Of a stretch of 64,000 nt of DNA, positions 1 through 64,000 are shown one piece after another. The DNA is taken from contig SACH01000005.1 in NCBI GenBank assembly GCA_009928645.1, positions 1-64,000 on the forward strand, read 5' to 3'. The notes under the pieces were generated by a model that did no database searches, was not told where the DNA came from, and saw nothing but the letters and a program-made list of their open reading frames with translations. Source of the DNA: Gammaproteobacteria bacterium (GTDB taxonomy: Bacteria > Pseudomonadota > Gammaproteobacteria > Chromatiales > Chromatiaceae). A program made the position numbers and the translations under genes. Every line of letters begins with the position of its first letter. Position 1 is the first letter of the stretch.

Positions 1-116
1 GTGTAATCAAATCGATCACGACTCAAGGCCGCAAAAAAGCGCTCGGTCTCGATGGTCCCCAAAGCCTGGATGAGCGCCTGCATACCGGCTTGCCGAATTT
101 CTGCGTCAGTTTTCAT
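1..116 (-). CDS. small conserved protein, N-terminal part only (cut by window edge)
   Basis: Reading the minus strand from an ATG at 116 gives 38 residues that begin MKTDAEIRQAGMQAL and run off the window without a stop. The fragment has a plausible alpha-helical start with the pattern 'QALGTIETERFFAALSRDRFDY'. This resembles small bacterial proteins often found next to toxin-like partners, but I cannot assign a family with confidence. It is too short for the ORF track. The function is unknown; a toxin-antitoxin role is only a guess. Confidence 0.55.
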   Translation of the reverse strand, partial: MKTDAEIRQAGMQALIQALGTIETERFFAALSRDRFDY

Positions 117-174
117 ACCAGGTATCCAGGTAAAGTATCATTGGGGCCTGTTTCTGAAATGTATTCCGTCGGCG

Positions 175-318
175 TCATAGCCGCCCGTCTACTTGATCCG
201 CGGGTAGGAGGGCCTTGACGTCGTAGAGGACGCTCTTGGCCTTGCCTAGGGCGCGGATTGCGGCGGCGCCCATCGCGACGAAGTCCTGGTGGGCGACGGC
301 GAGGATGAGGGCGGCAAG
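175..318 (-). pseudogene. C-terminal remnant of a nucleotide-sugar dehydrogenase (TviB/WbpO type)
   Basis: The minus-strand frame ending at 175 reads 'LILAVAHQDFVAMGAAAIRALGK' and ends 'LYDVKALLPADQVDGRL'. This matches the typical C-terminus of UDP-GlcNAc/GalNAc 6-dehydrogenases of the TviB/WbpO family, where a VAH...G...ALGK...VLYDVK...DGRL tail is normal. Only the last ~48 residues remain; the NAD-binding and catalytic cysteine domains are absent. The 66-aa ORF's N-terminus is not family sequence and is encoded by a 21-bp duplication. It is a dead fragment, probably left by rearrangement in this island. Confidence 0.7.
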
Positions 319-360
319 CACGCTACCGCCCTGCCGTGTCACGCTACCGCCCTGCCGTGT
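319..360. repeat. 21-bp perfect tandem duplication
   Basis: The unit CACGCTACCGCCCTGCCGTGT occurs twice head to tail at 319-339 and 340-360. It sits exactly at the broken edge of the dehydrogenase remnant and so may mark the breakpoint of the deletion or insertion. Confidence 0.9.
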
Positions 361-470
361 CATCTCAGGCATCAAACAAGGCCCAGGCCGCCTGATCGTG
401 TGGGGGGTGGCGGGTTCGGCCTTGCGAAGTCGGTAGTATTACGGGCTTTTCGCTGGATTAACAGACACAA

Positions 471-500
471 ATTCCGACAAGATCCGACAAGATCCGACAT
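471..500. repeat. 10-bp tandem repeat (about three copies of GATCCGACAA)
   Basis: The stretch ATTCCGACAA / GATCCGACAA / GATCCGACAT forms three consecutive near-identical decamers just upstream of the 539 gene, in non-coding DNA between the dehydrogenase remnant and that gene. No function can be assigned. Confidence 0.85.
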
Positions 501-538
501 TTTCGCCTGTTTTTTCTATCGTTTTTTAGTACCCCACC

Positions 539-1174
539 GTGGACCGCGACGCCCATCCACCCCCGGACCCGGCTGATCCCCTGGACACCGCCAACACGGA
601 CTGCGACTACGAGTACCGCTCCACCTACTGGCCCTTCGCCCAGGCCAGTGAGGCCGGCTGGCCACCGCTGCCCGGCTGGAAAGGCGCCATCGACGCCGAC
701 CGCTACTTCGTCGACACCTGGCACGCGCAACGCTCCCTGACCTACAAGCTCCCGCCGCTGGCCATCGACAATAAGCGCGCCTTCATCCTGCTCCACCTCC
801 AGGGCGCGATCCGCGCCCATGCCGAGGAGTCGGGGGTCAGGCTCTGGTTCACCCCGCTGGCCATCATCAACTTCTTTGGCTCCCAGTCCGCCGCCGACGG
901 CTACCGCTATTCCATCGCGGAGGACTGGACGCACTTGTACGATGCCAATCTAGCCCTGCCCCCCGCCAACCTCGACTGGTACCACGCGGTACCCATCGAT
1001 CGGGTCTTCAAACTCAACGCCGGTTCTGCGTGGGGCTGGACCAGCTACAACCGCTGGCTCAACCTCAAGCTCAGCACCCATGCCCCCTGCGGCGTCTACC
1101 GGGCGCAAAACGCCTGGGCGGAGTGTCGCGTCGACCTTCAGGTCCGGGTCTTTCACCCCAGCTTCATCGCCTGA
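539..1174 (+). CDS. hypothetical protein, 211 aa, possibly 5'-truncated
   Basis: This ORF opens with GTG directly after an in-frame TAG, with no convincing ribosome binding site, so it may be the 3' part of a longer gene. I do not recognise the family. It is rich in Trp/Tyr, lacks membrane segments or a signal peptide, and ends with a conserved-looking tail: 'RWLNLKLST..PC..YRA.NAWA.C..'. The same tail reappears at 7.8-7.9 kb in a frameshifted copy, so two paralogues flank the CBASS locus. Sequence similarity continues just past both stop codons ('GAG..CCACCG.CCATG'), suggesting a longer shared cassette. In this copy the following ORF collapses after about ten codons. Confidence 0.55.
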   Translation: MDRDAHPPPDPADPLDTANTDCDYEYRSTYWPFAQASEAGWPPLPGWKGAIDADRYFVDTWHAQRSLTYKLPPLAIDNKRAFILLHLQGAIRAHAEESGVRLWFTPLAIINFFGSQSAADGYRYSIAEDWTHLYDANLALPPANLDWYHAVPIDRVFKLNAGSAWGWTSYNRWLNLKLSTHAPCGVYRAQNAWAECRVDLQVRVFHPSFIA

Positions 1175-1302
1175 GAGCCACCGACCATGCCCCGTCAGGT
1201 CAACCGCAGATCGAGGTGATAGACATCCTGGATGGGTCACTGAACACGGCCGCCCCCTCGCTGAAGATCAGCTTGCCCCGCCGGTCATGGCACTAGGCCA
1301 GG

Positions 1303-2751
1303 TCACCGCGCCGGCAAGTTCCCAGGCTGAAGGTCAAGACCTTCTGCAAGGGCAAAGTAGCCACCTGTCTTCGGCGCGCCGCGAAACTCGATCTTGCCGT
1401 CGAGTCTAAGCTGTTTGAGCCATCGCTCGGTCGTGCGCCGCGTAAGCCCCGTCGCTTCGGCAAGCTGCGCAGCATTTTTTCCTGGGTGCGCTTGAAGGTA
1501 AGCGAGGAGACCCGTTACTCCGCCAGTTACTCCGCCAGTTACTCCGCCAGTTACTCCGCCACTTACGCCGCCACCCAACTTCGGTAGCCAGAAGGTCACC
1601 GTCACCGACTCGGCGGCCGAGGTGATCGTGGAGGGTTCCAGCCCCGCCGTACGGAGCAATTCGGCGATCTTGATCGTACCCCGGCCCCAGGCTTCGATAA
1701 ATCCACGGCGGTAGAAAATGGTGGCAATCAGCGGGTTCCATGGCCGCGATTCATGCGGCAGGAGCAGCTGTTCTGGGGTCAGGCCAAAATGCAGTTCACC
1801 GGGGGAAATGATCTCCAAGCGGTCGTCGTAAAGGGCAATCGCGATCGCGCCGCCGCCGCTGGCGTAATCGCGGTGCACGAAGGCATTCGCCAGGGCTTCG
1901 CGTACCGCCTCAACCGGCAATAGGGGGGTGTCCTCGCGCTCCAGTTTGCCGGCGATCACCCGGCTGGCAACCGGTAACCACGAGAGCAAGAAACGTTCCG
2001 TCCGGCGCATCAGATCAAAGGCATTGCCGTGGTACTGGCGGTTATCCAGAAATTCGTTGCGGGTGTGTCCTTTGAAGCGGGCAAGTCGCACGGTGAGTTG
2101 GGGAAAATCCGGCCACAGGTTATCGTTCTTGCAGAAGAGCGCGACGGCGGCGCGCGAAAGTCGGCCGCCCCGGGTGAGCAACCCCAGGCCGCGCAGGATG
2201 TCGAGCGGATCGCGACTGCCAGGATCATCGCTACGGCCACGCCGGATGGACTCTTCCAGGGTAATGACAATCTCACGGCTATCGAGCATGTCCAGGGTCC
2301 AGCCGTGAGCGGGCTGGATTTCCCAGCGGTCGGTCGCATGCAACGATTCCAGCAGCAGGCGTTGGTAAGTTGACCGCGACATGACTTGCGTGGTGTTCAG
2401 AACGCGCTCATAGGGTACACCCCGAAAGGTAACGGGCTGCAAGCTTGGCCGCTCAACGCGCAACACCAGCACTTGAAGGCTATCCTTCACGGCAACGCGG
2501 CGAATTTCCGGGAACAACGGCGGCTCGAAGCCCCGGAATTCCTGCGCCAGCTCTTCCAGGGTGCGGTCGGTAACCTGTTGCCCCACCAACTTGCCTTCGG
2601 GCGTTACGCCGAACAACAACTGACCGCCGCCGGCATTCGCAAACCCGCAGAGTGTGCGACAGGCGCGATCCTTTTCCGCTGTCGACTTCTTGAACTCCAC
2701 GGTCGCGGATTCGCCGGCATCGATCAGGGTCTGGAGATCAAGATCGCTCAT
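1303..2751 (-). CDS. AlbA_2/Schlafen-type putative ATP-binding protein, candidate CBASS accessory
   Basis: This 482-aa protein starts with an AlbA_2 (Schlafen-like, formerly AAA_4) domain at ~1-130, with the hallmark 'ATVEFKKS' and 'GFANAGGGQLLFGV'. The middle (~250-380) resembles the HATPase_c_4 region: 'EAVREALANAFVHRDY' and 'WGRGTIKI'. After a flexible 'GGVTGGVTGGVTGG' linker comes a winged-helix module at ~425-470. Such proteins are variously annotated as transcriptional regulators or ATP-dependent nucleic-acid factors. The ATG at 2751 lies 14 nt inside the 3' end of cap3, which implies translational coupling with the CBASS operon. This gene is not a standard CBASS member, so its role (regulator or effector) is open. 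Confidence 0.8.
   Translation of the reverse strand: MSDLDLQTLIDAGESATVEFKKSTAEKDRACRTLCGFANAGGGQLLFGVTPEGKLVGQQVTDRTLEELAQEFRGFEPPLFPEIRRVAVKDSLQVLVLRVERPSLQPVTFRGVPYERVLNTTQVMSRSTYQRLLLESLHATDRWEIQPAHGWTLDMLDSREIVITLEESIRRGRSDDPGSRDPLDILRGLGLLTRGGRLSRAAVALFCKNDNLWPDFPQLTVRLARFKGHTRNEFLDNRQYHGNAFDLMRRTERFLLSWLPVASRVIAGKLEREDTPLLPVEAVREALANAFVHRDYASGGGAIAIALYDDRLEIISPGELHFGLTPEQLLLPHESRPWNPLIATIFYRRGFIEAWGRGTIKIAELLRTAGLEPSTITSAAESVTVTFWLPKLGGGVSGGVTGGVTGGVTGGVTGLLAYLQAHPGKNAAQLAEATGLTRRTTERWLKQLRLDGKIEFRGAPKTGGYFALAEGLDLQPGNLPAR
1514..1573. repeat. 12-bp in-frame tandem repeat encoding GGVT units
   Basis: Four identical copies of GTTACTCCGCCA plus a fifth diverged copy lie inside the AlbA_2-type gene. 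Each unit encodes four residues (GGVT on the minus strand), so copy-number changes would lengthen or shorten the linker before the winged helix without shifting the frame. Confidence 0.95.
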
Positions 2752-3343
2752 GGAATCTCAACCTCGACCCCGGCGGAGGAGAATATTTTTTTAGCCAGAC
2801 CGGGGTAGTGTTTCCCCTGTCCGATACGGTGGCGACATATTCCAGGCGCCATTGGTCCACACGCTCAGCCGTGACGGTCCACAGGCCAAGGCTGTCGACC
2901 GTGGTCTTCCGCCCGACGATCAACATTAGCAATGCGTTGCTGTTCAATTGGGACTTAGCCAAGAGCAGGCGCATGGCATCACCGTCCAAGCCCGAGATAC
3001 CCGGTTGATCTTCGGCATGCGTGTGCCATTCTCCGAGGTAGAGCAGACCGGACTCAGACTGAGCGCGTATGGCATGCTGGGCGGCGGCGGGATCGGATCG
3101 ATAGCGGTAACGCGATCGTTCGTCAAGGGGATAGGGGCCAGTCGCGACAGTCACACGAATCTGCTCAGCGCTGATGGTACCAAACACTTGGCCACCGGCT
3201 TCCTTTGCCCAAGGTGAGCATTGTCGGTGGCGACGCACATATGTCAGTAGGTCGGCGCTTAACAGCAATTGCTGGGCGACCGATTCAAGCCGGCCGACTA
3301 AGCCAGGCGCACAGCCACCATTTGGCCGAAGCCAGGTCACCAT
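2738..3343 (-). CDS. cap3: Cap3: JAB/JAMM isopeptidase of type II CBASS
   Basis: This 201-aa protein has the full JAMM metalloprotease signature: Glu48 in 'KEAGGQVFG', the zinc ligands in 'GEWHTHAED' (His107, His109), then 'PGISGLD' with Ser117 and Asp120. In type II CBASS, Cap3 removes CD-NTase from the targets to which Cap2 attaches it, reversing the ubiquitin-like reaction. Its start overlaps the end of cap2 by 7 nt and its end overlaps the next gene by 14 nt, so it is in the middle of a tightly coupled operon. All catalytic residues are present, so it should be active. A general JAB deubiquitinase-like name would also fit without the context. Confidence 0.93.
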   Translation of the reverse strand: MVTWLRPNGGCAPGLVGRLESVAQQLLLSADLLTYVRRHRQCSPWAKEAGGQVFGTISAEQIRVTVATGPYPLDERSRYRYRSDPAAAQHAIRAQSESGLLYLGEWHTHAEDQPGISGLDGDAMRLLLAKSQLNSNALLMLIVGRKTTVDSLGLWTVTAERVDQWRLEYVATVSDRGNTTPVWLKKYSPPPGSRLRFHERS

Positions 3344-5028
3344 GGGATCTGCCTCATAGCGTTAATTTCGGTGAAGCCATCCCGGACGACACCACCCCGC
3401 GCTGTTACGGCATTACGGTCTCCAAACCACACACGCCTGCACGAGGCCGGGACCCGTCCGAGCAATGCATCCAGAACGAGCATGGTCGCCAACGCGATGG
3501 TTGGTTGGAGGTCAACCGCGCCATGAGGCTGGAATACGTTACTACAACCGGCTTCCACGATAACCTCGCCGGCGCCGTATGGCCAATCGGTCAATCGGAA
3601 ACTCGGTAGATTGGCTTCAAAGGCCGACATCAGATCATCCTTGCCATAGAGCAGCACAGCATGTCCGACGATGGCGTAGGCCTCGACCCAAGTACTGAGA
3701 TAAGCAGGTGGACGGTCCAGGGTCTGGCGCCAGGCGTTCACGGCGGCCTCGCCTTCGATGTCGATACCCGCGGTCACGATCATGTCCACGGCGACGAGCT
3801 TCCCCAGTTCGGGCGCGGATAAACGCTCGAAGTTCTTAGGGTGGATCGCGCCGATCTTCAGATGAGGTAGTCGGCGCTGTAGCTCAGTCGCCACGCCCTT
3901 GGCCTTATTCCAACCCAGATAATTGAGACCCAGCAGGTGACGACCCGCGTTGGCGGACAAGAAGTTGTCGCCATCAATAAGCGTCAACTCACCGACGCCC
4001 GCCTTGGCCAGTAACTCGGCGATCTCGCACCCTAAGGCGCCGCAGCCCACAATTGCAACCCTGCGGGCTCGCAGGGCGGCTTGTTCAGGTGAATGATCAC
4101 GACCGTGAATCCAAGAAGGATCGACGCGGCTAGCCACGACACGTTCGACGCGCTGTTGTGCCATGGCATGCTTAATGCGGTCCAGGGGAACCCGCGCCCA
4201 ACTGCGAAACCCATTCTTAATCTTGGAGTTCTTGGCGCCAATGGCCAGTGCCGCAGCGAAGACCGTACCCGTGGATGTTTCGACCTCGAAGATGAACAGG
4301 GACTTGCGATCCGGCAGCAAGATCGCGCGTAACGCGTCCTCGGGTATGCCGTGGATAATATCCCCGACGGTCTGGGGAAAATGGCTGGGCGGCCATGGGC
4401 GTGGCAGCCGCAGAAGAAACGAAGGCAGGATGTTATAGTCACGGGTAGGGGTGCCAAAGTTCCTCAGCCAGTCCTTGACCTCCGCCTTAGTGTCGGCAAC
4501 TACAACCTGCCCCACCTTCACGTCCAAGTGGAAGGCCAGCACACGCGACTTACCGCCCGGCGGCACAAGGCAAACCAGCCGTAGGTTCTGGCCTGGCGTG
4601 ATGGCTTGATACGCCCAATACGAGGCAAACTCGCGCTCGAACTCCGCCACACACTTATCGTCTGACCAGTTGAGGAGTTCCAGAGCGTCATCGAGGTGAG
4701 CGCGAACTCGATCGCCCGCAGGGGCGACGATAGACGTGGGCTGCAAACACAAGAGCCCCTTGGGCTCGACATGGGGCCAGCAATAGTTGCTGCCCAGGTC
4801 GGGCGCCAGCACCCGGGGCTGGGAATACGGGAACACCGCGTCGATGACAAGCTGGAAGTGGCCCACGCCCGGTGGACGAACAGCCCTCTCGGCAAGCTCA
4901 ATGCGCCAACCATTGCGGAACAGCGGCAGAGGATCAGAAAGCATCTCCTCGACGGTGAGCCGTCGCCAGTGACCTGGACACCACTGGTCCAGTTCAGCTT
5001 CGACGGCAGTGATGACTTCTGCGGTCAC
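3337..5028 (-). CDS. cap2: Cap2: E2-E1 fusion conjugation enzyme of type II CBASS
   Basis: This 563-aa protein joins an E2-like N-terminal domain (candidate catalytic Cys94 in 'GLLCLQPTS') to a C-terminal ThiF/E1 adenylation domain with the nucleotide-binding loop 'VAIVGCGALGCE' (~325-335) and 'TLIDGDNFLSANAGRH'. A candidate E1 cysteine is Cys495 in 'VEAGCSNVF'. Family knowledge: Cap2 activates the CD-NTase C-terminus and conjugates it to cellular targets, which primes second-messenger synthesis. The start is GTG, 3 nt after the CD-NTase stop. The CD-NTase ends in glycine, as expected for a Cap2 substrate. It overlaps cap3 downstream by 7 nt. Confidence 0.93.
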   Translation of the reverse strand: MTAEVITAVEAELDQWCPGHWRRLTVEEMLSDPLPLFRNGWRIELAERAVRPPGVGHFQLVIDAVFPYSQPRVLAPDLGSNYCWPHVEPKGLLCLQPTSIVAPAGDRVRAHLDDALELLNWSDDKCVAEFEREFASYWAYQAITPGQNLRLVCLVPPGGKSRVLAFHLDVKVGQVVVADTKAEVKDWLRNFGTPTRDYNILPSFLLRLPRPWPPSHFPQTVGDIIHGIPEDALRAILLPDRKSLFIFEVETSTGTVFAAALAIGAKNSKIKNGFRSWARVPLDRIKHAMAQQRVERVVASRVDPSWIHGRDHSPEQAALRARRVAIVGCGALGCEIAELLAKAGVGELTLIDGDNFLSANAGRHLLGLNYLGWNKAKGVATELQRRLPHLKIGAIHPKNFERLSAPELGKLVAVDMIVTAGIDIEGEAAVNAWRQTLDRPPAYLSTWVEAYAIVGHAVLLYGKDDLMSAFEANLPSFRLTDWPYGAGEVIVEAGCSNVFQPHGAVDLQPTIALATMLVLDALLGRVPASCRRVWFGDRNAVTARGGVVRDGFTEINAMRQIPW

Positions 5029-5031
5029 CGT

Positions 5032-6102
5032 TCAGCCAAAGCGCCCACCGCCGTCCACGCGGCGCGCGGTCTCAACCGATGTGACGCTCATTGCGATACC
5101 TGAATCAGAAGCCTTGTTAGCGGTACCGGGATCCGGCTGGTTGGAGAAGAAGCAGGTATCGAATACGCTATCCCAGGCCTTGCAAGCCATCACGCGGGTG
5201 CAATCTTCGCGGTCGAGTACCTCGAGGGTGTCCAGTGCCTCCTTCAAGCAGTCTCGGAAGTACGTGACCTCGGCATCGCCTTGCTCCGCCAGGTTCTTCG
5301 CGACAATGGGATGGGCAACTTGAGTTGAGCAGCTCAGGGCCAGGTGGATTTGCTGCCATGTCTGGCGAAGCGCCTTGTCTTCACGATCCGCGTTAGCCAC
5401 GAAATGGTCGACGATGAGCTTGGTGATTGTGATGCCGCTGGTAGTGTAAGCCTTCCATTCCGCACGCCGGGCAAACTTCTTAGTGAGCTTGGTGATGCGC
5501 CGCATCTGGCTGCCGTCGGCCTGGCCGGATTTGAGCTCGTCAGCCTGGCCGGAGTTGAGTTTGCTCACCTGGTCGTTGAACCACTTCGTGACGGCCCGTG
5601 CATCCGAGATAACCCACGAGTCACCGCTGGCCAACTCGTATCTATCGACGATGTCGCCCGACAAGTCCCTCTCCGTCACTATGCGGTAGACTGGCACATC
5701 AATGTGATAGCCCACAGCGTAAGGCTGGCGCACACAGTTATTCTTGACCTCGGCTTCACTTTTGAATCGGCCGTCCCACTTCAAGGCATCGCAGACACGC
5801 TGCCGGGCCGCCAGAGGGGTTAACTCTAAACCATCGTCGTCCTTTAGGTCCTCGAACCGAAAATAGGCACCGTCATCGATGTCATAGTCCTTGTCAGGGT
5901 CCTGCACCATAGTTCGCATCTGGTACGAGCCCTGAGAGCGCACCTCGCGCGGTTGCGGCTTGCCTGCGGTGTCGAGGCCTTTGCGCAGACGATCCCTGCC
6001 GCTATCCCTTGCAGCGCGCATTTCCTTTTGCTGTTCCAGTGCTAGAGTGACCTTGTCACGGTGATATCCGCTCATATCGGCATGGCAATTGATGTCAGTC
6101 AT
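5032..6102 (-). CDS. CBASS cyclic-dinucleotide synthase (DncV-like CD-NTase)
   Basis: From the ATG at 6102 (356 aa) the protein carries the CD-NTase core: 'QGSYQMRT' (~57-64), the metal-binding 'DYDIDDGAYF' (Asp74, Asp76) and the third acid in 'YHIDVPVYR' (Asp135). The region 'WVISDARAVTKWFND' closely resembles DncV, so a cGAMP-type product is likely but not proven. The track start at 6156 is too long: the 6102 ATG has an AAGGAAG site and overlaps the end of capV by 8 nt. The protein ends 'GGGRFG'. A terminal glycine is what Cap2 needs for conjugation. A short internal 'SGQADELKSGQAD' repeat may be a loop expansion. Confidence 0.9.
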   Translation of the reverse strand: MTDINCHADMSGYHRDKVTLALEQQKEMRAARDSGRDRLRKGLDTAGKPQPREVRSQGSYQMRTMVQDPDKDYDIDDGAYFRFEDLKDDDGLELTPLAARQRVCDALKWDGRFKSEAEVKNNCVRQPYAVGYHIDVPVYRIVTERDLSGDIVDRYELASGDSWVISDARAVTKWFNDQVSKLNSGQADELKSGQADGSQMRRITKLTKKFARRAEWKAYTTSGITITKLIVDHFVANADREDKALRQTWQQIHLALSCSTQVAHPIVAKNLAEQGDAEVTYFRDCLKEALDTLEVLDREDCTRVMACKAWDSVFDTCFFSNQPDPGTANKASDSGIAMSVTSVETARRVDGGGRFG

Positions 6103-7231
6103 GCTTTTCTTCCTTGTTTGTAGGTGTGTGAGGTTGGGATTCAGATAGGGCGGCACGAAAGGCCTTCATGTGAGGGTTTTGGGCTTGGCTTACCCATGCG
6201 TAGTCAACATCGGAGATCGCTTGCCGTGCGAGCGCGTTCAGCAACACAGGCCGAGAGTCGTCCATATTAGACAGATACTCCTGCAGTGCCTTTGAGGGGC
6301 ACTGAGCCGGCAAACGGAAAGCAAAGCTACCGTCATGGCGCAATTCCGCAACTTTATTGGTTAGGTAGCTGTACCCAACGGCCTGCGCGTTCATACCGGC
6401 CTCAATGGCCCTCAAACCGAACTTCCAGCCTGGGGCTCCCCTATAGCGAGCGCGATCGGAGACTTCCTCGCCCCCCTGCATAGGCAACGTGCCCAGCATG
6501 AACAGTTCGATCCGGCGCTGTTCGTTCCGGTCATCGAGAATTTCGAGTGCTTCCATCATCCCGACCAAGCCTGGGTTGTTAGCCCACAAGCCGCCGTCTA
6601 CGTAGGTTGCGGTGGTCGCACCGTCGCCGCCAGACTCATCCAGCTTCGCCATCGAACGAAGGATAGGTGCTGCAGTAGTGGCCATGCAGACATCCACAAG
6701 CGTACGCGGGTCGTCGCGGCCATTGAGCCTGCCGAGATGCTTGGTCTTAAAGACGACAGCGGAGTGCCGATTGATGTCGATCGTCGGGATCGCCAGCGCG
6801 ATGCCACGATCCTCGTAAACCTCGGCGATGGTGGTCTTCCCCAACTTGGACTCCAGCGCTTTCCGCAGCGCGATTTCCCCGCGCCGTAGGCCGATACCGA
6901 GATTCCGGACTACGCAGTTGCCTATGATCGGCAGGGCACGCGCCCACTGGTGCGGGAAGATCTCGCGGCCGTACTCCAAGTACAAATCTTGCACGTCTTG
7001 AAGGGGGATGCCCTTGGCGAGCGCGCAAGCCACGATGCCGCCCGTGCTGGTGCCGACGATCAAATCGAAAGCGCTGCCGATATCGAGAGCTTTTTCACCC
7101 AAGCACTCGGCTTTAGCTACTCGGGCGGCATAGGTTGCTAGATACGCCGCCTGGTAAACCCCGCGCATTCCGCCACCGTCTAGGCACAAGACCCTGAAAG
7201 GTTTATTTTTTCTGCTAGTTAGCTCATCCAT
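6095..7231 (-). CDS. capV: CapV: patatin-like phospholipase effector of CBASS
   Basis: This 378-aa patatin-family lipase has the oxyanion loop 'DGGGMRG' (18-24), the nucleophile elbow 'GTSTGG' with Ser62, and the catalytic Asp in 'YVDGGLWANN' (~212). In CBASS the enzyme is activated by the CD-NTase product and degrades membrane phospholipids to kill infected cells. The track begins at a TTG (7240); I prefer the ATG at 7231, which gives a typical 'MDELTSRKNKPFRVL' start. It is the first gene of the operon, so the promoter should lie in the 7232-7340 stretch. All catalytic residues are intact. Confidence 0.93.
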   Translation of the reverse strand: MDELTSRKNKPFRVLCLDGGGMRGVYQAAYLATYAARVAKAECLGEKALDIGSAFDLIVGTSTGGIVACALAKGIPLQDVQDLYLEYGREIFPHQWARALPIIGNCVVRNLGIGLRRGEIALRKALESKLGKTTIAEVYEDRGIALAIPTIDINRHSAVVFKTKHLGRLNGRDDPRTLVDVCMATTAAPILRSMAKLDESGGDGATTATYVDGGLWANNPGLVGMMEALEILDDRNEQRRIELFMLGTLPMQGGEEVSDRARYRGAPGWKFGLRAIEAGMNAQAVGYSYLTNKVAELRHDGSFAFRLPAQCPSKALQEYLSNMDDSRPVLLNALARQAISDVDYAWVSQAQNPHMKAFRAALSESQPHTPTNKEEKHD

Positions 7232-7339
7232 TATTATCAATCGTTGAGGAGGGGGACATTGCCAATGATTTAAAATGCGTCAAACCTGGGGTTTCCCCTA
7301 AGCGCAGCGGTCCGACTCTATTAAGCCCAGGCAGAAATA

Positions 7340-7510
7340 ATGTGCCACGAGCATGCACTGCGGAAACTGACCGGCAATTCCAGCGGCAAGTCCCCCGCCA
7401 CCTTCACCCTGACGCGCAATAACATAGGGGTAGTGAAACTGGAAACGGCCGGCCACGAGCAGATGAGAGTCACGATCACGCCCCAGATCTCCGGTGCCGC
7501 TGGCATGTGA
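7340..7510 (+). CDS. possible small ORF or gene remnant, 56 aa
   Basis: In the 377-bp stretch between capV and the 7.6-kb pseudogene, the plus strand holds a short ORF from the ATG at 7340 to the TGA at 7508-7510. Its product contains 'KLTGNSSGKSPATFTLTRNNIGVVKLETAGHEQMRVTITPQISG'. The composition (alternating Thr/Val, beta-like) looks like real protein rather than random translation, but there is no clear ribosome binding site. It may be the end of a lost gene belonging to the flanking family. The rest of the gap shows nothing recognisable beyond the presumed capV promoter. Confidence 0.3.
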   Translation: MCHEHALRKLTGNSSGKSPATFTLTRNNIGVVKLETAGHEQMRVTITPQISGAAGM

Positions 7511-7608
7511 TCTAAATCCAGAAACATTTTTGCTAACCACGCTACGGTCCCTGCCAATGCTCCGTACCCATAGCTTAACGCCTCACCCGGCCTGGTCCAA
7601 CCCCTCCA

Positions 7609-7918
7609 GTGCTACCCTGCGGTCGCCGCGGGCACCAACCGCCGTGGTGTGCTCCCTCCAATCGGTTGCTAGGTGAGCCCCGGCACCAGGCCCTGGTCCT
7701 GCCCGCCACGATCAACGGCTGGAGCCATAGCCACCAGCTGGATCTCGACTTCCGCATCAACCCCCCGGCGCTACTACCCCTGGCACGGCAGCGCCCGCTG
7801 GCTCAATCTCAAGCTCAGCACCCGCACCCCCTGCGACAAATACCGCGCCGCCAACGCCTGGGCCAACTGCCAGATCAACCTGAATGTCCGGGTCTTCTAC
7901 CCCAATTTCCTCGCCTGA
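7609..7918 (+). pseudogene. frameshifted second copy of the 211-aa hypothetical gene
   Basis: The last ~41 codons (frame of 7673-7918) read 'RWLNLKLSTRTPCDKYRAANAWANCQ' and end 'NVRVFYPNFLA', clearly paralogous to the C-terminus of the gene at 539-1174. Upstream coding continues in another frame ('LVLPATINGWSHSHQLDLDFRINPP'), so a frameshift near 7760 breaks it. The two copies bracket the CBASS operon in the same orientation. The next gene follows after 12 nt, which suggests a former two-gene unit. Confidence 0.65.
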
Positions 7919-7930
7919 GCACCACCGCCC

Positions 7931-8266
7931 ATGAGCAACCAGATCAACCTCGACACCCGCGGCGTCCTCACCGTCCAGGACCAGGCCGGCCAGCCGGTCA
8001 AGATCATCATCAAGCTGGCGGGCAAGGGCTACGGCAACGGCCGCATCGTCGGCGACCGCCAGTACCAGGTGTGCCGCTACGTCCCCACCATCAACGACCG
8101 CCGAAGCCCGGCCCAGCTCGCCCACCGCGAGCGCTTCAAGGCCGCCATCGCCGCCTGGCGCGCCCTGCCCGAGGTCGAGCGCCAGCGACTGCATGAAGAA
8201 GCCAAGGCCGAGGGCCGCTCCGGCTGGAACCGCTTCATCGCCGAGTATCTGCGGCCGACCCCGTGA
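7931..8266 (+). CDS. hypothetical protein, 111 aa
   Basis: This small soluble protein has no signal peptide or membrane segment. Its N-terminal half looks beta-rich ('GVLTVQDQAGQPVKIIIKLAGKGYGNG'). Its C-terminal half is a helical, charged module with 'SPAQLAHRERFKAAIAAWRALPEVERQRLHEEAK' and 'GWNRFIAEYL', a pattern seen in small proteins of mobile or phage-like neighbourhoods. I cannot name a family. It follows the paralogous pseudogene by 12 nt and was probably cotranscribed with it. The equivalent position after the 539 copy contains only a ~10-codon stub, so this is the only complete version here. Confidence 0.6.
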   Translation: MSNQINLDTRGVLTVQDQAGQPVKIIIKLAGKGYGNGRIVGDRQYQVCRYVPTINDRRSPAQLAHRERFKAAIAAWRALPEVERQRLHEEAKAEGRSGWNRFIAEYLRPTP

Positions 8267-8476
8267 AGCCGCGCGGCACCCGCCGCGCCACCACCCGCCC
8301 ATCATCGAGGATATCCACCACCGGCCAGGGCTCGACCTGGTCCAGCTCCTCTAGCCCAGCGTCCCACACCTCTTCCAGGTACCCATGCTGGGCCATCACA
8401 TCGGCCCCCAGCATGTTGAACAGCGTGGCCACCGTACCCTCACGCCCCAGGAGGGCTTGATCGGCCGCGCCTGCGT
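8240..8476 (-). pseudogene. possible C-terminal remnant of an unidentified gene
   Basis: A minus-strand frame in the 210-bp gap before the ATPase reads 'TLFNMLGADVMAQHGYLEEVWDAGLEELDQVEPWPVVDILDDGRVVARRVPRGF'. It looks like genuine, acidic protein sequence but lacks a plausible start, and its tail runs into the opposite-strand gene at 7931-8266. I cannot identify its family. It may be the end of a gene whose 5' part was lost when the neighbouring ATPase was inserted. Confidence 0.3.
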
Positions 8477-9922
8477 TCAGGCGCGCACCCGCAAGAGGTT
8501 GCGCGCAATGGTGTAGCAATGCAGGGCAACGGGCTCGAACAGGATCGCGATGCCCTCGCTGTCCATCTGACCGGTATAGGTCCGGGTCGTCACCAGCGGG
8601 CTTCGCGCCAACGGGTAGCGAGCGGCGAGCTCGCGAATGCCACGCAATGACGACGGCTCATGCGGTGGACGATCCGACCACTTGATCTCGACGGCGAAGC
8701 GCGGTCGCTGGGTGGGCGGATCGAGCGAGACGATATCGACCTCCAGATCCTGCCGACCCACTTTCCACCGCGCATAGTGCAGCGAGTGCGACAGGTTGGT
8801 GTCATGCAGCCATTGGCTCCAGACCGCCGTCTCGGCCAGGTTGCCCATGGCCTCGTCCTCGGCACCCACGAAGCCGAACAGGGCCGCGCGCACCGAGGGG
8901 TTGGTGAGGTAGACCTTGAAGGTGCGGGCACGCTTCAGCCGCAGCGCATTCTCGTCGATGCGGTGGACACGGCGGATGAGGAACGCGGCCTCGAGGTACT
9001 CCAGGTACTCCCCCAGGCGTTGCTTGGGAATGCTGGAGTGCTTGGAGAGCGCCTCCAGACCGACCTCGTCGCCGGTATTGAAGGCGAGCACGTTGAAAAA
9101 ACGATTGAGTTCCTGCGTATCCGCGATGCCATAGAGACTGGGCAAGTCCTTGAGCAGCACCTTGTCGATGATGTCCTGGCGCAGGAAACGCGACGGATTG
9201 GCCCGGACCGCGGGGCTCATCACCGCTTCGGGAAACCCGCCATAGTTGAGGTAGTTCAGGAACTCACGGTTGAGGGCATCGATATCCGTGGCGAGGTAGC
9301 GTGCAGGGGCCTCGTCTTCACGCACGCGGATGAGCGCCGCTTCCTGCCCCGCGAAGTCCAGATACTCCGCGAAGGTGAGCGCTGGCAAGACGAAATCAGT
9401 GAAACGGCCCGCGCCGGATTCGCGGCTCTTCATGCGCAGCGCGGCCGCCGCGGAGCCACTCGCAATGAAGCGAATCTGCGGATAGGTATCCACCAACGAT
9501 TTGAGATGGACCTCCCAGTCCTTGAGATACTGCACCTCGTCGAAGATCACCCAGAGTCGCTCGGCGGCGGCATGGTGATGCAGGTCCATGAACAGCCGCA
9601 CCAGGCTCTCCAGACTGCGCCCGGAATAGAGTGGCGTATCCAGCGACAGGTAGAGCACGCGGACACCCTCGAGGCCATCGTCGAGCAGCGCCTGGATGAA
9701 GTGCTTCAGCATCACCGTCTTGCCCACCCGGCGCGGGCCGATGAGGACAACGGCCCGACGCACGCCAGTCTCCAAGGCCAAGCGGCGGAAGTGGGGGAAA
9801 TAGGCGCGGCGGGGCCAGGCCGCCTCCTCTCGGTCGATTCCCTCCCCCGCGCGCCACCAGGGGTTGTCAGCGCCCAGGCGCCGTTGCACCTCCTGAACGG
9901 GAATCTCGAGCTGTGACGCCAT
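8477..9922 (-). CDS. AAA+ ATPase with C-terminal DUF4143 (AAA_14 family)
   Basis: This 481-aa protein has an N-terminal AAA_14 ATPase domain with Walker A 'IGPRRVGKT' (~61-69) and Walker B 'LWVIFDEVQY', followed by 'FIASGSAAAAL'. The second half has the DUF4143 features: 'NYGGFPEAV', 'YLEYLEAAFLIRRV', 'KVYLTNPSVRAAL', and a nuclease-like 'DLEVDIVSL...FAVEIKWSD' segment reminiscent of PD-(D/E)XK folds. The biochemical role of this family is unsettled; members are common in variable genome regions. Length and motifs indicate an intact gene. It is a lone gene between debris and the integrase remnant, so it may be cargo of the same island. Confidence 0.85.
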   Translation of the reverse strand: MASQLEIPVQEVQRRLGADNPWWRAGEGIDREEAAWPRRAYFPHFRRLALETGVRRAVVLIGPRRVGKTVMLKHFIQALLDDGLEGVRVLYLSLDTPLYSGRSLESLVRLFMDLHHHAAAERLWVIFDEVQYLKDWEVHLKSLVDTYPQIRFIASGSAAAALRMKSRESGAGRFTDFVLPALTFAEYLDFAGQEAALIRVREDEAPARYLATDIDALNREFLNYLNYGGFPEAVMSPAVRANPSRFLRQDIIDKVLLKDLPSLYGIADTQELNRFFNVLAFNTGDEVGLEALSKHSSIPKQRLGEYLEYLEAAFLIRRVHRIDENALRLKRARTFKVYLTNPSVRAALFGFVGAEDEAMGNLAETAVWSQWLHDTNLSHSLHYARWKVGRQDLEVDIVSLDPPTQRPRFAVEIKWSDRPPHEPSSLRGIRELAARYPLARSPLVTTRTYTGQMDSEGIAILFEPVALHCYTIARNLLRVRA

Positions 9923-10124
9923 TAGAGAGATCTCACGTGCTTAACCTGTCAGTTTAAGCGCCGATTCTACTTCTAAACATGACGGCAGGGCATAAATCTC
10001 ATAGAAACAGAGCATTGGCCCGTTCTATTTGTGACGCGATCTGTTTGCGACGCGATCTTTTCCGCCCTGGTGACCCCCGGTCCGTTTGGCGCGTTGGTCT
10101 AGCGTTGATACGAAATTCGCGCGC

Positions 10125-10420
10125 AATGGTGTCCCGATTCACCCTGGGTGTTCACGCGCCGGGATGGCACGCGCATCGAATCGATCAAGACCAGCTTCGC
10201 CGCCGCCTGCGTCAAAGCCGGGATCAGCGACTGTCACCCCCACGACCTACGCCGGACCTGCGGCTCCTGGCTCATCCAGGGCGGCACCGACATCGCCCGC
10301 GTGGCCCGCATCCTGCGCCACGCCGACGTCAGGGTAACGGCCAAGGTCTATGCACACCTACGCACCGAAGATCTGGAAGGCGAACTCGAAGCGCTCACGC
10401 AACGTGCTACCGGTACCTAG
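10125..10420 (+). pseudogene. C-terminal fragment of a tyrosine recombinase (phage-type integrase)
   Basis: The frame reads 'PWVFTRRDGTRIESIKTSFAAACVKAGI' and then 'HPHDLRRTCGSWLIQGGTDIARVARILRHADVRVTAKVYAHL'. These are the HxxR, H and catalytic Tyr boxes of tyrosine integrases. The N-terminal arm and core-binding domains and the first catalytic Arg are missing, and in-frame stops lie upstream. It ends about 90 bp from tRNA-Val, the usual location for an island integrase. It is almost certainly inactive and dates an old integration event at this tRNA. Confidence 0.85.
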
Positions 10421-10507
10421 ATATCACGTTGACATATCACGTTGGGATTTTGAGGCCCTGGAGACCCTGCTGGGTCTTATCCAGGTTATTGATTCGGAGG
10501 GGGAATT

Positions 10508-10582
10508 TGGTGGGCGATACTGGGATTGAACCAGTGACCCCTCCCGTGTGAAGGGAGTGCTCTCCCGCTGAGCTAATCGCCC
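10508..10582 (-). tRNA. tRNA-Val (anticodon CAC), CCA encoded
   Basis: The minus strand folds as a standard cloverleaf. The acceptor GGGCGAT pairs with ATCGCCC, followed by discriminator A and an encoded CCA. The D-arm is 'TAGCTCAGCGGGAGAGC', the anticodon stem-loop is CTCCC-TTCACAC-GGGAG (anticodon CAC, reading GUG) and the T-loop is 'GGTTCAATCCC'. It is a likely attachment site for the island to its left. The 280 bp beyond it (10583-10861) shows nothing I can interpret. Confidence 0.95.
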
Positions 10583-10861
10583 GATCAAGAGGCGCCTATT
10601 TTAGGGAGCGGCCCGGAGGGCGTCAAATCAGCTTGCGGGGCTGATTGCTATGCGCATCCCGCGGATGGAGAGGGAAAATCGCGGTGGCACCCCGTCATGC
10701 AACCCTTGCAAGGGAATTTCTGAAATGCGAAGGGGTGAGCGAGGTGCTGCCGCGATAGGGGTGAGTACTCAACGCACAGACCGATGAATCATTGAAGATT
10801 CTCCCCTCAGCTCGACCGGTAAAGGCCAGGGTCGGACGACTCAGGGGTCGGTTGTGAGGGG

Positions 10862-11101
10862 TCAGGGGTTCAGCCGGTAGTGATGAAAGGCCTCGTCGTC
10901 GCGATAGTGGACGTCGGTCCAACACTTGGGCAGGGGTTCGCCGGAGCAGAACAAGAGATCGGCCTTACGGAATTGCTCAGGGTCCTGGAGTTCTTCGCCG
11001 GCGTGGTAACGGCCGACCAGTGCCTCATGGAGGGGGTTGAACAGGTCGCGCAGCCCCAGCACCTCAACGAGCTTGCCACTGGCTTTGTGTTTCAGAAACA
11101 T
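10862..11101 (-). CDS. conserved small hypothetical protein, 79 aa
   Basis: The ATG at 11101 has a strong GAGGAGG site six bases upstream and is preferred to the GTG three bases earlier. The product begins 'MFLKHKASGKLVEVLGLRDLFNPL' and continues 'VGRYHAGEELQDPEQFRKADLLFCSGEPLPKCWTDVHYR'. Similar short proteins are, as far as I recall, widespread in sulfur-oxidising gammaproteobacteria and sometimes loosely labelled acetyltransferase, but this length cannot form such an enzyme. It lies 87 bp downstream of ibaG on the same strand. Function unknown. Confidence 0.75.
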   Translation of the reverse strand: MFLKHKASGKLVEVLGLRDLFNPLHEALVGRYHAGEELQDPEQFRKADLLFCSGEPLPKCWTDVHYRDDEAFHHYRLNP

Positions 11102-11188
11102 CACAGGCCTCCTCAGGGTTGGTTGTTGGTCGGTTCCTACAGCAAGTATGACTTGCCGTGTCGGGAATGCCAGGTTTTCAGGCCCGGA

Positions 11189-11434
11189 TCACCCGCCTTG
11201 CAGGGCGGCCTGTTCCGGGGTCAGGGTCTTGATGGAGAGGGCGTGTAGTTCGCCACTCTCGATCTGGGGTTTGACCGTGGCCATGACCAGGCGCTGCCGT
11301 TCAATGGGGCTCTTGCCGACGAAGGCGGCGCTGATGACCAGGGCCTCGAAGTGGCTGCCGTCGCCACTGACCTGGACCGCGGCATCGGGCAGGCCGGCAC
11401 GGATGAGTTGGGCTATCGCTTGGGTTTCCATCAT
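11189..11434 (-). CDS. ibaG: BolA/IbaG family protein
   Basis: This 81-aa protein has the small alpha/beta fold of BolA-like proteins, with 'DAAVQVSGDGSHFEALVISAAFVGKSPIERQRLVMATVKPQIESGELHALSIKT'. The conserved 'GDGSHFE' loop and 'F.GKS...RQR.V' helix identify the IbaG/YrbA branch. These proteins pair with monothiol glutaredoxins in Fe-S cluster and acid-stress physiology. Two ATG codons occur at the start (11434 and 11431); either would work. It lies on the same strand downstream of prfC, about 55 bp away. Confidence 0.92.
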   Translation of the reverse strand: MMETQAIAQLIRAGLPDAAVQVSGDGSHFEALVISAAFVGKSPIERQRLVMATVKPQIESGELHALSIKTLTPEQAALQGG

Positions 11435-11488
11435 GCTTCAGAGTCGGTGAACAAGGGTTGAAGGCCGGTGGCCCGGTCAGGTCAGGGG

Positions 11489-13069
11489 TCACAGCTCGCG
11501 GGTCGCCAGGAAGCGGATGTCGGGCCAGCGCTCCTGGGTCAGGCTAAGATTGACGCGGGTCGGGGCCAGATAGACGAGCTGGTTATTACCGTCCAGGGCG
11601 AGGTTTTCGAAGGCCTTGTCGCGGAAACGCTCCAGCAGCTTGGGGTCGTCGCAGCCGATCCAGCGGGCGGTGTGGATGCCAACCGCCTCGACCACGGCCT
11701 CGACCCCGTATTCGTCCTTGAGCCGGAAGGCGGCGACGTCGAACTGCAAGCTGCCGACGGCGCCCAGGATCAGGTCGTTGTTCTTGAGGGGCCTAAAGAC
11801 CTGGGTGGCGCCCTCCTCCGCCAGTTGCACCACCCCCTTCTGCAAGGCCTTCATCTTCAGCGGATCCTTGAGGACGACGCGGCGGAACAGCTCGGGGGCG
11901 AAGAAGGGGATGCCGATGTACTTAAGGTCCTCGCCCTCGGTGAAGGTGTCGCCGATCTGGATGGTGCCGTGGTTGTGCAGGCCGATGATGTCGCCGGGCC
12001 AGGCCTCCTCCACCAGTTGGCGCTCGTCGGCCTGGAAGGTGATGGCGTTGGCGATCTGCACCGTCTTGCCGAGGCGCACGTGGCGCATCTTCATGCCCTT
12101 GCGGTAACTGCCGGAGCAGACGCGCAGGAAGGCGATGCGGTCGCGATGCCCCGGGTCCATGTTGGCCTGGATCTTGAAGACGAAGCCGGTGAAGGCCTCT
12201 TCCTCCGCGGCGACCTCCCGTTGCAGGGTCGCCCGGGGCCGGGGGGGCGGGGCGTAGGCGACGAAGGCGCGCAGCAGCTCCTCGACGCCGAAGTTGTTGA
12301 TGGCGGAGCCGAAGAAGACCGGGGTCTGGTCGCCGGCGCGGTAGGCGTCCAGGTCCAGGGGGTGGCTGGCGCCGGCCACCAGTTCCATGTCCTCGCGCAG
12401 TTCGTCCGCCTGGTCGCCCAGGAGCTCGTCCAGGCGCGGGTGGTCCAGGCCCTTGATCACCTCGCCGGTGCGGATGCGCCCGCCGTGCTGGGCGCTGAAG
12501 AGGTGGGTCAGGCCGCTGCGCAGGTCGTAGACGCCCTTGAAGCGCTTGCCGATGCCGATGGGCCAGGTGACGGGGGCGCAGCGGATCTTGAGGACCGACT
12601 CGATCTCGTCGAGGATTTCGATGGGATTGCGCCCCTCCCGGTCCAGCTTGTTGACGAAGGTGAGGATGGGGGTGGCGCGCAGGCGGCAGACATCCATCAG
12701 CTTGATGGTGCGCTCCTCCACGCCCTTGGCGACGTCGATGACCATCAGGGCCGAGTCCACCGCGGTCAGGGTGCGGTAGGTGTCCTCGGAGAAGTCCTCG
12801 TGACCGGGGGTGTCGAGCAGGTTGACGATGGCCTCGCCATAGGGGAATTGCATGACCGAGGAGGTCACGGAGATGCCGCGCTGCTTTTCCAGCTCCATCC
12901 AGTCGGAGGTGGCGTGACGCGCCGCCTTGCGCCCCTTGACGGTGCCGGCCATCTGAATGGCCCCGCCAAAGAGGAGCAGCTTTTCCGTAAGGGTGGTCTT
13001 GCCGGCGTCAGGGTGGGAGATGATGGCGAAGGTGCGCCGTTTGGCGAGTTGCTCTAAAAGCTGCGACAT
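11489..13069 (-). CDS. prfC: peptide chain release factor 3
   Basis: This 526-aa translational GTPase recycles RF1/RF2 from the ribosome. G-motifs are intact: '[10 protein letters not shown]' (G1), 'DTPGHEDF' (G3) and 'NKLDREGR' (G4), followed by the RF3-specific '[17 protein letters not shown]'. The ATG at 13069 ('[14 protein letters not shown]') matches the normal RF3 start and length (about 529 aa in E. coli). The track's extra 64 N-terminal residues are translated leader. It stands upstream of ibaG, possibly as one transcript. Confidence 0.97.
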
Positions 13070-13160
13070 GCGGGGTCTGGTGGAGGGGGAAGCCGCCCGG
13101 GGGCAAAGCAGCGGATTATACCCGGACCTGGCAGGCCAGGCCCGGGTCGTCCTCAGGCGA

Positions 13161-14174
13161 TCAGGCGCCGAAGAAGGTGCGTGACAGGATGCCGATGAGG
13201 ATGCCGAAGGAGCGCACCGCCTCCAGGGAGACATTGGTGCCCTTGAAATTGCCGCTGCCATCGATCTGACTGGCCAACTCTTCCTCGACCCCGTCGACCA
13301 TGGCCTTGACGTAGGCCGATTCCTTCATGATGAGCTGACCGGTGACGCCATCGACGTTGGCGAACAGGTCGCTGTCCCCGTCGGCGCTGGCGAAGAGGGC
13401 ATCGTCGGAGCTGAGCGTGGCACTGGGCAGGGTCAGGGTCAGGTCATACTGGGTCTGGCTGGCGACGCCGGGGGTATCGGTCCAGGGCATGTTGCCCTTG
13501 AGGGCATAGTTCTGCTCGCCGCAGCGGGCGCTGAGATTGATGAACCAGGAATTGGTCTGATAGGAGAAGATCATGTCCCCGTTCCAGGTGCAGCCCTTTT
13601 CTGAGGGCAGGCCGGCGGAGGGGATAAAGAATTTGCTGAGCTGGACACTGTCGACACGCTCGTCGATCACCGCGCCTGAGGTCTGCTCTCCGCGCAGCTT
13701 CTTCAGCAGCGCCGCCTGGAGTTCCGCCGCGCCGGGTGAGGGGTTTTCCGGCTTGAGGGTCATGCTGCCACTGAAGGCCTCCGCCGAGGCGGGGACCTTG
13801 CCCATGGCCAGGTAATTGACACTCAGAGTGTTGCCTTCGACCTGACCGTTCTCCTTGACCGTAAAACCGCCGGCATACTGGGTGCGCGGCAGCTTCTGGC
13901 TGGGATTGTTGGGATTGACGATATTGCCTGTACCCGAGACGCTGCACTGCTCGTTGGTGCGCAGCACGAAGGCCTTGGTGCGCCCGGCCTGGCATTCCAG
14001 AGCCAGGTTGGTGACGATCTTGGCATCCGCCACCGTGAACTTGAACGTGTCGTTGCGCGCGGGGTCGCGCAGGGAGGGCATATTGGCGCTGAAGCTAAGA
14101 TCGACCTTGGCCTCCTGGGCCAGGACCGGCAGACTGGCCATACCGCACAGCGCCGCGATGACAAATTTTTTCAT
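13161..14174 (-). CDS. secreted hypothetical protein, 337 aa
   Basis: The ATG at 14174 gives a signal peptide '[23 protein letters not shown]' with a probable cleavage after ALA-type 'VLAQ|E'. The mature part is Ser/Thr/Asn-rich and looks beta-structured, with several cysteines ('ALECQAGR', 'NEQCSVSG', 'GCTWNGD', 'ARCGEQN') that could form disulfides. I see no known catalytic motif. A GGTAA-like element precedes the start; the track's 79-residue extension runs through the upstream intergenic repeats and is not real. It is probably periplasmic or outer-membrane-associated, function unknown. Confidence 0.8.
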
Positions 14175-14263
14175 CGAGTTACCTTGAGTGTTTGGTGGGA
14201 TTTTCGGGGTGAGGGACGGGCCGGGCACATGCCGGTTCGTTTGAGTATGGTCGCCACCCCCGG

Positions 14264-14366
14264 AGGGGTCAAGGTAAGCGGCCCTCAAACCTCGCCAAGA
14301 CACGGGTGTTTTGAGCCTCCTCGACCTCGCCCCAAGGTCAAGGTAAGGGGCCTCAGGCCTCGGCCA
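14264..14366. repeat. partial duplication of the rfbD 3' tail
   Basis: About 30 bp around the rfbD stop (near 14334-14364, 'GGTCAAGGTAAGGGGCCTCAGGCCTCGGCC') recurs at about 14267-14297 as 'GGTCAAGGTAAGCGGCCCTCAAACCTCGCC'. The second copy is non-coding and diverged, consistent with an old local tandem duplication downstream of the operon. Confidence 0.6.
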
Positions 14367-15243
14367 GACATTGGGCCAGAGATGCCTCCCAAGCCGGGGG
14401 GACGAGGCCAAAGACCTCGCGCAGCCGGCCGTTGTCCAGGACCGAGTAGGCCGGGCGCTTGGCCGGGGAGGGATAGTCCCGGGAGGGGATGGGCAACAGC
14501 CGGCAGTTCAAGCCGCTGGCCTGCTGGATGGCCTTAGCGAAGCCCCACCAGCTCGTCTGGCCGCCGCCGCTGACGTGGTAGAGCCCGCCCTGGGTCTTCA
14601 GGTCGATGTCGCCGCGCAGGACCCGGTACAGGAGTTGGGCGCTGACCTCGGCCAGCAGCCGGGCCCAGGTGGGGGCGCCGATCTGGTCGTCGACGACCTT
14701 GAGCTCGTCGCGCTCCCGCAGCAGGCGCTGCATGGTGAGGAGGAAGTTCTGACCGTAGCGGCCATAGACCCAACTGGTGCGCAGGATCAGGGCCGGGGCG
14801 CCGGAGTCCAGCAGGCGGTTCTCCCCGTCGAGCTTGGTGGCCCCATAGACGTTGAGGGGCCGGGGCTCGTCGTCTTCCCGGTAGGGGCGCTCGGCGGCGC
14901 CGGAGAAGACGAAGTCGGTGGAGTAGTGCAGCACCGGGATCTGGCGGTCGGCCACCAGGCGGCCCAACAGGCCGGGGGCATCGCCATTGATCCGCTGGGC
15001 CAGGTCCGGCTCGCTCTCGGCCTTGTCCACCGCGGTGTAGGCGGCGGCATTGATGACGACATCGGGCTGGGTGGCGCGGATCAGGCGGGTCAGGGACTCG
15101 GCATCGGCCAGATTGACCGCCTGTTCCCAGCGCCCGTCCAGAGTGGCGCGCACGATGCGGCCCAGGGGCGCCAGGGTGCGCTGCAATTCCCAACCGACCT
15201 GGCCGTCGGCACCGATGAGGAGGAGGGTCGGGGGTGTCTTCAT
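14353..15243 (-). CDS. rfbD: dTDP-4-dehydrorhamnose reductase
   Basis: This 296-aa short-chain dehydrogenase makes dTDP-L-rhamnose, the last step of the pathway, for O-antigen or other surface glycans. The Rossmann loop is 'LLLIGADGQVGWEL', the catalytic pair is in 'NVYGATKLDGE' (YxxxK), and 'YSTDFVFSGAAERPYREDD' is typical of RfbD. It is the last gene of the minus-strand rfbBACD operon, 15 bp after rfbC. Length is normal. A short duplicate of its 3' tail lies downstream. Confidence 0.96.
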   Translation of the reverse strand: MKTPPTLLLIGADGQVGWELQRTLAPLGRIVRATLDGRWEQAVNLADAESLTRLIRATQPDVVINAAAYTAVDKAESEPDLAQRINGDAPGLLGRLVADRQIPVLHYSTDFVFSGAAERPYREDDEPRPLNVYGATKLDGENRLLDSGAPALILRTSWVYGRYGQNFLLTMQRLLRERDELKVVDDQIGAPTWARLLAEVSAQLLYRVLRGDIDLKTQGGLYHVSGGGQTSWWGFAKAIQQASGLNCRLLPIPSRDYPSPAKRPAYSVLDNGRLREVFGLVPPAWEASLAQCLAEA

Positions 15244-15258
15244 GGGCGGTTCCGATGG

Positions 15259-15834
15259 TTAGCTGGCCGGATCGAAGGATACATAGCTTGGCAGCCGCCC
15301 GACCGGGACCTCGGCCAGGGCGATGGCGGCCTGGTCCTTGGCGGAAAGCACCGGAGCGCCTTGCAGTGGCCAGTCGATGCCAATGGCCGGGTCGTTCCAG
15401 GCGATCGAGATCTCGTGCTCCGGATGGTAGTAGTCGCTGCACTTGTAGCTGAAGAGGGCGTCCTCGCCAGTGACGTAGTAGCCATGGGCGAAGCCCGGCG
15501 GCACCCAGAACTGGCGGTGATTGTCCCCGGACAGCAGCACGCCGGTCCAGCGGCCGAACCAGGGCGAGCCGGGACGGGCGTCCACGGCCACGTCGAAGAC
15601 CTCCCCCCGCAGCACCTGCACCAGCTTGCCCTGGGCATGGGGGTGCTGGATGTGCAGGCCCCGCAGGACGCCGTGGCGGGAATAGGCCTGGTTGTCCTGG
15701 ACCAGCCCGGCGGGGATGCCGGCGGCGGCATAGCGCTCCTGCTGCCAGGACTCCAGAAACCAGCCGCGGGCGTCCCCGAAGACCTGGGGTTCGATGATGA
15801 GGACGTCGGGGATCGCGGTGGGGATGATCTTCAT
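15259..15834 (-). CDS. rfbC: dTDP-4-dehydrorhamnose 3,5-epimerase
   Basis: This 191-aa cupin-fold epimerase converts dTDP-4-keto-6-deoxyglucose to the L-rhamno form. Family landmarks are 'EPQVFGDARGWFLESW', 'VLRGLHIQHPHAQGKLVQVLRGEVFDVAVD' (the active-site His is in GLH) and 'WVPPGFAHGYYV'. It starts 26 bp downstream of rfbA and ends 15 bp before rfbD, so it is clearly part of the rfb operon. Length and motifs are complete. Confidence 0.96.
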   Translation of the reverse strand: MKIIPTAIPDVLIIEPQVFGDARGWFLESWQQERYAAAGIPAGLVQDNQAYSRHGVLRGLHIQHPHAQGKLVQVLRGEVFDVAVDARPGSPWFGRWTGVLLSGDNHRQFWVPPGFAHGYYVTGEDALFSYKCSDYYHPEHEISIAWNDPAIGIDWPLQGAPVLSAKDQAAIALAEVPVGRLPSYVSFDPAS

Positions 15835-15860
15835 CGGTTAGGCATGCTCTGATAGGGTGC

Positions 15861-16745
15861 TCATGGCTCGGCGGAGCGCTCCAGCAGACCCAGGAGGTAT
15901 TCGCCGTAGCCGCTCTTGGCCAGGGGGGCGGCGATGGCGCGCAACTGGTCGGCGTCGATCCAGCGCCGCTGCCAGGCGACCTCCTCGGGACAGCAGATCT
16001 TCAGCCCCTGGCGGGACTCGATGGTCTCGATGAAGTTGCTGGCCTCCATCAGGGACTGGTGGGTGCCGGTGTCGAGCCAGGCGGTGCCGCGGCCCAGGCG
16101 CTCCAGGTAGAGCTCCTCCTGGGCCAGGTAGCGATTGTTGAGGTCGGTGATCTCCAGTTCCCCCCGGGGCGAGGGCTTGAGGCCGGCCGCCAGGTCGCAC
16201 ACCTGGCCGTCATAGAAGTAGAGCCCGGTGACGGCGTAGTTGGACTTGGGCCGGACCGGCTTCTCCTCGAGGCTGAGGACCCGGCCCATGCCGTCCAGCT
16301 CGGCCACGCCATAGCGCTCCGGGTCCCTGACCCAGTAGCCGAACACCGAGGCGCCCCGCTCGCGCAGGTTGGCGGCGCGCATCTGCTGCACCAGGCCGTG
16401 GCCGTAGAAGATGTTGTCGCCGAGGATGAGGCAGCTCGGGTCCCCGGCGATGAAGTCGGCGCCGATGAGGAAGGCCTGGGCCAGGCCGCCGGGCTCGGGC
16501 TGGACGGCGTACTGGATGGCGATGCCCCACTGGCTGCCATCGCCCAATAGATCCCGGAAGGCGCTGGCGTCCCGGGGGGTGGTGATGACCAGGATCTCTC
16601 TAATCCCCGCCAGCATCAGGGTGGCGAGAGGGTAGTAGATCATGGGCTTGTCGTACACCGGCAGCAGTTGCTTGCTGGTGGTATGGGTCAGGGGATAGAG
16701 CCGGGTGCCGGAGCCGCCGGCGAGGATGAGGCCTTTGCGATTCAT
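15861..16745 (-). CDS. rfbA: glucose-1-phosphate thymidylyltransferase
   Basis: This 294-aa nucleotidyltransferase starts the dTDP-rhamnose pathway from dTTP and glucose-1-phosphate. The start '[20 protein letters not shown]' contains the sugar-nucleotidyltransferase signature GGxGTRL, and '[22 protein letters not shown]' follows. The ATG at 16745 is preferred to the track start five codons upstream because the family begins directly at the signature. It is the second gene of rfbBACD, 76 bp after rfbB. Confidence 0.96.
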
Positions 16746-16821
16746 TGGGATTCCTTGCAATTCCTTGAGCGGCGGCCTTCAGAGCTGTGCTGAGGGCCGC
16801 GAAGCAGATGAGGCCAGGGCC

Positions 16822-17877
16822 CTAACCTGCCCCCAGGCGCTGGCCGCGATAGCTGCCGTCCATCACCCGCCGGCACCAGTCCTGGTTGTCCAGGTACCAC
16901 TGGAGGGTGCGGCGCAGGCCGGTCTCGAAGCGTTCCCGCGGGGCCCAGCCCAGCTCGGTCTTGAGCTTGGTGGCGTCGATGGCGTAGCGCAGGTCGTGGC
17001 CAGGGCGGTCGGTGACGAAGGTCTTGAGCTGGGCGTGGGGCCGGTGCGGGGCGTTCGGGACCAGTTCGTCGAGGAGGGCGCAGAGGGTGTCGACCACCTC
17101 CAGGTTGGTGCGCTCGCTGTCGCCGCCGACGTTGTAGACCTCGCCCGGCCGGCCGGCCTCCAGGACCCGCCAGATGGCGCGGCAATGGTCCTCGACGTAG
17201 AGCCAGTCACGGACGTTGGCGCCGGTGCCATAGATGGGCAGGGTCTCTCCCGCCAGGGCCTTGAGGGTCACCAGGGGTATCAGCTTCTCCGGGAACTGGT
17301 AGGGGCCGTAGTTGTTGGAGCAGTTGGTGGTCAGGACCGGCAGGCCATAGGTGTGGTGCCAGGCCCGCACCAGGTGGTCCGAGGCCGCCTTGGAGGCCGA
17401 ATAGGGCGAGTTGGGGGCATAGGGGGTGGTCTCGGTGAAGCGGCCCTCGGCTCCCAGGGAGCCGTAGACCTCATCGGTGGAGACGTGCAGGAAACGGAAG
17501 GCCGCCTGCCCCGCCCGGCCCAGGCCGGCCCAGTAGCGACGGGCGCAGTCGAGCAGATTGAAGGTGCCGACGACGTTGGTCTGGACGAAATCGGCGGGGC
17601 CGTCGATGGAGCGGTCGACGTGGGACTCGGCGGCGAAGTTGACCACCACGTCCACGGCGTAGTCGGCGAGCAGACGCTCCACCAGGGCCTGGTCGCCGAT
17701 GTCGCCCTGGACGAAGACATGGCGGGTGTTACCCGCCAGCGGCGCCAGGGTGTCCAGATTGCCGGCGTAGGTCAGCTTGTCCAGGTTCACCACCTGGACG
17801 CCCGTCTCCCGCAGCAGGAAGTGGATGAAGTTGCCACCGATGAAGCCGGCGCCACCCGTTACCAGAAGGGTTTTCAT
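16822..17877 (-). CDS. rfbB: dTDP-glucose 4,6-dehydratase
   Basis: This 351-aa extended SDR enzyme has the NAD-binding loop '[14 protein letters not shown]', '[12 protein letters not shown]', the substrate-binding '[11 protein letters not shown]' and the catalytic '[12 protein letters not shown]'. It catalyses the second step of dTDP-rhamnose synthesis and is the first gene of rfbBACD. ssb lies upstream on the same strand, with 76 bp between them; whether they share a promoter is unclear. Complete and ordinary. Confidence 0.96.
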
Positions 17878-17953
17878 GAGGTCCTTGTCCTCAGGCAGCG
17901 ACCCGCCCCGGGAGTCAGGCCCAGGGTGGCCGATGCAGTTGGTGGAGAGGGTT

Positions 17954-18487
17954 TCAGAAGGGGATATCGTCGTCGAAGTCTACCGGTCCGGGGCCACCGG
18001 TCGCCGGTCCGCCACCGCCGGCGGGCTTGCCGAAATCGTCGTCGGGCCAGCCTCCGCCCCCGCCACCCTGCGGTCGCGATTGGCCACCGCCCTGGTTGTC
18101 GTAAGGCGCCGAGGTCGGTCCGCCCCCGCCCCCGCCCGGGCGGCCGTCGAGCATCATCATGCTGCCTTTCATGTCGACAACGATGTCCGTGGAGTAGCGG
18201 TCCTGGCCGTCGGGGCCCTGCCACTTGTTGGTGCGCAACTGGCCTTCGATGTAGACCTTGGAGCCCTTGCGGAGGTATTGCTGGGCGATCTCGCCGAGCT
18301 TGCCGAAGAGGGTGACCCGGTGCCACTCGGTGCGCTCTTGGGGCTCGCCGGTGTTCTTGTCCTTCCAGCTCTCGCTGGTGGCGATGCGGATCTTGGTGAT
18401 CGCCATGTTGCTGGGCGTGTAGCGGGTTTCCGGATCGGCGCCCAAGTTGCCGATCAGCATGACTTTGTTAAGGCTTCCCCTGGACAT
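17954..18487 (-). CDS. ssb: single-stranded DNA-binding protein
   Basis: This 177-aa protein has an OB fold at ~1-110 ('[35 protein letters not shown]'), a Gly/Pro-rich disordered linker ('[21 protein letters not shown]') and the acidic tip 'DFDDDIPF' that recruits repair proteins. The ATG at 18487 ('MSRGSLNKV') is the normal start; the track extension is leader. It sits one gene away from uvrA, a gene order common in gammaproteobacteria. Confidence 0.97.
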
Positions 18488-18588
18488 GAGTTTCTCCGGC
18501 CCTGATGAGGTGATGTGCGCCCCGGATGGGGGGGGCAATTAGGTGGCGAAGAGCAATGGTTCGGTTATTTGGCATATGTTGGCGTTCC

Positions 18589-18688
18589 GGGTCGGGTGAC
18601 TTCTGGCGGGGGACGCCGTAAATACATCCCTGTAGGCTTGACAACCGCATCCATGCGGTTGACACCCCCGCCAGAAGCCCCCCGACCC
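18589..18688. repeat. nested-hairpin intergenic element (structured repeat)
   Basis: Between the MFS gene and ssb is a strongly structured stretch. An outer stem GGGTCGG/CCGACCC and a second stem CTTCTGGCGGGGG (18600-18612) / CCCCCGCCAGAAG (18665-18677) enclose two small hairpins: TACA-TCCC-TGTA (18620-18631) and AACCGCAT-CC-ATGCGGTT (18643-18660). The core 'ACGCCGTAAATACATCCCTGTAGGCTTGAC' resembles intergenic palindromic repeats of gammaproteobacteria. It could be a mobile REP/MITE-type element or a transcript-level structure; there is no U-tract. Confidence 0.8.
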
Positions 18689-18716
18689 TCCCTGGTTGCC
18701 TGAGCTGGGCTTGGCG

Positions 18717-20093
18717 TCAGACCGCGGCGGTGAAGGCGTCCAATCTTGCCCAATCGACGCGACCCTTGTCCACTTTGAGGTAGGCGACGCCTTCTTCCGC
18801 TACGACCAGGCATTCCTCGACGCCGGGGATGGCGAGGAGAGCCGCAGGGAGGGCGGGGTCGGTGGCGCGGTCGCCGACGGGGATGGTGTGGGGCACGGCC
18901 TGGCGCGGCGGGCGCATGCCGTAGGCGACCAGGAACCAGATGGCTACGGCGAGGGCGGAGAAGACGGGTACGGCATGGGGGCCCCAGTGCTGGTGGATCC
19001 AGCCGCCGATCAGGCCGCCGAGGAAGGCGCCGGTGAACTGGGAGGTGGAGTAGACGCCCATGGCGGTGCCCTTGGCCCCGGCATGGGCGACCTTGGAGAC
19101 CATGGAGGGCAGGATGGCCTCCAGCAGGTTGAAGAGGGTGATTAGCACCAGCAGCCAGAAGGCGGTCACCAGGAGGTCGTGGCCGAGGAAGTTGAGGCCC
19201 AGGAGCCCCAGAGACAGGGCCACCAGGCTGCCGAGGAACACGGGTTTCATCCGGCCCTTGCTTTCCGCCTGGATGATGAGGGGGACCATGGCGAGGATCG
19301 CCAGCAGCAGGACGGGGAGATAGACCAGCCAGTGATCGACGGGGGCCAGGCCTCCCTCTCCCAGAAAGAGGGGGACGACCAGGAAAAGGGAGGTCATGGT
19401 CAGGTGCAGGGTGAAGATCCCCAGGTCCAGTCGCAGCAACTCGGGGTTGGACAGGACGCCGCGAAACTGGCTGGCGACGGGCTCGGCGTCCCGGTGGAGG
19501 CTGGAGTGGACGGGATTCGGCACCACGAAGAGGATGATGAAGATCCCCGCCAGGGCCAAGGCGGCGATGAACCAGAAGAGGCCCGGCAGGCCGCCCCAGT
19601 GGGCGACGATGGGCCCCAGGACCAGGGCGAGGGCGAAGGACAGGGCGATGCTGATGCCGATGCCGGCCATGGCCCGGGTGCGGACCGACTCGCGGGTGAG
19701 GTCGGCGGTGAGGGCCATGATGGCGGCGGCGATGGCGCCGCTGCCCTGGAGCAGGCGGCCGAGGATCACGCCATAAATGTCGGTAGCCAGGGCGGCCAGG
19801 ACGCTGCCGATGAGGAAGATCGCCAGCCCGCCCAGGATCACCGGCTTGCGGCCGATGCGGTCCGAGAGCATGCCGAAGGGGATCTGGAACAGGGCCTGGG
19901 TCAGGCCATAGATGCCGATGGCGATGCCGATGAGGAAGGGCGTGGCCCCGGGGACGTCCTGGGCCTGGATGGCGAAGACCGGCAGGATGAGAAAGAGCCC
20001 CAACATGCGCAGAGCGAAGATGCCGGCCAGGCCCGCCGAGGCGCGCCTTTCAACGGCGGTCATGGGGATGGGCGGGGGTCCGGAACGGCTCAT
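18717..20093 (-). CDS. MFS transporter, YajR-like, with C-terminal YAM-type domain
   Basis: This 458-aa, 12-helix major facilitator has the A-motif 'GMLSDRIGRKPVILGG' and a soluble C-terminal ferredoxin-like tail 'LLAIPGVEECLVVAEEGVAYLKVDKGRVDWARL', as in E. coli YajR (YAM domain). The start is either the ATG at 20093 or, closer to the first helix, the ATG at 20063; the track's 70 extra residues overlap the uvrA promoter. Substrate unknown; drug efflux is often assumed for the family. It is divergent from uvrA, with only 76 bp between the starts. Confidence 0.88.
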   Translation of the reverse strand: MSRSGPPPIPMTAVERRASAGLAGIFALRMLGLFLILPVFAIQAQDVPGATPFLIGIAIGIYGLTQALFQIPFGMLSDRIGRKPVILGGLAIFLIGSVLAALATDIYGVILGRLLQGSGAIAAAIMALTADLTRESVRTRAMAGIGISIALSFALALVLGPIVAHWGGLPGLFWFIAALALAGIFIILFVVPNPVHSSLHRDAEPVASQFRGVLSNPELLRLDLGIFTLHLTMTSLFLVVPLFLGEGGLAPVDHWLVYLPVLLLAILAMVPLIIQAESKGRMKPVFLGSLVALSLGLLGLNFLGHDLLVTAFWLLVLITLFNLLEAILPSMVSKVAHAGAKGTAMGVYSTSQFTGAFLGGLIGGWIHQHWGPHAVPVFSALAVAIWFLVAYGMRPPRQAVPHTIPVGDRATDPALPAALLAIPGVEECLVVAEEGVAYLKVDKGRVDWARLDAFTAAV

Positions 20094-20169
20094 CGTGGGG
20101 TACTTCGGCTTTGCCTCGGCTGGGAATGGCTGAGCATAATAGCAGTTTCGCCCTACCCGGTTCAGGCTC

Positions 20170-22995
20170 ATGGACAGCATCCGCCTCCGCGGCGCCCGCA
20201 CGCACAACCTCAAGAATATCGACCTGGACCTGCCCCGGGACCGGCTGATCGTGGTGACCGGCCTGTCGGGCTCCGGCAAGTCCTCCCTGGCCTTCGACAC
20301 CATCTACGCCGAAGGCCAGCGCCGCTACGTCGAGTCCCTGTCGGCCTATGCCCGCCAGTTTCTGTCGGTGATGGAAAAGCCCGACCTGGACCAGATCGAG
20401 GGCCTGTCGCCGGCCATCTCCATCGAGCAGAAGACCACCTCCCACAACCCCCGCTCCACCGTCGGCACCATCACCGAGATCTACGACTATCTGCGCCTAC
20501 TCTTCGCCCGGGTCGGCACCCCGCGCTGCCCGGAACATGGGGAGACCCTGGATGCCCAGTCCGTCAGCCAGATGGTGGACCAGGTCCTGGCCCTACCGCC
20601 GGGGGACAAGCTGATGCTGCTGTCGCCGGTGATCTCGGAGCGTAAGGGGGAATATCAGCGCCTGTTCACCGAGCTCAACGCCCAGGGCTTCGTCCGCGCG
20701 CGGGTGGACGGGGATCTGTTCGAGCTGGACGAGCCCCCGGAACTGGACCTGAAGCGCAAGCACAGCATCGAGGTGGTGGTGGACCGTTTCCGCGTCCGCG
20801 AGGACCTGCGCACCCGCCTGGCGGAGTCCTTCGAGACCGCCCTCAAGCTGTCCAACGGCATCGCCCGGGTGGCCTGGCTGGACGAGCCCGACCGGCCGGA
20901 GCTGATCTTCTCCGCCCGTTATGCCTGCCCGGTGTGCGGCTACAGCCTGCCGGAGCTGGAGCCGCGGCTCTTTTCCTTCAATAACCCCGCTGGGGCCTGC
21001 CCGAGCTGCGACGGCCTGGGGGTGGAGCAGTTCTTCGACCCCGCCAAGGTGGTGGTCCACCCGGAGCTGAGCCTGGCCGGCGGGGCGGTGCGCGGCTGGG
21101 ACCGGCGCAACGCCTACTATTTCCAGATGATGCGCGCCCTGGGGGAGCACTATGGCTTCGATGTCGAGACCCCTTGGGCGGAGCTGCCGGAGCGGGTCCG
21201 GCAGGTCATCCTTTACGGCAGCGGCAGCGAGCGCATCAAGCTCAAGCTGCCCCATGAGAGCGGCGCCGGGCGCCTGCGGCCCTTCGAGGGCGTGCTGCGC
21301 AATCTGGACCGCCGCTACCGGGAGACGGACTCCGTCACCCTGCGCGAGGAGCTGGCCAAGTATCTGTCCCATCAGGACTGCCCGACCTGCGCCGGCACCC
21401 GCCTCAACCCGGCGGCGCGCCATGTCTATGTCGCCGAACGCACCCTGCCCCAGATCACCCGCCTGCCGGTGGGCGAGGCCCTGGCCTTCTTCACCGCCTT
21501 GGACCTTCCCGGCCAGAAGGGCGAGATCGGCGCCCGCATCAACAAGGAGATCGCCCAGCGGCTGCGCTTTCTGGTGGACGTGGGCCTCGACTACCTGACC
21601 CTGGAGCGTAGCGCCGAGACCCTGTCCGGGGGCGAGGCCCAGCGCATCCGCCTGGCCAGCCAGATCGGCGCTGGCCTGGTGGGGGTCATGTACATCCTCG
21701 ACGAGCCCTCCATCGGCCTGCACCAGCGGGACAATGCCCGGTTGCTCGGTACCCTGACCCACCTGCGCGACCTGGGCAACACCGTCATCGTCGTCGAACA
21801 TGACGAGGAGGCCATCCGCGCCGCGGACCTGGTGGTGGACCTGGGGCCCGGCGCCGGCGAGCACGGCGGCGAGGTCGTGGCCCTGGGGCGGGCCGAGGAG
21901 ATCGCCCACTGCCCCCAGTCCCTCACCGGCCGCTACCTCAGCGGGGAGCTGCGCATCGCCATCCCGGAGCGGCGCACCCCCAGCGACCCGGCGCGCCAGT
22001 TGCGCCTGCTGGGGGCCCGCGGCAATAACCTGCGCGGGGTCGATGTCAGCCTGCCGGTGGGCACCCTGTGCTGCGTCACCGGCGTCTCCGGCTCTGGGAA
22101 GTCGACCCTGATCAACGACACCCTCTACCCCCTCGCCGCCCGTCAGCTCAACGGCTCCAACCTCCAGCCGGCACCCTTCCAGGCGGTGGAAGGTCTGGAG
22201 TACTTCGACAAGGTGGTGGACATCGACCAGAGCCCCATCGGTCGCACCCCGCGCTCCAACCCCGCCACCTACACTGGGCTTTTCACCCCTGTGCGGGAGC
22301 TCTTCGCCACCGTCCCCGAGGCCCGCACCCGGGGCTATACGGTGGGGCGCTTCAGCTTCAACGTCGCCGGCGGCCGCTGCGAGGCCTGCAAGGGCGACGG
22401 TCTCATCCGGGTGGAGATGCACTTTCTGCCGGACATCTATGTCCAGTGCGACCTCTGCCACGGCCGGCGCTACAACCGCGAGACCCTGGACATCCGCTAC
22501 AAGGGAAAAACCATCGACGAGGTCCTCAACCTGACGGTGGAGCAGGCCCTGGAGTTCTTCGCCCCGGTCCCGCCCCTGGCGCGCAAGCTCCAGACCCTGA
22601 TGGACGTGGGCCTGTCCTACGTCCGCCTGGGCCAGAGCGCCACCACCCTGTCCGGCGGCGAGGCCCAGCGGGTCAAGCTCAGCCGCGAGCTGTCCAAGCG
22701 CGACACCGGCCGCACCCTCTATATCCTCGACGAGCCCACCACCGGCCTGCACTTTCACGACGTCAAGCAATTGCTCGACGTGCTGCACCGGCTGCGCGAC
22801 CACGGCAACACCGTGGTCGTCATCGAGCACAACCTGGACGTGATCAAGACCGCGGACTGGATCATCGACCTGGGCCCCGAGGGCGGCGACCGCGGCGGCA
22901 CCCTCCTCGCCAGCGGCACCCCGGAGCAGGTGGCCGCCGACCCGGCCTCCCACACCGGCCGCTATCTCAAGGCCCTGCTGGAGCGGGGCTGGTAA
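20170..22995 (+). CDS. uvrA: excinuclease ABC subunit A
   Basis: This 941-aa damage-recognition ATPase of nucleotide excision repair is complete. Two ABC modules show Walker A '[14 protein letters not shown]' and '[14 protein letters not shown]' and two 'TLSGGEAQR' signatures. Zinc modules are '[11 protein letters not shown]...CPSCDGLG' and 'CEACKGDG...CDLCHGRR'. The start '[19 protein letters not shown]' is typical. It is transcribed divergently from the MFS gene and converges on the porin gene only 13 bp downstream, with no room for a separate terminator. Confidence 0.98.
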
Positions 22996-23008
22996 CTATT
23001 AAGCGAGA

Positions 23009-23752
23009 TCAGAACTCCTTGAGCCAGCCGAGCCAGAACATGGGGTCGTTGTCGAAGCCCATGTCGGAGTCCGGGTCGCCGTTGTTCTGGGCGTAATTGA
23101 TGCTGACGGTGCCGAACTCGCCCAGTTCTTTGCCCAGGCTGGCGCCATAGTCCCAATAGTCCGCATTGGGCAGGTCGTCGATCCGGCCGTTCTTGAAGTC
23201 GGTATAGCCGAGGTGTAGCCCCAGGATCAGGTCATAGGGCAGCTCGGCATACTCGAAGTCACCCTGAAAATACCAGTCGCCCTGGTCGTAGAGGCCGTCC
23301 TCGTTCTGCCCGTAGAAGGTGTAGGCGAGGCCCAGGGTGAACCACTTGTAGGTCAGGTTGCCGGCCGCCTCGGCGAAGTCGCTGTCGTCACCGTCGGGAT
23401 AGGCGTAGTACATGACATTGAGGTCATACTCCAGGTCCTCCAGGAGCGAGCCGCCATACCCGAGATAGAGGTCCAGTTCAAAACTCGGGCTGTCCTCACC
23501 GAAATCGACATTGGAGGCCCAGGTGCCGGCATAGATTCCGCTGGCATGGCTGTAATCCAGGCCGCCCTGGAGTGCCGGGCCATTGTCCGTCTGGGTGAGA
23601 CCGCGCCAGACGTAGTTACCCACCGCGCCGACGTTGGCGCTGAAGCTATGAGGGGATTCGGGCGGCGGGGTGCCCTCGTCGTTGGCCCGGCCCGCCAGGG
23701 GAAACAGGAGCAGGGCGGCCAGGCCGGCGGCAAGGAAAGATTGTTCAGTCAT
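23009..23752 (-). CDS. TorF-family putative porin
   Basis: This 247-aa protein has a signal peptide 'MTEQSFLAAGLAALLLFPLAGRAND', followed by the conserved 'FSANVGAVGNYVWRGLTQTDNGPALQGGLDYSHASGIYAGTWASNVDF' that marks the TorF/TIGR02001 outer-membrane beta-barrel family. Alternating Gly/aromatic strands and a final aromatic residue ('WLGWLKEF') fit barrel assembly. Its substrate is unknown. The ATG at 23752 is chosen because the signal peptide begins there. It converges with uvrA. Confidence 0.9.
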   Translation of the reverse strand: MTEQSFLAAGLAALLLFPLAGRANDEGTPPPESPHSFSANVGAVGNYVWRGLTQTDNGPALQGGLDYSHASGIYAGTWASNVDFGEDSPSFELDLYLGYGGSLLEDLEYDLNVMYYAYPDGDDSDFAEAAGNLTYKWFTLGLAYTFYGQNEDGLYDQGDWYFQGDFEYAELPYDLILGLHLGYTDFKNGRIDDLPNADYWDYGASLGKELGEFGTVSINYAQNNGDPDSDMGFDNDPMFWLGWLKEF

Positions 23753-23805
23753 TGTGTTACCTATGGTTCCTATCCAAATGTCAGCTAGCGGGAAAGTAAC
23801 CGGGG

Positions 23806-23845
23806 GCGCCACGCTCATTGGGCGCCACGCTCATTGAGCGCCACG
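23806..23845. repeat. 16-bp tandem repeat, about 2.5 copies
   Basis: GCGCCACGCTCATTG followed by one variable base is repeated at 23806 and 23822, and a third partial copy (GCGCCACG) starts at 23838 inside the stop region of the upstream gene. It is the duplicated 3' end of that gene. Confidence 0.85.
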
Positions 23846-24313
23846 ATCGACGACATGGGCGGCGGGGATCAGGGTCTTGAGGGCCGTCGCCAGACCTTCC
23901 AGGTCGCCATAGCCCTCCAGCCGGATGCCGCGGTTGTCCCTGCGCTTGACCTGAAGGAGGTAGGGGCGACCGCGGCGGCGGTAGACGTTGAGGGCCGCCA
24001 CCTCGTTCAGATCCAGCTCGGTGAGGGTGCCGGCGGACTGGAAGCGGACCCGGTCCGGCAGGACCTCCAGCCAATGGTCCCGCGCCAGCCGCAGGTAGCG
24101 GCGGTGACGGACGTAGTTGATGAGATTGGCGAAGGCGGTGAAGAGCACCACCGAGACCAGCAGGGCGTGGTTGAAACTTTCCGGAAAGCGGAGGTTGCCC
24201 CAGTAGATCGCCAGGACCAGCCCCAGGCTCAGGAAGAAGCCATAGGCGATATTACGGCTCCGTTCCCGCAGGCTTTCCGGGCTGATGGTGAAGCGGCGAT
24301 GGGCATCGGTCAT
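23831..24313 (-). CDS. small membrane protein with PH-like C-terminal half, 160 aa
   Basis: The protein begins 'MTDAHRRFTISPESLRERSRNIAYGFFLSLGLVLAIYWGN' and has two hydrophobic helices (~24-40 and ~48-65), then a soluble part 'VLPDRVRFQSAGTLTELDLNEVAALNVYRRRGRPYLLQVKRRDNRGIRLEGY' that resembles bacterial PH-like sensing or regulatory domains. No enzymatic motif is visible. It is upstream of the TorF porin on the same strand. The family could not be named. Confidence 0.7.
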   Translation of the reverse strand: MTDAHRRFTISPESLRERSRNIAYGFFLSLGLVLAIYWGNLRFPESFNHALLVSVVLFTAFANLINYVRHRRYLRLARDHWLEVLPDRVRFQSAGTLTELDLNEVAALNVYRRRGRPYLLQVKRRDNRGIRLEGYGDLEGLATALKTLIPAAHVVDRGAQ

Positions 24314-24702
24314 GGCAGTCGCTCCGCGCGAGGGCAGATCTGGAGGCTGATCAGGCGGGGAAGCCTAACGAGCCAGCCCCTCGGGAGCAAGCCTGGACCA
24401 CCCCGCCCGCCCCAAGGTGCCGCTCAATCCGGCCTCCTGCACCGCCGTCGCGACTGAGTTCGCCCATCTTGTCCGCCGTTGTTCCTTAGCGTGAAAGTCA
24501 CGGCAAAGACTTTCATTTTCAGGGGTGTGGCGAGCCGCCTCATGAGAGTTAGCGTATAAGTTACAATATAATCTTTAATTTATAACTTACAATATAATCT
24601 TTAATTTTCATGTAGATAGAGCGCCTCTTCATGCCAGTTTAGCATGGCAGACAGCCCCAGGGTCTTCCTGCACCAGAGGATGCGGCGGCCCCCTCATGAC
24701 AG
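24314..24702. other. intergenic region with an AT-rich island
   Basis: This 389-bp gap lies between two minus-strand genes. The right part has no gene. The centre (24530-24610) is strikingly AT-rich against the GC-rich background and includes a 26-bp tandem repeat listed separately; it could hold the promoter or a regulator site for the 23831 gene. A weak hairpin (TGCCA...TGGCA, near 24634-24651) follows the cotransporter gene without a T-tract. Confidence 0.6.
24555..24606. repeat. 26-bp AT-rich tandem direct repeat
   Basis: TATAAGTTACAATATAATCTTTAATT (24555-24580) is followed at once by TATAACTTACAATATAATCTTTAATT (24581-24606), one mismatch apart. It lies ~250 bp upstream of the 23831 gene and ~100 bp downstream of the Na/Pi cotransporter gene. 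Confidence 0.95.
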
Positions 24703-26547
24703 TCAGTCCACCTCCTGTCCCACCGGCTGGCCACCGACGGACTTGGCCATGCGCTTGGCGAAGTAGTAGATGCGCTTGAGCTTTTCCATGATGTCCATTT
24801 CGATGGTGTAAGCCGGGATGCGCTTGGGTTCCGCGGCCACCAGACGGCGGGCCTGGTGGAGGGCGGCGGAGTCGGCGATGCGGTTGATCTCCTGCTTCAT
24901 GTCCATGACGGTCTGTGCCGCCAGGACGTTCTTTTGCGCGACTGCCTGCACCGCGCCCCCCACGGACTTGGTCACCGCCCGGTGGAACCCGTTGAGCACC
25001 TCCCGGGTCGGCTGACTGATGGACAGCCCCTGGTCGATGCGTTCGTTGCCCAGGACTACCAGGTTAGTCTCGATGACATCGCCAATATTCTCCAGGTCGT
25101 TGACCGCGCTCATCAGGCGGATGAGGTCGGCGGTCTGGGCCTCGGTGAGGGTCAGGCGGCTGATCTTGCCCAGGTAGTCGATGATCTGGGCGTGGAGGCT
25201 GTCCACGGCATCGTCCATGGCCTTGACCTCCGCCAGGCTGTCGCGGTTGCCGGCGATGATGGCGGGCAGGATGCGCGCTAGCATCTCCTGGACCCGGTCA
25301 CCCATGCGCAGCGCCTCCATCCGCACCCGGTCCAGGGCCAGGGCCGGGGTAGCCAGCAGCTCCTCATCCAGGTAGCGGGCCCGCCCCACCCGTTCTTCCT
25401 CCTCTGGGCGCTCCGGCACCAGCCAGATCACCAGCCGCGCGAACTGCCGCGTGAAGCCGATGAAGAGCAGGGTGTTGGCGATGTTGAACAGGCTGTGGGC
25501 GTTGGCGATCTGACGCGGGGCCTCGGCGGCCAGGCGCTCGACCCCGGTCAGTTCGGGATGGGCGGGCGAGAGCCAGGCCACGCATTGGGCCAGGGGCCCG
25601 ATCAGCTCGAACCAGATCAGCACCCCAGCCACGTTGAAGATGAGATGCACCAGGGCGGCGCGCACCGCCTCCCGGGGCTTGCCGATGCAGGCCAAGAGGG
25701 CGGTGACGCAGGTGCCGATATTGGCCCCCAGGGCCAGGGCGATGCCCGCCGGCAGATTGATCAGCCCCTGGCCAGCCAGGACGATAACGATCCCGGTGGT
25801 GGCGGCGGAGGACTGGATGAGGGCGGTAAAGACTAGTCCCACCAGGATGCCGATGGCCGGCTGCTCCAGACCGCGCATCAGATCGAGGAAGGGGGGATAG
25901 CCGCGCAAGGGGGCCATGGCCTCGCTCATGACGCTCATGCCGAAGAAGATGAGCCCGATACCCAGGGTGGCGGCGCCGTAATGGTGCCAGGGCTCCTTCC
26001 GGGTGAGGAACATCGGCAGGAAACCAACCGCAATCAGCAACAGGGCCAGTTCATTGACCTGAAAGGCGATGATCTGCGCGGTGAGGGTGGAGCCGATATT
26101 GGCGCCCATGATGACCCCGATAGACTGGGTCAGGGTCATGAAGCCGGCGGTGATGAAGCCCACCACCAGGACCGTGGTCACCGAGGAGGACTGGATCACC
26201 GCCGTGACCAGGGCGCCGGTCACCACCCCCAGCCAGCGGTTGGCGGTCAGGCGGGCGAGGATGTCCTTCATGCGCTCGCCAGCGACGGCCTTGAGGGCGT
26301 CCGACATCTGGTCCATGCCGAACAGGAAGAGGGCCAGTCCCCCGAGCAGGCCCAGGATCATGGCCTCCCAATCGATGGTCGCGACCGGTGGTGTCGTGAC
26401 CGTTGCCGGTTCGGCCCATGCCAGCCCCGTGGCGATACTCAGGAGAGTGGCCAGCAACCACCGAGCTAGCGGCCTTACCCTGGCCGACCCATGCCAGCAC
26501 GGCGTCGCGGGGAAGAAAGGGGACCCCGAGGGAAAGGGCTTGATCAT
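24703..26547 (-). CDS. Na/Pi cotransporter family protein (NptA/YjbB-like) with PhoU-like tail
   Basis: This ~614-aa membrane protein has the inverted-repeat Na/Pi signature twice: 'VTAVIQSSSVTTVLVVGF' (first half) and 'FTALIQSSAATTGIVIVL' (second half), each next to 'GANIGST/GANIGTC'. After ~10 membrane helices a soluble helical tail from about residue 400 ('LARILPAIIAGNRDSLAEVKAMDDAVDSLHAQI') matches PhoU-like domains. The track start is TTG; the ATG at 26547 ('MIKPFPSG') is preferred. It should import phosphate with sodium. It is divergent from a second cotransporter of the same family at 26776. Confidence 0.9.
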   Translation of the reverse strand: MIKPFPSGSPFFPATPCWHGSARVRPLARWLLATLLSIATGLAWAEPATVTTPPVATIDWEAMILGLLGGLALFLFGMDQMSDALKAVAGERMKDILARLTANRWLGVVTGALVTAVIQSSSVTTVLVVGFITAGFMTLTQSIGVIMGANIGSTLTAQIIAFQVNELALLLIAVGFLPMFLTRKEPWHHYGAATLGIGLIFFGMSVMSEAMAPLRGYPPFLDLMRGLEQPAIGILVGLVFTALIQSSAATTGIVIVLAGQGLINLPAGIALALGANIGTCVTALLACIGKPREAVRAALVHLIFNVAGVLIWFELIGPLAQCVAWLSPAHPELTGVERLAAEAPRQIANAHSLFNIANTLLFIGFTRQFARLVIWLVPERPEEEERVGRARYLDEELLATPALALDRVRMEALRMGDRVQEMLARILPAIIAGNRDSLAEVKAMDDAVDSLHAQIIDYLGKISRLTLTEAQTADLIRLMSAVNDLENIGDVIETNLVVLGNERIDQGLSISQPTREVLNGFHRAVTKSVGGAVQAVAQKNVLAAQTVMDMKQEINRIADSAALHQARRLVAAEPKRIPAYTIEMDIMEKLKRIYYFAKRMAKSVGGQPVGQEVD

Positions 26548-26565
26548 GTTGGGAAATAGCAACGT

Positions 26566-26594
26566 TTGACGATTTTATTGCGTTTAAATGACGC
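26566..26594 (-). promoter_or_regulatory. Pho-box-like triple repeat (weak candidate)
   Basis: Read on the minus strand: GCGTCAT-TTAA-ACGCAAT-AAAA-TCGTCAA, three 7-bp units with AT-rich 4-bp spacers. This is the spacing of a PhoB box (CTGTCAT with 4-bp spacers) but matches the consensus only in part (5, 3 and 4 of 7 positions). It ends 19 bp before the ATG of the Na/Pi cotransporter, which leaves little room for a leader. Confidence 0.3.
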
Positions 26595-26775
26595 TTTTGT
26601 TACAAACTGTTCCTGGAAGACAAACGGCTGGTCATCCCTCCCCGCTTTGCTGGCCAGACGTCGGCGACCTTCCATCCCCCCCGTCGGAGTGCGCGCGTCG
26701 TCCCCTGGGTTCTGACAGCCCAGGGGCCGGCGTAAGCTCCATACCTCTTTCCCCGTCCCCGGAGCACCGCCGATC

Positions 26776-28572
26776 GTGAGAAAGATCGTCCTCCCCATCA
26801 TCTTTGCCGTCCTGGCCTATGGTTTCTGGATCAGCCCGGACTTCAAGCAGATCGCCGCGGGCGTTGCCATCTTCCTGTTCGGCATGCTCTTTCTCGAAGA
26901 TGGCTTCAAGGCCTACACCGGTGGCGTGCTGGAGAAGATTCTCAAGCGTACCACGGACAAGCTGTGGAAGAGCATGACCTTCGGTGTCATCTCCACCAGC
27001 ATCATGCAGTCCAGTTCGCTGGTGTCGGTCATCACCATCTCCTTCCTCAGCGCCGGGCTTATCGGCCTCACCGCCGGTATCGGCATCGTCTTCGGCGCCA
27101 ACCTCGGCACCACCACCGGCGCCTGGCTGATCGCCGGCTTCGGTCTCAAGATCGACATTGCCGCCTATGCCATGCCCATGCTGGTCTTCGGCATCATCCT
27201 GGCGTTCCAAAGTTCCAAGACCGCCAAGGGTATGGGTTATATCCTCGCTGGCCTCGGCTTCCTCTTCCTGGGTATTCACCACATGAAGGAAGGCTTCGAG
27301 ACCTTCAAGGAAACCATCGACCTGTCCCAGTTCGCGGTGCCGGGCTTCGCCGGCCTGCTGCTCTACACCGGTATCGGCATCTTCGCCACGGTGGTGATGC
27401 AGTCCAGTCACGCCACTCTGGTCATCACCATCACCGCCCTGGCCGCCGGTCAGATCACCTACGAGAATGCCCTGGCCCTGGCCATCGGTGCCAACATCGG
27501 CACCTGCATCACCGCCATCCTCGGCGCCATCAGCGCCAACGTCGATGGCCGCCGCCTAGCCGCCGCCCACCTCATCTTCAACGTCACCACCGGCGTGGTG
27601 GCTATCGTCCTCATGAACCAGATCCTGGTGGTGGTGGACTGGATCGCCGCCCACATCGGCATCGCCGCGGATGACTGGACCCTCAAGCTGTCCATCTTCC
27701 ATTCCCTGTTCAACACCCTGGGCATCCTCATCATGGTGCCCCTGATGGGTAACCTGGTGAAGGTGCTGCACCAGATCTTTCCCCAGCCCAAGGCCGACCT
27801 GGTGGCGCCCCTCTACCTCAACGAGGCCGTCACCGAATTTCCCGATACCTTGGTGGAGACGGTGCGCAAGGAGGTGCTGCACCTCTATGACAATGCCTTT
27901 GAGGTTCTGGCCCATGGCCTCAACCTTCACCGGCACGACATCCGTTCGGACGCGGATCTTATCGAACTGACTCAACAGCCTGAAAAGCTCATGGAATTCG
28001 ATATTGACGATATCTATGGCCGCAAGGTCAAGGTGCTGTACAACGCCATCGTCGAGTTCACCAGCCGCACCCAGGCCGATCTGCCCCAGGAGCACATGGA
28101 ACGGATCTATGTCCTGCGGGAGGCCGCCCGTGACATCGTCGAGGCCATCAAGGATGTCAAGCACATGCGCAAGAACCTGGTCACCTACATCGTCTCGGAC
28201 AATCCCAGCATCAAGGCGGAGTACAACAAGATCCGCGCCCAGTTGGGTGAGATCCTGCGGGAGTTGACCACCCTGCGCGATGCCGGCGAGGCGGCGGATC
28301 TGGTGGCCCTCGACGGTCTGCGCCTGCAAATGGAGGAGAACGACGTCACCCTCAACGGTGACCTGGACCGCCTTATCCGCGAGGGCCGGATCACCGCCCC
28401 CATGGCGACCTCGCTGATGAACGACAGCACCTACTCCTACGACGTCGCGAAAAACCTCATCGCCGCCGGCGCGGGGCTCTTCGGTCCCCACGATCTCGGC
28501 ATGCGCCAGGCGGCCGAGGACATCGAGCTGGACGACGAGGAGTTGGACCAACTGGTGCGTAACCCCGGTTGA
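26776..28572 (+). CDS. second Na/Pi cotransporter family protein with PhoU-like tail
   Basis: This 598-aa paralogue, from a GTG start, has the Na/Pi repeats 'ISTSIMQSSSLVSVITISFLSAG' and 'FATVVMQSSHATLVITITALAAG', with 'FGANLGTTTGAWL' and 'IGANIGTCITAIL'. The C-terminal ~220 residues are soluble and helical ('MERIYVLREAARDIVEAIKDVKHMRKNL'), PhoU-like. The His in 'QSSHATL' replaces the usual Ser/Ala and differs from the neighbour. It is divergent from the cotransporter at 24703. A hairpin follows its stop. Confidence 0.9.
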   Translation: MRKIVLPIIFAVLAYGFWISPDFKQIAAGVAIFLFGMLFLEDGFKAYTGGVLEKILKRTTDKLWKSMTFGVISTSIMQSSSLVSVITISFLSAGLIGLTAGIGIVFGANLGTTTGAWLIAGFGLKIDIAAYAMPMLVFGIILAFQSSKTAKGMGYILAGLGFLFLGIHHMKEGFETFKETIDLSQFAVPGFAGLLLYTGIGIFATVVMQSSHATLVITITALAAGQITYENALALAIGANIGTCITAILGAISANVDGRRLAAAHLIFNVTTGVVAIVLMNQILVVVDWIAAHIGIAADDWTLKLSIFHSLFNTLGILIMVPLMGNLVKVLHQIFPQPKADLVAPLYLNEAVTEFPDTLVETVRKEVLHLYDNAFEVLAHGLNLHRHDIRSDADLIELTQQPEKLMEFDIDDIYGRKVKVLYNAIVEFTSRTQADLPQEHMERIYVLREAARDIVEAIKDVKHMRKNLVTYIVSDNPSIKAEYNKIRAQLGEILRELTTLRDAGEAADLVALDGLRLQMEENDVTLNGDLDRLIREGRITAPMATSLMNDSTYSYDVAKNLIAAGAGLFGPHDLGMRQAAEDIELDDEELDQLVRNPG

Positions 28573-28573
28573 G

Positions 28574-28595
28574 CCGCTATGCTTAAGAATAGCGG
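28574..28595 (+). terminator. hairpin after the second Na/Pi gene
   Basis: CCGCTAT-GCTTAAGA-ATAGCGG forms a 7-bp stem just 1 nt after the stop codon. It lacks a T-tract, so it may be an attenuator or an RNA-stabilising hairpin before the small downstream gene rather than a true terminator. Confidence 0.45.
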
Positions 28596-28647
28596 TGTTC
28601 ACTGACCACCGCTGACACCTTGAATCCATCTCCGGGAGAAACCGACA

Positions 28648-28899
28648 ATGGCCGTCAAAAAATTTCTCAAGCAGGTCGCCGGGCTCTTCGATCTCCGCAA
28701 GCAAAAATGTAAGGACAAGAAAGTCTGCCTGGAGGAGGCGGTGGGCCGCCTTCAGGCGCGGCAGGTAGAGCTGGAGGCGAGCCTGGCGGAAGAGCAGACC
28801 GAAAAGCAGCGTAACAAGCTCACCAAGCAATTAAAGGTGGTGACGGCCAAGCGGCAGAAGGGCGAGAAGATCCTTCAGGATCTGGCGGAACAGGCCTGA
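28648..28899 (+). CDS. small coiled-coil protein, 83 aa
   Basis: The ATG at 28648 follows a GGGAGAAA site. The product starts 'MAVKKFLKQVAGLFDLRKQKCKDKKVCLEEAVGRLQARQVELEASLAEEQTEKQRNK' and is almost entirely a Lys/Glu-rich amphipathic helix, likely a coiled coil, with two Cys close together (KCKDKKVC). It sits 75 bp after the Na/Pi gene and before a strong terminator, so it probably belongs to that transcript. A role with the transporter is inference only; I do not know the family. Confidence 0.7.
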   Translation: MAVKKFLKQVAGLFDLRKQKCKDKKVCLEEAVGRLQARQVELEASLAEEQTEKQRNKLTKQLKVVTAKRQKGEKILQDLAEQA

Positions 28900-28954
28900 T
28901 CCCGCTCCCCCGCCCACACCCCCGCCCTTCTCGTGCGGGCGCGCCCCGGTCACC

Positions 28955-28995
28955 AAGGCCCATCAGGCCCCCGCCTGATGGGCCTTCGCTTTTTT
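28955..28995 (+). terminator. Rho-independent terminator
   Basis: AAGGCCCATCAGG (28955-28967) pairs perfectly with CCTGATGGGCCTT (28974-28986), followed by CGCTTTTTT. It closes the transcript of the Na/Pi gene and the small coiled-coil gene. The remaining ~260 bp up to the PiT gene at 29259 contains no gene, only an AT-rich presumptive promoter zone near 29170-29215. Confidence 0.95.
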
Positions 28996-29258
28996 GCCGT
29001 TGTTGTTTTATTCGCACAATCGGGAACGCGCCCACCCCAAGGGCCGCCGCTCGGCGGGGGGTTGCGCACCCTGGTCCGGCCATTCCCGCGCCCTGACCCT
29101 GGATGATCGGCCACCCGCCAGAGCTGGCTTTCTCTGGGATCCACCGAGAACGGGTCGGCATCTGCGGCGAATAACGAAAAAAGTTCCCCATTGTTACGAA
29201 AAAATTACTACACTGCGTCCCTCTGACAACAACGACAGCCCGGGGGGAACCGCCACCC

Positions 29259-30302
29259 ATGGAATTACTTTCCATCCTTGTCTACGTTGCCGTTGCGGTG
29301 GTCCTCATCTTCGATTACACCAACGGCTTTCACGACGCCTCCAATATCATCGCTACCCCCATCGCCTCCCGGGCCCTGACGCCCGTCCAGGCGGTGGCCA
29401 TCGTCGCCACCTTCGAATTCCTTGGCCCCCTGCTGGGCGGTACCGCGGTGGCCAACACCATCGGCAAATTCGTCGACCTGGAGGGTGTCAGGGATATCTT
29501 TTCGGTCACGATCATCCTCTGCGGACTCTCCGGGGCCATCTTCTGGAACCTGATCACCTGGTGGTTTGGCATCCCCTCCTCCTCCTCCCATGCCCTGGTC
29601 GGTGGTCTCGCCGGCGCGGTCATGGTTGGGGTGGGCGTAGACCATGTGGTCTGGGGCTTCACCGAGCTTTTTACCCAGGGCAAATTCACTGGCGTCACCA
29701 AGGTCCTGCTGGCACTGATCATTTCTCCGGTGGTCGGCTTCGTGGCGGGCTACCTCATCCACCGCACCGTCTTCCGCCTGACCTGCCGTGCTAAGCCTTC
29801 CATTAACAAGTTCTTCAAGCGCATCCAGTTCCTGTCCTGCGCTGGCCTGGCCTTCTCCCACGGCGCCAATGACGCCCAGAAGAGTATGGGCATCATCACC
29901 CTGGTATTGCTCACCGGCGGCTTCATCGACGAGTTCAAGGTGCCCTTCTGGGTAATCCTGTCCTGCGCCATCGCCATCACCCTGGGCATCCTCTCCGGCG
30001 GCTGGCGCATTGTCCGCACCATCGGGTTTGGCATCTTCAAGGTGCGCCCCATCCATGCCTTTGATGGCCAGCTCACCTCGGCCGCGGTCATCATGACCGC
30101 TTCCGCCATCGGCGCCCCGGTCTCCACCACCCACGTCGTCAGCTCCGCCCTCATGGGCATCGGCGCCGCCGAGCGGCCCAAGGCCGTCCGCTGGGCCAAG
30201 GCCCAAGAGATCGTCACCACCTGGATCATCACCATCCCCGGCGCCGGCGTCGTCTCCGTGTTCACCTACCTGGTGCTCGATCTGCTGGTCCCGGGACTCT
30301 GA
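29259..30302 (+). CDS. PiT-family inorganic phosphate transporter (copy 1)
   Basis: This 347-aa permease has about 9-10 helices and both PiT repeats: 'FDYTNGFHDASNIIATPIASRALTPVQA' and 'LAFSHGANDAQKSMGIITLVL', with 'GIPSSSSHALVGGLAGAV' and 'GAPVSTTHVVSSALMGIG'. PiT proteins move metal-phosphate or phosphate with H+ or Na+ at low affinity. GGGGGGAA precedes the ATG. The DUF47 gene follows after 60 bp, so the two form a pair. It is very close in sequence to copies 2 and 3. Substrate could be another oxyanion (some PiT relatives carry sulfate). Confidence 0.92.
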   Translation: MELLSILVYVAVAVVLIFDYTNGFHDASNIIATPIASRALTPVQAVAIVATFEFLGPLLGGTAVANTIGKFVDLEGVRDIFSVTIILCGLSGAIFWNLITWWFGIPSSSSHALVGGLAGAVMVGVGVDHVVWGFTELFTQGKFTGVTKVLLALIISPVVGFVAGYLIHRTVFRLTCRAKPSINKFFKRIQFLSCAGLAFSHGANDAQKSMGIITLVLLTGGFIDEFKVPFWVILSCAIAITLGILSGGWRIVRTIGFGIFKVRPIHAFDGQLTSAAVIMTASAIGAPVSTTHVVSSALMGIGAAERPKAVRWAKAQEIVTTWIITIPGAGVVSVFTYLVLDLLVPGL

Positions 30303-30362
30303 TCCGACCTATCGCCAACCGAACATTCACTTTCAAGACTTTATCAAGCGAGGACAACCCCC

Positions 30363-31064
30363 ATGAGTGGTGGCAACAACTCCATCGTTACCAAACTAAC
30401 CGCCCGCATCTTCCCGGTCATGCCGGACTTTTACGGCATGATGGTCGAGCAATGCGACGTTACCGCCCGCGGCATGGATGTCTTTCTGGAGTTCATGAAA
30501 ACCGCTGACACGGCCAAGGCGGATCAGGTTCGTGCTATCGAGAAAGAGGGCGATGAGCTCAAGACTCGGCAGATGGAGGTCCTGAACCGCGCCTTCGCGA
30601 CCCCCATGGACCGCGAGGATATCTTCCGCGCCATCATGGCCATTGACGAGGTCCTGAACTACGGCAAGACCACGGTGCGGGAAATGGAGGCCCTGGAGAT
30701 CAAGCCCGATGAGCACATGGTCGCCATGGCGCAACTGGTGCGCGACGGGGCTTACAGCCTCAAGAGCGGCTACAGCAAGCTCTCCACCAATCCCATGGAC
30801 GCCGAGGTGGACGCCGCTGCCACGCGCAAAGGTGAGCGCAACACCGAAAAGGCCTATCGCAGCGCCCTGGCCGACCTCTTCAGCCCCGACAAGGACATCG
30901 AGACCGCCCTGCGCGCCGGCGTTCCCGGGGCCCAGGCCGATGCCTTCATCCACATTATGGAGGTGCTGAAGCGGCGCGAGGTCTATCGTCACCTCTCCAA
31001 TGCCGCCGATAAGCTGGAACATGCCGGCAGTGTTCTGCACGACATCGTAGTCCAGATCGCCTGA
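30363..31064 (+). CDS. DUF47 (PhoU-like) phosphate-transport accessory protein (copy a)
   Basis: This 233-aa all-helical protein starts 'MSGGNNSIVTKLTARIFPVMPDFYGMMVEQCDVTARGMDVFLEFMK' and contains 'IEKEGDELKTRQMEVLNRAFATPMDREDIFRAI', the E-x-E-G-D and P-M-D-R-E-D patterns of DUF47/PhoU-like proteins. Such proteins are thought to control the adjacent PiT permease. It directly follows PiT copy 1. A GC hairpin (GGGCCGGTC/GACCGGCCC, 31106-31128) lies 42 bp downstream. Confidence 0.92.
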   Translation: MSGGNNSIVTKLTARIFPVMPDFYGMMVEQCDVTARGMDVFLEFMKTADTAKADQVRAIEKEGDELKTRQMEVLNRAFATPMDREDIFRAIMAIDEVLNYGKTTVREMEALEIKPDEHMVAMAQLVRDGAYSLKSGYSKLSTNPMDAEVDAAATRKGERNTEKAYRSALADLFSPDKDIETALRAGVPGAQADAFIHIMEVLKRREVYRHLSNAADKLEHAGSVLHDIVVQIA

Positions 31065-31105
31065 TTCCCCTCCCCCTACCACCCTCCCCTCCCTGCTTAC
31101 CCCTC

Positions 31106-31128
31106 GGGCCGGTCGCAGAGACCGGCCC
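31106..31128 (+). terminator. GC-rich hairpin after DUF47 copy a
   Basis: GGGCCGGTC-GCAGA-GACCGGCCC is a perfect 9-bp stem 42 bp after the stop codon. There is no T-tract, so termination efficiency is uncertain. Confidence 0.5.
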
Positions 31129-31145
31129 CGACGGGGTCGCAAATT

Positions 31146-31250
31146 CCATCCGCATGTCCAGGTCCTGATCCATCCTCCCCAGGCGGACGGTCAGGCTGCG
31201 GGCCAGGCCCTCCTCCCTCCAGCCGGTTGAGGCCCAGACGCTTCTGACCA
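31146..31250 (-). pseudogene. fragment of a cNMP-binding domain C-terminus
   Basis: On the minus strand, 'KRLGLNRLEG' then, after a frameshift, 'GLARSLTVRLGRMDQDLDMRMEF' matches the C-terminus of the SulP/cNMP transporter at 41098-43326 ('KRLGFNMLEGLARTLAIRLRRADQDLAMLNEY'). It lies in the 467-bp gap after DUF47 copy a, in the same orientation as the intact gene. It is a short non-functional relic; the rest of this gap shows nothing clear. Confidence 0.7.
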
Positions 31251-31531
31251 TTTCAGCCGGCGACCCGGTCGCAGCCCCCGCTCTAGGCAAGATCGTGGTG
31301 GGGGTGCTGACGATGCGAGGACCTGTCCGGTTTGGCCCCAAAAAGGGGCGCCACTACGAAGCCAACCGCGGCGGGTGTAGACCTGGCTATTTGTGGCCAC
31401 GAATTCCCTTGACATGGCTTTGTACCCCAACTTGCTTAATCATGGAGTTTTTTGAGGCAAGCACTGTATGGTGATAACTGTGGTGAGTACCATGCGTCGC
31501 AACGAGATCCCACTGACCGTCAGGGTTCCTC

Positions 31532-32505
<974 letters not shown>

Positions 32506-32509
32506 GCGT

Positions 32510-33160
32510 CTACAGCTCGGTAAATAAAGCCGTTTCCGGAAGCCGCGACTTCGGCAGCTTGGCATTGATGTCATCGGCACCGTGATAACCGAGTGCGACC
32601 AGCACGACGCAACGCAGGCCTTGCTCCGGCAAGCCGAGCACCGCGTCGATCGCCTGCGCGTCGATCCCCTCCATCGGGCAGGCATCGATACCCAGCGCTC
32701 CGGCCGCTTGCAATACCGTTCCCAGCGCGATGTACACCTGGTGCTCGATCCAAACGTCTAGTGTCTGGTTCTGACGATGCAGCCCAACATAGTAGCGGCG
32801 CGTGTTGTTCTGCATGGTTTTGGCTTCCGGCACCTGGAAACGGTCATCGGCCTCTTCCTGGGCCAGCACGCGGTCGAGATGGACATCGTCAAGATCGGCA
32901 CGGGCGCACATCACCAGCACATGCGAGGCATTGCGCACCTTGGACGCGTTGTAGGCGTAGGCCCCATCCAGGGTCGCGGCGATCTTTTCCTTGGTGGCAT
33001 GGCTGGCAGCCATCACGAAATGCCAGGGCTGGGAGTTCACCGAAGAGGGGGTAAAGCGCAACACGGTGCGCAAGGCAGCAAGACTTTCCTCCGGCAGCTT
33101 GCGGCTGGCGTCAAAGGCCTTGCAGGTACGGCGGGAGGTCGCAACTTCAACAATATTCAT
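32510..33160 (-). CDS. nfsB: oxygen-insensitive NAD(P)H nitroreductase (NfsB-like)
   Basis: This 216-aa flavoenzyme of the nitroreductase family starts '[53 protein letters not shown]', where 'RRTCKAFD' and '[11 protein letters not shown]' are FMN-binding segments, and ends with '[22 protein letters not shown]'. It reduces nitro-compounds or quinones with NAD(P)H. A GGGG site precedes the ATG. Its stop lies right at the junction with the truncated kinase, implying the kinase was cut by a rearrangement that placed this gene here. Confidence 0.92.
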
Positions 33161-33233
33161 ATCGCCCCTGAATAACTAAAGGTTGACTGTTAATTCGCCA
33201 GGCCAGGCGGAAGGCCCAGCCCGGCAGCTTGGC

Positions 33234-34208
33234 TCAAAACGCCTCTTCCTCCACCTCCAGATAGACCAGCGAGATGTGCTTGCCCAGCTCGCCGTCGAAT
33301 ACCGACCAGTCCCGGTAGGCGGCGAGGCGCTCGCTGACCTGGGGTTTCATCTCGAAATCCCTCAGCCCCTCGCCATAGAGCGCGGTGACAACCTCGCGCA
33401 GGCCGCTCAAGTAGCCCAGATAATCATCGACGATCTCCCAGCCGCCGACCTGGCCATGGCCCGGAATCAGCACTTTAGCGCCGCTGACCCTGGACTTGAT
33501 GTCTTGCAGCGCCTCGATGCTGCCGCGAAAGGAGCCGTCGTCCATGCGCACGATGCGGCCATTGTTGGCGTTGTCGGCCAGGAAGAGCACGCCGCGCGCG
33601 GGGATCTCGAACATCAGATCCGAGGTAGAGTGAACCTTGGGGTAGTGATGCACCTTGATGGTCAGGCCACTGATGCTTAGCTCGTCGCCATCATCAAGCG
33701 TACGCGTCGGCGGCACCAGTTCGGTGCCCGCGGTGGCGCCATTTGTGGCATTCATCATGATCGCGAGCCACTGCTCGCCGGCGCCCTGCGCGATGAGTTC
33801 CAGCATTTTCGGATGCCCGTAGATGGGCACGTCCGGTGTGTCGGCGACCATCGCCTGATTCCCGAGCCAATGGTCACCATGCACATGGGTGTTGAGGACC
33901 GCGAGCAGTGGCTTGTCGGTCTTCTGGCGAATCTGGCGCAGCAGCATCTCGCCGATCCTCAGGCTCGAGCCGGTGTCGATGACGATCACGCCGGCATCGG
34001 TCAGGATGAAGGACGAATTGGCCATGAAGCCCCGGTTCTCGGGCGAGGGCGGATTGATGTCACCGTAGAGGGTAAAGACGCCGGGGGCGACCTCATGGGC
34101 AACGGCGTCCGGCACCGGGGGCCCTGGCTCGGCGGCCGTCGCCGGGGTCACGAAGCCGACCAGGAGCGCGAACGCCAAACAGGCCGTGCTTGATGTGCGG
34201 GCGGTCAT
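33234..34208 (-). CDS. secreted MBL-fold metallo-hydrolase
   Basis: This 324-aa protein has a signal peptide ('[27 protein letters not shown]') and a metallo-beta-lactamase fold with the metal-binding '[13 protein letters not shown]' (HxHxDH) and later '[13 protein letters not shown]' and '[10 protein letters not shown]'. It probably acts in the periplasm; the substrate is unknown (relatives include quinoprotein-associated SoxH-like hydrolases). Its ATG at 34208 overlaps the stop of the pterin dehydratase gene by 4 nt (ATGA), so the two are translationally coupled. The track's 87-residue extension is shadow of that gene. Confidence 0.88.
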
Positions 34209-34567
34209 TGCCGGCCCTCCGTCGCGTCCGGATGCGCCAAGGCATCGGTCTTGGCCGCCATGATGAAATCGTTGCGGTGCAGCCCGCGGATCTTGTGGCT
34301 CCACCAGGTCACGACCACCGAGCCCCACTCCGTCACCAGCTTTGGATGATGTCCCTCCTCCTCGGCCAGCGCGCCAACGCGGTTGGTGAAGGCCAGCGCC
34401 TGGGCGAAGTCTGCAAATGGAAAGCTCCGCTCCAGTTGCATGATCCCATCGCGGACCTCGACGGACCAATCCGGAATCTGCCTGATCAGCGCCGCCAGTT
34501 CATCCTCGCTCACCCGCGGCGCATCGGCGCGGCAGGCCTCGCAGGTCTCTGAAGTCAGCTTAGTCAT
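34205..34567 (-). CDS. pterin-4a-carbinolamine dehydratase
   Basis: This 120-aa protein has the PCD/DCoH motif '[40 protein letters not shown]' (the HHP catalytic histidines and the distal His). It dehydrates 4a-hydroxytetrahydropterin, recycling the cofactor of aromatic amino acid hydroxylases, or acts in molybdopterin-related chemistry in bacteria that lack them. The ATG at 34567 ('[12 protein letters not shown]') is the family start. It is the first gene of a two-gene unit with the MBL hydrolase. Confidence 0.93.
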
Positions 34568-34639
34568 GGTAAGGGTCCCCCTCGGTGGCCAGTGCCTGTG
34601 GTGCGAAATTTGCCGGTTGTCGTGACATGGGTCTTTTGA

Positions 34640-34854
34640 TGGCGCAACGCAACCGCGGGGTACGGGTTCCAGGCCCGGACCCTGACCAATCTCTACAACC
34701 AGCGTCCCCGGTGGCTGGTTAATGCCCACCAAGCGCTCGATGCGGCGGTGGCAGCAGCTTACGGCTGGGAGGACTACGGCCCGGACCTGCCCGATGAGGA
34801 GATCCTGGGCCGGTTGCTGGCCCTGAACCTGGAGCGGATCCAGCGGGCCTGATT
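34640..34854 (+). pseudogene. C-terminal remnant of a class I DNA methyltransferase
   Basis: In the 382-bp gap before hoxW a plus-strand frame reads '[37 protein letters not shown]' and '[22 protein letters not shown]'. This is the characteristic C-terminal tail of large restriction-type SAM-dependent DNA methyltransferases. Everything upstream (SAM and NPPY motifs) is missing and there is no start. It is a relic of a restriction-modification or defence gene. The remaining gap (34855-34949) is featureless. Confidence 0.65.
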
Positions 34855-34949
34855 GGCATCAGGGTTGGAGCACAAATCCGCAGAGACGGGGCCGACGGTC
34901 AGTGGACGCTAAAGTTTCACTTATCACTGGGATGGTTCCGCGTGGTTAA

Positions 34950-35447
34950 TCACCAGCCACCATTCCTCGACGATGCCGGAGAAGAAATTCCGGCTGCGGG
35001 TCGCCCAATCAGGGCCTGGACCTCGGCGAGCATGACCTCCATGGCCGCCGTGGCCAGGGGGCTCAGGCGGCAATGGGCATAGGTGAAGGACTGGCCGGTA
35101 GCCGTGACCAGCCAGGCGGCGGGTTGGTGGCCGTAAAGGGCCTGACACCAGGCCAGCAGTTCCCGCGGGCTTAGGAAATGCGCCATGGACGAGAGGGCAC
35201 TGGCGTCCGGAGCCAGCGTCTGGACCCGGACCTCCCCGGGCTCCCCCGTGACGCTGGCATCGAGAAAGATCACCCGCTCGGCGGTGGCGATCTCCGCGGC
35301 CAGTTCGGCGGTGAGGATGTGGCGGGCAATGACGCTGACCTCGCGGGGCAGCGGTGCCGCCATCAGGGCCTCCGCCGCGAGGGGGCCGATGGCATCGTCG
35401 CCGCGGATGGGGCTGCCGTAACCGATGATCAGGGTCTTGGCCGTCAT
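34950..35447 (-). CDS. hoxW: hydrogenase maturation protease HoxW
   Basis: This 165-aa endopeptidase starts 'MTAKTLIIGYGSPIRGDDAIGPLAAEAL', the G-Y-G-x-x-x-R-G-D-D motif of the HyaD/HybD/HoxW family (metal-binding acidic residues), and contains 'VIFLDASVTGEPGEV' and 'FTYAHCRLSPLATAAMEVM' with the conserved His. It cleaves the C-terminal extension of HoxH after NiFe insertion. It is 125 bp downstream of hoxH, same strand, at the end of the operon. Confidence 0.93.
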   Translation of the reverse strand: MTAKTLIIGYGSPIRGDDAIGPLAAEALMAAPLPREVSVIARHILTAELAAEIATAERVIFLDASVTGEPGEVRVQTLAPDASALSSMAHFLSPRELLAWCQALYGHQPAAWLVTATGQSFTYAHCRLSPLATAAMEVMLAEVQALIGRPAAGISSPASSRNGGW

Positions 35448-35572
35448 GCCCGGGTCAACGGGTTGCAAGGAAGAACTTCCTTCTGTTTGAAGCGGGATAA
35501 GCGTTCCCCCCCCCCTGCCGCCTGGGTGGGCAAGGGTCAAAGTCCGCGGCCTGTCACTGGTTTCCCGCAGGG

Positions 35573-37000
35573 CTAATGGCGACACAGGGAATCCACCACC
35601 CGGCCCGCGGCATCCTGTAACTCGATCACCATCGGCATCTGGCCAAAGGCGTGGGAGGCGCAGGACAGGCAAGGGTCGAAGCAGCGGATGACCGCCTCGA
35701 CGCGGTTGAGCATGCCCTCCTGGAGGTGGTTGGCGTCCACGTAGGCCGCGGCGACCTGCTTGATCGCGGCGTTCATCGCCAGGTTGTTGTGACCGGTGGC
35801 GATGATGAGGTTGACCCAAGTGATGAGGCCGTCGTCATCAATCTTGTAGTGGTGCATCAGGGTGCCGCGCGGGGCCTCGGCGACGCCGATCCCCTCGTCG
35901 CGGTTGCTGCGGGCGCGGGCGCGGACCCGTTGGTCCATGATGTCCGGGTCCTTGAGCAGGCGATCCATCATCTCCAGGGCATAGATGATCTCCACCAGCC
36001 GCGCATAGTGGTAGTGGAAGCTGCTGGCGATGGGACCCGACTCCTGGAGCATGTGGAACTCGGCCAGTGCGACGTCGGCATAGGGGGTGCCGCAGGCGTT
36101 GGCATTATTGAGGCGGGCCAGGGGGCCGACCCGGTAGACCCCCTTGGGGTAGCCCATGGGCTTGTAGTACGGGAACTTCATATAGCTGAAGTCCTCCACC
36201 GCCTCGCCTACCAGACGCTGGTATTCCCAGGTCGGTACCCGGTCCTCAACAATGCGACCGCGCGCGTCTTTTAGGCGCAGAAAGCCATCGTAGTGTTCCA
36301 GATTGCCCTCAGGGGTCACCAGGCTCAGGAACAGGGTGTCCTGAGTGCCAAAGTGGCTGGCCTCGTCCTTGAACTTGGGCACCAGCGTCTTAAAAAAGTC
36401 ATAGGTCCGCCGGGCGATCTCCAGCCCCTCAGGGAGCAGCTTGAGCATCGCCGTACGCTTTTCCTGGGTCAGCGCCTCACTGACGCCACCGGGTACCACC
36501 CAGGTCGGATGAATCTTCTTGCCGCCCAGGGTCTCGATGATGGTCTGGCCGATCTGGCGCAGCCGGATCCCGTCCCTGGCCAGTTCCGGGTACTGACGCA
36601 TGACGCCGAAGATGTTGCGTGTGGCGGGGTCCGCGTCCCAGCCCAGGAGCAGGTCGGGGGAGGACAGGTGGAAGAAGGACAGGGCGTGGGACTGGGTGAG
36701 CTGGGCCAGGTTGATGATCCGCCGCAGCTTCTCTGCGGTGGGCGGGATCGTGACCGAGAGCAGGTGGTCGCAGGCCTTGTTGGCGGCCAGGATATGGCTC
36801 ACCGGGCAGATGCCGCAGGTGCGGGCGGTCAGGGCCGGCATCTCGCGGTAGGGGCGGCCCTCGCAGAACTTCTCGAAGCCGCGGAATTGGGTGAGGTGGA
36901 AAAGGGCGTCCTGGAGTTCCCCCTCGGCGCCGAGTTGCAGGGTGATGCGGGCATGCCCCTCGATGCGGGTGACCGGTTCGATGGTGATGGTTCGGCTCAT
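35573..37000 (-). CDS. hoxH: NAD-linked [NiFe] hydrogenase large subunit HoxH
   Basis: This 475-aa catalytic subunit binds the NiFe(CN)2CO centre through 'RTCGICPVSHILAANKA' and 'DPCLSCASH' near the C-terminus, where four cysteines coordinate nickel. Residues after the final His ('AFGQMPMVIELQDAAGRVVDSLCRH') form a ~25-residue tail that HoxW should remove. It works with HoxY as the hydrogenase module of the soluble bidirectional enzyme. It starts 68 bp after hoxY. Complete. Confidence 0.97.
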   Translation of the reverse strand: MSRTITIEPVTRIEGHARITLQLGAEGELQDALFHLTQFRGFEKFCEGRPYREMPALTARTCGICPVSHILAANKACDHLLSVTIPPTAEKLRRIINLAQLTQSHALSFFHLSSPDLLLGWDADPATRNIFGVMRQYPELARDGIRLRQIGQTIIETLGGKKIHPTWVVPGGVSEALTQEKRTAMLKLLPEGLEIARRTYDFFKTLVPKFKDEASHFGTQDTLFLSLVTPEGNLEHYDGFLRLKDARGRIVEDRVPTWEYQRLVGEAVEDFSYMKFPYYKPMGYPKGVYRVGPLARLNNANACGTPYADVALAEFHMLQESGPIASSFHYHYARLVEIIYALEMMDRLLKDPDIMDQRVRARARSNRDEGIGVAEAPRGTLMHHYKIDDDGLITWVNLIIATGHNNLAMNAAIKQVAAAYVDANHLQEGMLNRVEAVIRCFDPCLSCASHAFGQMPMVIELQDAAGRVVDSLCRH

Positions 37001-37068
37001 GACAAGGGATCGTGGTGAAGAGGGTTGGCGGGCGGGTGGCCGTCAGGGAACCTGGCGTCGCCGCCAGG

Positions 37069-37752
37069 TCAGGCCCCGAAACGGGTGACGGCGCTTGGAT
37101 CGGGCGTGCGGCCGGCGATGAGTTCGCTGAGGATATAAAAGATGGTGTCCGCGCTGGGTGGGCAGCCGGGGACGAAGACCTCCACGGGCACGCAGGCATG
37201 GATGGGCCGCACCTGGCGAAACAGGGCCGGGACCTGCTGGGTCGGGATCCCGGGCTGGAGGGTAGCGGTCTCCCGGTAGGCCTGGTCCAGCACCGCCTCC
37301 AGCTTGAAGGGGTTGCGCATGGCGGGGACGTTGCCGTTGACGGCGCAATCGCCCAGGCTGATCAGTATCCGGCAGTGCTGACGGAAGGCCTGGGCCTGGC
37401 GCAGATCGTCCTCGTTGCTGATGGCCCCCTCCAGGATGCCGATGTCCACCCGCTCCGGCAGGGCCTTGGCATCCACCAGGGGGCTGTAGACGATATCCAG
37501 GGCTTGGGCGAGGTCCACCAGGCGCTGGTCCAGGTCGAGCAGGGACATGTGGCAGCCGGAGCAGCCGTCCAGCCAGGCTGTGGCGACCTTGATCCGGCCA
37601 GTCCGGGCCGCCGTCGCGGCGGTCGCCGACTCGGCCGGTATCCTGGCGGGTGCCGGGATTGGCTCCCCGTCGGTCCCGGCGGTCGGCGGCGCTGCCACCG
37701 GGTGGGACTGATCGGCCGGGAACCCAGGTGCGTCGGGGTGATTAAGGCTCAT
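37069..37752 (-). CDS. hoxY: NAD-linked hydrogenase small subunit HoxY
   Basis: This 227-aa small subunit holds the proximal [4Fe-4S] cluster, with '[25 protein letters not shown]', '[18 protein letters not shown]' and '[19 protein letters not shown]'. It passes electrons from HoxH to the diaphorase. The ATG at 37752 overlaps the hoxU stop (ATGA). Its first ~50 residues are Pro/Ala-rich and low-complexity ('[26 protein letters not shown]'), an unusual extension ahead of the normal '[10 protein letters not shown]' start. Operon position is standard. Confidence 0.95.
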
Positions 37753-38480
37753 TGGGCATGCCTCCGGCGCGCCAGGATGGGCAGAAATTGCTGGTCCTTG
37801 ACCATCTCGCCGGCGGAGGTCCCCTGTTTGACCAGGGCCCCGGTGGGACAGACCTGGACGCATTTGCCGCACCCGGTGCAGGTCTCGCTTTCTCCCCAGG
37901 GTTGGGCCAGGTCGGTGATGACCTGACAGTCGCTGCCCCGGCCCATGACGTCCCAGGTGTGGGCACCTTCGATTTCGTCGCAGACCCGCACGCATCGGGT
38001 GCAGAGGATGCAGCGGTTGTGATCCATGCGGAACAGTTCGTGGGAACTGTCCATCCGGTAGCCCGCCTGGCGGTAAGGGAAGCGGACATGATCCACGCCG
38101 CACTTCTGGGCCTGGGTCTGGAGTTCGCAGTGACCGTTGGAGACGCAGACCGAACAGATGTGATTGCGCTCGGCGAAGAGCAATTCGACGATGGCGCGGC
38201 GGTAGCGTTGCAGGCGCTCGGTGTTGGTGCTGATCCGCAGCCCCTCGCTAACCTGGGTCGAACAGGCGGCAAAGAGCCGGCCCTGGCCCGCCACCTCGAC
38301 CAGGCACAGCCGGCAGCCACCCCAGACGCTCAGGCCGTCCAGGTAACAGAGGCTGGGGATGGGGATCTTGTTCTCCCGACAGACCTCGATGATAGTCTCG
38401 TCCGCGCGGGCGGAGAGGTCCTGACCGTCGATGGTCAGGGTGACGACTTTGACGGGGGCTGGAGAAGGGGGTGCGGGCAT
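37749..38480 (-). CDS. hoxU: NAD-linked hydrogenase diaphorase subunit HoxU
   Basis: This 243-aa iron-sulfur subunit has an N-terminal [2Fe-2S] domain ('[19 protein letters not shown]...ACST'), a His/Cys-rich [4Fe-4S] site ('[15 protein letters not shown]') and two ferredoxin clusters ('[16 protein letters not shown]', '[16 protein letters not shown]'), like the N-terminal part of NuoG. It links HoxF to HoxY. The ATG at 38480 is preferred to the 30-residue-longer track start. A 218-bp gap separates it from hoxF, in which I see no gene. Confidence 0.96.
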
Positions 38481-38698
38481 GAGGACTCCGTTAGGCTGCG
38501 CTGGCCAACGCCAGGCGCGACGTTCGATCTCGACGCGTTCATCAGGGAGACGGCGATCGCCCTGGCCCACCGTTCCGGGCGGGGCTCAAGGGCGCGGGGC
38601 CAGTCCCGGTCGCGCAATCCAGGCACGTGAGCGCGCTAACGGTCATGAGGGATCGAGCCACGCCCCTGATGATGAAAGACATTCCCGTGACCTTCACG

Positions 38699-40363
38699 CT
38701 AAGTCCGCTGCAACTTGGCCGCGTATTCCTCGCGGAAGAAGCGCAGGGTCGAGAGCACCGGGTTGGGCGCCGTCTGGCCCAGGCCGCACAGGCTGGTGGC
38801 CTGGACCACCTCGCACAGTTCCTCCAGCAGGGCGAGGTCGCGGGACCCCGCCTGGGATTTGCACATGCGGTCCAGAAGCTCATGCATCTGCTGGGTGCCA
38901 GCCCGGCAGGGGACACACTTACCGCAGGACTCGCTCATGCAGAACTCCATGAAAAAGCGCGCCACGTCCACCATGTCGGCGCTCTCGTCCATGACGATCA
39001 TGCCGCCCGAGCCCATGATGGTGCCCAGGGTTTTCAGGCTGTCGTAATCCACCGGGATATCCAGGTGGGACGCGGGGATACACCCGCCGGAGGGGCCACC
39101 GGTCTGGACGGCCTTGACGGCCTTGCCGCCGGGCACGCCGCCGCCGATGTCCTCGATGATGGCCCGCAGGCTCGTGCCCATGGGCACCTCGATGAGCCCG
39201 GTGTTGACGATGCTCCCGGCCAGGGCGAACACCTTGGTGCCCTTGGATTTTTCGGTGCCGATGCCGGCGAACCAGTCGCCGCCGTGGTGGACGATAGGGG
39301 CGATGTTGGCGAAGGTCTCGACGTTGTTGATCAGGGTGGGGCAGCCCCAGAGCCCGGACTCGGCGGGGTAAGGGGGTCGTGGCCGGGGCTGGCCCCGGTT
39401 GCCCTCGATGGAGGCCATGAGGGCGGTCTCCTCGCCGCAGACGAAGGCCCCGGCACCCAGGCGGATCTCCACCTCGAACGTGAACGGCGTCTCGGCGATG
39501 CCAACGCCCAGGAAACCGGAGCGCTTGGCCTTGCGGATGGCCGTGGTCAGGCGCTCCACCGCCAGGGGGTATTCGGCCCGCACGTAGACATAGCCTTTGG
39601 CGGCGCCGATGGCATAGCCCGCGATGGCCATACCCTCCAGGACCCGATGGGGGTCGGATTCAAGCACCGCCCGGTCCATGAAGGCCCCGGGGTCACCCTC
39701 GTCGGCGTTGCAGATGACGTACTTCTGGTCCCCGGGCATCTTGGCGACGGTAGACCACTTGAGCCCGGTGGGATAGCCACCGCCACCCCGGCCGCGCAGG
39801 CCGCTGCTGGTGACTTCGCGCAGCACCTCCGCCGGGGTCATCTCGCTCAGGGCCTGGACCAGGCCGGCATAACCGCCCACCGCCAGATAGCCCTTGAAGC
39901 TGTCCGGGTCGATGACGCCGGAATTTTCCAGGACGATGCGCCGCTGGCGGGCAAAGAAAGGCTGGTCGGTGGGGCAATGCAGACGGGCCACCGGTTCGGC
40001 GCCGACACTGGCCAGGATAGCGGGGGCATCCTCCGGCTGGACGCCCCGGTAGAGGATCGCGGCGTTCAGCTCGGCCCCGGGCGCCGCGATCGCCACCAAG
40101 GGGCCCGCGGAGCAGAGACCCATACACCCGACGCGCTTGATCTTGCAGGGCCGGTGGGCTTCACCGGGCGTTTGGCCTGGCTCGGCTGGCCGCTCATGGG
40201 CCGACTCGGGTGGCCGCGCCTGGGCCTGCTCCAAGGCCTCCAGCACTGCCGGGGCACCGGAGGATTGACAGCTTGCCGCCATGCAGACCCGCACTTCATG
40301 CACGATCCCGGCGTCCTGGGCTTGATATGCCTTGGCCTTTTCGGCCAGATCCTCAAGATTCAT
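38699..40363 (-). CDS. hoxF: NAD-linked hydrogenase diaphorase subunit HoxF
   Basis: This 554-aa NADH- and FMN-binding subunit (NuoF-like) has a thioredoxin-like [2Fe-2S] N-terminus ('[13 protein letters not shown]...[11 protein letters not shown]'), the nucleotide-binding '[17 protein letters not shown]', the FMN site '[22 protein letters not shown]' and the [4Fe-4S] motif '[15 protein letters not shown]...[12 protein letters not shown]'. It exchanges electrons with NAD(H). It lies 123 bp after hoxE in the operon. The full set of clusters is present. Confidence 0.97.
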
Positions 40364-40486
40364 GGCGCTACCTCGGCCTGCGGGGCGGGATCATCCCCCC
40401 GGTTGGCGTGTCCCGGTGCCAGAACCGGGGCAGCAAAAATAATAGAACCATGCCGCGTCAACCCCGCCAGGGATAATACCGACATC

Positions 40487-41008
40487 TCAGTCCAATGCCT
40501 CAAGTTTGGCCATCAAGTCCGGGGGAACCAGCTTGCCCTGGAGGCTCCCGTCCAGCACCACCGCCGGGGCCAGGCCGCAGGCCCCCACGCAGCGGGCGGT
40601 GAGGACCGAAAGCCTTCCATCCGCGGTCGTCTCGCCGGGCATGATCCCAAAGCGTTCCTCCATGGCCGCTACCAAACGTCCGGCACCCTTGATGTAGCAG
40701 GCGGTGCCGGTGCACACCACGCAGGCGTGACGGCCCTTGGGCTTGAGCATGAAGAGGTGATAGAAGGTCGCCACCCCGTAGACCTTGGACAGGGACAGGT
40801 CGAGGGAGCCGGCCACGAAGCGCATGGCGGTCTCGTCCAGGAAGCCGAAGGCGTCCTGGACGCTATGGAGGGTCTCGATCAGGGCATGCCCGGCGTAGCC
40901 ATTACGGCGCATGGTGGCATTGACCAGCTTCCAGCGCCTATCGTCGCTGGGCAGCGGGGGGCGGGTTTGCAAGAGGGTCATCAAAGGATCCTTGGCGTTG
41001 CCGGACAT
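40487..41008 (-). CDS. hoxE: NAD-linked hydrogenase subunit HoxE
   Basis: This 173-aa NuoE-like protein carries one [2Fe-2S] cluster through 'VVCTGTACYIKGAGRL' and 'LTARCVGACGLAPAVV'. HoxE is present in cyanobacterial-type and purple-sulfur pentameric Hox enzymes and absent from the simplest tetrameric ones. It is the first gene of hoxEFUYH(W) and starts 90 bp after the SulP-type gene; whether it has its own promoter is unclear. A small inverted repeat CCAACC-AGA-GGTTGG lies at 41034-41048. Confidence 0.95.
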   Translation of the reverse strand: MSGNAKDPLMTLLQTRPPLPSDDRRWKLVNATMRRNGYAGHALIETLHSVQDAFGFLDETAMRFVAGSLDLSLSKVYGVATFYHLFMLKPKGRHACVVCTGTACYIKGAGRLVAAMEERFGIMPGETTADGRLSVLTARCVGACGLAPAVVLDGSLQGKLVPPDLMAKLEALD

Positions 41009-41097
41009 TCCATCCGGGCGTCAAGCTTAAAACCAACCAGAGGTTGGGTCTATAACGGTTTGGTTACATCCGCCCCCCTTGAATCAAGCGGCGGGGC

Positions 41098-43326
41098 TCA
41101 ATATTCGTTCAACATGGCCAGGTCCTGATCCGCCCGCCGCAAGCGGATAGCCAGGGTGCGGGCCAGACCCTCCAGCATGTTGAAGCCCAGGCGCTTGTGA
41201 CCCTCGACCAGGTGGTCGAAATTCCGGCGCGACAGGGCGTAGACCTCGGTGTCGGTGTAGGCCACCGCGTCATGGTTGCGGGGCCGGTTGTCGAGGAAGG
41301 ACAGGCCGCCGAAAAAGTCGCCCCGACCAAAGGTACCGGCGTGCCGGGTCTTGCCGGCACCGACGGGAAGGAAGATGCGCACCGCGCCGCGGCGGATCCA
41401 GTAGATCTCATCCCCGACGGCCCCCGAGGCGTAGACGGTCTCCCCGGCCGGGTAATGGCGCTCCTCCAGGCAGGCTTCCAGATCCTGCAGGGTCTCATCC
41501 TTGCGCTGACTGAAGATCTCCATCTCCTGCAAGCGCAGGGGCGGCTCTTCCTCCTCCAGCACCGCCAGGGGCGCGTCCCGCTCACCCAGGAGGCGGTCCT
41601 CCACCCACTCGATGGCGCTATCCAGTTGCGGGAAGATGCGGACCGCCGCGTCGTCGCCGACGATGACGCCGGTATGCTCCAGAAATTCCCGCAGATTGCG
41701 ACCGCTGGGCAGGGCTTCGGGGATGCTGGAGAGGATGAGGAGGGCGCCCTTCTCCTGCAAGGCATTGCGCACGATCACCAGCAGGTGGGCGGCGGTGACA
41801 TCCATGGATTGCACCCGCTTGAGATCCAGGATCATGAACCGGCGCTTGCCGAATTCCGGCTCCAGTTGCGCATAGAGCTGATGCGAGGTGCCGAAAAAGA
41901 GGCTGCCCTGGAGTTCAAAGATGACGCCCTGATCGCCCTTGCTCTCGATGATGCGCATCTCCTCCTCGGTGCGCACCCAGGTCGAGGAGGTCTGATTGAT
42001 GTAGACCTTGTGCCGCACCACGGCGCCACCGATCTGCTCGCGGACGAAGAGCAGGATCGCCAGGGCCACGCCCACGCCAGAGGCGGCGATCAGACCGATG
42101 GTGAGGGCGGCGACCACCACGGCCAGGACCACGACGAAATCGAAGACCGTGGCCCGCGACTGGACGAAGTGCAGGGGTTCGCGGTCGATCATGCGGATGC
42201 CGACCACGATGAGGATGCCCGCCAGGGCGGCGACCGGGATCCAGGCGAGGAAGGAGCCCAGGGCCAGGGCGGCGACCAGGGCGAAGACCCCTTCGAGGAT
42301 GCCCGACAGCCGGGTGCGGCCACCGCTGTTGACGTTGACCAGGGTGGGGCCCATGGCGCCGGCCCCGGGGATGCCGCCGATGGTGGCGGAACAGATGTTG
42401 GCCACCCCCTGGGCCACCAGTTCGCGGTCGGAGTCGTGGCGGCTACGGGTCAGTTGGTCGACGACGATGCAGGTCTTGAGGGTGTCGATGGACAGCAGCA
42501 CCGCCAGGGTCAGGGCGCTGCCGAACAGGCCGGCCACCTCTCCCAGGCGCAGGTCGCCGATATCCTTCCACAGCTCGGTCACGCTCGCGACCAGCCCCTG
42601 CCCCTGGGCCTCCATGGTGCCGATGATCAAGGGGTTGCCCTCGATCAGCCACAGGCTGGGATCGACGAACTCCGCCAGGCCAAAATAGGTGCCCAGGCCG
42701 GCGAGGATGCCGAGGATGGTGCCGGGCACCAGCTTCGTCAGTTTGGGGCCGAGGAAGGTGAAGAAGACGGTGGCTCCGCCCACCGCCAGGGCGCGCCAGT
42801 CCCAGTGGTCGGGGGTCATGAGGATGTGCCACCAGGATTCGCTGGCGGCGCCGAGGAATTTGGGGATCTGACTGCCGATGATGATCAGGCCCACGCCGGT
42901 CATGTAGCCGCTGACGACGGTGTAGGGGATGAACTTGATCAGGCGGCCGATGCCGACGAAGCCCAGCAGCATCTGGGCCAGACCGGCGATGACGGTGAGC
43001 AGCACCAGCAACAGGATGATGGTACTGGCCCCGACGCCATAGCCGGTCATCTCGATGGCGAAGGCCGAGAGCACCGCCGCGGCCGGGGCGCAGGGGGTGG
43101 TGATGAGCCGGTCGGTGCCGCCCAGGATGGGGGCCACCAGGCCGAGCACGGTGGCGCCGATGATGCCGGCCAGGGCGCCCATGGTGGCGTAGCCCGGCCC
43201 GATGGCGGCGTAGATGGTGACGCCAAAGGCGATGGAGGACGGCAGCACGACCAGCATGGCGGCGAGGCCGCCCCAGAAGTCGCCCAGGTCCTTGTTGCGT
43301 CGGTGGAGAAGAGCGGAAGCGTTCAT
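41098..43326 (-). CDS. SulP-family transporter with STAS and cyclic-nucleotide-binding domains
   Basis: This 742-aa protein has a SulP core of ~12 helices ('GGLAAMLVVLPSSIAFGVTIYAAIGPGYATMGALAGIIGATV'), a STAS domain (~480-590, 'VIFELQGSLFFGTSHQLYAQLE...MDVTAAHLL') and a C-terminal cNMP-binding domain ('YPAGETVYASGAVGDEIYWIRRGAVRIFLPVGAGKTRHAGTFGRGDFFGGLSFLDNRPR'). It probably moves an anion such as sulfate or bicarbonate; the cNMP domain suggests ligand control. The ATG at 43326 is preferred to the TTG of the track. It starts 11 bp after the response-regulator stop, so it is one operon with the two-component pair. Confidence 0.88.
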   Translation of the reverse strand: MNASALLHRRNKDLGDFWGGLAAMLVVLPSSIAFGVTIYAAIGPGYATMGALAGIIGATVLGLVAPILGGTDRLITTPCAPAAAVLSAFAIEMTGYGVGASTIILLLVLLTVIAGLAQMLLGFVGIGRLIKFIPYTVVSGYMTGVGLIIIGSQIPKFLGAASESWWHILMTPDHWDWRALAVGGATVFFTFLGPKLTKLVPGTILGILAGLGTYFGLAEFVDPSLWLIEGNPLIIGTMEAQGQGLVASVTELWKDIGDLRLGEVAGLFGSALTLAVLLSIDTLKTCIVVDQLTRSRHDSDRELVAQGVANICSATIGGIPGAGAMGPTLVNVNSGGRTRLSGILEGVFALVAALALGSFLAWIPVAALAGILIVVGIRMIDREPLHFVQSRATVFDFVVVLAVVVAALTIGLIAASGVGVALAILLFVREQIGGAVVRHKVYINQTSSTWVRTEEEMRIIESKGDQGVIFELQGSLFFGTSHQLYAQLEPEFGKRRFMILDLKRVQSMDVTAAHLLVIVRNALQEKGALLILSSIPEALPSGRNLREFLEHTGVIVGDDAAVRIFPQLDSAIEWVEDRLLGERDAPLAVLEEEEPPLRLQEMEIFSQRKDETLQDLEACLEERHYPAGETVYASGAVGDEIYWIRRGAVRIFLPVGAGKTRHAGTFGRGDFFGGLSFLDNRPRNHDAVAYTDTEVYALSRRNFDHLVEGHKRLGFNMLEGLARTLAIRLRRADQDLAMLNEY

Positions 43327-43337
43327 GGGTGTGAGTG

Positions 43338-44750
43338 TCAATCCCGTTGCATGACCTGAAGGCGTCGGTTGAGAGACTGGCGGCTGATGCCGAGCAGCAT
43401 GGCGGCGATGCCCTGGTTGTGATTGGCCCGCCGCATGGCCTCCTCCACCAGGAAGACATCGGCCTCCTTGAGGGTGGGGAAGCGCCCCGGAATAGCCAGG
43501 GCCGGCCCCTGCTCCGCGGCGGGCGGGGTCGGTCCGGACCCGTCCCGGTCCCGCTTGATGACCTGCTGAAAGCTGTCCAGGGCCAGCATGGCACCGCCGC
43601 GATGCTGTGCCAGGGCGTTGAAGACCAGGGCCCGCAACTCGCGGATATTGCCTGGGAAGTCATACAGGGACAACAGGGTGTGCAATTCCCCGGGGGCCCG
43701 GGGCGCGGGCCGGCCCAGGGTCTGGGCGGCCTCGTCGATGAAGTGCTGCAGCAGCAGCGGCAGGTCGTCCCGGCGCTCCCGCAGGGGGGGCAGCTCGACG
43801 GGGTGGCTGGAGAGGCGGAAGTAGAGGTCTTGGCGGAACTTGCCCCGATCCATGCGCCGGTGCAGGGGCTGGTTGGTGGCCGCCAGGATGCGGGCATCGC
43901 TGGTGCGCGGCACGTCCGAGCCGATGGGGTAGTAGCTCTGGGCCTGGAGCAGGCGCAGCAGCTTGACCTGGGAGGCGGGCTTGAGGTCCCCGATCTCATC
44001 GAGGAACAGGGTGCCCCCCGCCGCCTTGGCGATCAGGCCCTCCCGCTCCCGGTCGGCGCCGGTGAAGGCGCCGCGGACATGGCCGAAGAGGGTATCGGAG
44101 AAGAGGTTGTCGTCCAGGCCGGCGACATTCAGGCTGACCAGCTCCCCGGCCCGGCCACTGAGGCGATGAATGGCCTGGGCGATCAGTTCCTTGCCAGTAC
44201 CGGTCTCGCCGGTGATCAGCACCGGCTCCCCGGAGTCGGCGATGGCCTCCAGATAGCGGAACAGGCGCTGCATGCGGTGGTTGCGGGTGACGATGGCGGC
44301 GAAGGCCTCCGGGTGATCGACCCCCTCCCCCATGAGGCTGGAGCGCAGGGAGCCGATCTCCTGACGGAGCTGGCGGATCTCCAGGGCCCGGCGCACGGCG
44401 GAGACGAAGCGGCTCTCCTCCACCGGCTTGACCAGATAGTCGAAGGCCCCCTCCTTCATGCAGGACACCGCCGTTTCCACCTCCTGGGAGGCGGTCATGA
44501 CCACCACGGGGATCTCGGGATACTCCCGGGTCAGGCGCGGCAGCAATTCCTGTCCGGAGACATGGGGCATGAAGAGATCGAGGATGATCACCCCCGCCGT
44601 CTGACGCTCCAAAAAGGGCAGCAGTTCCCGGCCATCGTTCAGGGCGTTGACGGCGGTGATGCCGTGGGTGTTGAGCAGGTATTCCGCCCCGAAGAGGATC
44701 TCCTCCTCGTCGTCCACCAGGACCACCGGCCACTTCTGTCGGCTTTCCAC
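43338..44750 (-). CDS. NtrC-type sigma-54-dependent response regulator
   Basis: This 470-aa regulator has a receiver domain (~8-120; phosphoacceptor Asp58 in 'VIILDLFMPH'), an AAA+ domain with Walker A 'GETGTGKE' (181-188) and the sigma54-contact 'GAFTGA' (227-232), and a Fis-type helix-turn-helix ('ANHNQGIAAMLLGISRQSLNRRL'). It should activate sigma-54 promoters when phosphorylated by its partner kinase, upstream at 44925. The gap to the kinase holds a GC-rich repeat element. I found no clear -24/-12 promoter nearby. Confidence 0.94.
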   Translation of the reverse strand: MESRQKWPVVLVDDEEEILFGAEYLLNTHGITAVNALNDGRELLPFLERQTAGVIILDLFMPHVSGQELLPRLTREYPEIPVVVMTASQEVETAVSCMKEGAFDYLVKPVEESRFVSAVRRALEIRQLRQEIGSLRSSLMGEGVDHPEAFAAIVTRNHRMQRLFRYLEAIADSGEPVLITGETGTGKELIAQAIHRLSGRAGELVSLNVAGLDDNLFSDTLFGHVRGAFTGADREREGLIAKAAGGTLFLDEIGDLKPASQVKLLRLLQAQSYYPIGSDVPRTSDARILAATNQPLHRRMDRGKFRQDLYFRLSSHPVELPPLRERRDDLPLLLQHFIDEAAQTLGRPAPRAPGELHTLLSLYDFPGNIRELRALVFNALAQHRGGAMLALDSFQQVIKRDRDGSGPTPPAAEQGPALAIPGRFPTLKEADVFLVEEAMRRANHNQGIAAMLLGISRQSLNRRLQVMQRD

Positions 44751-44763
44751 GCTTGATCTCCGC

Positions 44764-44850
44764 TAATTCTGGGTAATCGTCCGGCCCCCCTCCCCCGCCC
44801 TCCGCCGCCAGGGGAGAGGGCGGGGGAGAATCAGCAGCTTGCACTACCCA
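44764..44850. repeat. GC-rich palindromic intergenic element, copy A
   Basis: A CCCCCCTCCCCCGCCCTCC ... GGGGAGAGGGCGGGGGAG hairpin followed by GAATCAGCAGCTTGCAC lies between the kinase and regulator genes. A related copy, with the same layout and the same GAATC-GC-GCTTGC tail, is upstream of the kinase at about 47075-47160. Confidence 0.75.
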
Positions 44851-44924
44851 TGCCTGCCCAGACACTGGTGGGTGTGGACGATGACCTTTCATCGGTAGGG
44901 ATGGTTGAGGATCGTCCCTGATCG

Positions 44925-47033
44925 TCAGCCCTGTTCGCTCACCTTGGCCAGGGGTAACAGGACGCTGACCCGGGTGCCCGCCCCGGGGGCGGATTCGATC
45001 TCCATCCGGCCGGAATGATGCTGAATGATCCGGGCGCAAATGGACAGCCCCAACCCCGTGCCCCCCGCCGTGCCACGGGTGGTGAAGAAGGGTTCGGTGA
45101 CCCGCTCCCGCACCTCCTCCACCATGCCTTGACCCTCATCGGCGACGCACACCCGCACGAACTCTCCTTCCGGCTCCAACCCGGCAGTGATCAGGACCGC
45201 TGCCGAGCGGTCTGGCAGGGCTTGCAGGGCGTTGAGGATCAGGTTGATGAAGACCTGTTCCAGTTGCTGGGCGTTGCCCCGGACGCACGGCAGAGATTCC
45301 GGCAGTTCCAGCCGGCAATGGTCCGTGTAGCGGTGAATCTGGCTCTGCAGAATGGACAGGGCCGTGGGCAGGACCTCCCCCAGGTCCACGGCATGGTCCA
45401 GGTCGCCGGCATCCGGCCGGGCCATGTGCTTGAGGTTACCAACAATCTTCTCGATGCGCTGGGCGCCCTTGACGATCCCTTCCACCAGCCGCGGCAGCCC
45501 GGTGAGGGCGCGGTCCACCGGAACGCCGCCAATGGTGAAGTCGCCATAGTCGCGCCGATGCTGGTCGAGCACCTTGCGCAGATCCTCCCAACTGCGGGCC
45601 AGGATGGAGGCGTTGAACTGGATGGCGTTGTTGGGGTTGTTGATCTCGTGGGCGACGCTGGCGGCGAGCACGCCCAGGGAGGCGAGACGAGCATTGCGGA
45701 TGGCATGGGCCTCCAGGACCCGCTTCTCCGTGACATCGGTGAGGATGACCATGGCCGCGGCGACCCGGGCCCCCTCCCGCAAGGGCACCAGGCGCAGTTC
45801 CCACCAGGTCGAATCATCCCCGGCGTAACCGAAATGCTCCGGCTCTCCCAGGGTCAGGACCTTGGCCAGGGCCTGGTTGAAGCGCTCCCGAGCCCGGATC
45901 GGCAGAAAGCCGGCACCGCACCGGCCATCGCCACCGTTAGCGGCGGGCAGGGGTCGGTTGACGATCAGGATGCAGCCCGCCCGGTCCACGGTCATGATGA
46001 TATCCGGCGATTGGTCGATGAGGATGCGCAGTTTCTGTTCCGAAGCCCGCAGGTCCTCCTCGATGCGCAGGCGCAAGCGCAGGGCGGCGCGGAAATGGAC
46101 GATGAAGAGGACCACTACCAGGGTCAGCGCCAGGCCACTGCCGAGGATGATCCAGGGGCCTTCCCGAAAGACCTCGGTGGTGAATTGGCGGGTCGGCGAG
46201 CAGGTGATTGACCAGCGGCGATCCGCCACCGGGAAGCTCTCGGTGACCCGTGGCGTCGGCTCCAGGTCCCAGCCCCGCCACTCGGTGGTCGCCGGGGTCG
46301 GGGAGCGATTGAGCCGGCTGGCGTAAAAGTCGAGCAGTTCCTCCCCGGCGGGCGCGGACTCGTCCAGGACCAGAAACTCCACCCCGCGGGGCTCCAGCAC
46401 GCCCATGGCGGCATCGGCGATGTCGGCGATGCGGAAGACCCCGACGACGAAACCCAGGAGCCGGGCTAGGGGCTCATCCCCCTGTCCACTACCCGGCGGA
46501 GCGGTGAAGACCGGCTTGAAGGCCATGAAGCCATACTGGGGGTTCGGATCATGGATCAGGGGAATGCGCCCGCTCACCACCATGTCGCCACTGGCCAGGG
46601 CGCGCGCCATCAGGTTGCGCAACAGGGGCTGCTCGCCCAGGTCCAGTCCCTGATAGAAGGCGCTGTTCCCCTCCGAATTCAGAAACCGGATGGGGTAGCG
46701 GTCCTCCCCCGCCGCTCCGGCCTGAGGGATGACCCAGGCCAGGGCGTGGATGCCCTTAAAGCGATCGGCGAGGCCGTAGGCGAAGCGGGCGAAGGCCGGC
46801 TCATCGACCTGGGGGGCGACCAGAAAGAGGTCATGTAAGGAGCGGACGGCGTCCAGACCCTCCTCGATCCCCTTCTTCAGGACTCGGTTACGATTTTGCG
46901 CGAGCCATTCAAATTCCAGTTGGTGGCGCTTCTCGATCTCGACCTGGACTAGCCAGAAGGCACCCGTGGACAGGAGCACCCCGATGACCCCGACCAGGAT
47001 CGCCAGCCAGTGGAGCTTGAGAAATCTGACCAT
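44925..47033 (-). CDS. CHASE-type sensor histidine kinase with PAS domain
   Basis: This ~702-aa membrane kinase has an N-terminal helix ('MVRFLKLHWLAILVGVIGVLLSTGAFWLV'), a periplasmic CHASE-like sensor (~30-270, 'GFMAFKPVFTAPPG'), a second helix ('WIILGSGLALTLVVVLFIVHF'), a PAS region, the H-box 'LAASVAHEINNPNNAIQFNASIL' and an ATPase domain ('LILNALQALPD', 'DEGQGM', 'GTAGGTGLGLSICARI'). It should phosphorylate the NtrC-type regulator downstream. The track start is GTG; ATG 47033 is preferred. It is bracketed by two related repeat elements. The CHASE ligand is unknown. Confidence 0.92.
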   Translation of the reverse strand: MVRFLKLHWLAILVGVIGVLLSTGAFWLVQVEIEKRHQLEFEWLAQNRNRVLKKGIEEGLDAVRSLHDLFLVAPQVDEPAFARFAYGLADRFKGIHALAWVIPQAGAAGEDRYPIRFLNSEGNSAFYQGLDLGEQPLLRNLMARALASGDMVVSGRIPLIHDPNPQYGFMAFKPVFTAPPGSGQGDEPLARLLGFVVGVFRIADIADAAMGVLEPRGVEFLVLDESAPAGEELLDFYASRLNRSPTPATTEWRGWDLEPTPRVTESFPVADRRWSITCSPTRQFTTEVFREGPWIILGSGLALTLVVVLFIVHFRAALRLRLRIEEDLRASEQKLRILIDQSPDIIMTVDRAGCILIVNRPLPAANGGDGRCGAGFLPIRARERFNQALAKVLTLGEPEHFGYAGDDSTWWELRLVPLREGARVAAAMVILTDVTEKRVLEAHAIRNARLASLGVLAASVAHEINNPNNAIQFNASILARSWEDLRKVLDQHRRDYGDFTIGGVPVDRALTGLPRLVEGIVKGAQRIEKIVGNLKHMARPDAGDLDHAVDLGEVLPTALSILQSQIHRYTDHCRLELPESLPCVRGNAQQLEQVFINLILNALQALPDRSAAVLITAGLEPEGEFVRVCVADEGQGMVEEVRERVTEPFFTTRGTAGGTGLGLSICARIIQHHSGRMEIESAPGAGTRVSVLLPLAKVSEQG

Positions 47034-47074
47034 GCCGGCTGACGCCACCCACCCCTGCCAGGATTGACCGCTAA

Positions 47075-47160
47075 TTGAGATGCACCCGTTCGCCCCCCTC
47101 TCCCCAACCCTCCCCCGCTAGGGGGGAGGGAGGAAGCGAATCGGCGGCTTGCGCAACGGA
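47075..47160. repeat. GC-rich palindromic intergenic element, copy B
   Basis: CCCCCCTCTCCCCAACCCTCCCCCGC-TA-GGGGGGAGGGAGG followed by GCGAATCGGCGGCTTGC. It matches copy A at 44764-44850 in layout and tail. Together the two copies exactly flank the histidine kinase gene. Confidence 0.75.
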
Positions 47161-47261
47161 AGCCCCCTGAGTACGCGAGGAGTCTGAACGACTACATCGA
47201 GATGCTTGAGGTGCTCGGCGGAGCCCCATTCACCCGTGCCCGATTATTACATCCGGGTCAA

Positions 47262-47300
47262 AGAAAAAAAATGACCGGCACCCGCTCCCTGGATGCCGGT
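47262..47300 (-). terminator. Rho-independent terminator after DUF47 copy b
   Basis: On the minus strand ACCGGCA...TGCCGGT forms a 7-bp stem (47294-47300 with 47274-47280), followed by CA and a run of eight T (47264-47271 complement). It ends the PiT copy 2 / DUF47 copy b transcript. Confidence 0.9.
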
Positions 47301-47324
47301 TTCCATAACGGGGATGGAGGAAAA

Positions 47325-48023
47325 TCAGGCAATCTTGACCACGATATCGTGCAAAACGCGGCTGGCCTCCAGCAACTGATCCGCGGCATCGTACATATCA
47401 CGGTAGATTTCCCGGGTACGGAAGATATCGAGGGTCATTTCCATGGCATCCGCCGGGGTCGCCTCGCCTTTGCTGGCCAGCAGCTTGAGATGGGCCTCCT
47501 TGTCGTAAAGCTGCACCAGGGCCCGGCGGTAGGTCTGCTCCATCTTGCGCTCGGCGTTGCGAGCGAAGGTGGCATCCTCGTCGGCGAGGGCGGGATTGCT
47601 GCCGAGTTTGCCATAGCCCCGCTGCAAGGACTCCACGCCGGACTTTAACAAGACGGCCATTTCGAGGATGTATTTATCGGAGTCGAAATGTAGCGCGCCC
47701 ATCTCCCGCGCGGTGATCTTGGTGTAATTGATCACGTAGTCCAGGGTCTGGATCGCCCGGAGGATGTCCTCCCGGTCCATGGGCGTGGCGAAGGCCTTAT
47801 ACAAGGCTTCGACATTGCGGCTCTTAATCTCGTCCGCTTCCTTTTCCAGGGCACGGATCTCGTTCAGGGCCTCTTCGCTGCTCGATTCCATGAACTCGAC
47901 GAACTTGGTCGTCGCCCTCACCGCCACGTCGCATTGATCGCAAATCATGCGGAAAAAGTCGGGCATGACGGGAAAGATGCGATCCATCAATTTGCCGACT
48001 GCCGAATTCGGGTTGCCACTCAT
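47325..48023 (-). CDS. DUF47 (PhoU-like) accessory protein (copy b)
   Basis: This 232-aa helical protein starts 'MSGNPNSAVGKLMDRIFPVMPDFFRMICDQCDVAVRATTKFVEFMESSS' and contains 'LEKEADEIKSRNVEALYKAFATPMDREDILRAI', the DUF47 pattern. It is related to copies a and c but more diverged in the middle ('KITAREMGALHFDSDKYILEMAV'). It directly follows PiT copy 2 (87 bp) and is closed by a terminator. The ATG at 48023 is chosen because it matches the family start. It probably modulates the adjacent permease. Confidence 0.92.
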   Translation of the reverse strand: MSGNPNSAVGKLMDRIFPVMPDFFRMICDQCDVAVRATTKFVEFMESSSEEALNEIRALEKEADEIKSRNVEALYKAFATPMDREDILRAIQTLDYVINYTKITAREMGALHFDSDKYILEMAVLLKSGVESLQRGYGKLGSNPALADEDATFARNAERKMEQTYRRALVQLYDKEAHLKLLASKGEATPADAMEMTLDIFRTREIYRDMYDAADQLLEASRVLHDIVVKIA

Positions 48024-48110
48024 GATTCTGTTCCTCGAAAGAAAAAACGCGGGATAGTCAGGTTCTGGCCAGGCGGCCAGGGATGGCGCCATGAACCGGG
48101 AGATTAGCCC

Positions 48111-49154
48111 TCAGGCAACCCCGGTCAGAAAATACAGGACGTAGAAGGTCAGGGCGCCCACCGCGCCCGAACCGGGGATGGTGATCACCCAGGTACTGGC
48201 GATATCCCGGGCCTTGGCCCAACGGACCGCTTTGGGTCGTTCCGCGGAACCGATACCCATGATGGAAGAACTGACCACGTGGGTGGTGGAAACGGGCGCG
48301 CCCAGAGCGGAGGCGCCGAAAATGACCGCCGCGGAAGTCAGTTGGGCGCTGACGGCATGGATGGGGCGCAGCTTGTAGATGGCGAAGCCGACAGTTTTGA
48401 CGATCCGCCAGCCACCCGAGAGGATCCCCAGGGTGAGGACCGTGGCGCAACTCAGAACGACCCACAAGGGCACGACGAATTCTTCCTGAAAATTGCCCAA
48501 CACCAGCACCAGGGTGATGATACCCATACTCTTCTGGGCGTCATTGGCGCCATGGGAAAAGGCGAGGGCGGCGGCGGTAAAGAACTGAACCTTGCGCAGG
48601 GGCTTGTTGGCCTGGGGGGTGGCCCGCGCGAGCACGATGCCCAGCAAGCGCATGACGAGAAAACCCACCCAGAATCCGAGCAAGGGGGAGACGATCAGCG
48701 AGAGGATGACCTTGGTGACGCCATCCAGTTTTCCTTCCGTGATCAAGGCACTGAAACCCCAGACCACCGCCGAGGTGCCGACGGCGGCAATCACCGCCCC
48801 CGCCAGACCACCCACCAAGGCGTGGGAGGAGGACGAGGGGATGCCATACCACCAGGTCAGGATGTTCCAGAAGATGGCGCCAAAGACACCGCACATCACC
48901 ACCGACACGGACAAGACCGTGGAAACGTCGCTGAGGTTGATGAACTTGCCGATGGTATTCGCGACCGCCGTGCCGCCCAGAAGGGGGCCTAGGAACTCGA
49001 AACAGGCAACAATCGCGACCGCCTGCACGGGCGTCATCGCGCGGGAGGCAATCATGGGCGCGATAATGTTCGCGGCATCATGAAAGCCATTGGTGTAATC
49101 GAAGATCAGAACGATCGCGATCGCCAAGAGGGCAAAGATTACGACGGTATCCAT
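48111..49154 (-). CDS. PiT-family phosphate transporter (copy 2)
   Basis: This 347-aa permease carries 'FDYTNGFHDAANIIAPMIASRAMTPVQA' and 'LAFSHGANDAQKSMGIITLVL' plus 'GIPSSSSHALVGG' and 'GAPVSTTHVVSSSIMGIG', like copy 1. It is cotranscribed with DUF47 copy b. The ATG at 49154 fits the family start; the track extension is leader. Phosphate is the expected substrate, with other oxyanions not excluded. Confidence 0.92.
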   Translation of the reverse strand: MDTVVIFALLAIAIVLIFDYTNGFHDAANIIAPMIASRAMTPVQAVAIVACFEFLGPLLGGTAVANTIGKFINLSDVSTVLSVSVVMCGVFGAIFWNILTWWYGIPSSSSHALVGGLAGAVIAAVGTSAVVWGFSALITEGKLDGVTKVILSLIVSPLLGFWVGFLVMRLLGIVLARATPQANKPLRKVQFFTAAALAFSHGANDAQKSMGIITLVLVLGNFQEEFVVPLWVVLSCATVLTLGILSGGWRIVKTVGFAIYKLRPIHAVSAQLTSAAVIFGASALGAPVSTTHVVSSSIMGIGSAERPKAVRWAKARDIASTWVITIPGSGAVGALTFYVLYFLTGVA

Positions 49155-49259
49155 GGGGTGTCTGGCCGTGGGCTTGAGGTCAAGGGTTAAAGGGGCAATC
49201 CCCACCGGGGATTGGGCGGCGGTATTGGAGCGGATGGGGTAACGCTCTCGACCGGGGCC

Positions 49260-49898
49260 TCAGTTAGCCATGGCTTGTTCGGGCCATGACGGCGGATGGA
49301 GGTAGCCGCGTCTCTCGGCCGAGGGTGCGGCTGGAGATCTGACCGCGTCTTTCGCTGGAAAAGACAGTGCAGGTACTTTCGGCGGCAAGGATGCAAGAGA
49401 CTGGGCGTCATGATCACCGGAGCGGTCATCGCGCACCGAAGCGGGCCTGAAGCCATTGCGTTTCAAAATCTCGGTCATGGTGGTGATCGAGGGGAGGTAC
49501 TCCTCGCCGACGCCATGCTCGCGGAGCGCCTGGATGGCCTCCTTGGCGGTCAGCCAGCGATGTCCAATCCGCTTCCGGGATGGAGGATGGAGCGGGTCAT
49601 GGCCACGAACCAATTGCCTGAGCAGCGACATGATTTCCGGATGTTTCTCTTCCCAGAGCTTGTTGCCGGAAAAGGCGGCGCGGGCGCTGTAACAGACAAA
49701 ACCAGTACGGATCTCATGGAGACCCAGTGCGACCGCCTCGCGCCCCCAGCCAAACAGCTTTTCCGCCCGCGCGGGATTGCCCCCGCAGTATTTCAGGGCA
49801 ATAGAGGCCTGAAAGGCACGTCGGTCCGGCCCCCGCAAAGTGCGGGCGGAAGAGCGCAGCGACTCGCGATGCGCTTTATCGAGACGAGGATGAGTCAT
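49260..49898 (-). CDS. ISAzo13-like transposase N-terminal region, probably a relic
   Basis: This 212-aa ORF contains 'RRAFQASIALKYCGGNPARAEKLFGWGREAVALGLHEIRTGFVCYSARAAFSGNKLWEEKHPE' and 'ITTMTEILKRNGFR', matching the helical N-terminal half of ISAzo13-type (DDE_Tnp_ISAZ013-associated) transposases as I know them. The DDE catalytic domain is missing; the tail 'SVRDDRSGDHDAQSLASLPPKV' is unlike the family, so the gene was truncated and reads into other DNA. It separates PiT copy 2 from the small protein and PiT copy 3 block. It is probably not functional as a transposase. Confidence 0.6.
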   Translation of the reverse strand: MTHPRLDKAHRESLRSSARTLRGPDRRAFQASIALKYCGGNPARAEKLFGWGREAVALGLHEIRTGFVCYSARAAFSGNKLWEEKHPEIMSLLRQLVRGHDPLHPPSRKRIGHRWLTAKEAIQALREHGVGEEYLPSITTMTEILKRNGFRPASVRDDRSGDHDAQSLASLPPKVPALSFPAKDAVRSPAAPSAERRGYLHPPSWPEQAMAN

Positions 49899-50057
49899 TG
49901 AGAACTTATTGAATGCGATCAATCCAGAAGCCTCTGCCGCCCGTGCTGGATTCAAGGGGCACCCCAAATCCAGGATCTCAGGCGGCGTTACCAAACGGCA
50001 AATTTGTTGACATACCAGCCCGGCGGGACGGGGTTGGCGTAACCCCGGGGTGTGACA

Positions 50058-50303
50058 TCAACGCGAGGGCAGAGGTGTCGCGAGACGAAGCTTGCTGAAG
50101 TGGAAGTCGCGCTGCAGCTTGGGTTCGCGACTGGGGCGGGACGATCCCGGCATAGCGGAGTTGAGCGCCATGACCAGAAAGAACAGGCAGCCAGCAATAG
50201 CCGCCAAATGGATCAGGGCCCCGGAGTTACCAAGTTCAGGAGAGAGAAGCAAGATGCCATAGCCCAATAGAGCGATCTGGATCCGACGTTGAGTGCTCAT
50301 CAT
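50058..50303 (-). CDS. small membrane protein, 81 aa
   Basis: The ATG at 50303 is preceded by GAGAGGAAA, a good ribosome binding site. The product 'MMSTQRRIQIALLGYGILLLSPELGNSGALIHLAAIAGCLFFLVMALNSAM' has two membrane helices and a basic C-terminal tail ('RPSREPKLQRDFHFSKLR'). I do not recognise a family. Like the 55-aa protein at 55078, it lies beside a PiT/DUF47 block, but no link is proven. Confidence 0.55.
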   Translation of the reverse strand: MMSTQRRIQIALLGYGILLLSPELGNSGALIHLAAIAGCLFFLVMALNSAMPGSSRPSREPKLQRDFHFSKLRLATPLPSR

Positions 50304-50744
50304 ATATTTCCTCTCGGGTATCACCTGAAATTCACCATGCCCGAGCCTGATGGCTCCTGAGGCTTGGCAATCCCATCATCTTGACGAGTTCCCGCTAACC
50401 AGCCGCTGGGCGGCTGCCTGAATCCAACCTGCGGACGGAAAGGTCCGGTTATCGGCCTCGTCAGACCACGCCAATTGAATGCAGCATCCTTGCCAATCTC
50501 TCCCAATCCAAAAATAGAAAGCCAGGACAGCAGGTTAGATAGCGATCCGTCTGGTATCGGCCACTTAGGCGGGTGCAACCATTGCGCGCGTATCGGCAGC
50601 GGAGAAGCAGAATTAGCTTTAATTTCGTTATGTTATTGCCCCCAGCGCCACCACACGGTGCAGCAATTTCTGCACCCCACAAGCCAGCCTCACCGTCCGC
50701 ACCCATCTCCGAGGCTTGGCCCCGGCATCGTGAAGATGAGGACT
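50304..50744. other. 441-bp gap without a recognisable gene
   Basis: Short ORFs exist on both strands (for example 50461-50706 and 50321-50578), but none has a convincing start, ribosome site or recognisable product. The segment probably holds the 50303 promoter and the end of the DUF47 copy c transcript. Confidence 0.5.
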
Positions 50745-51470
50745 TCAGGCCATCTGAACGACGATGTCATGCAGGATACTGGCGGCGTTCTCTACCCGAT
50801 CCGCCGTATTAGACAGATGGCGATAGACCTCGCGGCGCTTGAGGACCGTCATGATGTGCAGGTGATAGTCATTCAGTATCCCCGGTAGGACAGTGGCGAG
50901 GGGCGCAGCGGCCATCGCCCCGAGGGCATCGAAGGGCGAATTGACATGAAACAATTCCACCAGGGCGGCGCGATAGACCTTTTCCACCGAGCGCTCCGCC
51001 TTACGCGCGGCGATTGCGTCCGTATCCGCCTCCTTGGGACGGGTACCCAGTTTCGCGTAGCCGGCCTTGAGGGCATAGGACCCATCCCGTAACAGGCGGA
51101 CAATCTCCACCATGTGGTGGTCGGGCTGGATCTCCAGGTCCTCCAACTCGCGTACCGTGGTTTTGGCGTAATTCAGGATTTCGTCGATGGCCATGATGGC
51201 CCGGTAGATATCCTCCCGATCCAGCGGGGTGGCAAAGGCGCGGCTCAGAACTTCCATCTGGCGGGTTTTGAGATCGTCACCCTCCTTTTCCATGGCCCGG
51301 ACCTGATCACCCTTCTCCCCCTGACCGGTTTCCATGAACTCGACGAAGACATCCATGGCCCGGCAGACCAGGTCGCAATGCTCGACCATCATGCTGTAAA
51401 AATCCGGCACCACCGGAAAGATGCGCGCCGTCAACTTGGCCATGATGAAATTAGTGTTACCACCACTCAT
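50745..51470 (-). CDS. DUF47 (PhoU-like) accessory protein (copy c)
   Basis: This 241-aa protein starts 'MSGGNTNFIMAKLTARIFPVVPDFYSMMVEHCDLVCRAMDVFVEFMETGQGEKGDQVRAMEKEGDDLKTRQMEVLSRAFATPLDREDIYRAI' and ends 'ILHDIVVQMA'. It is close to copy a over its whole length, so the PiT-DUF47 pairs 1/a and 3/c appear to be duplicates. It follows PiT copy 3 by 54 bp. Confidence 0.93.
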   Translation of the reverse strand: MSGGNTNFIMAKLTARIFPVVPDFYSMMVEHCDLVCRAMDVFVEFMETGQGEKGDQVRAMEKEGDDLKTRQMEVLSRAFATPLDREDIYRAIMAIDEILNYAKTTVRELEDLEIQPDHHMVEIVRLLRDGSYALKAGYAKLGTRPKEADTDAIAARKAERSVEKVYRAALVELFHVNSPFDALGAMAAAPLATVLPGILNDYHLHIMTVLKRREVYRHLSNTADRVENAASILHDIVVQMA

Positions 51471-51524
51471 GGATGCCGTCCTCCAGTAAAAACGATTGTT
51501 GATGCGGATGGTTGCGCCGGTGGG

Positions 51525-52577
51525 CTAGCCTTGTGCCAGTCCAGGGACCAAGAGGCGCAGCAACCAAAAAGCCAGGGTCGCGACGACAAATGTCGCGGGG
51601 ATGGTAATGATCCAGGTTGACACGATCTCCTTGGCCTTGGTCCAGCGGACTGCCTTGGGTTTTTCGGAGGCGCCAATCCCCAGCAAGGATGAACAGACGA
51701 CGTGGGTAGTGGATACCGGGGCACCCACGACCGAGGCGGTCATCACGACCAGGGAGGAGGACAGTTGGCTGTTAAAGGCATGAACGGGCCGGACCTTGTA
51801 GATACCAAACCCAATGGTGCGCACAATCCGCCAGCCTCCGGAAAGGATGCCCAGCGTCATGGCGATGGCGCAGGAGAGGATCACCCAGAAGGGGACCGCG
51901 AAGGTCTCGATGAAGCCACCTGTCAACAGGATCAGGGTGATGATACCCATGCTTTTCTGCGCGTCGTTGGCGCCGTGCGCGAACGCCAGTCCGGCACAGG
52001 TCAGAAACTGGATTTTCTTGAAAAACACGTTGGCCTCCGGCCTCGCCCACCGCAAGACGTACATGATGCCCCTATGGGTCCAGAAGCCCACCCAGAAGCC
52101 CAGGATGGGAGAGAGGATTAAGGCGATCAGCACCTTGGTCACGCCAACCACCTCGCCGTGCTGCGTCAATTGGGCGAAACCCCAGAGCACGTGATCCGCG
52201 CCCACGCTCGCCACCACCGACCCGATCAGCCCTCCGACCAGGGCATGGGAGGTGGAGACGGTGATGCCCACCGAGGCGGCGGCGATATTCCAGAAAATGG
52301 CGGCGAAGAGCCCACACAGCACCACTGAGATGGACAAGACCTCACGCACGCCCTCCAGGTTGACGAAGGTGCCGATGGTGTTCGCCACCGCCGTGCCCCC
52401 CAGGAGGGGACCGAGAAACTCGAAGGTGGCGACGATCGTCACGGCCTGGGTGGGTGACAGGGCCCGCGAGGCGATGGGGGTGGCGATGATGTTGGAGGCA
52501 TCCTGCATCCCGTTGGTGAAGTCGTAAATCAGGACCACCACGACCCCAAGGTAGACAAGAAAGTGGATTAGATCCAT
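51525..52577 (-). CDS. PiT-family phosphate transporter (copy 3), with altered signature
   Basis: This 350-aa permease is closely related to copy 1 ('IIATPIASRALSPTQAVTIVATFEFLGPLLGGTAVANTIGTFVNLEGVRE'). It differs at the family signature: 'FTNGMQDASN' in place of 'YTNGFHDASN' of copies 1 and 2, losing the His before the conserved Asp. 'GITVSTSHALVGG' also replaces 'GIPSSSSHALVGG'. The second repeat 'LAFAHGANDAQKSMG' is intact. It could differ in specificity or affinity. It is cotranscribed with DUF47 copy c. Confidence 0.91.
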   Translation of the reverse strand: MDLIHFLVYLGVVVVLIYDFTNGMQDASNIIATPIASRALSPTQAVTIVATFEFLGPLLGGTAVANTIGTFVNLEGVREVLSISVVLCGLFAAIFWNIAAASVGITVSTSHALVGGLIGSVVASVGADHVLWGFAQLTQHGEVVGVTKVLIALILSPILGFWVGFWTHRGIMYVLRWARPEANVFFKKIQFLTCAGLAFAHGANDAQKSMGIITLILLTGGFIETFAVPFWVILSCAIAMTLGILSGGWRIVRTIGFGIYKVRPVHAFNSQLSSSLVVMTASVVGAPVSTTHVVCSSLLGIGASEKPKAVRWTKAKEIVSTWIITIPATFVVATLAFWLLRLLVPGLAQG

Positions 52578-52691
52578 GAAGCCGGATTCTCCTCAATTAG
52601 ATTTATTCATGAAGGCCCCCGGGGGAGATGAGGGGAAAACTGGTGAACTGCCAGACGGAACACTCGCCCCCCGCGGAGGTAGGGGCTAACG

Positions 52692-54185
52692 CTATTCGGG
52701 GGCCACCTGAGAAACCTCGAAGTAGCTAAAGATGTAATCCAGTTGCTGGCCAAGCAGTTTATTAAAGGGCTTGTTGATCTTGGTGTTCTCCAGCTTCCTC
52801 CAGGCCGGGGTCAGGCTGGCCAGGGCATCGTAGAGTTGCCAGCGATGCTCGAAGGCCCGCCCTTGCAGTTGCTCCAGGGCCCGGACCTGCTCCAGCGAAA
52901 GGTAGGCCTTGTCCAGTTTCGGGAATTTGCTGGCATCGATGAGCAGTGAATGAATCTCAGCGGCGGCGATGACCTTATCCTCCTGCTCGGGCGGCAGGTG
53001 GGCCACCTCGCGCAGGCGATTGCGGAAGCGCAAACCACCCACAATTTCCCGATCCCGCAGGGGCGACAGCTCGGCGGCGGGTACCCCCTCCTGCTCCAGG
53101 TGGGCCAGCACCGGCGCGCTCAACTGGTAACGCACTTCGTAGTACACGGTCTGGTTGAAGACGTTCTGCAAGACGAAAAGCATGACGAAGCAGATCAGCG
53201 CGGAGATGATCGGCGTGGTGACCCAGCCCGAGGCGATGCTGCCCAAGGCCTTCCACCGGATGCCTTTACCGCCATGCAGGAGCCCAATACCCACGACCGC
53301 CCCCACCACCGCCTGGGAACTGGATACCGGGATCAGGGGGATAGTCGGCAGACTCTGACTGGCGAGAAAATGCTCCAGGGTGATGGAGGAGAACAGAAAG
53401 AGCACGATTGACTGGGCAATGACCACCACCCAGGCCGCCACCGGGGACAGGGGCATGAGGCCATCGCCGACCATCATCATCACCCCCTTGGAATAGGTGA
53501 AGACCCCCACCCCGATGGCGATGGCCCCCACCAGGAAGAGTTGCTCCACGGAGGTGATGGTGACGCCAGCGACGGTGAAGTCGGTGAAGGGGGAGGAGTT
53601 GACGAAGACCCCCATGACGTTGCCGATATTGTTGGCCCCCAGGGTGTAGGAACCGAAGGCCCCGGCCAGAATCAGCCCGATGCGGGTATAGGAATCCAGG
53701 CGCAGCAGGTGGAGCTTGGCGCGGTTCAGGACCCACACCGTCAGCTTGTACAGCAGGGCGCCGAAGACCCCGGCCAGGATCGGACTGGCGATCCAGGTGG
53801 ACATGATGGTCGACAGGGCGGACAGGTCCGTGACGGAGCCACTGAACCAGTTCCAGCCAATGATGGCCCCCACCACGGCGTGGGTGGTCGAGACCGGTAG
53901 CCGGGCCAAGGTCATCCAGTAGACGGTCAGGGCCGCCGAGAAGGCGGCCATGAAGGCCCCGGGCAGGGCATTGAGGGTGCCCAGTTCGCCCAGGCCATGG
54001 GCCGCGCCGGCCCCGCTGAAGACCGCGCCCAGGATGATAAAAACGCTGCAGATGAGAGCGGCCGTCGTGAAGCGGATCATGCGGCTGCCGACGGCCGTGC
54101 CAAAGACGTTGGCGGCGTCATTCGCCCCGAGTGACCAACCAAGAAACAGGCCACTGGAAAGAAAGATGAGGATGGCAATATCCAT
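52692..54185 (-). CDS. PiT-family phosphate transporter (copy 4) with long C-terminal cytosolic region
   Basis: This 497-aa permease has the PiT repeats 'LGWSLGANDAANVFGTAVGSRM' and 'GSYTLGANNIGNVMGVFVN' and 'LARLPVSTTHAVVGAIIGWNWFSG'. It is a more distant branch than copies 1-3. Helices end near residue 350; the remaining ~140 residues ('YEVRYQLSAPVLAHLEQEGVPAAELSPLRDREIVGG...') form a soluble helical tail not present in the others. DUF47 copy d lies just upstream, in reversed order to copies 1-3. Substrate is inferred from the family. Confidence 0.9.
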   Translation of the reverse strand: MDIAILIFLSSGLFLGWSLGANDAANVFGTAVGSRMIRFTTAALICSVFIILGAVFSGAGAAHGLGELGTLNALPGAFMAAFSAALTVYWMTLARLPVSTTHAVVGAIIGWNWFSGSVTDLSALSTIMSTWIASPILAGVFGALLYKLTVWVLNRAKLHLLRLDSYTRIGLILAGAFGSYTLGANNIGNVMGVFVNSSPFTDFTVAGVTITSVEQLFLVGAIAIGVGVFTYSKGVMMMVGDGLMPLSPVAAWVVVIAQSIVLFLFSSITLEHFLASQSLPTIPLIPVSSSQAVVGAVVGIGLLHGGKGIRWKALGSIASGWVTTPIISALICFVMLFVLQNVFNQTVYYEVRYQLSAPVLAHLEQEGVPAAELSPLRDREIVGGLRFRNRLREVAHLPPEQEDKVIAAAEIHSLLIDASKFPKLDKAYLSLEQVRALEQLQGRAFEHRWQLYDALASLTPAWRKLENTKINKPFNKLLGQQLDYIFSYFEVSQVAPE

Positions 54186-54253
54186 CGAGGTTCCTCGCGG
54201 TCAGACAAGGGATGCCGCCGCCCTGGGAAGGACCGCGGCGGGAGGGCAGCGTC

Positions 54254-54913
54254 TCAGAGGGAGCGCTTGATGGAATAGATGGCGAGCCAGTCACCCACCT
54301 CTTCCGCCTCGTCGGCGAGGCCGTCGATGCGGTCGACGAAGTAACGCAGATGCATTTTCTGGTCGAGACTCAGGGCGGAGGAAAAGATGGCGCGCTTGAG
54401 GGTGATGGCGACCTGGTCGCACTCATCCTCATGGAAATAGACCTTGGCCAGGTGATCCCGCACCGCGGTGATGTTGCGGAAGAAGGCGCGACTGCCGAGG
54501 ATGGCGGCCTCGATGGCTTTCACTACCGAACTGGCCAGGAGTTTGAAATCCGCCCGATAGGGTTCGTCGATGATCGGCTGCTCAACAGTGATGGCCAGGA
54601 AGATATCCTCCAGCTTGCCGAGGACATAGTTCAGGTCCTCCAGCAGGCTCAGCACGTCGCCCCGGAAATCCGGGATCAGCATCTCGGTGTAGAGTTGCGT
54701 CTCGATGCTGCGCCGCAGCCGATGGCCTTCCCCCTCCGTCACGCGCAGTTGCTCCGCCCGCTCGGCCAGGCGCTCGGGCGTCGATTGGTCTATATAGGCG
54801 GCGATCCCCTGCTCGAAGCGCAACCCACCCTCCGATACCTTATCCAGGAAATCGTCGATCAGGGTCTCCATGGCCTTGGTCTTGCCGAAGAGGGCGAGTT
54901 TGGGTTCTTTCAT
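54254..54913 (-). CDS. DUF47 (PhoU-like) accessory protein (copy d)
   Basis: This 219-aa protein starts 'MKEPKLALFGKTKAMETLIDDFLDKVSEGGLRFEQGIAAYIDQ' and contains 'VTEGEGHRLRRSIETQLYTEMLIPDFRGDVLSLLEDLNYVLGKLEDIFLAI'. It is a divergent DUF47 branch that pairs with PiT copy 4, which starts 68 bp downstream. The ATG at 54913 is preferred to the upstream track start. Helical throughout, no signal peptide. Confidence 0.88.
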   Translation of the reverse strand: MKEPKLALFGKTKAMETLIDDFLDKVSEGGLRFEQGIAAYIDQSTPERLAERAEQLRVTEGEGHRLRRSIETQLYTEMLIPDFRGDVLSLLEDLNYVLGKLEDIFLAITVEQPIIDEPYRADFKLLASSVVKAIEAAILGSRAFFRNITAVRDHLAKVYFHEDECDQVAITLKRAIFSSALSLDQKMHLRYFVDRIDGLADEAEEVGDWLAIYSIKRSL

Positions 54914-55077
54914 GACAATCACATTGAAACGCTTGAGAAAAACGAATGGAGACGGCATCCGCCGCGCCCGTCAGCTAGGCAGGAAGCAGGCAGTGAGTTG
55001 GCGGTATAGATTGGCTGGCCGGACGACCAGACCATGACAAGGCCGGGGCGCCAGCGTCCCCTGACTGAGGCGATCTC

Positions 55078-55245
55078 TCAGGGGTGTACCGGGCCGATAG
55101 TTCGGGTCAGGACGGTGTAGAGCAGCAAGGCACCGGCGACGACCAGGGACAGGTCGTCCGTCCAGAACTCCCCGGCCAGGACCAGTACCAGGGCGGCCAG
55201 GGAACTGGCCTTACGACCCGAAGGGGTCTGATGGAAAATCCGCAT
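55078..55245 (-). CDS. small membrane protein, 55 aa (absent from the ORF track)
   Basis: On the minus strand the ATG at 55245, seven bases after GGGAGTGA, opens 'MRIFHQTPSGRKASSLAALVLVLAGEFWTDDLSLVVAGALLLYTVLTRTIGPVHP'. It has two hydrophobic stretches and a good ribosome site, and is below the track's length cutoff. It is directly upstream of DUF47 copy d on the same strand and could be cotranscribed. The function is unknown. Confidence 0.55.
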   Translation of the reverse strand: MRIFHQTPSGRKASSLAALVLVLAGEFWTDDLSLVVAGALLLYTVLTRTIGPVHP

Positions 55246-55764
55246 GCAAGTCACTCCCGCGAGGTGGATCGAGCCACCTCCCGGAGTGCCGGAACCTGAT
55301 CCATCCCTGGTACAGATTTAGCGAGGGGCTCTACATACTCCCCATCGACAATCCATTTTTCGCGCCAACTCGGAGCGGCGGAATAAAACTCAATCGAATT
55401 AGATGGCTATGATCTTTTCTGTTGCCGGCTGCTCGCCGGAGGGGGTGCAGCAATATGAGCGTCATCCACAGCCGAATTGAGAAGATAATGCCCTAAAATC
55501 ATCGAGATGGAATGCATTGATCGCTTTTGGACAGCCCACTTCGCTGCACCCCTCCCCGGCCAAGCTGCCGGCCCCGCATCGGCTACCCCTATCAGATGCA
55601 CCTGCTCACATGCCCCTCATCAGACGTCCCGACAGATGCCCCTCATCGGATGCACCCTCATCAAATACCCCAAATCGGATGCTCGCGTCAGGAGAAGGCC
55701 GGATCAGGCCCCACGCCCTGCCCCTCCCCGCGCCGGGCCTGATGGAGCATCCCGCTGACCAGCG
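55246..55764. other. 519-bp gap with degenerate short repeats
   Basis: No gene is supported. Around 55586-55682 the motif CCCTCATCRGATGCACC recurs in degenerate form (near 55591, 55619, 55644, 55660 and 55675). An AT-rich stretch near 55380-55420 may hold a promoter for the small gene at 55078-55245. Overlapping short ORFs in three frames are shadows of the repeats. Confidence 0.5.
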
Positions 55765-56178
55765 TCAGGTAGCCCGTTCGCGCATGTATTCCCGGCAACC
55801 CATATCGGTCTCCCGAAAGTGATGCTCGATATAGTCCGACAGGAGCCTGGCGATCCGTTTGGTCTTCAGCTCCTTGAGCATCGACTGGTAGATCAGCTCC
55901 GCCAGCAGTTCAATGAACTGGTAATGCTCTGTCTTGTGCTCCGCCAAATTGGGGCAGCCATTCAAGGCCAGGATGCGTTCCTCGGCGGCGAAATGAACCT
56001 CGGCCAGATCGACGATTTCATTCAACAGGTGCCGGAACTCACGGCGGATATGGGCGCCGGCCTTATCGTTGAGCAGGTCCGCCGCCCGCTGGTTGAGGGC
56101 TAGAAGCAGTTTGTGCTGTTCGTCGAGTTCCGCGTTACCCACGCTCATACTCGGGTCCCAGACCGGTAGGGTCTCCAT
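55765..56178 (-). CDS. bacteriohemerythrin
   Basis: This 137-aa four-helix di-iron protein has the hemerythrin ligand set: 'ELDEQHKLLLALN' (His), 'EVHFAAEERIL' (His and Glu), 'EHKTEHYQFIELL' (two His) and 'YIEHHFRETDMGCREYM' (His and Asp). It reversibly binds O2 and may store, deliver or sense it. The ATG at 56178 ('METLPVWDPSMSVGN') is the normal family start. Its neighbour rquA also relates to low-oxygen physiology. Confidence 0.95.
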   Translation of the reverse strand: METLPVWDPSMSVGNAELDEQHKLLLALNQRAADLLNDKAGAHIRREFRHLLNEIVDLAEVHFAAEERILALNGCPNLAEHKTEHYQFIELLAELIYQSMLKELKTKRIARLLSDYIEHHFRETDMGCREYMRERAT

Positions 56179-56374
56179 AGGTCTCCCCTCGGAATCGTTA
56201 TAGATGGACGGCTGTTCCCGCTGCGTGACGGATGCAGCCCGGCTGGGATTACCCCCACATGGCGCGGTCGCCAAGGCGAACGGGAACACCACCGGGCGAG
56301 GGGCGGCCCCGTCCGCGAACCGGTCAACGGCATTTGAGCCTTGGCACCGGCGTCGGCACGGGCGTCAGCGTTGG

Positions 56375-57139
56375 CTAACAGGGGATCACAATTTTCTGAT
56401 AGAGCCCACGAAAGAAGGTGGACTTGCGCAGCTTGGCCAGGTGTGGGCCTGGGGGCAGAAATTCCTCGACCTCATGCCGCCACAGGTCAAGGGCAAAGGG
56501 TTCCAGGGCAGCCAAGACCGCCCGCATGGGCAGGCGCAGGAAATGGCCGTCGTCCGGGCGATGATAGTCGATGATTACCAGTTTGCCGCCGGGCCGGGTC
56601 ACGCGCAGGGCCTCGGCCAGGGTGGCGCGCCGGACCTCCTCGGGTTGCTCATGCAACAGGAAAAACAGCAGGGTACGATCAAAGGTGCCGTCAGCAAAGC
56701 GCAAGGCGCTAGCATCCTGCTGATGCGGATGCCAGCGCGCATCAGGACGCAACTTCCGTTGGAGGTTATCCAGTTGGATCGGTGCCACGTCGATAACATC
56801 CAGCCGATCCTGAGTCCCCATCTGGCCCAGCAGTCGTTCGGTGAGATCCCCATAGACGCAGGCCACTTGGAGGAAGCGCCGCTCACCAGGCCCGGCTCCG
56901 CCCGCTGCTTGACCTTCCGCCTCGCCCTCGGTCAGTCCCCCGCTCTCCCCAAGCTCCGCCAGGGCGGCATCACACAGGGTCCGGTAATTGCCCCAGAGGA
57001 TCAGATTGACCAGCCAGTGGCGCTCGAAGACATGAACCGCCTTGGGGTGGAGGTAGGCCCACCAATACACCTTTTCCAGGTAGTCCGGGATGGGGGGGAC
57101 GGCGATCTCGCCACCGAGACCGGTGCTTATATGGGTCAT
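56375..57139 (-). CDS. rquA: rhodoquinone biosynthesis methyltransferase RquA
   Basis: This 254-aa protein starts 'MTHISTGLGGEIAVPPIPDYLEKVYWWAYLHPKAVHVFERHWLVNLILWGNYRTL', the characteristic RquA entrance region, followed by a SAM-methyltransferase-like core ('LQVACVYGDLTERLLGQMG', 'LDVIDVAPIQLDNLQRKL', 'FLLHEQPEEVRRATLAEALRVTRPGGKLVIIDYH'). RquA converts ubiquinone to rhodoquinone, the low-potential quinone for anaerobic fumarate respiration, by an unusual amination. The 'VYGD' in motif I in place of the usual acidic G-rich loop fits the specialised enzyme. It stands alone beside the hemerythrin gene, same strand. Confidence 0.9.
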   Translation of the reverse strand: MTHISTGLGGEIAVPPIPDYLEKVYWWAYLHPKAVHVFERHWLVNLILWGNYRTLCDAALAELGESGGLTEGEAEGQAAGGAGPGERRFLQVACVYGDLTERLLGQMGTQDRLDVIDVAPIQLDNLQRKLRPDARWHPHQQDASALRFADGTFDRTLLFFLLHEQPEEVRRATLAEALRVTRPGGKLVIIDYHRPDDGHFLRLPMRAVLAALEPFALDLWRHEVEEFLPPGPHLAKLRKSTFFRGLYQKIVIPC

Positions 57140-57594
57140 GCGCTCCTCCTGGGCTCAGGGGCCCTTTGTAGTTATCACGGCCATCAGGGGTGACCGTTGT
57201 TGTAATCATGGCCATCTTGGGGGGCCGATGGCGGGGCCGGGGAATGTTAGTTAGATGGAGCGTAACACGACCGTCATCACGCGGTAACAATTAAATGCTC
57301 CCAATTAAATGATCCCAGCGGCGTCCGCCGCCGGCGTGACCACAATCAGTCGCTGAACCGGATGGTGCCGGGGCGGGTGACATGCTGCCGGGAGGATGCC
57401 GCCCATCGGCACCAGCCTCTGGCACCATTGGCGAATGGCGAATGGCGAATGGCGAGCCCTGGCCCGTTGTTGGCTATGCCGCGGGTTGTTGGCTATGCCA
57501 CGGGGGGAAGGGAGGGCTGAAGAGCGGGGCAGGTAGGCTGAGCTGACGGGATTCGGGGCGACCACCAGCCAGGCGGGCGCTTCAGCGGGTGGTC
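57140..57594. other. 455-bp gap with short tandem repeats
   Basis: No gene is supported. TGGCGAA is repeated about four times at 57429-57455, and TTGTTGGCTATGCCGCGGG is duplicated at 57467-57485 and 57486-57504. The right end is close to the stop of the phosphatase gene. The rquA promoter should lie in the first ~100 bp. Confidence 0.6.
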
Positions 57595-59055
57595 TCAGGC
57601 GGCAAAGTGGCGGTTGTAGAGGGCCATCAGGGGCTCGACGGGATAGCGCAGGGGCAGGAAGCGCTCGGCGGCGAGGGCGACGATGCCGATCCACTCCGGA
57701 TGGGCGCCAAAGACGACGTGATGGGCCTCGATGTTGCCGGCCTCGAGCCAGAGGGTATCGTCATTGGAGAGGGGGGTATGGCCGACCAGGAGGGGGACGT
57801 AAGGGCCGAGGCCCAGGGCCTTGCGCAGGCGCTTGATGTCGCCGCGGCCATATCCGGCGGGGGAGTTGGGTTTGCGCAGACGCACCCGGGTGACCTCCCG
57901 TTCCAGGCGCGGGTTGTCGCGGATGTCGATCAGCAGGGCGCGGGTCACGCTGGAGGTCGGTGGACCGGCGTGGCAGGCGACGAAGCGGGAGGAGGTGGCG
58001 ACGTAGGGCAGGCAATGGTAGAGCCGGGACATGGCCTCGAAATAGGCGGTACCCCGCTGATTGCGCAGGGCGTCCTCCCAGAGGACGCCCTGGGGGACGC
58101 CATTCTTACTGATCTCCTCGGAGAAGCTGTCGTGATTACCCCGCAGGTAGTAAACCTGACCGGGGAAGGCGAGCTGAAGACGAAAGATCAGGTCCATTAG
58201 CAGCAGGGAGGTACCCATATCGGCCTCCTCGCCCTCCTCGTCCGGGTGGGGGGCGTCACCGATGATGATCAGCGCCACCCGTCCCGCCTCCAGGCCATCG
58301 AGGACGGCGTTCTGGGTCAGGACCACCAACAGGTTATCAATCCGGGCATGAAGGTCGCCGACGAAGACCGGGTCCAGTTCCTCCGGCACCTCCACCAGGC
58401 CACCGGGGCGCCCTTGGCGATCCTTGGGCTGATGCGGATCGGCCGCGATCTGGGCAATGACCCCCTCGACCAGGGCCAGGGCCTCTTCGGGACTGGGTTC
58501 GGCGATGGGGGCCCCGAGCACCTGAGCCAGGTATTCCAGCTTGGCCAGGCGCAAGTCGGCGGAGGATTTCCAGCCCGCTTTGGGCGGCAAGGGCGAGAGG
58601 CAGCTCCCTTCCGTGGGGGCCAGGTTCTTCAGGGTCAGGCCGTCGGGCCCCAGCTTGATGCGCAGATGACGCTCCGCCACCGTTGGCGGATAGTCCATGA
58701 GGTCCCGCTGTTGAAGTTCCTCCCGCCCCAGCACCAGGGTATCCCCCGGCACCAGGCGCAGAAAGCCATGGAGCTGGCCAACGGTATATTCCGGGTCCTC
58801 GATCAGATAGGCCCCGCTCGGGACCATGCCCCCCTCCGCCGTCAGCATGGGCTCGGGGTACAGTTGCAGCCGTTTGCCCTGTTCACCACCCAACTGCATC
58901 TGGATGGGGGCCAGGGGGCAGGGGAAGCGCACCTTGGTCTCACCCAGGCTGATCGAGCCCGCGATCTCGATGTCCTCACAGGCCCCGTATTCGTCCACCA
59001 AGTCGCGGAAATGGCTAAAAAAACCCTTCGAGGACTTCTTGGTGGGAAAATTCAT
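57595..59055 (-). CDS. metallophosphatase with N-terminal FHA-like region
   Basis: This 486-aa protein has an N-terminal ~200 residues with FHA-like features ('GDTLVLGREELQQRDLMDYPPTVAERHLRIKLGPDGLTLKNLAPTEGS') and a C-terminal PPP-type calcineurin-like phosphoesterase: 'VFVGDLHARIDN', 'ALIIIGDAPHPDEEGE', 'YYLRGNHDSFSEE', 'RFVACHAGPP' and 'PLLVGHTPLSND'. The metal motif GDxxDRG is replaced by 'GDAPHP', so catalysis may be altered. It is the second gene of a two-gene unit after a P-loop protein. It may dephosphorylate Ser/Thr-phosphorylated proteins or a small molecule. Confidence 0.75.
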   Translation of the reverse strand: MNFPTKKSSKGFFSHFRDLVDEYGACEDIEIAGSISLGETKVRFPCPLAPIQMQLGGEQGKRLQLYPEPMLTAEGGMVPSGAYLIEDPEYTVGQLHGFLRLVPGDTLVLGREELQQRDLMDYPPTVAERHLRIKLGPDGLTLKNLAPTEGSCLSPLPPKAGWKSSADLRLAKLEYLAQVLGAPIAEPSPEEALALVEGVIAQIAADPHQPKDRQGRPGGLVEVPEELDPVFVGDLHARIDNLLVVLTQNAVLDGLEAGRVALIIIGDAPHPDEEGEEADMGTSLLLMDLIFRLQLAFPGQVYYLRGNHDSFSEEISKNGVPQGVLWEDALRNQRGTAYFEAMSRLYHCLPYVATSSRFVACHAGPPTSSVTRALLIDIRDNPRLEREVTRVRLRKPNSPAGYGRGDIKRLRKALGLGPYVPLLVGHTPLSNDDTLWLEAGNIEAHHVVFGAHPEWIGIVALAAERFLPLRYPVEPLMALYNRHFAA

Positions 59056-59057
59056 GT

Positions 59058-59741
59058 TCAGCCTCCAGTCGCTGCCAGTTCGATACGCCAGGGCGGTTCG
59101 TCGACGTTCTCGCGCACGTAAACCCCCATGCCGGAAACCTGAAAATGAGCCGCGACCTCGGCGAATACCTCCATTTGGCGGCGAATATGCGCCAGGTCAA
59201 GAAACGCATCCACCGGATGGGTACCCTCCCGGGCCCGGGCCAGACGGCGCTCCAGGACCAGTTCCGCCGGCGGCAGCAGAAACTCGAAGACGAAGCGCTT
59301 GGTCCAGTCAGTGTCCCAGAAGTGGCGCTTGGGGGGCGGCAGACGGATACGGCCCGGCTCCAGGCGCAAGTCATGGCAGCGCGACAACCACTCCGGCTCG
59401 AAGAGGGCCAGGCCCTCCTTCTCACCGACGAAGGGCAGGCCGAGCTGCACCTCACGGGGGCGCAGGGCCATGGCCTGGGACTTCCACCAGCCGGCGAAGC
59501 TGATATCGATGTAACCCTCCTCCGGCCAGCCCTTGATGCGCTTGATCAGGGTGGTCTTACCCGAGCCCGGGGGCCCGGTCACCACCAGTTGACCGAACCT
59601 GAGCTCCGGCGGAAAAAGCACCCCCTTGATCTCCTGGCAGTTCTCGATGGGCACCAGGGTCAGGCCGGCAGCGGTCTGTTTCATAACCCAGCAGGCCTCG
59701 TGGGGCTGGGACGCGAATCTCGGCGCAAAATAATCCCCCAT
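59058..59741 (-). CDS. P-loop NTP-binding protein coupled to the phosphatase gene
   Basis: This 227-aa protein has Walker A 'VTGPPGSGKTTLIKRIKGWPEEGYIDISF' (~55) and a later 'RHFWDTDWTKRFVFEFLLPPAELVLERRLARAREGTHPVDAFLDLAHIRRQMEVF' segment. It is shaped like small kinases or ATPases of the uridine/adenylate kinase-like type. The stop overlaps no gene but the phosphatase ATG follows after 2 nt, so the pair must be cotranslated. It could phosphorylate what its partner dephosphorylates. I do not recognise the exact family. The ATG at 59741 is used; ATG 59684 is an alternative. Confidence 0.65.
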   Translation of the reverse strand: MGDYFAPRFASQPHEACWVMKQTAAGLTLVPIENCQEIKGVLFPPELRFGQLVVTGPPGSGKTTLIKRIKGWPEEGYIDISFAGWWKSQAMALRPREVQLGLPFVGEKEGLALFEPEWLSRCHDLRLEPGRIRLPPPKRHFWDTDWTKRFVFEFLLPPAELVLERRLARAREGTHPVDAFLDLAHIRRQMEVFAEVAAHFQVSGMGVYVRENVDEPPWRIELAATGG

Positions 59742-59854
59742 CGACCCGGTAAAGGTCGCTTACTACTGAATCCATGAACGGGAAGGTACAGGCAGCAGGG
59801 CGACCGCGGCCACCCTCCTGCCTGCACCTCACCCCGAAGGGCGAGGCACGGAAC

Positions 59855-59886
59855 CTGGCGCCCTCCCCGCTGGCGCGGGGTGGGCG
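59855..59886 (-). terminator. GC-rich hairpin after PiT copy 5
   Basis: GGCGCC...CCCCGC-TG-GCGGGG...GGCGCC forms a strong stem 12 bp downstream of the stop codon on the minus strand. It has no T-run, so it could act as an end-of-transcript stabiliser. Confidence 0.55.
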
Positions 59887-59898
59887 CCTACCAGCGCG

Positions 59899-61182
59899 CT
59901 AGGCGCCGAAGATCATCAGCAGGATGTAGTAGCAGATGGCGGCCAGGATGGCGCCCACCGGCAGGGTGATGAACCAGGACACCACGATGTTGCCCAGCAC
60001 CCGCAGGTCCAGGGCGCCGATGCCGCGCGCCAGGCCCACGCCCATGACCGCGCCCACGGCGATGTGGGTGGTGGACACGGGCATGCCCAGGCCGGAGGCC
60101 ACGACCACGGTGGCGGCCGCCGCCAGGGTGGCGCAGTAACCGCGGCTGGGGGTCAGCTCGGTGATCTTGGTGCCGATGGTCTGCATGACCTTGTAGCCAT
60201 AGGTGGCCAGACCGACGACGATGGCGAGGCCACCCGCGAGCAGCACCCACCAGGGCACCGGGGCCTTGGAGGCGAGCTCGCCGGAGTGGACCAGTTCCAG
60301 TACCGCCGCTATAGGGCCGATGCCATTGGCGACGTCATTGGAGCCGTGGGCGAAGGACATGGCCGCGGCGGTGAAGACCATCATGGGGATGAAGACCTTT
60401 TCCACGCTCGCGTAATGGAAGGACTTATCCGCCGTGTTGTCGACCTTGACCTTGTTGACCAGGATCTTGCCGATGATGGCGCAGATGATGCCGACGATGA
60501 TGGAGCCGATCTGGGTCTCCATGACGCTGAAGTCGAGCTTGAAGTTCTTCAGGCCCTTGGAGATGGTCACCACGGCGACGACGTAGCCCACCAGGAAGAC
60601 GTAGAAGGGGGCCCACTTCTTGGCGTTGCCGAAGGGATCGTCAGTCTCGAACACCAGCTTGCGGACGCTGAGCATCAGGATCAGGGCGATGATGCCGCCG
60701 GTAATGGGCGAAATGAACCAGCTCGCGACGATCTCGGCCAGACCACCCCACTTGACGGCGTGCATGCCGATGCCAGCGAGGCCGAAACCGACCAGGGCGC
60801 CAACGATGGTGTGGGTGGTGGAGACCGGCCAGCCGCGCCCGGAGGCGACCATGAGCCAGATGCCCGAGGCGAGCAGGGCGGCCAGCATGCCGTAGATGAG
60901 CAGTTGTGGCGTGGAGGCCAGAACCGAGGGGTCGATGATGCCGGACTTGATGGTACCGGCAACGGTGCCGCCCGCCAGGAAGGCGCCGGCGAACTCGAAG
61001 ATACCGGCGATGATGATCGCCTGCTTGACGGTGATAGCGCCGGAGCCCACGGAGGTACCCATGGCGTTGGAGACGTCGTTGGCACCGATGCCCCAGGTCA
61101 TGTACAAACCGAAGACAAAGGCGAGGATAATGAACCACATGCCGTATTCGGCAATGATCGGATTACCAGCAAAGATTTCCAT
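59899..61182 (-). CDS. PiT-family phosphate transporter (copy 5)
   Basis: This 427-aa permease is of the longer PiT type, with the signature pair 'TWGIGANDVSNAMGTSVGSGAITVKQA' and 'MSFAHGSNDVANGIGPIAAVLEL', plus 'GWPVSTTHTIVGALVGFGL' and 'GMPVSTTHIAVGAVMGVG'. It is a branch distinct from copies 1-4, so the set is not the result of recent duplication alone. DUF47 copy e lies just upstream and is transcribed first. It should be a Pi symporter. Confidence 0.94.
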   Translation of the reverse strand: MEIFAGNPIIAEYGMWFIILAFVFGLYMTWGIGANDVSNAMGTSVGSGAITVKQAIIIAGIFEFAGAFLAGGTVAGTIKSGIIDPSVLASTPQLLIYGMLAALLASGIWLMVASGRGWPVSTTHTIVGALVGFGLAGIGMHAVKWGGLAEIVASWFISPITGGIIALILMLSVRKLVFETDDPFGNAKKWAPFYVFLVGYVVAVVTISKGLKNFKLDFSVMETQIGSIIVGIICAIIGKILVNKVKVDNTADKSFHYASVEKVFIPMMVFTAAAMSFAHGSNDVANGIGPIAAVLELVHSGELASKAPVPWWVLLAGGLAIVVGLATYGYKVMQTIGTKITELTPSRGYCATLAAAATVVVASGLGMPVSTTHIAVGAVMGVGLARGIGALDLRVLGNIVVSWFITLPVGAILAAICYYILLMIFGA

Positions 61183-61287
61183 GAATCCCCCAGAAAACTT
61201 GAGATCAATAGGAGTCGGTCATCCCATGGGCACGCGCCGGCCAGGGGCCAGGGAGCGGGACATGGACCAATCCGGACGCGGCCGGGC

Positions 61288-61968
61288 TCAGCGGGCGATG
61301 AGGAGACGCAGGCGATCGCCGACCTTTTCGGCATAATCGGCCAGGTCGCCGATCCACTGGATCAGTTCATACCAGAAGATCACCGCCACCGGCTTAAGAC
61401 TGTCTTCCTGGGCGAACAGGGCCTTGGACAGGGCCATGCCCAACTTGTCGGTGTCGTCCTCGATGAGATTCAGCTTCTCGATCATGCCCGCGACCGTCTC
61501 GGCCTCGCGGCCGCCGAAACCCGTCTCCACCAGCTCGTCCAGCTCCGCGATCACCACCCCGGCCTGATTCACGGCGTCGACGCACCGGGCGACCAGGGCG
61601 CGAAGGTCATCCGCCATGCCTGGGGGTACCTGCATGTCGCGCTCCACCAGCAGGCCGGCGATGTCCTGCGCGGTGTCGGCGATGGAGTCCTGCATGCCCA
61701 ACAGATCCAGCAGGTCGCGGCGATCGACCGGCATGAACATGCTCTTGGGCAGATGGGCCCGCAGGTCATTCTTGATGGCGTCCGCCTCGTGCTCCTTGGC
61801 GAAGATGACATCTTTCGACTTCTCGATGCCGGCCTGGTCGTTGGCGATCAGGGCCTCGAACAGCGCCGGGACTTCGGCGACGCACTCGGCAACCACCGCC
61901 ATGTGCTTCTGCACCGGCTTAAAGGGGGAATGCCCAAACAGGGAAGCAATAGGATTGGTACCTTTCAA
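61288..61968 (-). CDS. DUF47 (TIGR00153-type) accessory protein (copy e)
   Basis: This 226-aa helical protein starts 'MKGTNPIASLFGHSPFKPVQKHMAVVAECVAEVPALFEALIANDQ' and contains 'IFAKEHEADAIKNDLRAHLPKSMFMPVDRRDLLDLLGMQDSIADTAQDIAGLL', typical of the TIGR00153 branch of DUF47. It precedes PiT copy 5 by 105 bp in the same direction. It probably regulates that permease. Confidence 0.94.
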   Translation of the reverse strand: MKGTNPIASLFGHSPFKPVQKHMAVVAECVAEVPALFEALIANDQAGIEKSKDVIFAKEHEADAIKNDLRAHLPKSMFMPVDRRDLLDLLGMQDSIADTAQDIAGLLVERDMQVPPGMADDLRALVARCVDAVNQAGVVIAELDELVETGFGGREAETVAGMIEKLNLIEDDTDKLGMALSKALFAQEDSLKPVAVIFWYELIQWIGDLADYAEKVGDRLRLLIAR

Positions 61969-62360
61969 GGGACTCGCTCCTCATTCAATTAGTTGGAAGT
62001 GTTATGGCGACCACGCTGGCAGGATCAGGAAGCGGCCCCCGTGCCGTCCCGCCTCCTCCGGATCCGTTGACATGAATCCATTGGAACCGCGGCGATGTCC
62101 TACCTCGCGCAACCGCTATTTTGTCAGCGAAACGTCAAGAAACGGCAATTTTTTTGTCATCATTGCTTGATCAAGGTCATCCATAGACTAGTGCCCCACT
62201 TGTTAAGATTTCGTCCCTGCCGGAGTAAGCCGTTTCAGGCCGTGCCGCCCCCTCCCCGCCGGGCGCGGCAGCCACGCCCCGGCCCTGATCCCCAGCCCTG
62301 CCTCGGGCAAAGGCCCTTTCCCTTCTCCGGATTCCCGGACCAGCCGCAGGTGTATGCCTT
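61969..62360. other. 392-bp divergent intergenic region
   Basis: The gap separates the minus-strand DUF47 copy e from the plus-strand CNNM gene and must hold both promoters. A short AT-rich stretch (AATTTTTTTGTCATCATTGCTTGATC, ~62148-62173) stands out. I looked for a Pho box here and found no convincing one. No gene is supported. Confidence 0.5.
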
Positions 62361-63818
62361 ATGGAAGCGGGTGACCTCGAACTCATCCTCCGTATCATCC
62401 TGCAGATCGCCCTGCTCTCGGGCTCAGCGATCTTTTCCGGCTCGGAGGCCGCCCTCTTCTCCCTAAGTCGCATCCATCTGCAGAAGCTGCGCAACGCCCG
62501 GGACCCGGCCTCCGAGGGCATCCACGCCCTGCTCGACGAGCCGCGGCGGCTCATCATCTCCATTCTCTGCGGCAACGAACTGGTCAACATCGCCTCGTCC
62601 GCCAACATGGCGGCCATCCTGCTCACCATCTTCGGTGCGGAGGAGGCGAGCTGGATCAACATCGTCGTCATGGTCCCCCTGCTGCTGCTGGTGGGCGAGG
62701 TCACCCCCAAGACCATCGCCGTCACCTTCCCGGTCGGCTTCTCCAAGAACGTCAGCGTCAAGATTCTGCCGCGCTGGATCTGGCTCATCACCCCCCTGCG
62801 GGAGGCGGTGCGCCTAGTGGCGGATCGGGTGACTACCTGGGTGGTCGGCGATGCCGTGGCCCGGGAAAACCTGCTGCAACCGGACGAGCTCAAGACCCTG
62901 CTGGAAGAGGGCGAGGAGACGGGCGTCATCGACGCCACCGAGCGCGTCCTCATCGACAACCTGATGGAGGCCTCGAACACCGAGATCTCCCACATCATGA
63001 CCCCGGGGCCACGCATCCGCTTCCTCGATGCCGAACTGCCCATCGAGGAACTGATCGAAGAGTTCCGCCGCCACCGCCACCCCCGTATTCCGGTCTATTC
63101 CGGCCACTGGGACAATGTCATCGGCTTCCTCTACTCCGAGGACGTGCTGCGCCTGATCCGCGGTGGCGTCGACCTGGAGCGGGTCCAGATCGAGGACCTG
63201 CTGCGCCCGGTCCATTTCGTCCCCCCCACCATCAAGGTGGACGAGATGTTCAACTACTTCCAGAGCCACAACACCCGGTCCGTCATCGTCCTGGGCGAGT
63301 TCGGCGAGGTGCTGGGTATCGTCACCATCAAGGATGTCCTCAAGTTCATCTTCGGCGAGATATCCAGCCCCATGCGCAGCGTCGAGGACCACGAGCGTGA
63401 CGAGGTCGGCTTCATCGTCCCTGGCGACATGCGACTGTTGGAGTTCTACAACCTGACCAACATCGACATCACCGACCCGGTCATGACCACCGTCGGCGGC
63501 GTGGTCTTCCGTCTCTTCGGTCGCCTGCCCAAGGTGGGCGAGAGCGTCGTCCATGACGTTCACAACTACACCGTGCTCCAGGTGGACCGGCTGCGCATCG
63601 CCCGCCTGCGGGTGGCCCCGGTGGAGGAAGGCGAACTGGAGGAGCAGGAACTGCAGGACCTGATCGACGAGCAGGAGGTTGCCCAGGACGAGGCCCCCCA
63701 AGCCCTGGAGGCGGTCCTGGAAGCGGCGCAGGAGGCCAGCCGCGAGGCCCAACCTGCGGCTTCCCGCACGCCGGCCACCGCGCCCGTCACCCCCAACCCG
63801 ACCGCCGACGCCCGCTAG
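62361..63818 (+). CDS. CNNM/CorC-type transporter (HlyC/CorC family) with CBS pair
   Basis: This 485-aa protein has a DUF21/CNNM membrane domain (~1-180, 'GSAIFSGSEAALFSLSRIHLQKLRN', 'GEVTPKTIAVTFP'), two CBS domains (~200-330, 'ISHIMTPGPRIRFLDAELPIEELIEEFRRHRHPRIPVYSGHWDNVIGFLY...') and a CorC/HlyC C-terminal domain ('RLLEFYNLTNIDITDPVMTTVGGVVFRLFGRLPKVGE'), then a low-complexity Glu/Gln/Ala tail. Family members transport or regulate Mg2+/Co2+. A second family member starts 9 bp after the stop, so the two form a pair. Confidence 0.93.
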   Translation: MEAGDLELILRIILQIALLSGSAIFSGSEAALFSLSRIHLQKLRNARDPASEGIHALLDEPRRLIISILCGNELVNIASSANMAAILLTIFGAEEASWINIVVMVPLLLLVGEVTPKTIAVTFPVGFSKNVSVKILPRWIWLITPLREAVRLVADRVTTWVVGDAVARENLLQPDELKTLLEEGEETGVIDATERVLIDNLMEASNTEISHIMTPGPRIRFLDAELPIEELIEEFRRHRHPRIPVYSGHWDNVIGFLYSEDVLRLIRGGVDLERVQIEDLLRPVHFVPPTIKVDEMFNYFQSHNTRSVIVLGEFGEVLGIVTIKDVLKFIFGEISSPMRSVEDHERDEVGFIVPGDMRLLEFYNLTNIDITDPVMTTVGGVVFRLFGRLPKVGESVVHDVHNYTVLQVDRLRIARLRVAPVEEGELEEQELQDLIDEQEVAQDEAPQALEAVLEAAQEASREAQPAASRTPATAPVTPNPTADAR

Positions 63819-63827
63819 GAGACGCCA

Positions 63828-64000
63828 ATGGAACTGCTCATCACCTTCCTGATCATGCTGGTCTTCCTGGTGCTGAAGGGCTTCTTCTCGGGCTCGGAGA
63901 TCGCCATCGTCAATTCCGACAAGTTCAAGATGCGCCACCTGGCCAAGACTGGGGACCGCAAGGCGGCCCTGCTGCTGAAGATGTTCCGCACCCCGGACGT
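63828..64000 (+). CDS. second CNNM/CorC-type gene, N-terminal part (cut by window edge)
   Basis: The ATG at 63828 opens 'MELLITFLIMLVFLVLKGFFSGSEIAIVNSDKFKMRHLAKTGDRKAALLLKMFRTPD' before the window ends. 'FFSGSEIAIVN' is the start of the DUF21/CNNM domain, as in the gene just upstream. It is clearly coupled to the upstream gene. Its end is outside the window. Confidence 0.88.
   Translation, partial: MELLITFLIMLVFLVLKGFFSGSEIAIVNSDKFKMRHLAKTGDRKAALLLKMFRTPD

Follow-up and report, generated by a model that had tools for sequence, protein, structure and literature searches.

A kinase-like P-loop protein and an FHA-like/PPP-fold phosphatase encoded with DUF47 and Pit: a candidate control module for phosphate flux in polyphosphate-storing proteobacteria

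The four-gene unit and its surroundings

The window, a stretch of 64,000 nucleotides, comes from a genome of the Chromatiaceae (contig SACH01000005.1) and carries the genes for a small P-loop protein and for a phosphatase with an FHA-like N-terminus, both of which were confirmed as real open reading frames with a gap of 2 nt between them (Table 1). The earlier note had taken them for a two-gene operon; the reading frames and the spacing were as it described, but upstream, on the same strand, there are also genes for the Pit transporter and a DUF47 protein, which makes a unit of four genes and not of two. The P-loop and phosphatase genes are, as judged from the sequence, genes 3 and 4 of a predicted operon, DUF47-Pit-P-loop-phosphatase, reading from 61968 to 57595 on the minus strand. 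Scans of this region for a Pho box and a terminator gave matches at or below chance, and those for a consensus promoter and terminator were uninformative.

Table 1. Features of the predicted operon in the window
Feature	Position	Strand	Basis or remark
DUF47 / PhoU_div protein (PhoU-like partner of Pit)	61288..61968	-	gene 1; Pfam PF01865, E 2.4e-57; TIGR00153
Pit low-affinity phosphate transporter	59899..61182	-	gene 2; Pfam PF01384, E 8.7e-120
P-loop protein, kinase-like	59058..59741	-	gene 3; likely start 59684
Walker A, GPPGSGKT	59553..59576	-	sequence; conserved in homologue alignment
FHA-like + PPP-fold phosphatase	57595..59055	-	gene 4; Pfam Metallophos; Foldseek
Divergent FHA-like domain, residues 33-155	58591..58959	-	hhalign; weak matches to Pfam FHA and Yop-YscD_cpl
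PPP/calcineurin-like phosphatase domain, residues 222-475	57631..58392	-	Pfam, alignment, Foldseek
Altered second metal motif, GDAPHP	58243..58260	-	family consensus GDAVHxE

The surrounding DNA from 24703 to 61968 is a phosphate-transport island, including five Pit genes (at 29259, 48111, 51525, 52692 and 59899), DUF47/PhoU_div genes at 54254 and 61288 and Na/Pi cotransporter genes at 24703 and 26776, together with two further DUF47-like ORFs (47325 and 50745) recognised by eye. The source genome gave six Pit matches in total. Downstream of the phosphatase gene, after a gap, lies rquA (rhodoquinone biosynthesis methyltransferase; 56375-57139), which is not a conserved partner and adjoins the pair in the window and its nearest relatives alone.

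Relatives and their gene neighbourhood

Relatives were sought in related genomes and GTDB contigs, giving a total of 183 tblastn-confirmed matches, of which 80 loci were kept. The hosts belong to Chromatiaceae, Sedimenticola/Ca. Thiodiazotropha, tubeworm symbionts, Ca. Accumulibacter, Dechloromonas and Magnetococcales, several of these lineages being known polyphosphate accumulators. The phosphatase ORF stays open in homologues at 37-93% identity, mostly with the P-loop gene adjacent, which is far beyond chance. In an even sample of Pseudomonadota, a phosphatase copy was found in 13 of 398 genomes, the window's own included. No match to the pair was detected among plasmids, phages and viral contigs, and nothing thus points to a mobile or phage gene. 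An anti-phage defence system was rejected as a candidate, the PADLOC models matching the phosphatase nowhere and the P-loop protein only by short matches in the P-loop region.

The gene-neighbourhood search for the pair was based on 56 representatives with less than 80% identity, 48 of which had at least 3.5 kb of upstream DNA. Among these 48 diverged loci, the P-loop gene is adjacent to or fused with the phosphatase gene in 34, a Pit gene lies upstream on the same strand in 33, and a DUF47 gene upstream of Pit in 30. The full order DUF47-Pit-P-loop-PPP, found in 27 of the 48 with gaps between the P-loop and PPP genes of -41 to +36 nt and one exception, is common to Chromatiaceae, Sedimenticola/Thiodiazotropha, the tubeworm symbionts and Ca. 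Accumulibacter. Other recurring neighbours are Na/Pi cotransporter (18/48), CHAD (4/48) and PPK2 (4/48) genes, and some phosphate or polyphosphate gene occurs in the flank of 41 loci; as to the 7 loci without a phosphate-related neighbour in the scan, L097 and L120 have another Pit nearby. Given the Pit background of about 100 matches in 92 genomes, or approximately one per 3-4 Mb genome, we estimate chance linkage to Pit at well under 1%. Since related genomes inherit gene order, the locus counts are not independent events, and the weight of the linkage rests on its persistence across deep divergence and on the separate Accumulibacter/Dechloromonas clade. The link of the pair with phosphate transport may be regarded as very probable. 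DUF47-Pit phosphate transport operons are known that have these two upstream genes in identical order; the present unit differs from them by the two added genes, absent from most Pit-bearing genomes.

The association of the two proteins goes as far as fusion, the P-loop and FHA-PPP parts forming one polypeptide of 690-753 aa in Accumulibacter (L121 and L126) and Dechloromonas (L122), where the carriers include Accumulibacter regalis and another Accumulibacter MAG. In a set of 92 related genomes, the P-loop protein (E <1e-20) was present in 18 of 23 relatives with the phosphatase and in none of 69 without it (Fisher test, 6e-15). The adjacency or fusion, the fused polypeptides and this co-occurrence support the conclusion that the two proteins work together. 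The proposal of the earlier note that the pair forms a private phospho-switch holds as far as the coupling is concerned, but the pair is not generic, being tied to Pit/DUF47 phosphate transport. Of 200 sampled genomes of the Accumulibacter family, 174 had some Pit and 7 the phosphatase; the operon-type Pit, recognised by a profile span of 1149 nt, was present, among the matches listed down to 315 bits, only in phosphatase-bearing genomes, namely in 5 of these 7. The many genomes with Pit but without the pair indicate that the pair is accessory.

Several variant loci were observed. A paralogue combining the P-loop with a GAF domain and a membrane helix adjoins pstA-pstB in one locus (L178:518-1885), lies between NptA and DUF47-Pit in another (L186:2457-3734) and near NptA in a third (L182:4694-6019), which suggests that the P-loop family as such goes with phosphate transport; this paralogue is possibly a sensor version of the family. 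In L180, the P-loop gene accompanies DUF47-Pit, the phosphatase copies are located elsewhere, and a kinase-like ATP-cone/P-loop protein (4065-5225) takes the place of the phosphatase. This ATP-cone/P-loop protein, which by eye resembles 2-phosphoglycerate kinase, recurs in L054 (6620-7897), L113, L078 and L086. In Thiodiazotropha (L099, L106 and L108), the gene for the polyphosphate kinase PPK2 lies directly upstream of DUF47-Pit-P-loop-PPP. Where Thiodiazotropha and a related clam symbiont have a second phosphatase copy (L096, L103, L107 and L111), it occurs with a CHAD protein, CHAD domains being described as polyphosphate-binding (PMC6537752). The same second-copy loci also hold another metallophosphoesterase and a 254-aa protein that is GHKL-like by eye.

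The phosphatase and the P-loop protein

As quoted in the earlier note, the PPP-type motifs GDLHAR, GNHD, HAGPP and GHTP and the altered GDAPHP were all found in the phosphatase, and the Pfam Metallophos score of 30.9 bits exceeds the cut-off of 21.5. Structure prediction gave an AlphaFold model with a pLDDT of 89.5, for which the best Foldseek matches were PP2A, PP1 and PP5 (E about 1e-12, TM about 0.7 by target length), which confirms the PPP fold of the model. With the PPP phosphatases PP1, PP2A, PP5 and RdgC, the protein shares the fold (Foldseek E 6e-13), the order of metal motifs and the ligands GDxH/GD/GNH/H/H; it differs from them by a sequence identity of only 12-17%, by the N-terminal FHA-like domain and the operon with Pit, and by GDA(V/P)(H/Q) in place of GDxxDRG. 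The alteration of the second metal motif turned out to be a family-wide feature. The motif reads GDA(V/P/I)(H/Q) in 72 of 76 copies and GSAxH in the other 4, all from Thiocapsa; H or Q stands at the Asp position of GDxVDRG in 76/76 and P, S, C or N at the Arg position in 75/76, while DRG was found in 0/76. Alignment with RdgC likewise places the H and the P/S/C of the family at the D and R of GDxVDRG. This replacement in nearly all copies indicates that the Asp-Arg pair has been lost throughout the family.

The metal ligands are intact, D234 and H362 being kept in 76/76 copies and H236, D267, N307 and H426 in 72/76 each, and the full set of six is present in about 95% of the copies (n=76), which points to catalysis as the predicted function. 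In PP1, the phosphate of the substrate is held by the Arg of GDxVDRG, with the Asp assisting in catalysis; the metal centre of the present family thus looks intact and its substrate grip rebuilt. On the basis of the modelled fold, we consider the protein to be a relative of the PPP phosphatases and not a canonical member, with a putative phosphomonoesterase activity. The four Thiocapsa copies (L071, L079, L081 and L110), which form one clade, have lost some metal ligands and have no P-loop gene next to them any longer, remain full-length ORFs, and adjoin NptA in three cases; from their sequences they are probable pseudo-enzymes, and some members may act without catalysis. The persistence of such copies beside NptA would fit a non-catalytic role of the pair in assembly or gating, with an ATPase in the P-loop protein and a metal-dependent scaffold for Pit/NptA in the PPP protein, but the retention of every metal ligand in the great majority of copies makes this reading very improbable.

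At the N-terminus, comparison of a profile of residues 33-162 with a locally built FHA profile by hhalign gave a probability of 85% (E 6e-6), whereas reversed, shuffled and unrelated controls gave E 0.02 or worse. The single-sequence Pfam FHA match of the window's protein is below the cut-off, and a PDB sequence search with the domain gave marginal matches, two of them to the FHA protein TB39.8 (E 1.6-1.7). Descent from FHA domains is well supported at the level of profiles. The residues of the phosphothreonine pocket (GR, SxxH, N) are conserved unevenly, Arg in 35/76, Ser in 8/76, His in 55/76 and Asn in 39/76, and the canonical phosphothreonine reading is unlikely as the binding Arg and Ser are not conserved. 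The earlier designation as an FHA-like, phosphothreonine-binding region is thus correct for its first half and doubtful for the second. Conventional Ser/Thr phospho-signalling, in which FHA would bind phosphothreonine and PPP dephosphorylate it, broadly the idea of the earlier note, agrees with the PPP fold and the FHA-like profile match, but we consider it unlikely in view of this pocket, the complete absence of DRG, and the absence of a Hanks-type kinase among the scanned genes adjoining the pair.

The P-loop protein carries the Walker A motif GPPGxGK(S/T), with K62 invariant in 54 homologue rows, and the conservation in the family begins at about residue 20 of the ORF, suggesting that translation may in fact start from the ATG at 59684. 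Its AlphaFold model (pLDDT 90.7) gave weak Foldseek matches to NMP/shikimate-kinase-like folds (best E 6.6e-3, TM <0.37 by query length), which leaves a kinase or a plain NTPase. It shares with these kinases the Walker A followed by a conserved Asp and, as it appears, two conserved Arg residues in a helix that resembles a lid; it differs from them by the weakness of the fold matches and by motifs of its own, GGWxEEGYxDL..WW and RPREIHLG. The earlier label of a probable kinase is not supported as it stands; the Walker A is invariant, but with fold matches of this strength a kinase activity is suggested at most.

The combination of P-loop kinase-like and calcineurin-like phosphatase domains, in some species fused in that order, is also that of bacterial Pnkp, a nucleic-acid end-healing enzyme; a TIGR04075 match was marginal and seen in one member only (E 0.15), and Pnkp1 ranked 31 among the P-loop fold matches. 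The present pair differs from Pnkp by the extra FHA-like domain and by a genomic context of phosphate transporters instead of any recurring ligase or Hen1 neighbour, and neither protein gave a significant sequence match to Pnkp. Pnkp-type repair was rejected on these grounds, and we give it hardly any weight.

Candidate control of phosphate flux

Two roles of the pair have to be weighed in connection with phosphate transport. If the two are phosphate-storage enzymes, polyphosphate or some phosphorylated small molecule would be hydrolysed by the PPP protein and made or recycled by the P-loop protein, and phosphate would be fed to or from Pit. Hydrolases of this type exist in the PPP superfamily, as exemplified by ApaH and yeast Ppn2; the Asp-Arg pair used by PP1-type enzymes on phosphoproteins is absent, the P-loop fold matches are small-molecule kinases, and PPK2 and CHAD genes accompany some of the loci. 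PPK2 and CHAD are, however, near a minority of the loci, and both the FHA-like domain and the close linkage to the transporter with its PhoU-like partner give the impression of a regulatory system. We take the storage role as the main rival, possible but less than likely.

The alternative that we prefer, and hold at about even chances, is that the pair serves as a control module dedicated to the Pit of its own operon, setting low-affinity phosphate flux in polyphosphate-storing proteobacteria; linkage, fusion and co-occurrence are observed, and the PPP fold is a model prediction. In more general terms, the pair probably controls phosphate entry or exit in bacteria known to store polyphosphate and in their relatives. 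In the scheme proposed, for which we infer the catalytic activities of both proteins as well as their substrate and the direction in which control is exerted, the P-loop protein as a small ATP-dependent kinase-like enzyme would phosphorylate a target, and the FHA-like/PPP protein, tethered through its FHA-like domain, would act as the opposing phosphatase and reverse the modification. The target would most likely be the DUF47 subunit, Pit itself or a small phosphorylated signal read by the pair, and through this reversible modification the low-affinity uptake or efflux of phosphate would be adjusted to the state of ATP, phosphate or polyphosphate in the cell. An enzymatic switch of this kind might equally well prove right or wrong.

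In Accumulibacter, Pit-driven Pi/H+ efflux has been reported as a main source of proton motive force (PMC12604563), and pit has been discussed as a feature that separates polyphosphate accumulators from non-accumulators or glycogen accumulators (PMC9041414, PMC12604563). In a literature search with subscription papers outside its reach, we found no publication on the P-loop/PPP pair and no paper linking Accumulibacter with a metallophosphoesterase. Pit flux is regarded as central to the polyphosphate-accumulating organisms of wastewater phosphorus removal. A small lineage-restricted pair that travels with one type of Pit, and occurs as a single fused protein in Dechloromonas and part of Accumulibacter, is a concrete and testable candidate for the control of this flux; it also offers a PPP-fold family whose active site is systematically altered. 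Tentatively, the pair may represent a new regulatory system of polyphosphate-storing proteobacteria, in which a kinase-like/PPP-like pair firmly tied to Pit and its PhoU-like partner would control phosphate influx and efflux and help to make a phosphate accumulator, as a bacterial counterpart in role to the SPX/inositol-pyrophosphate control.
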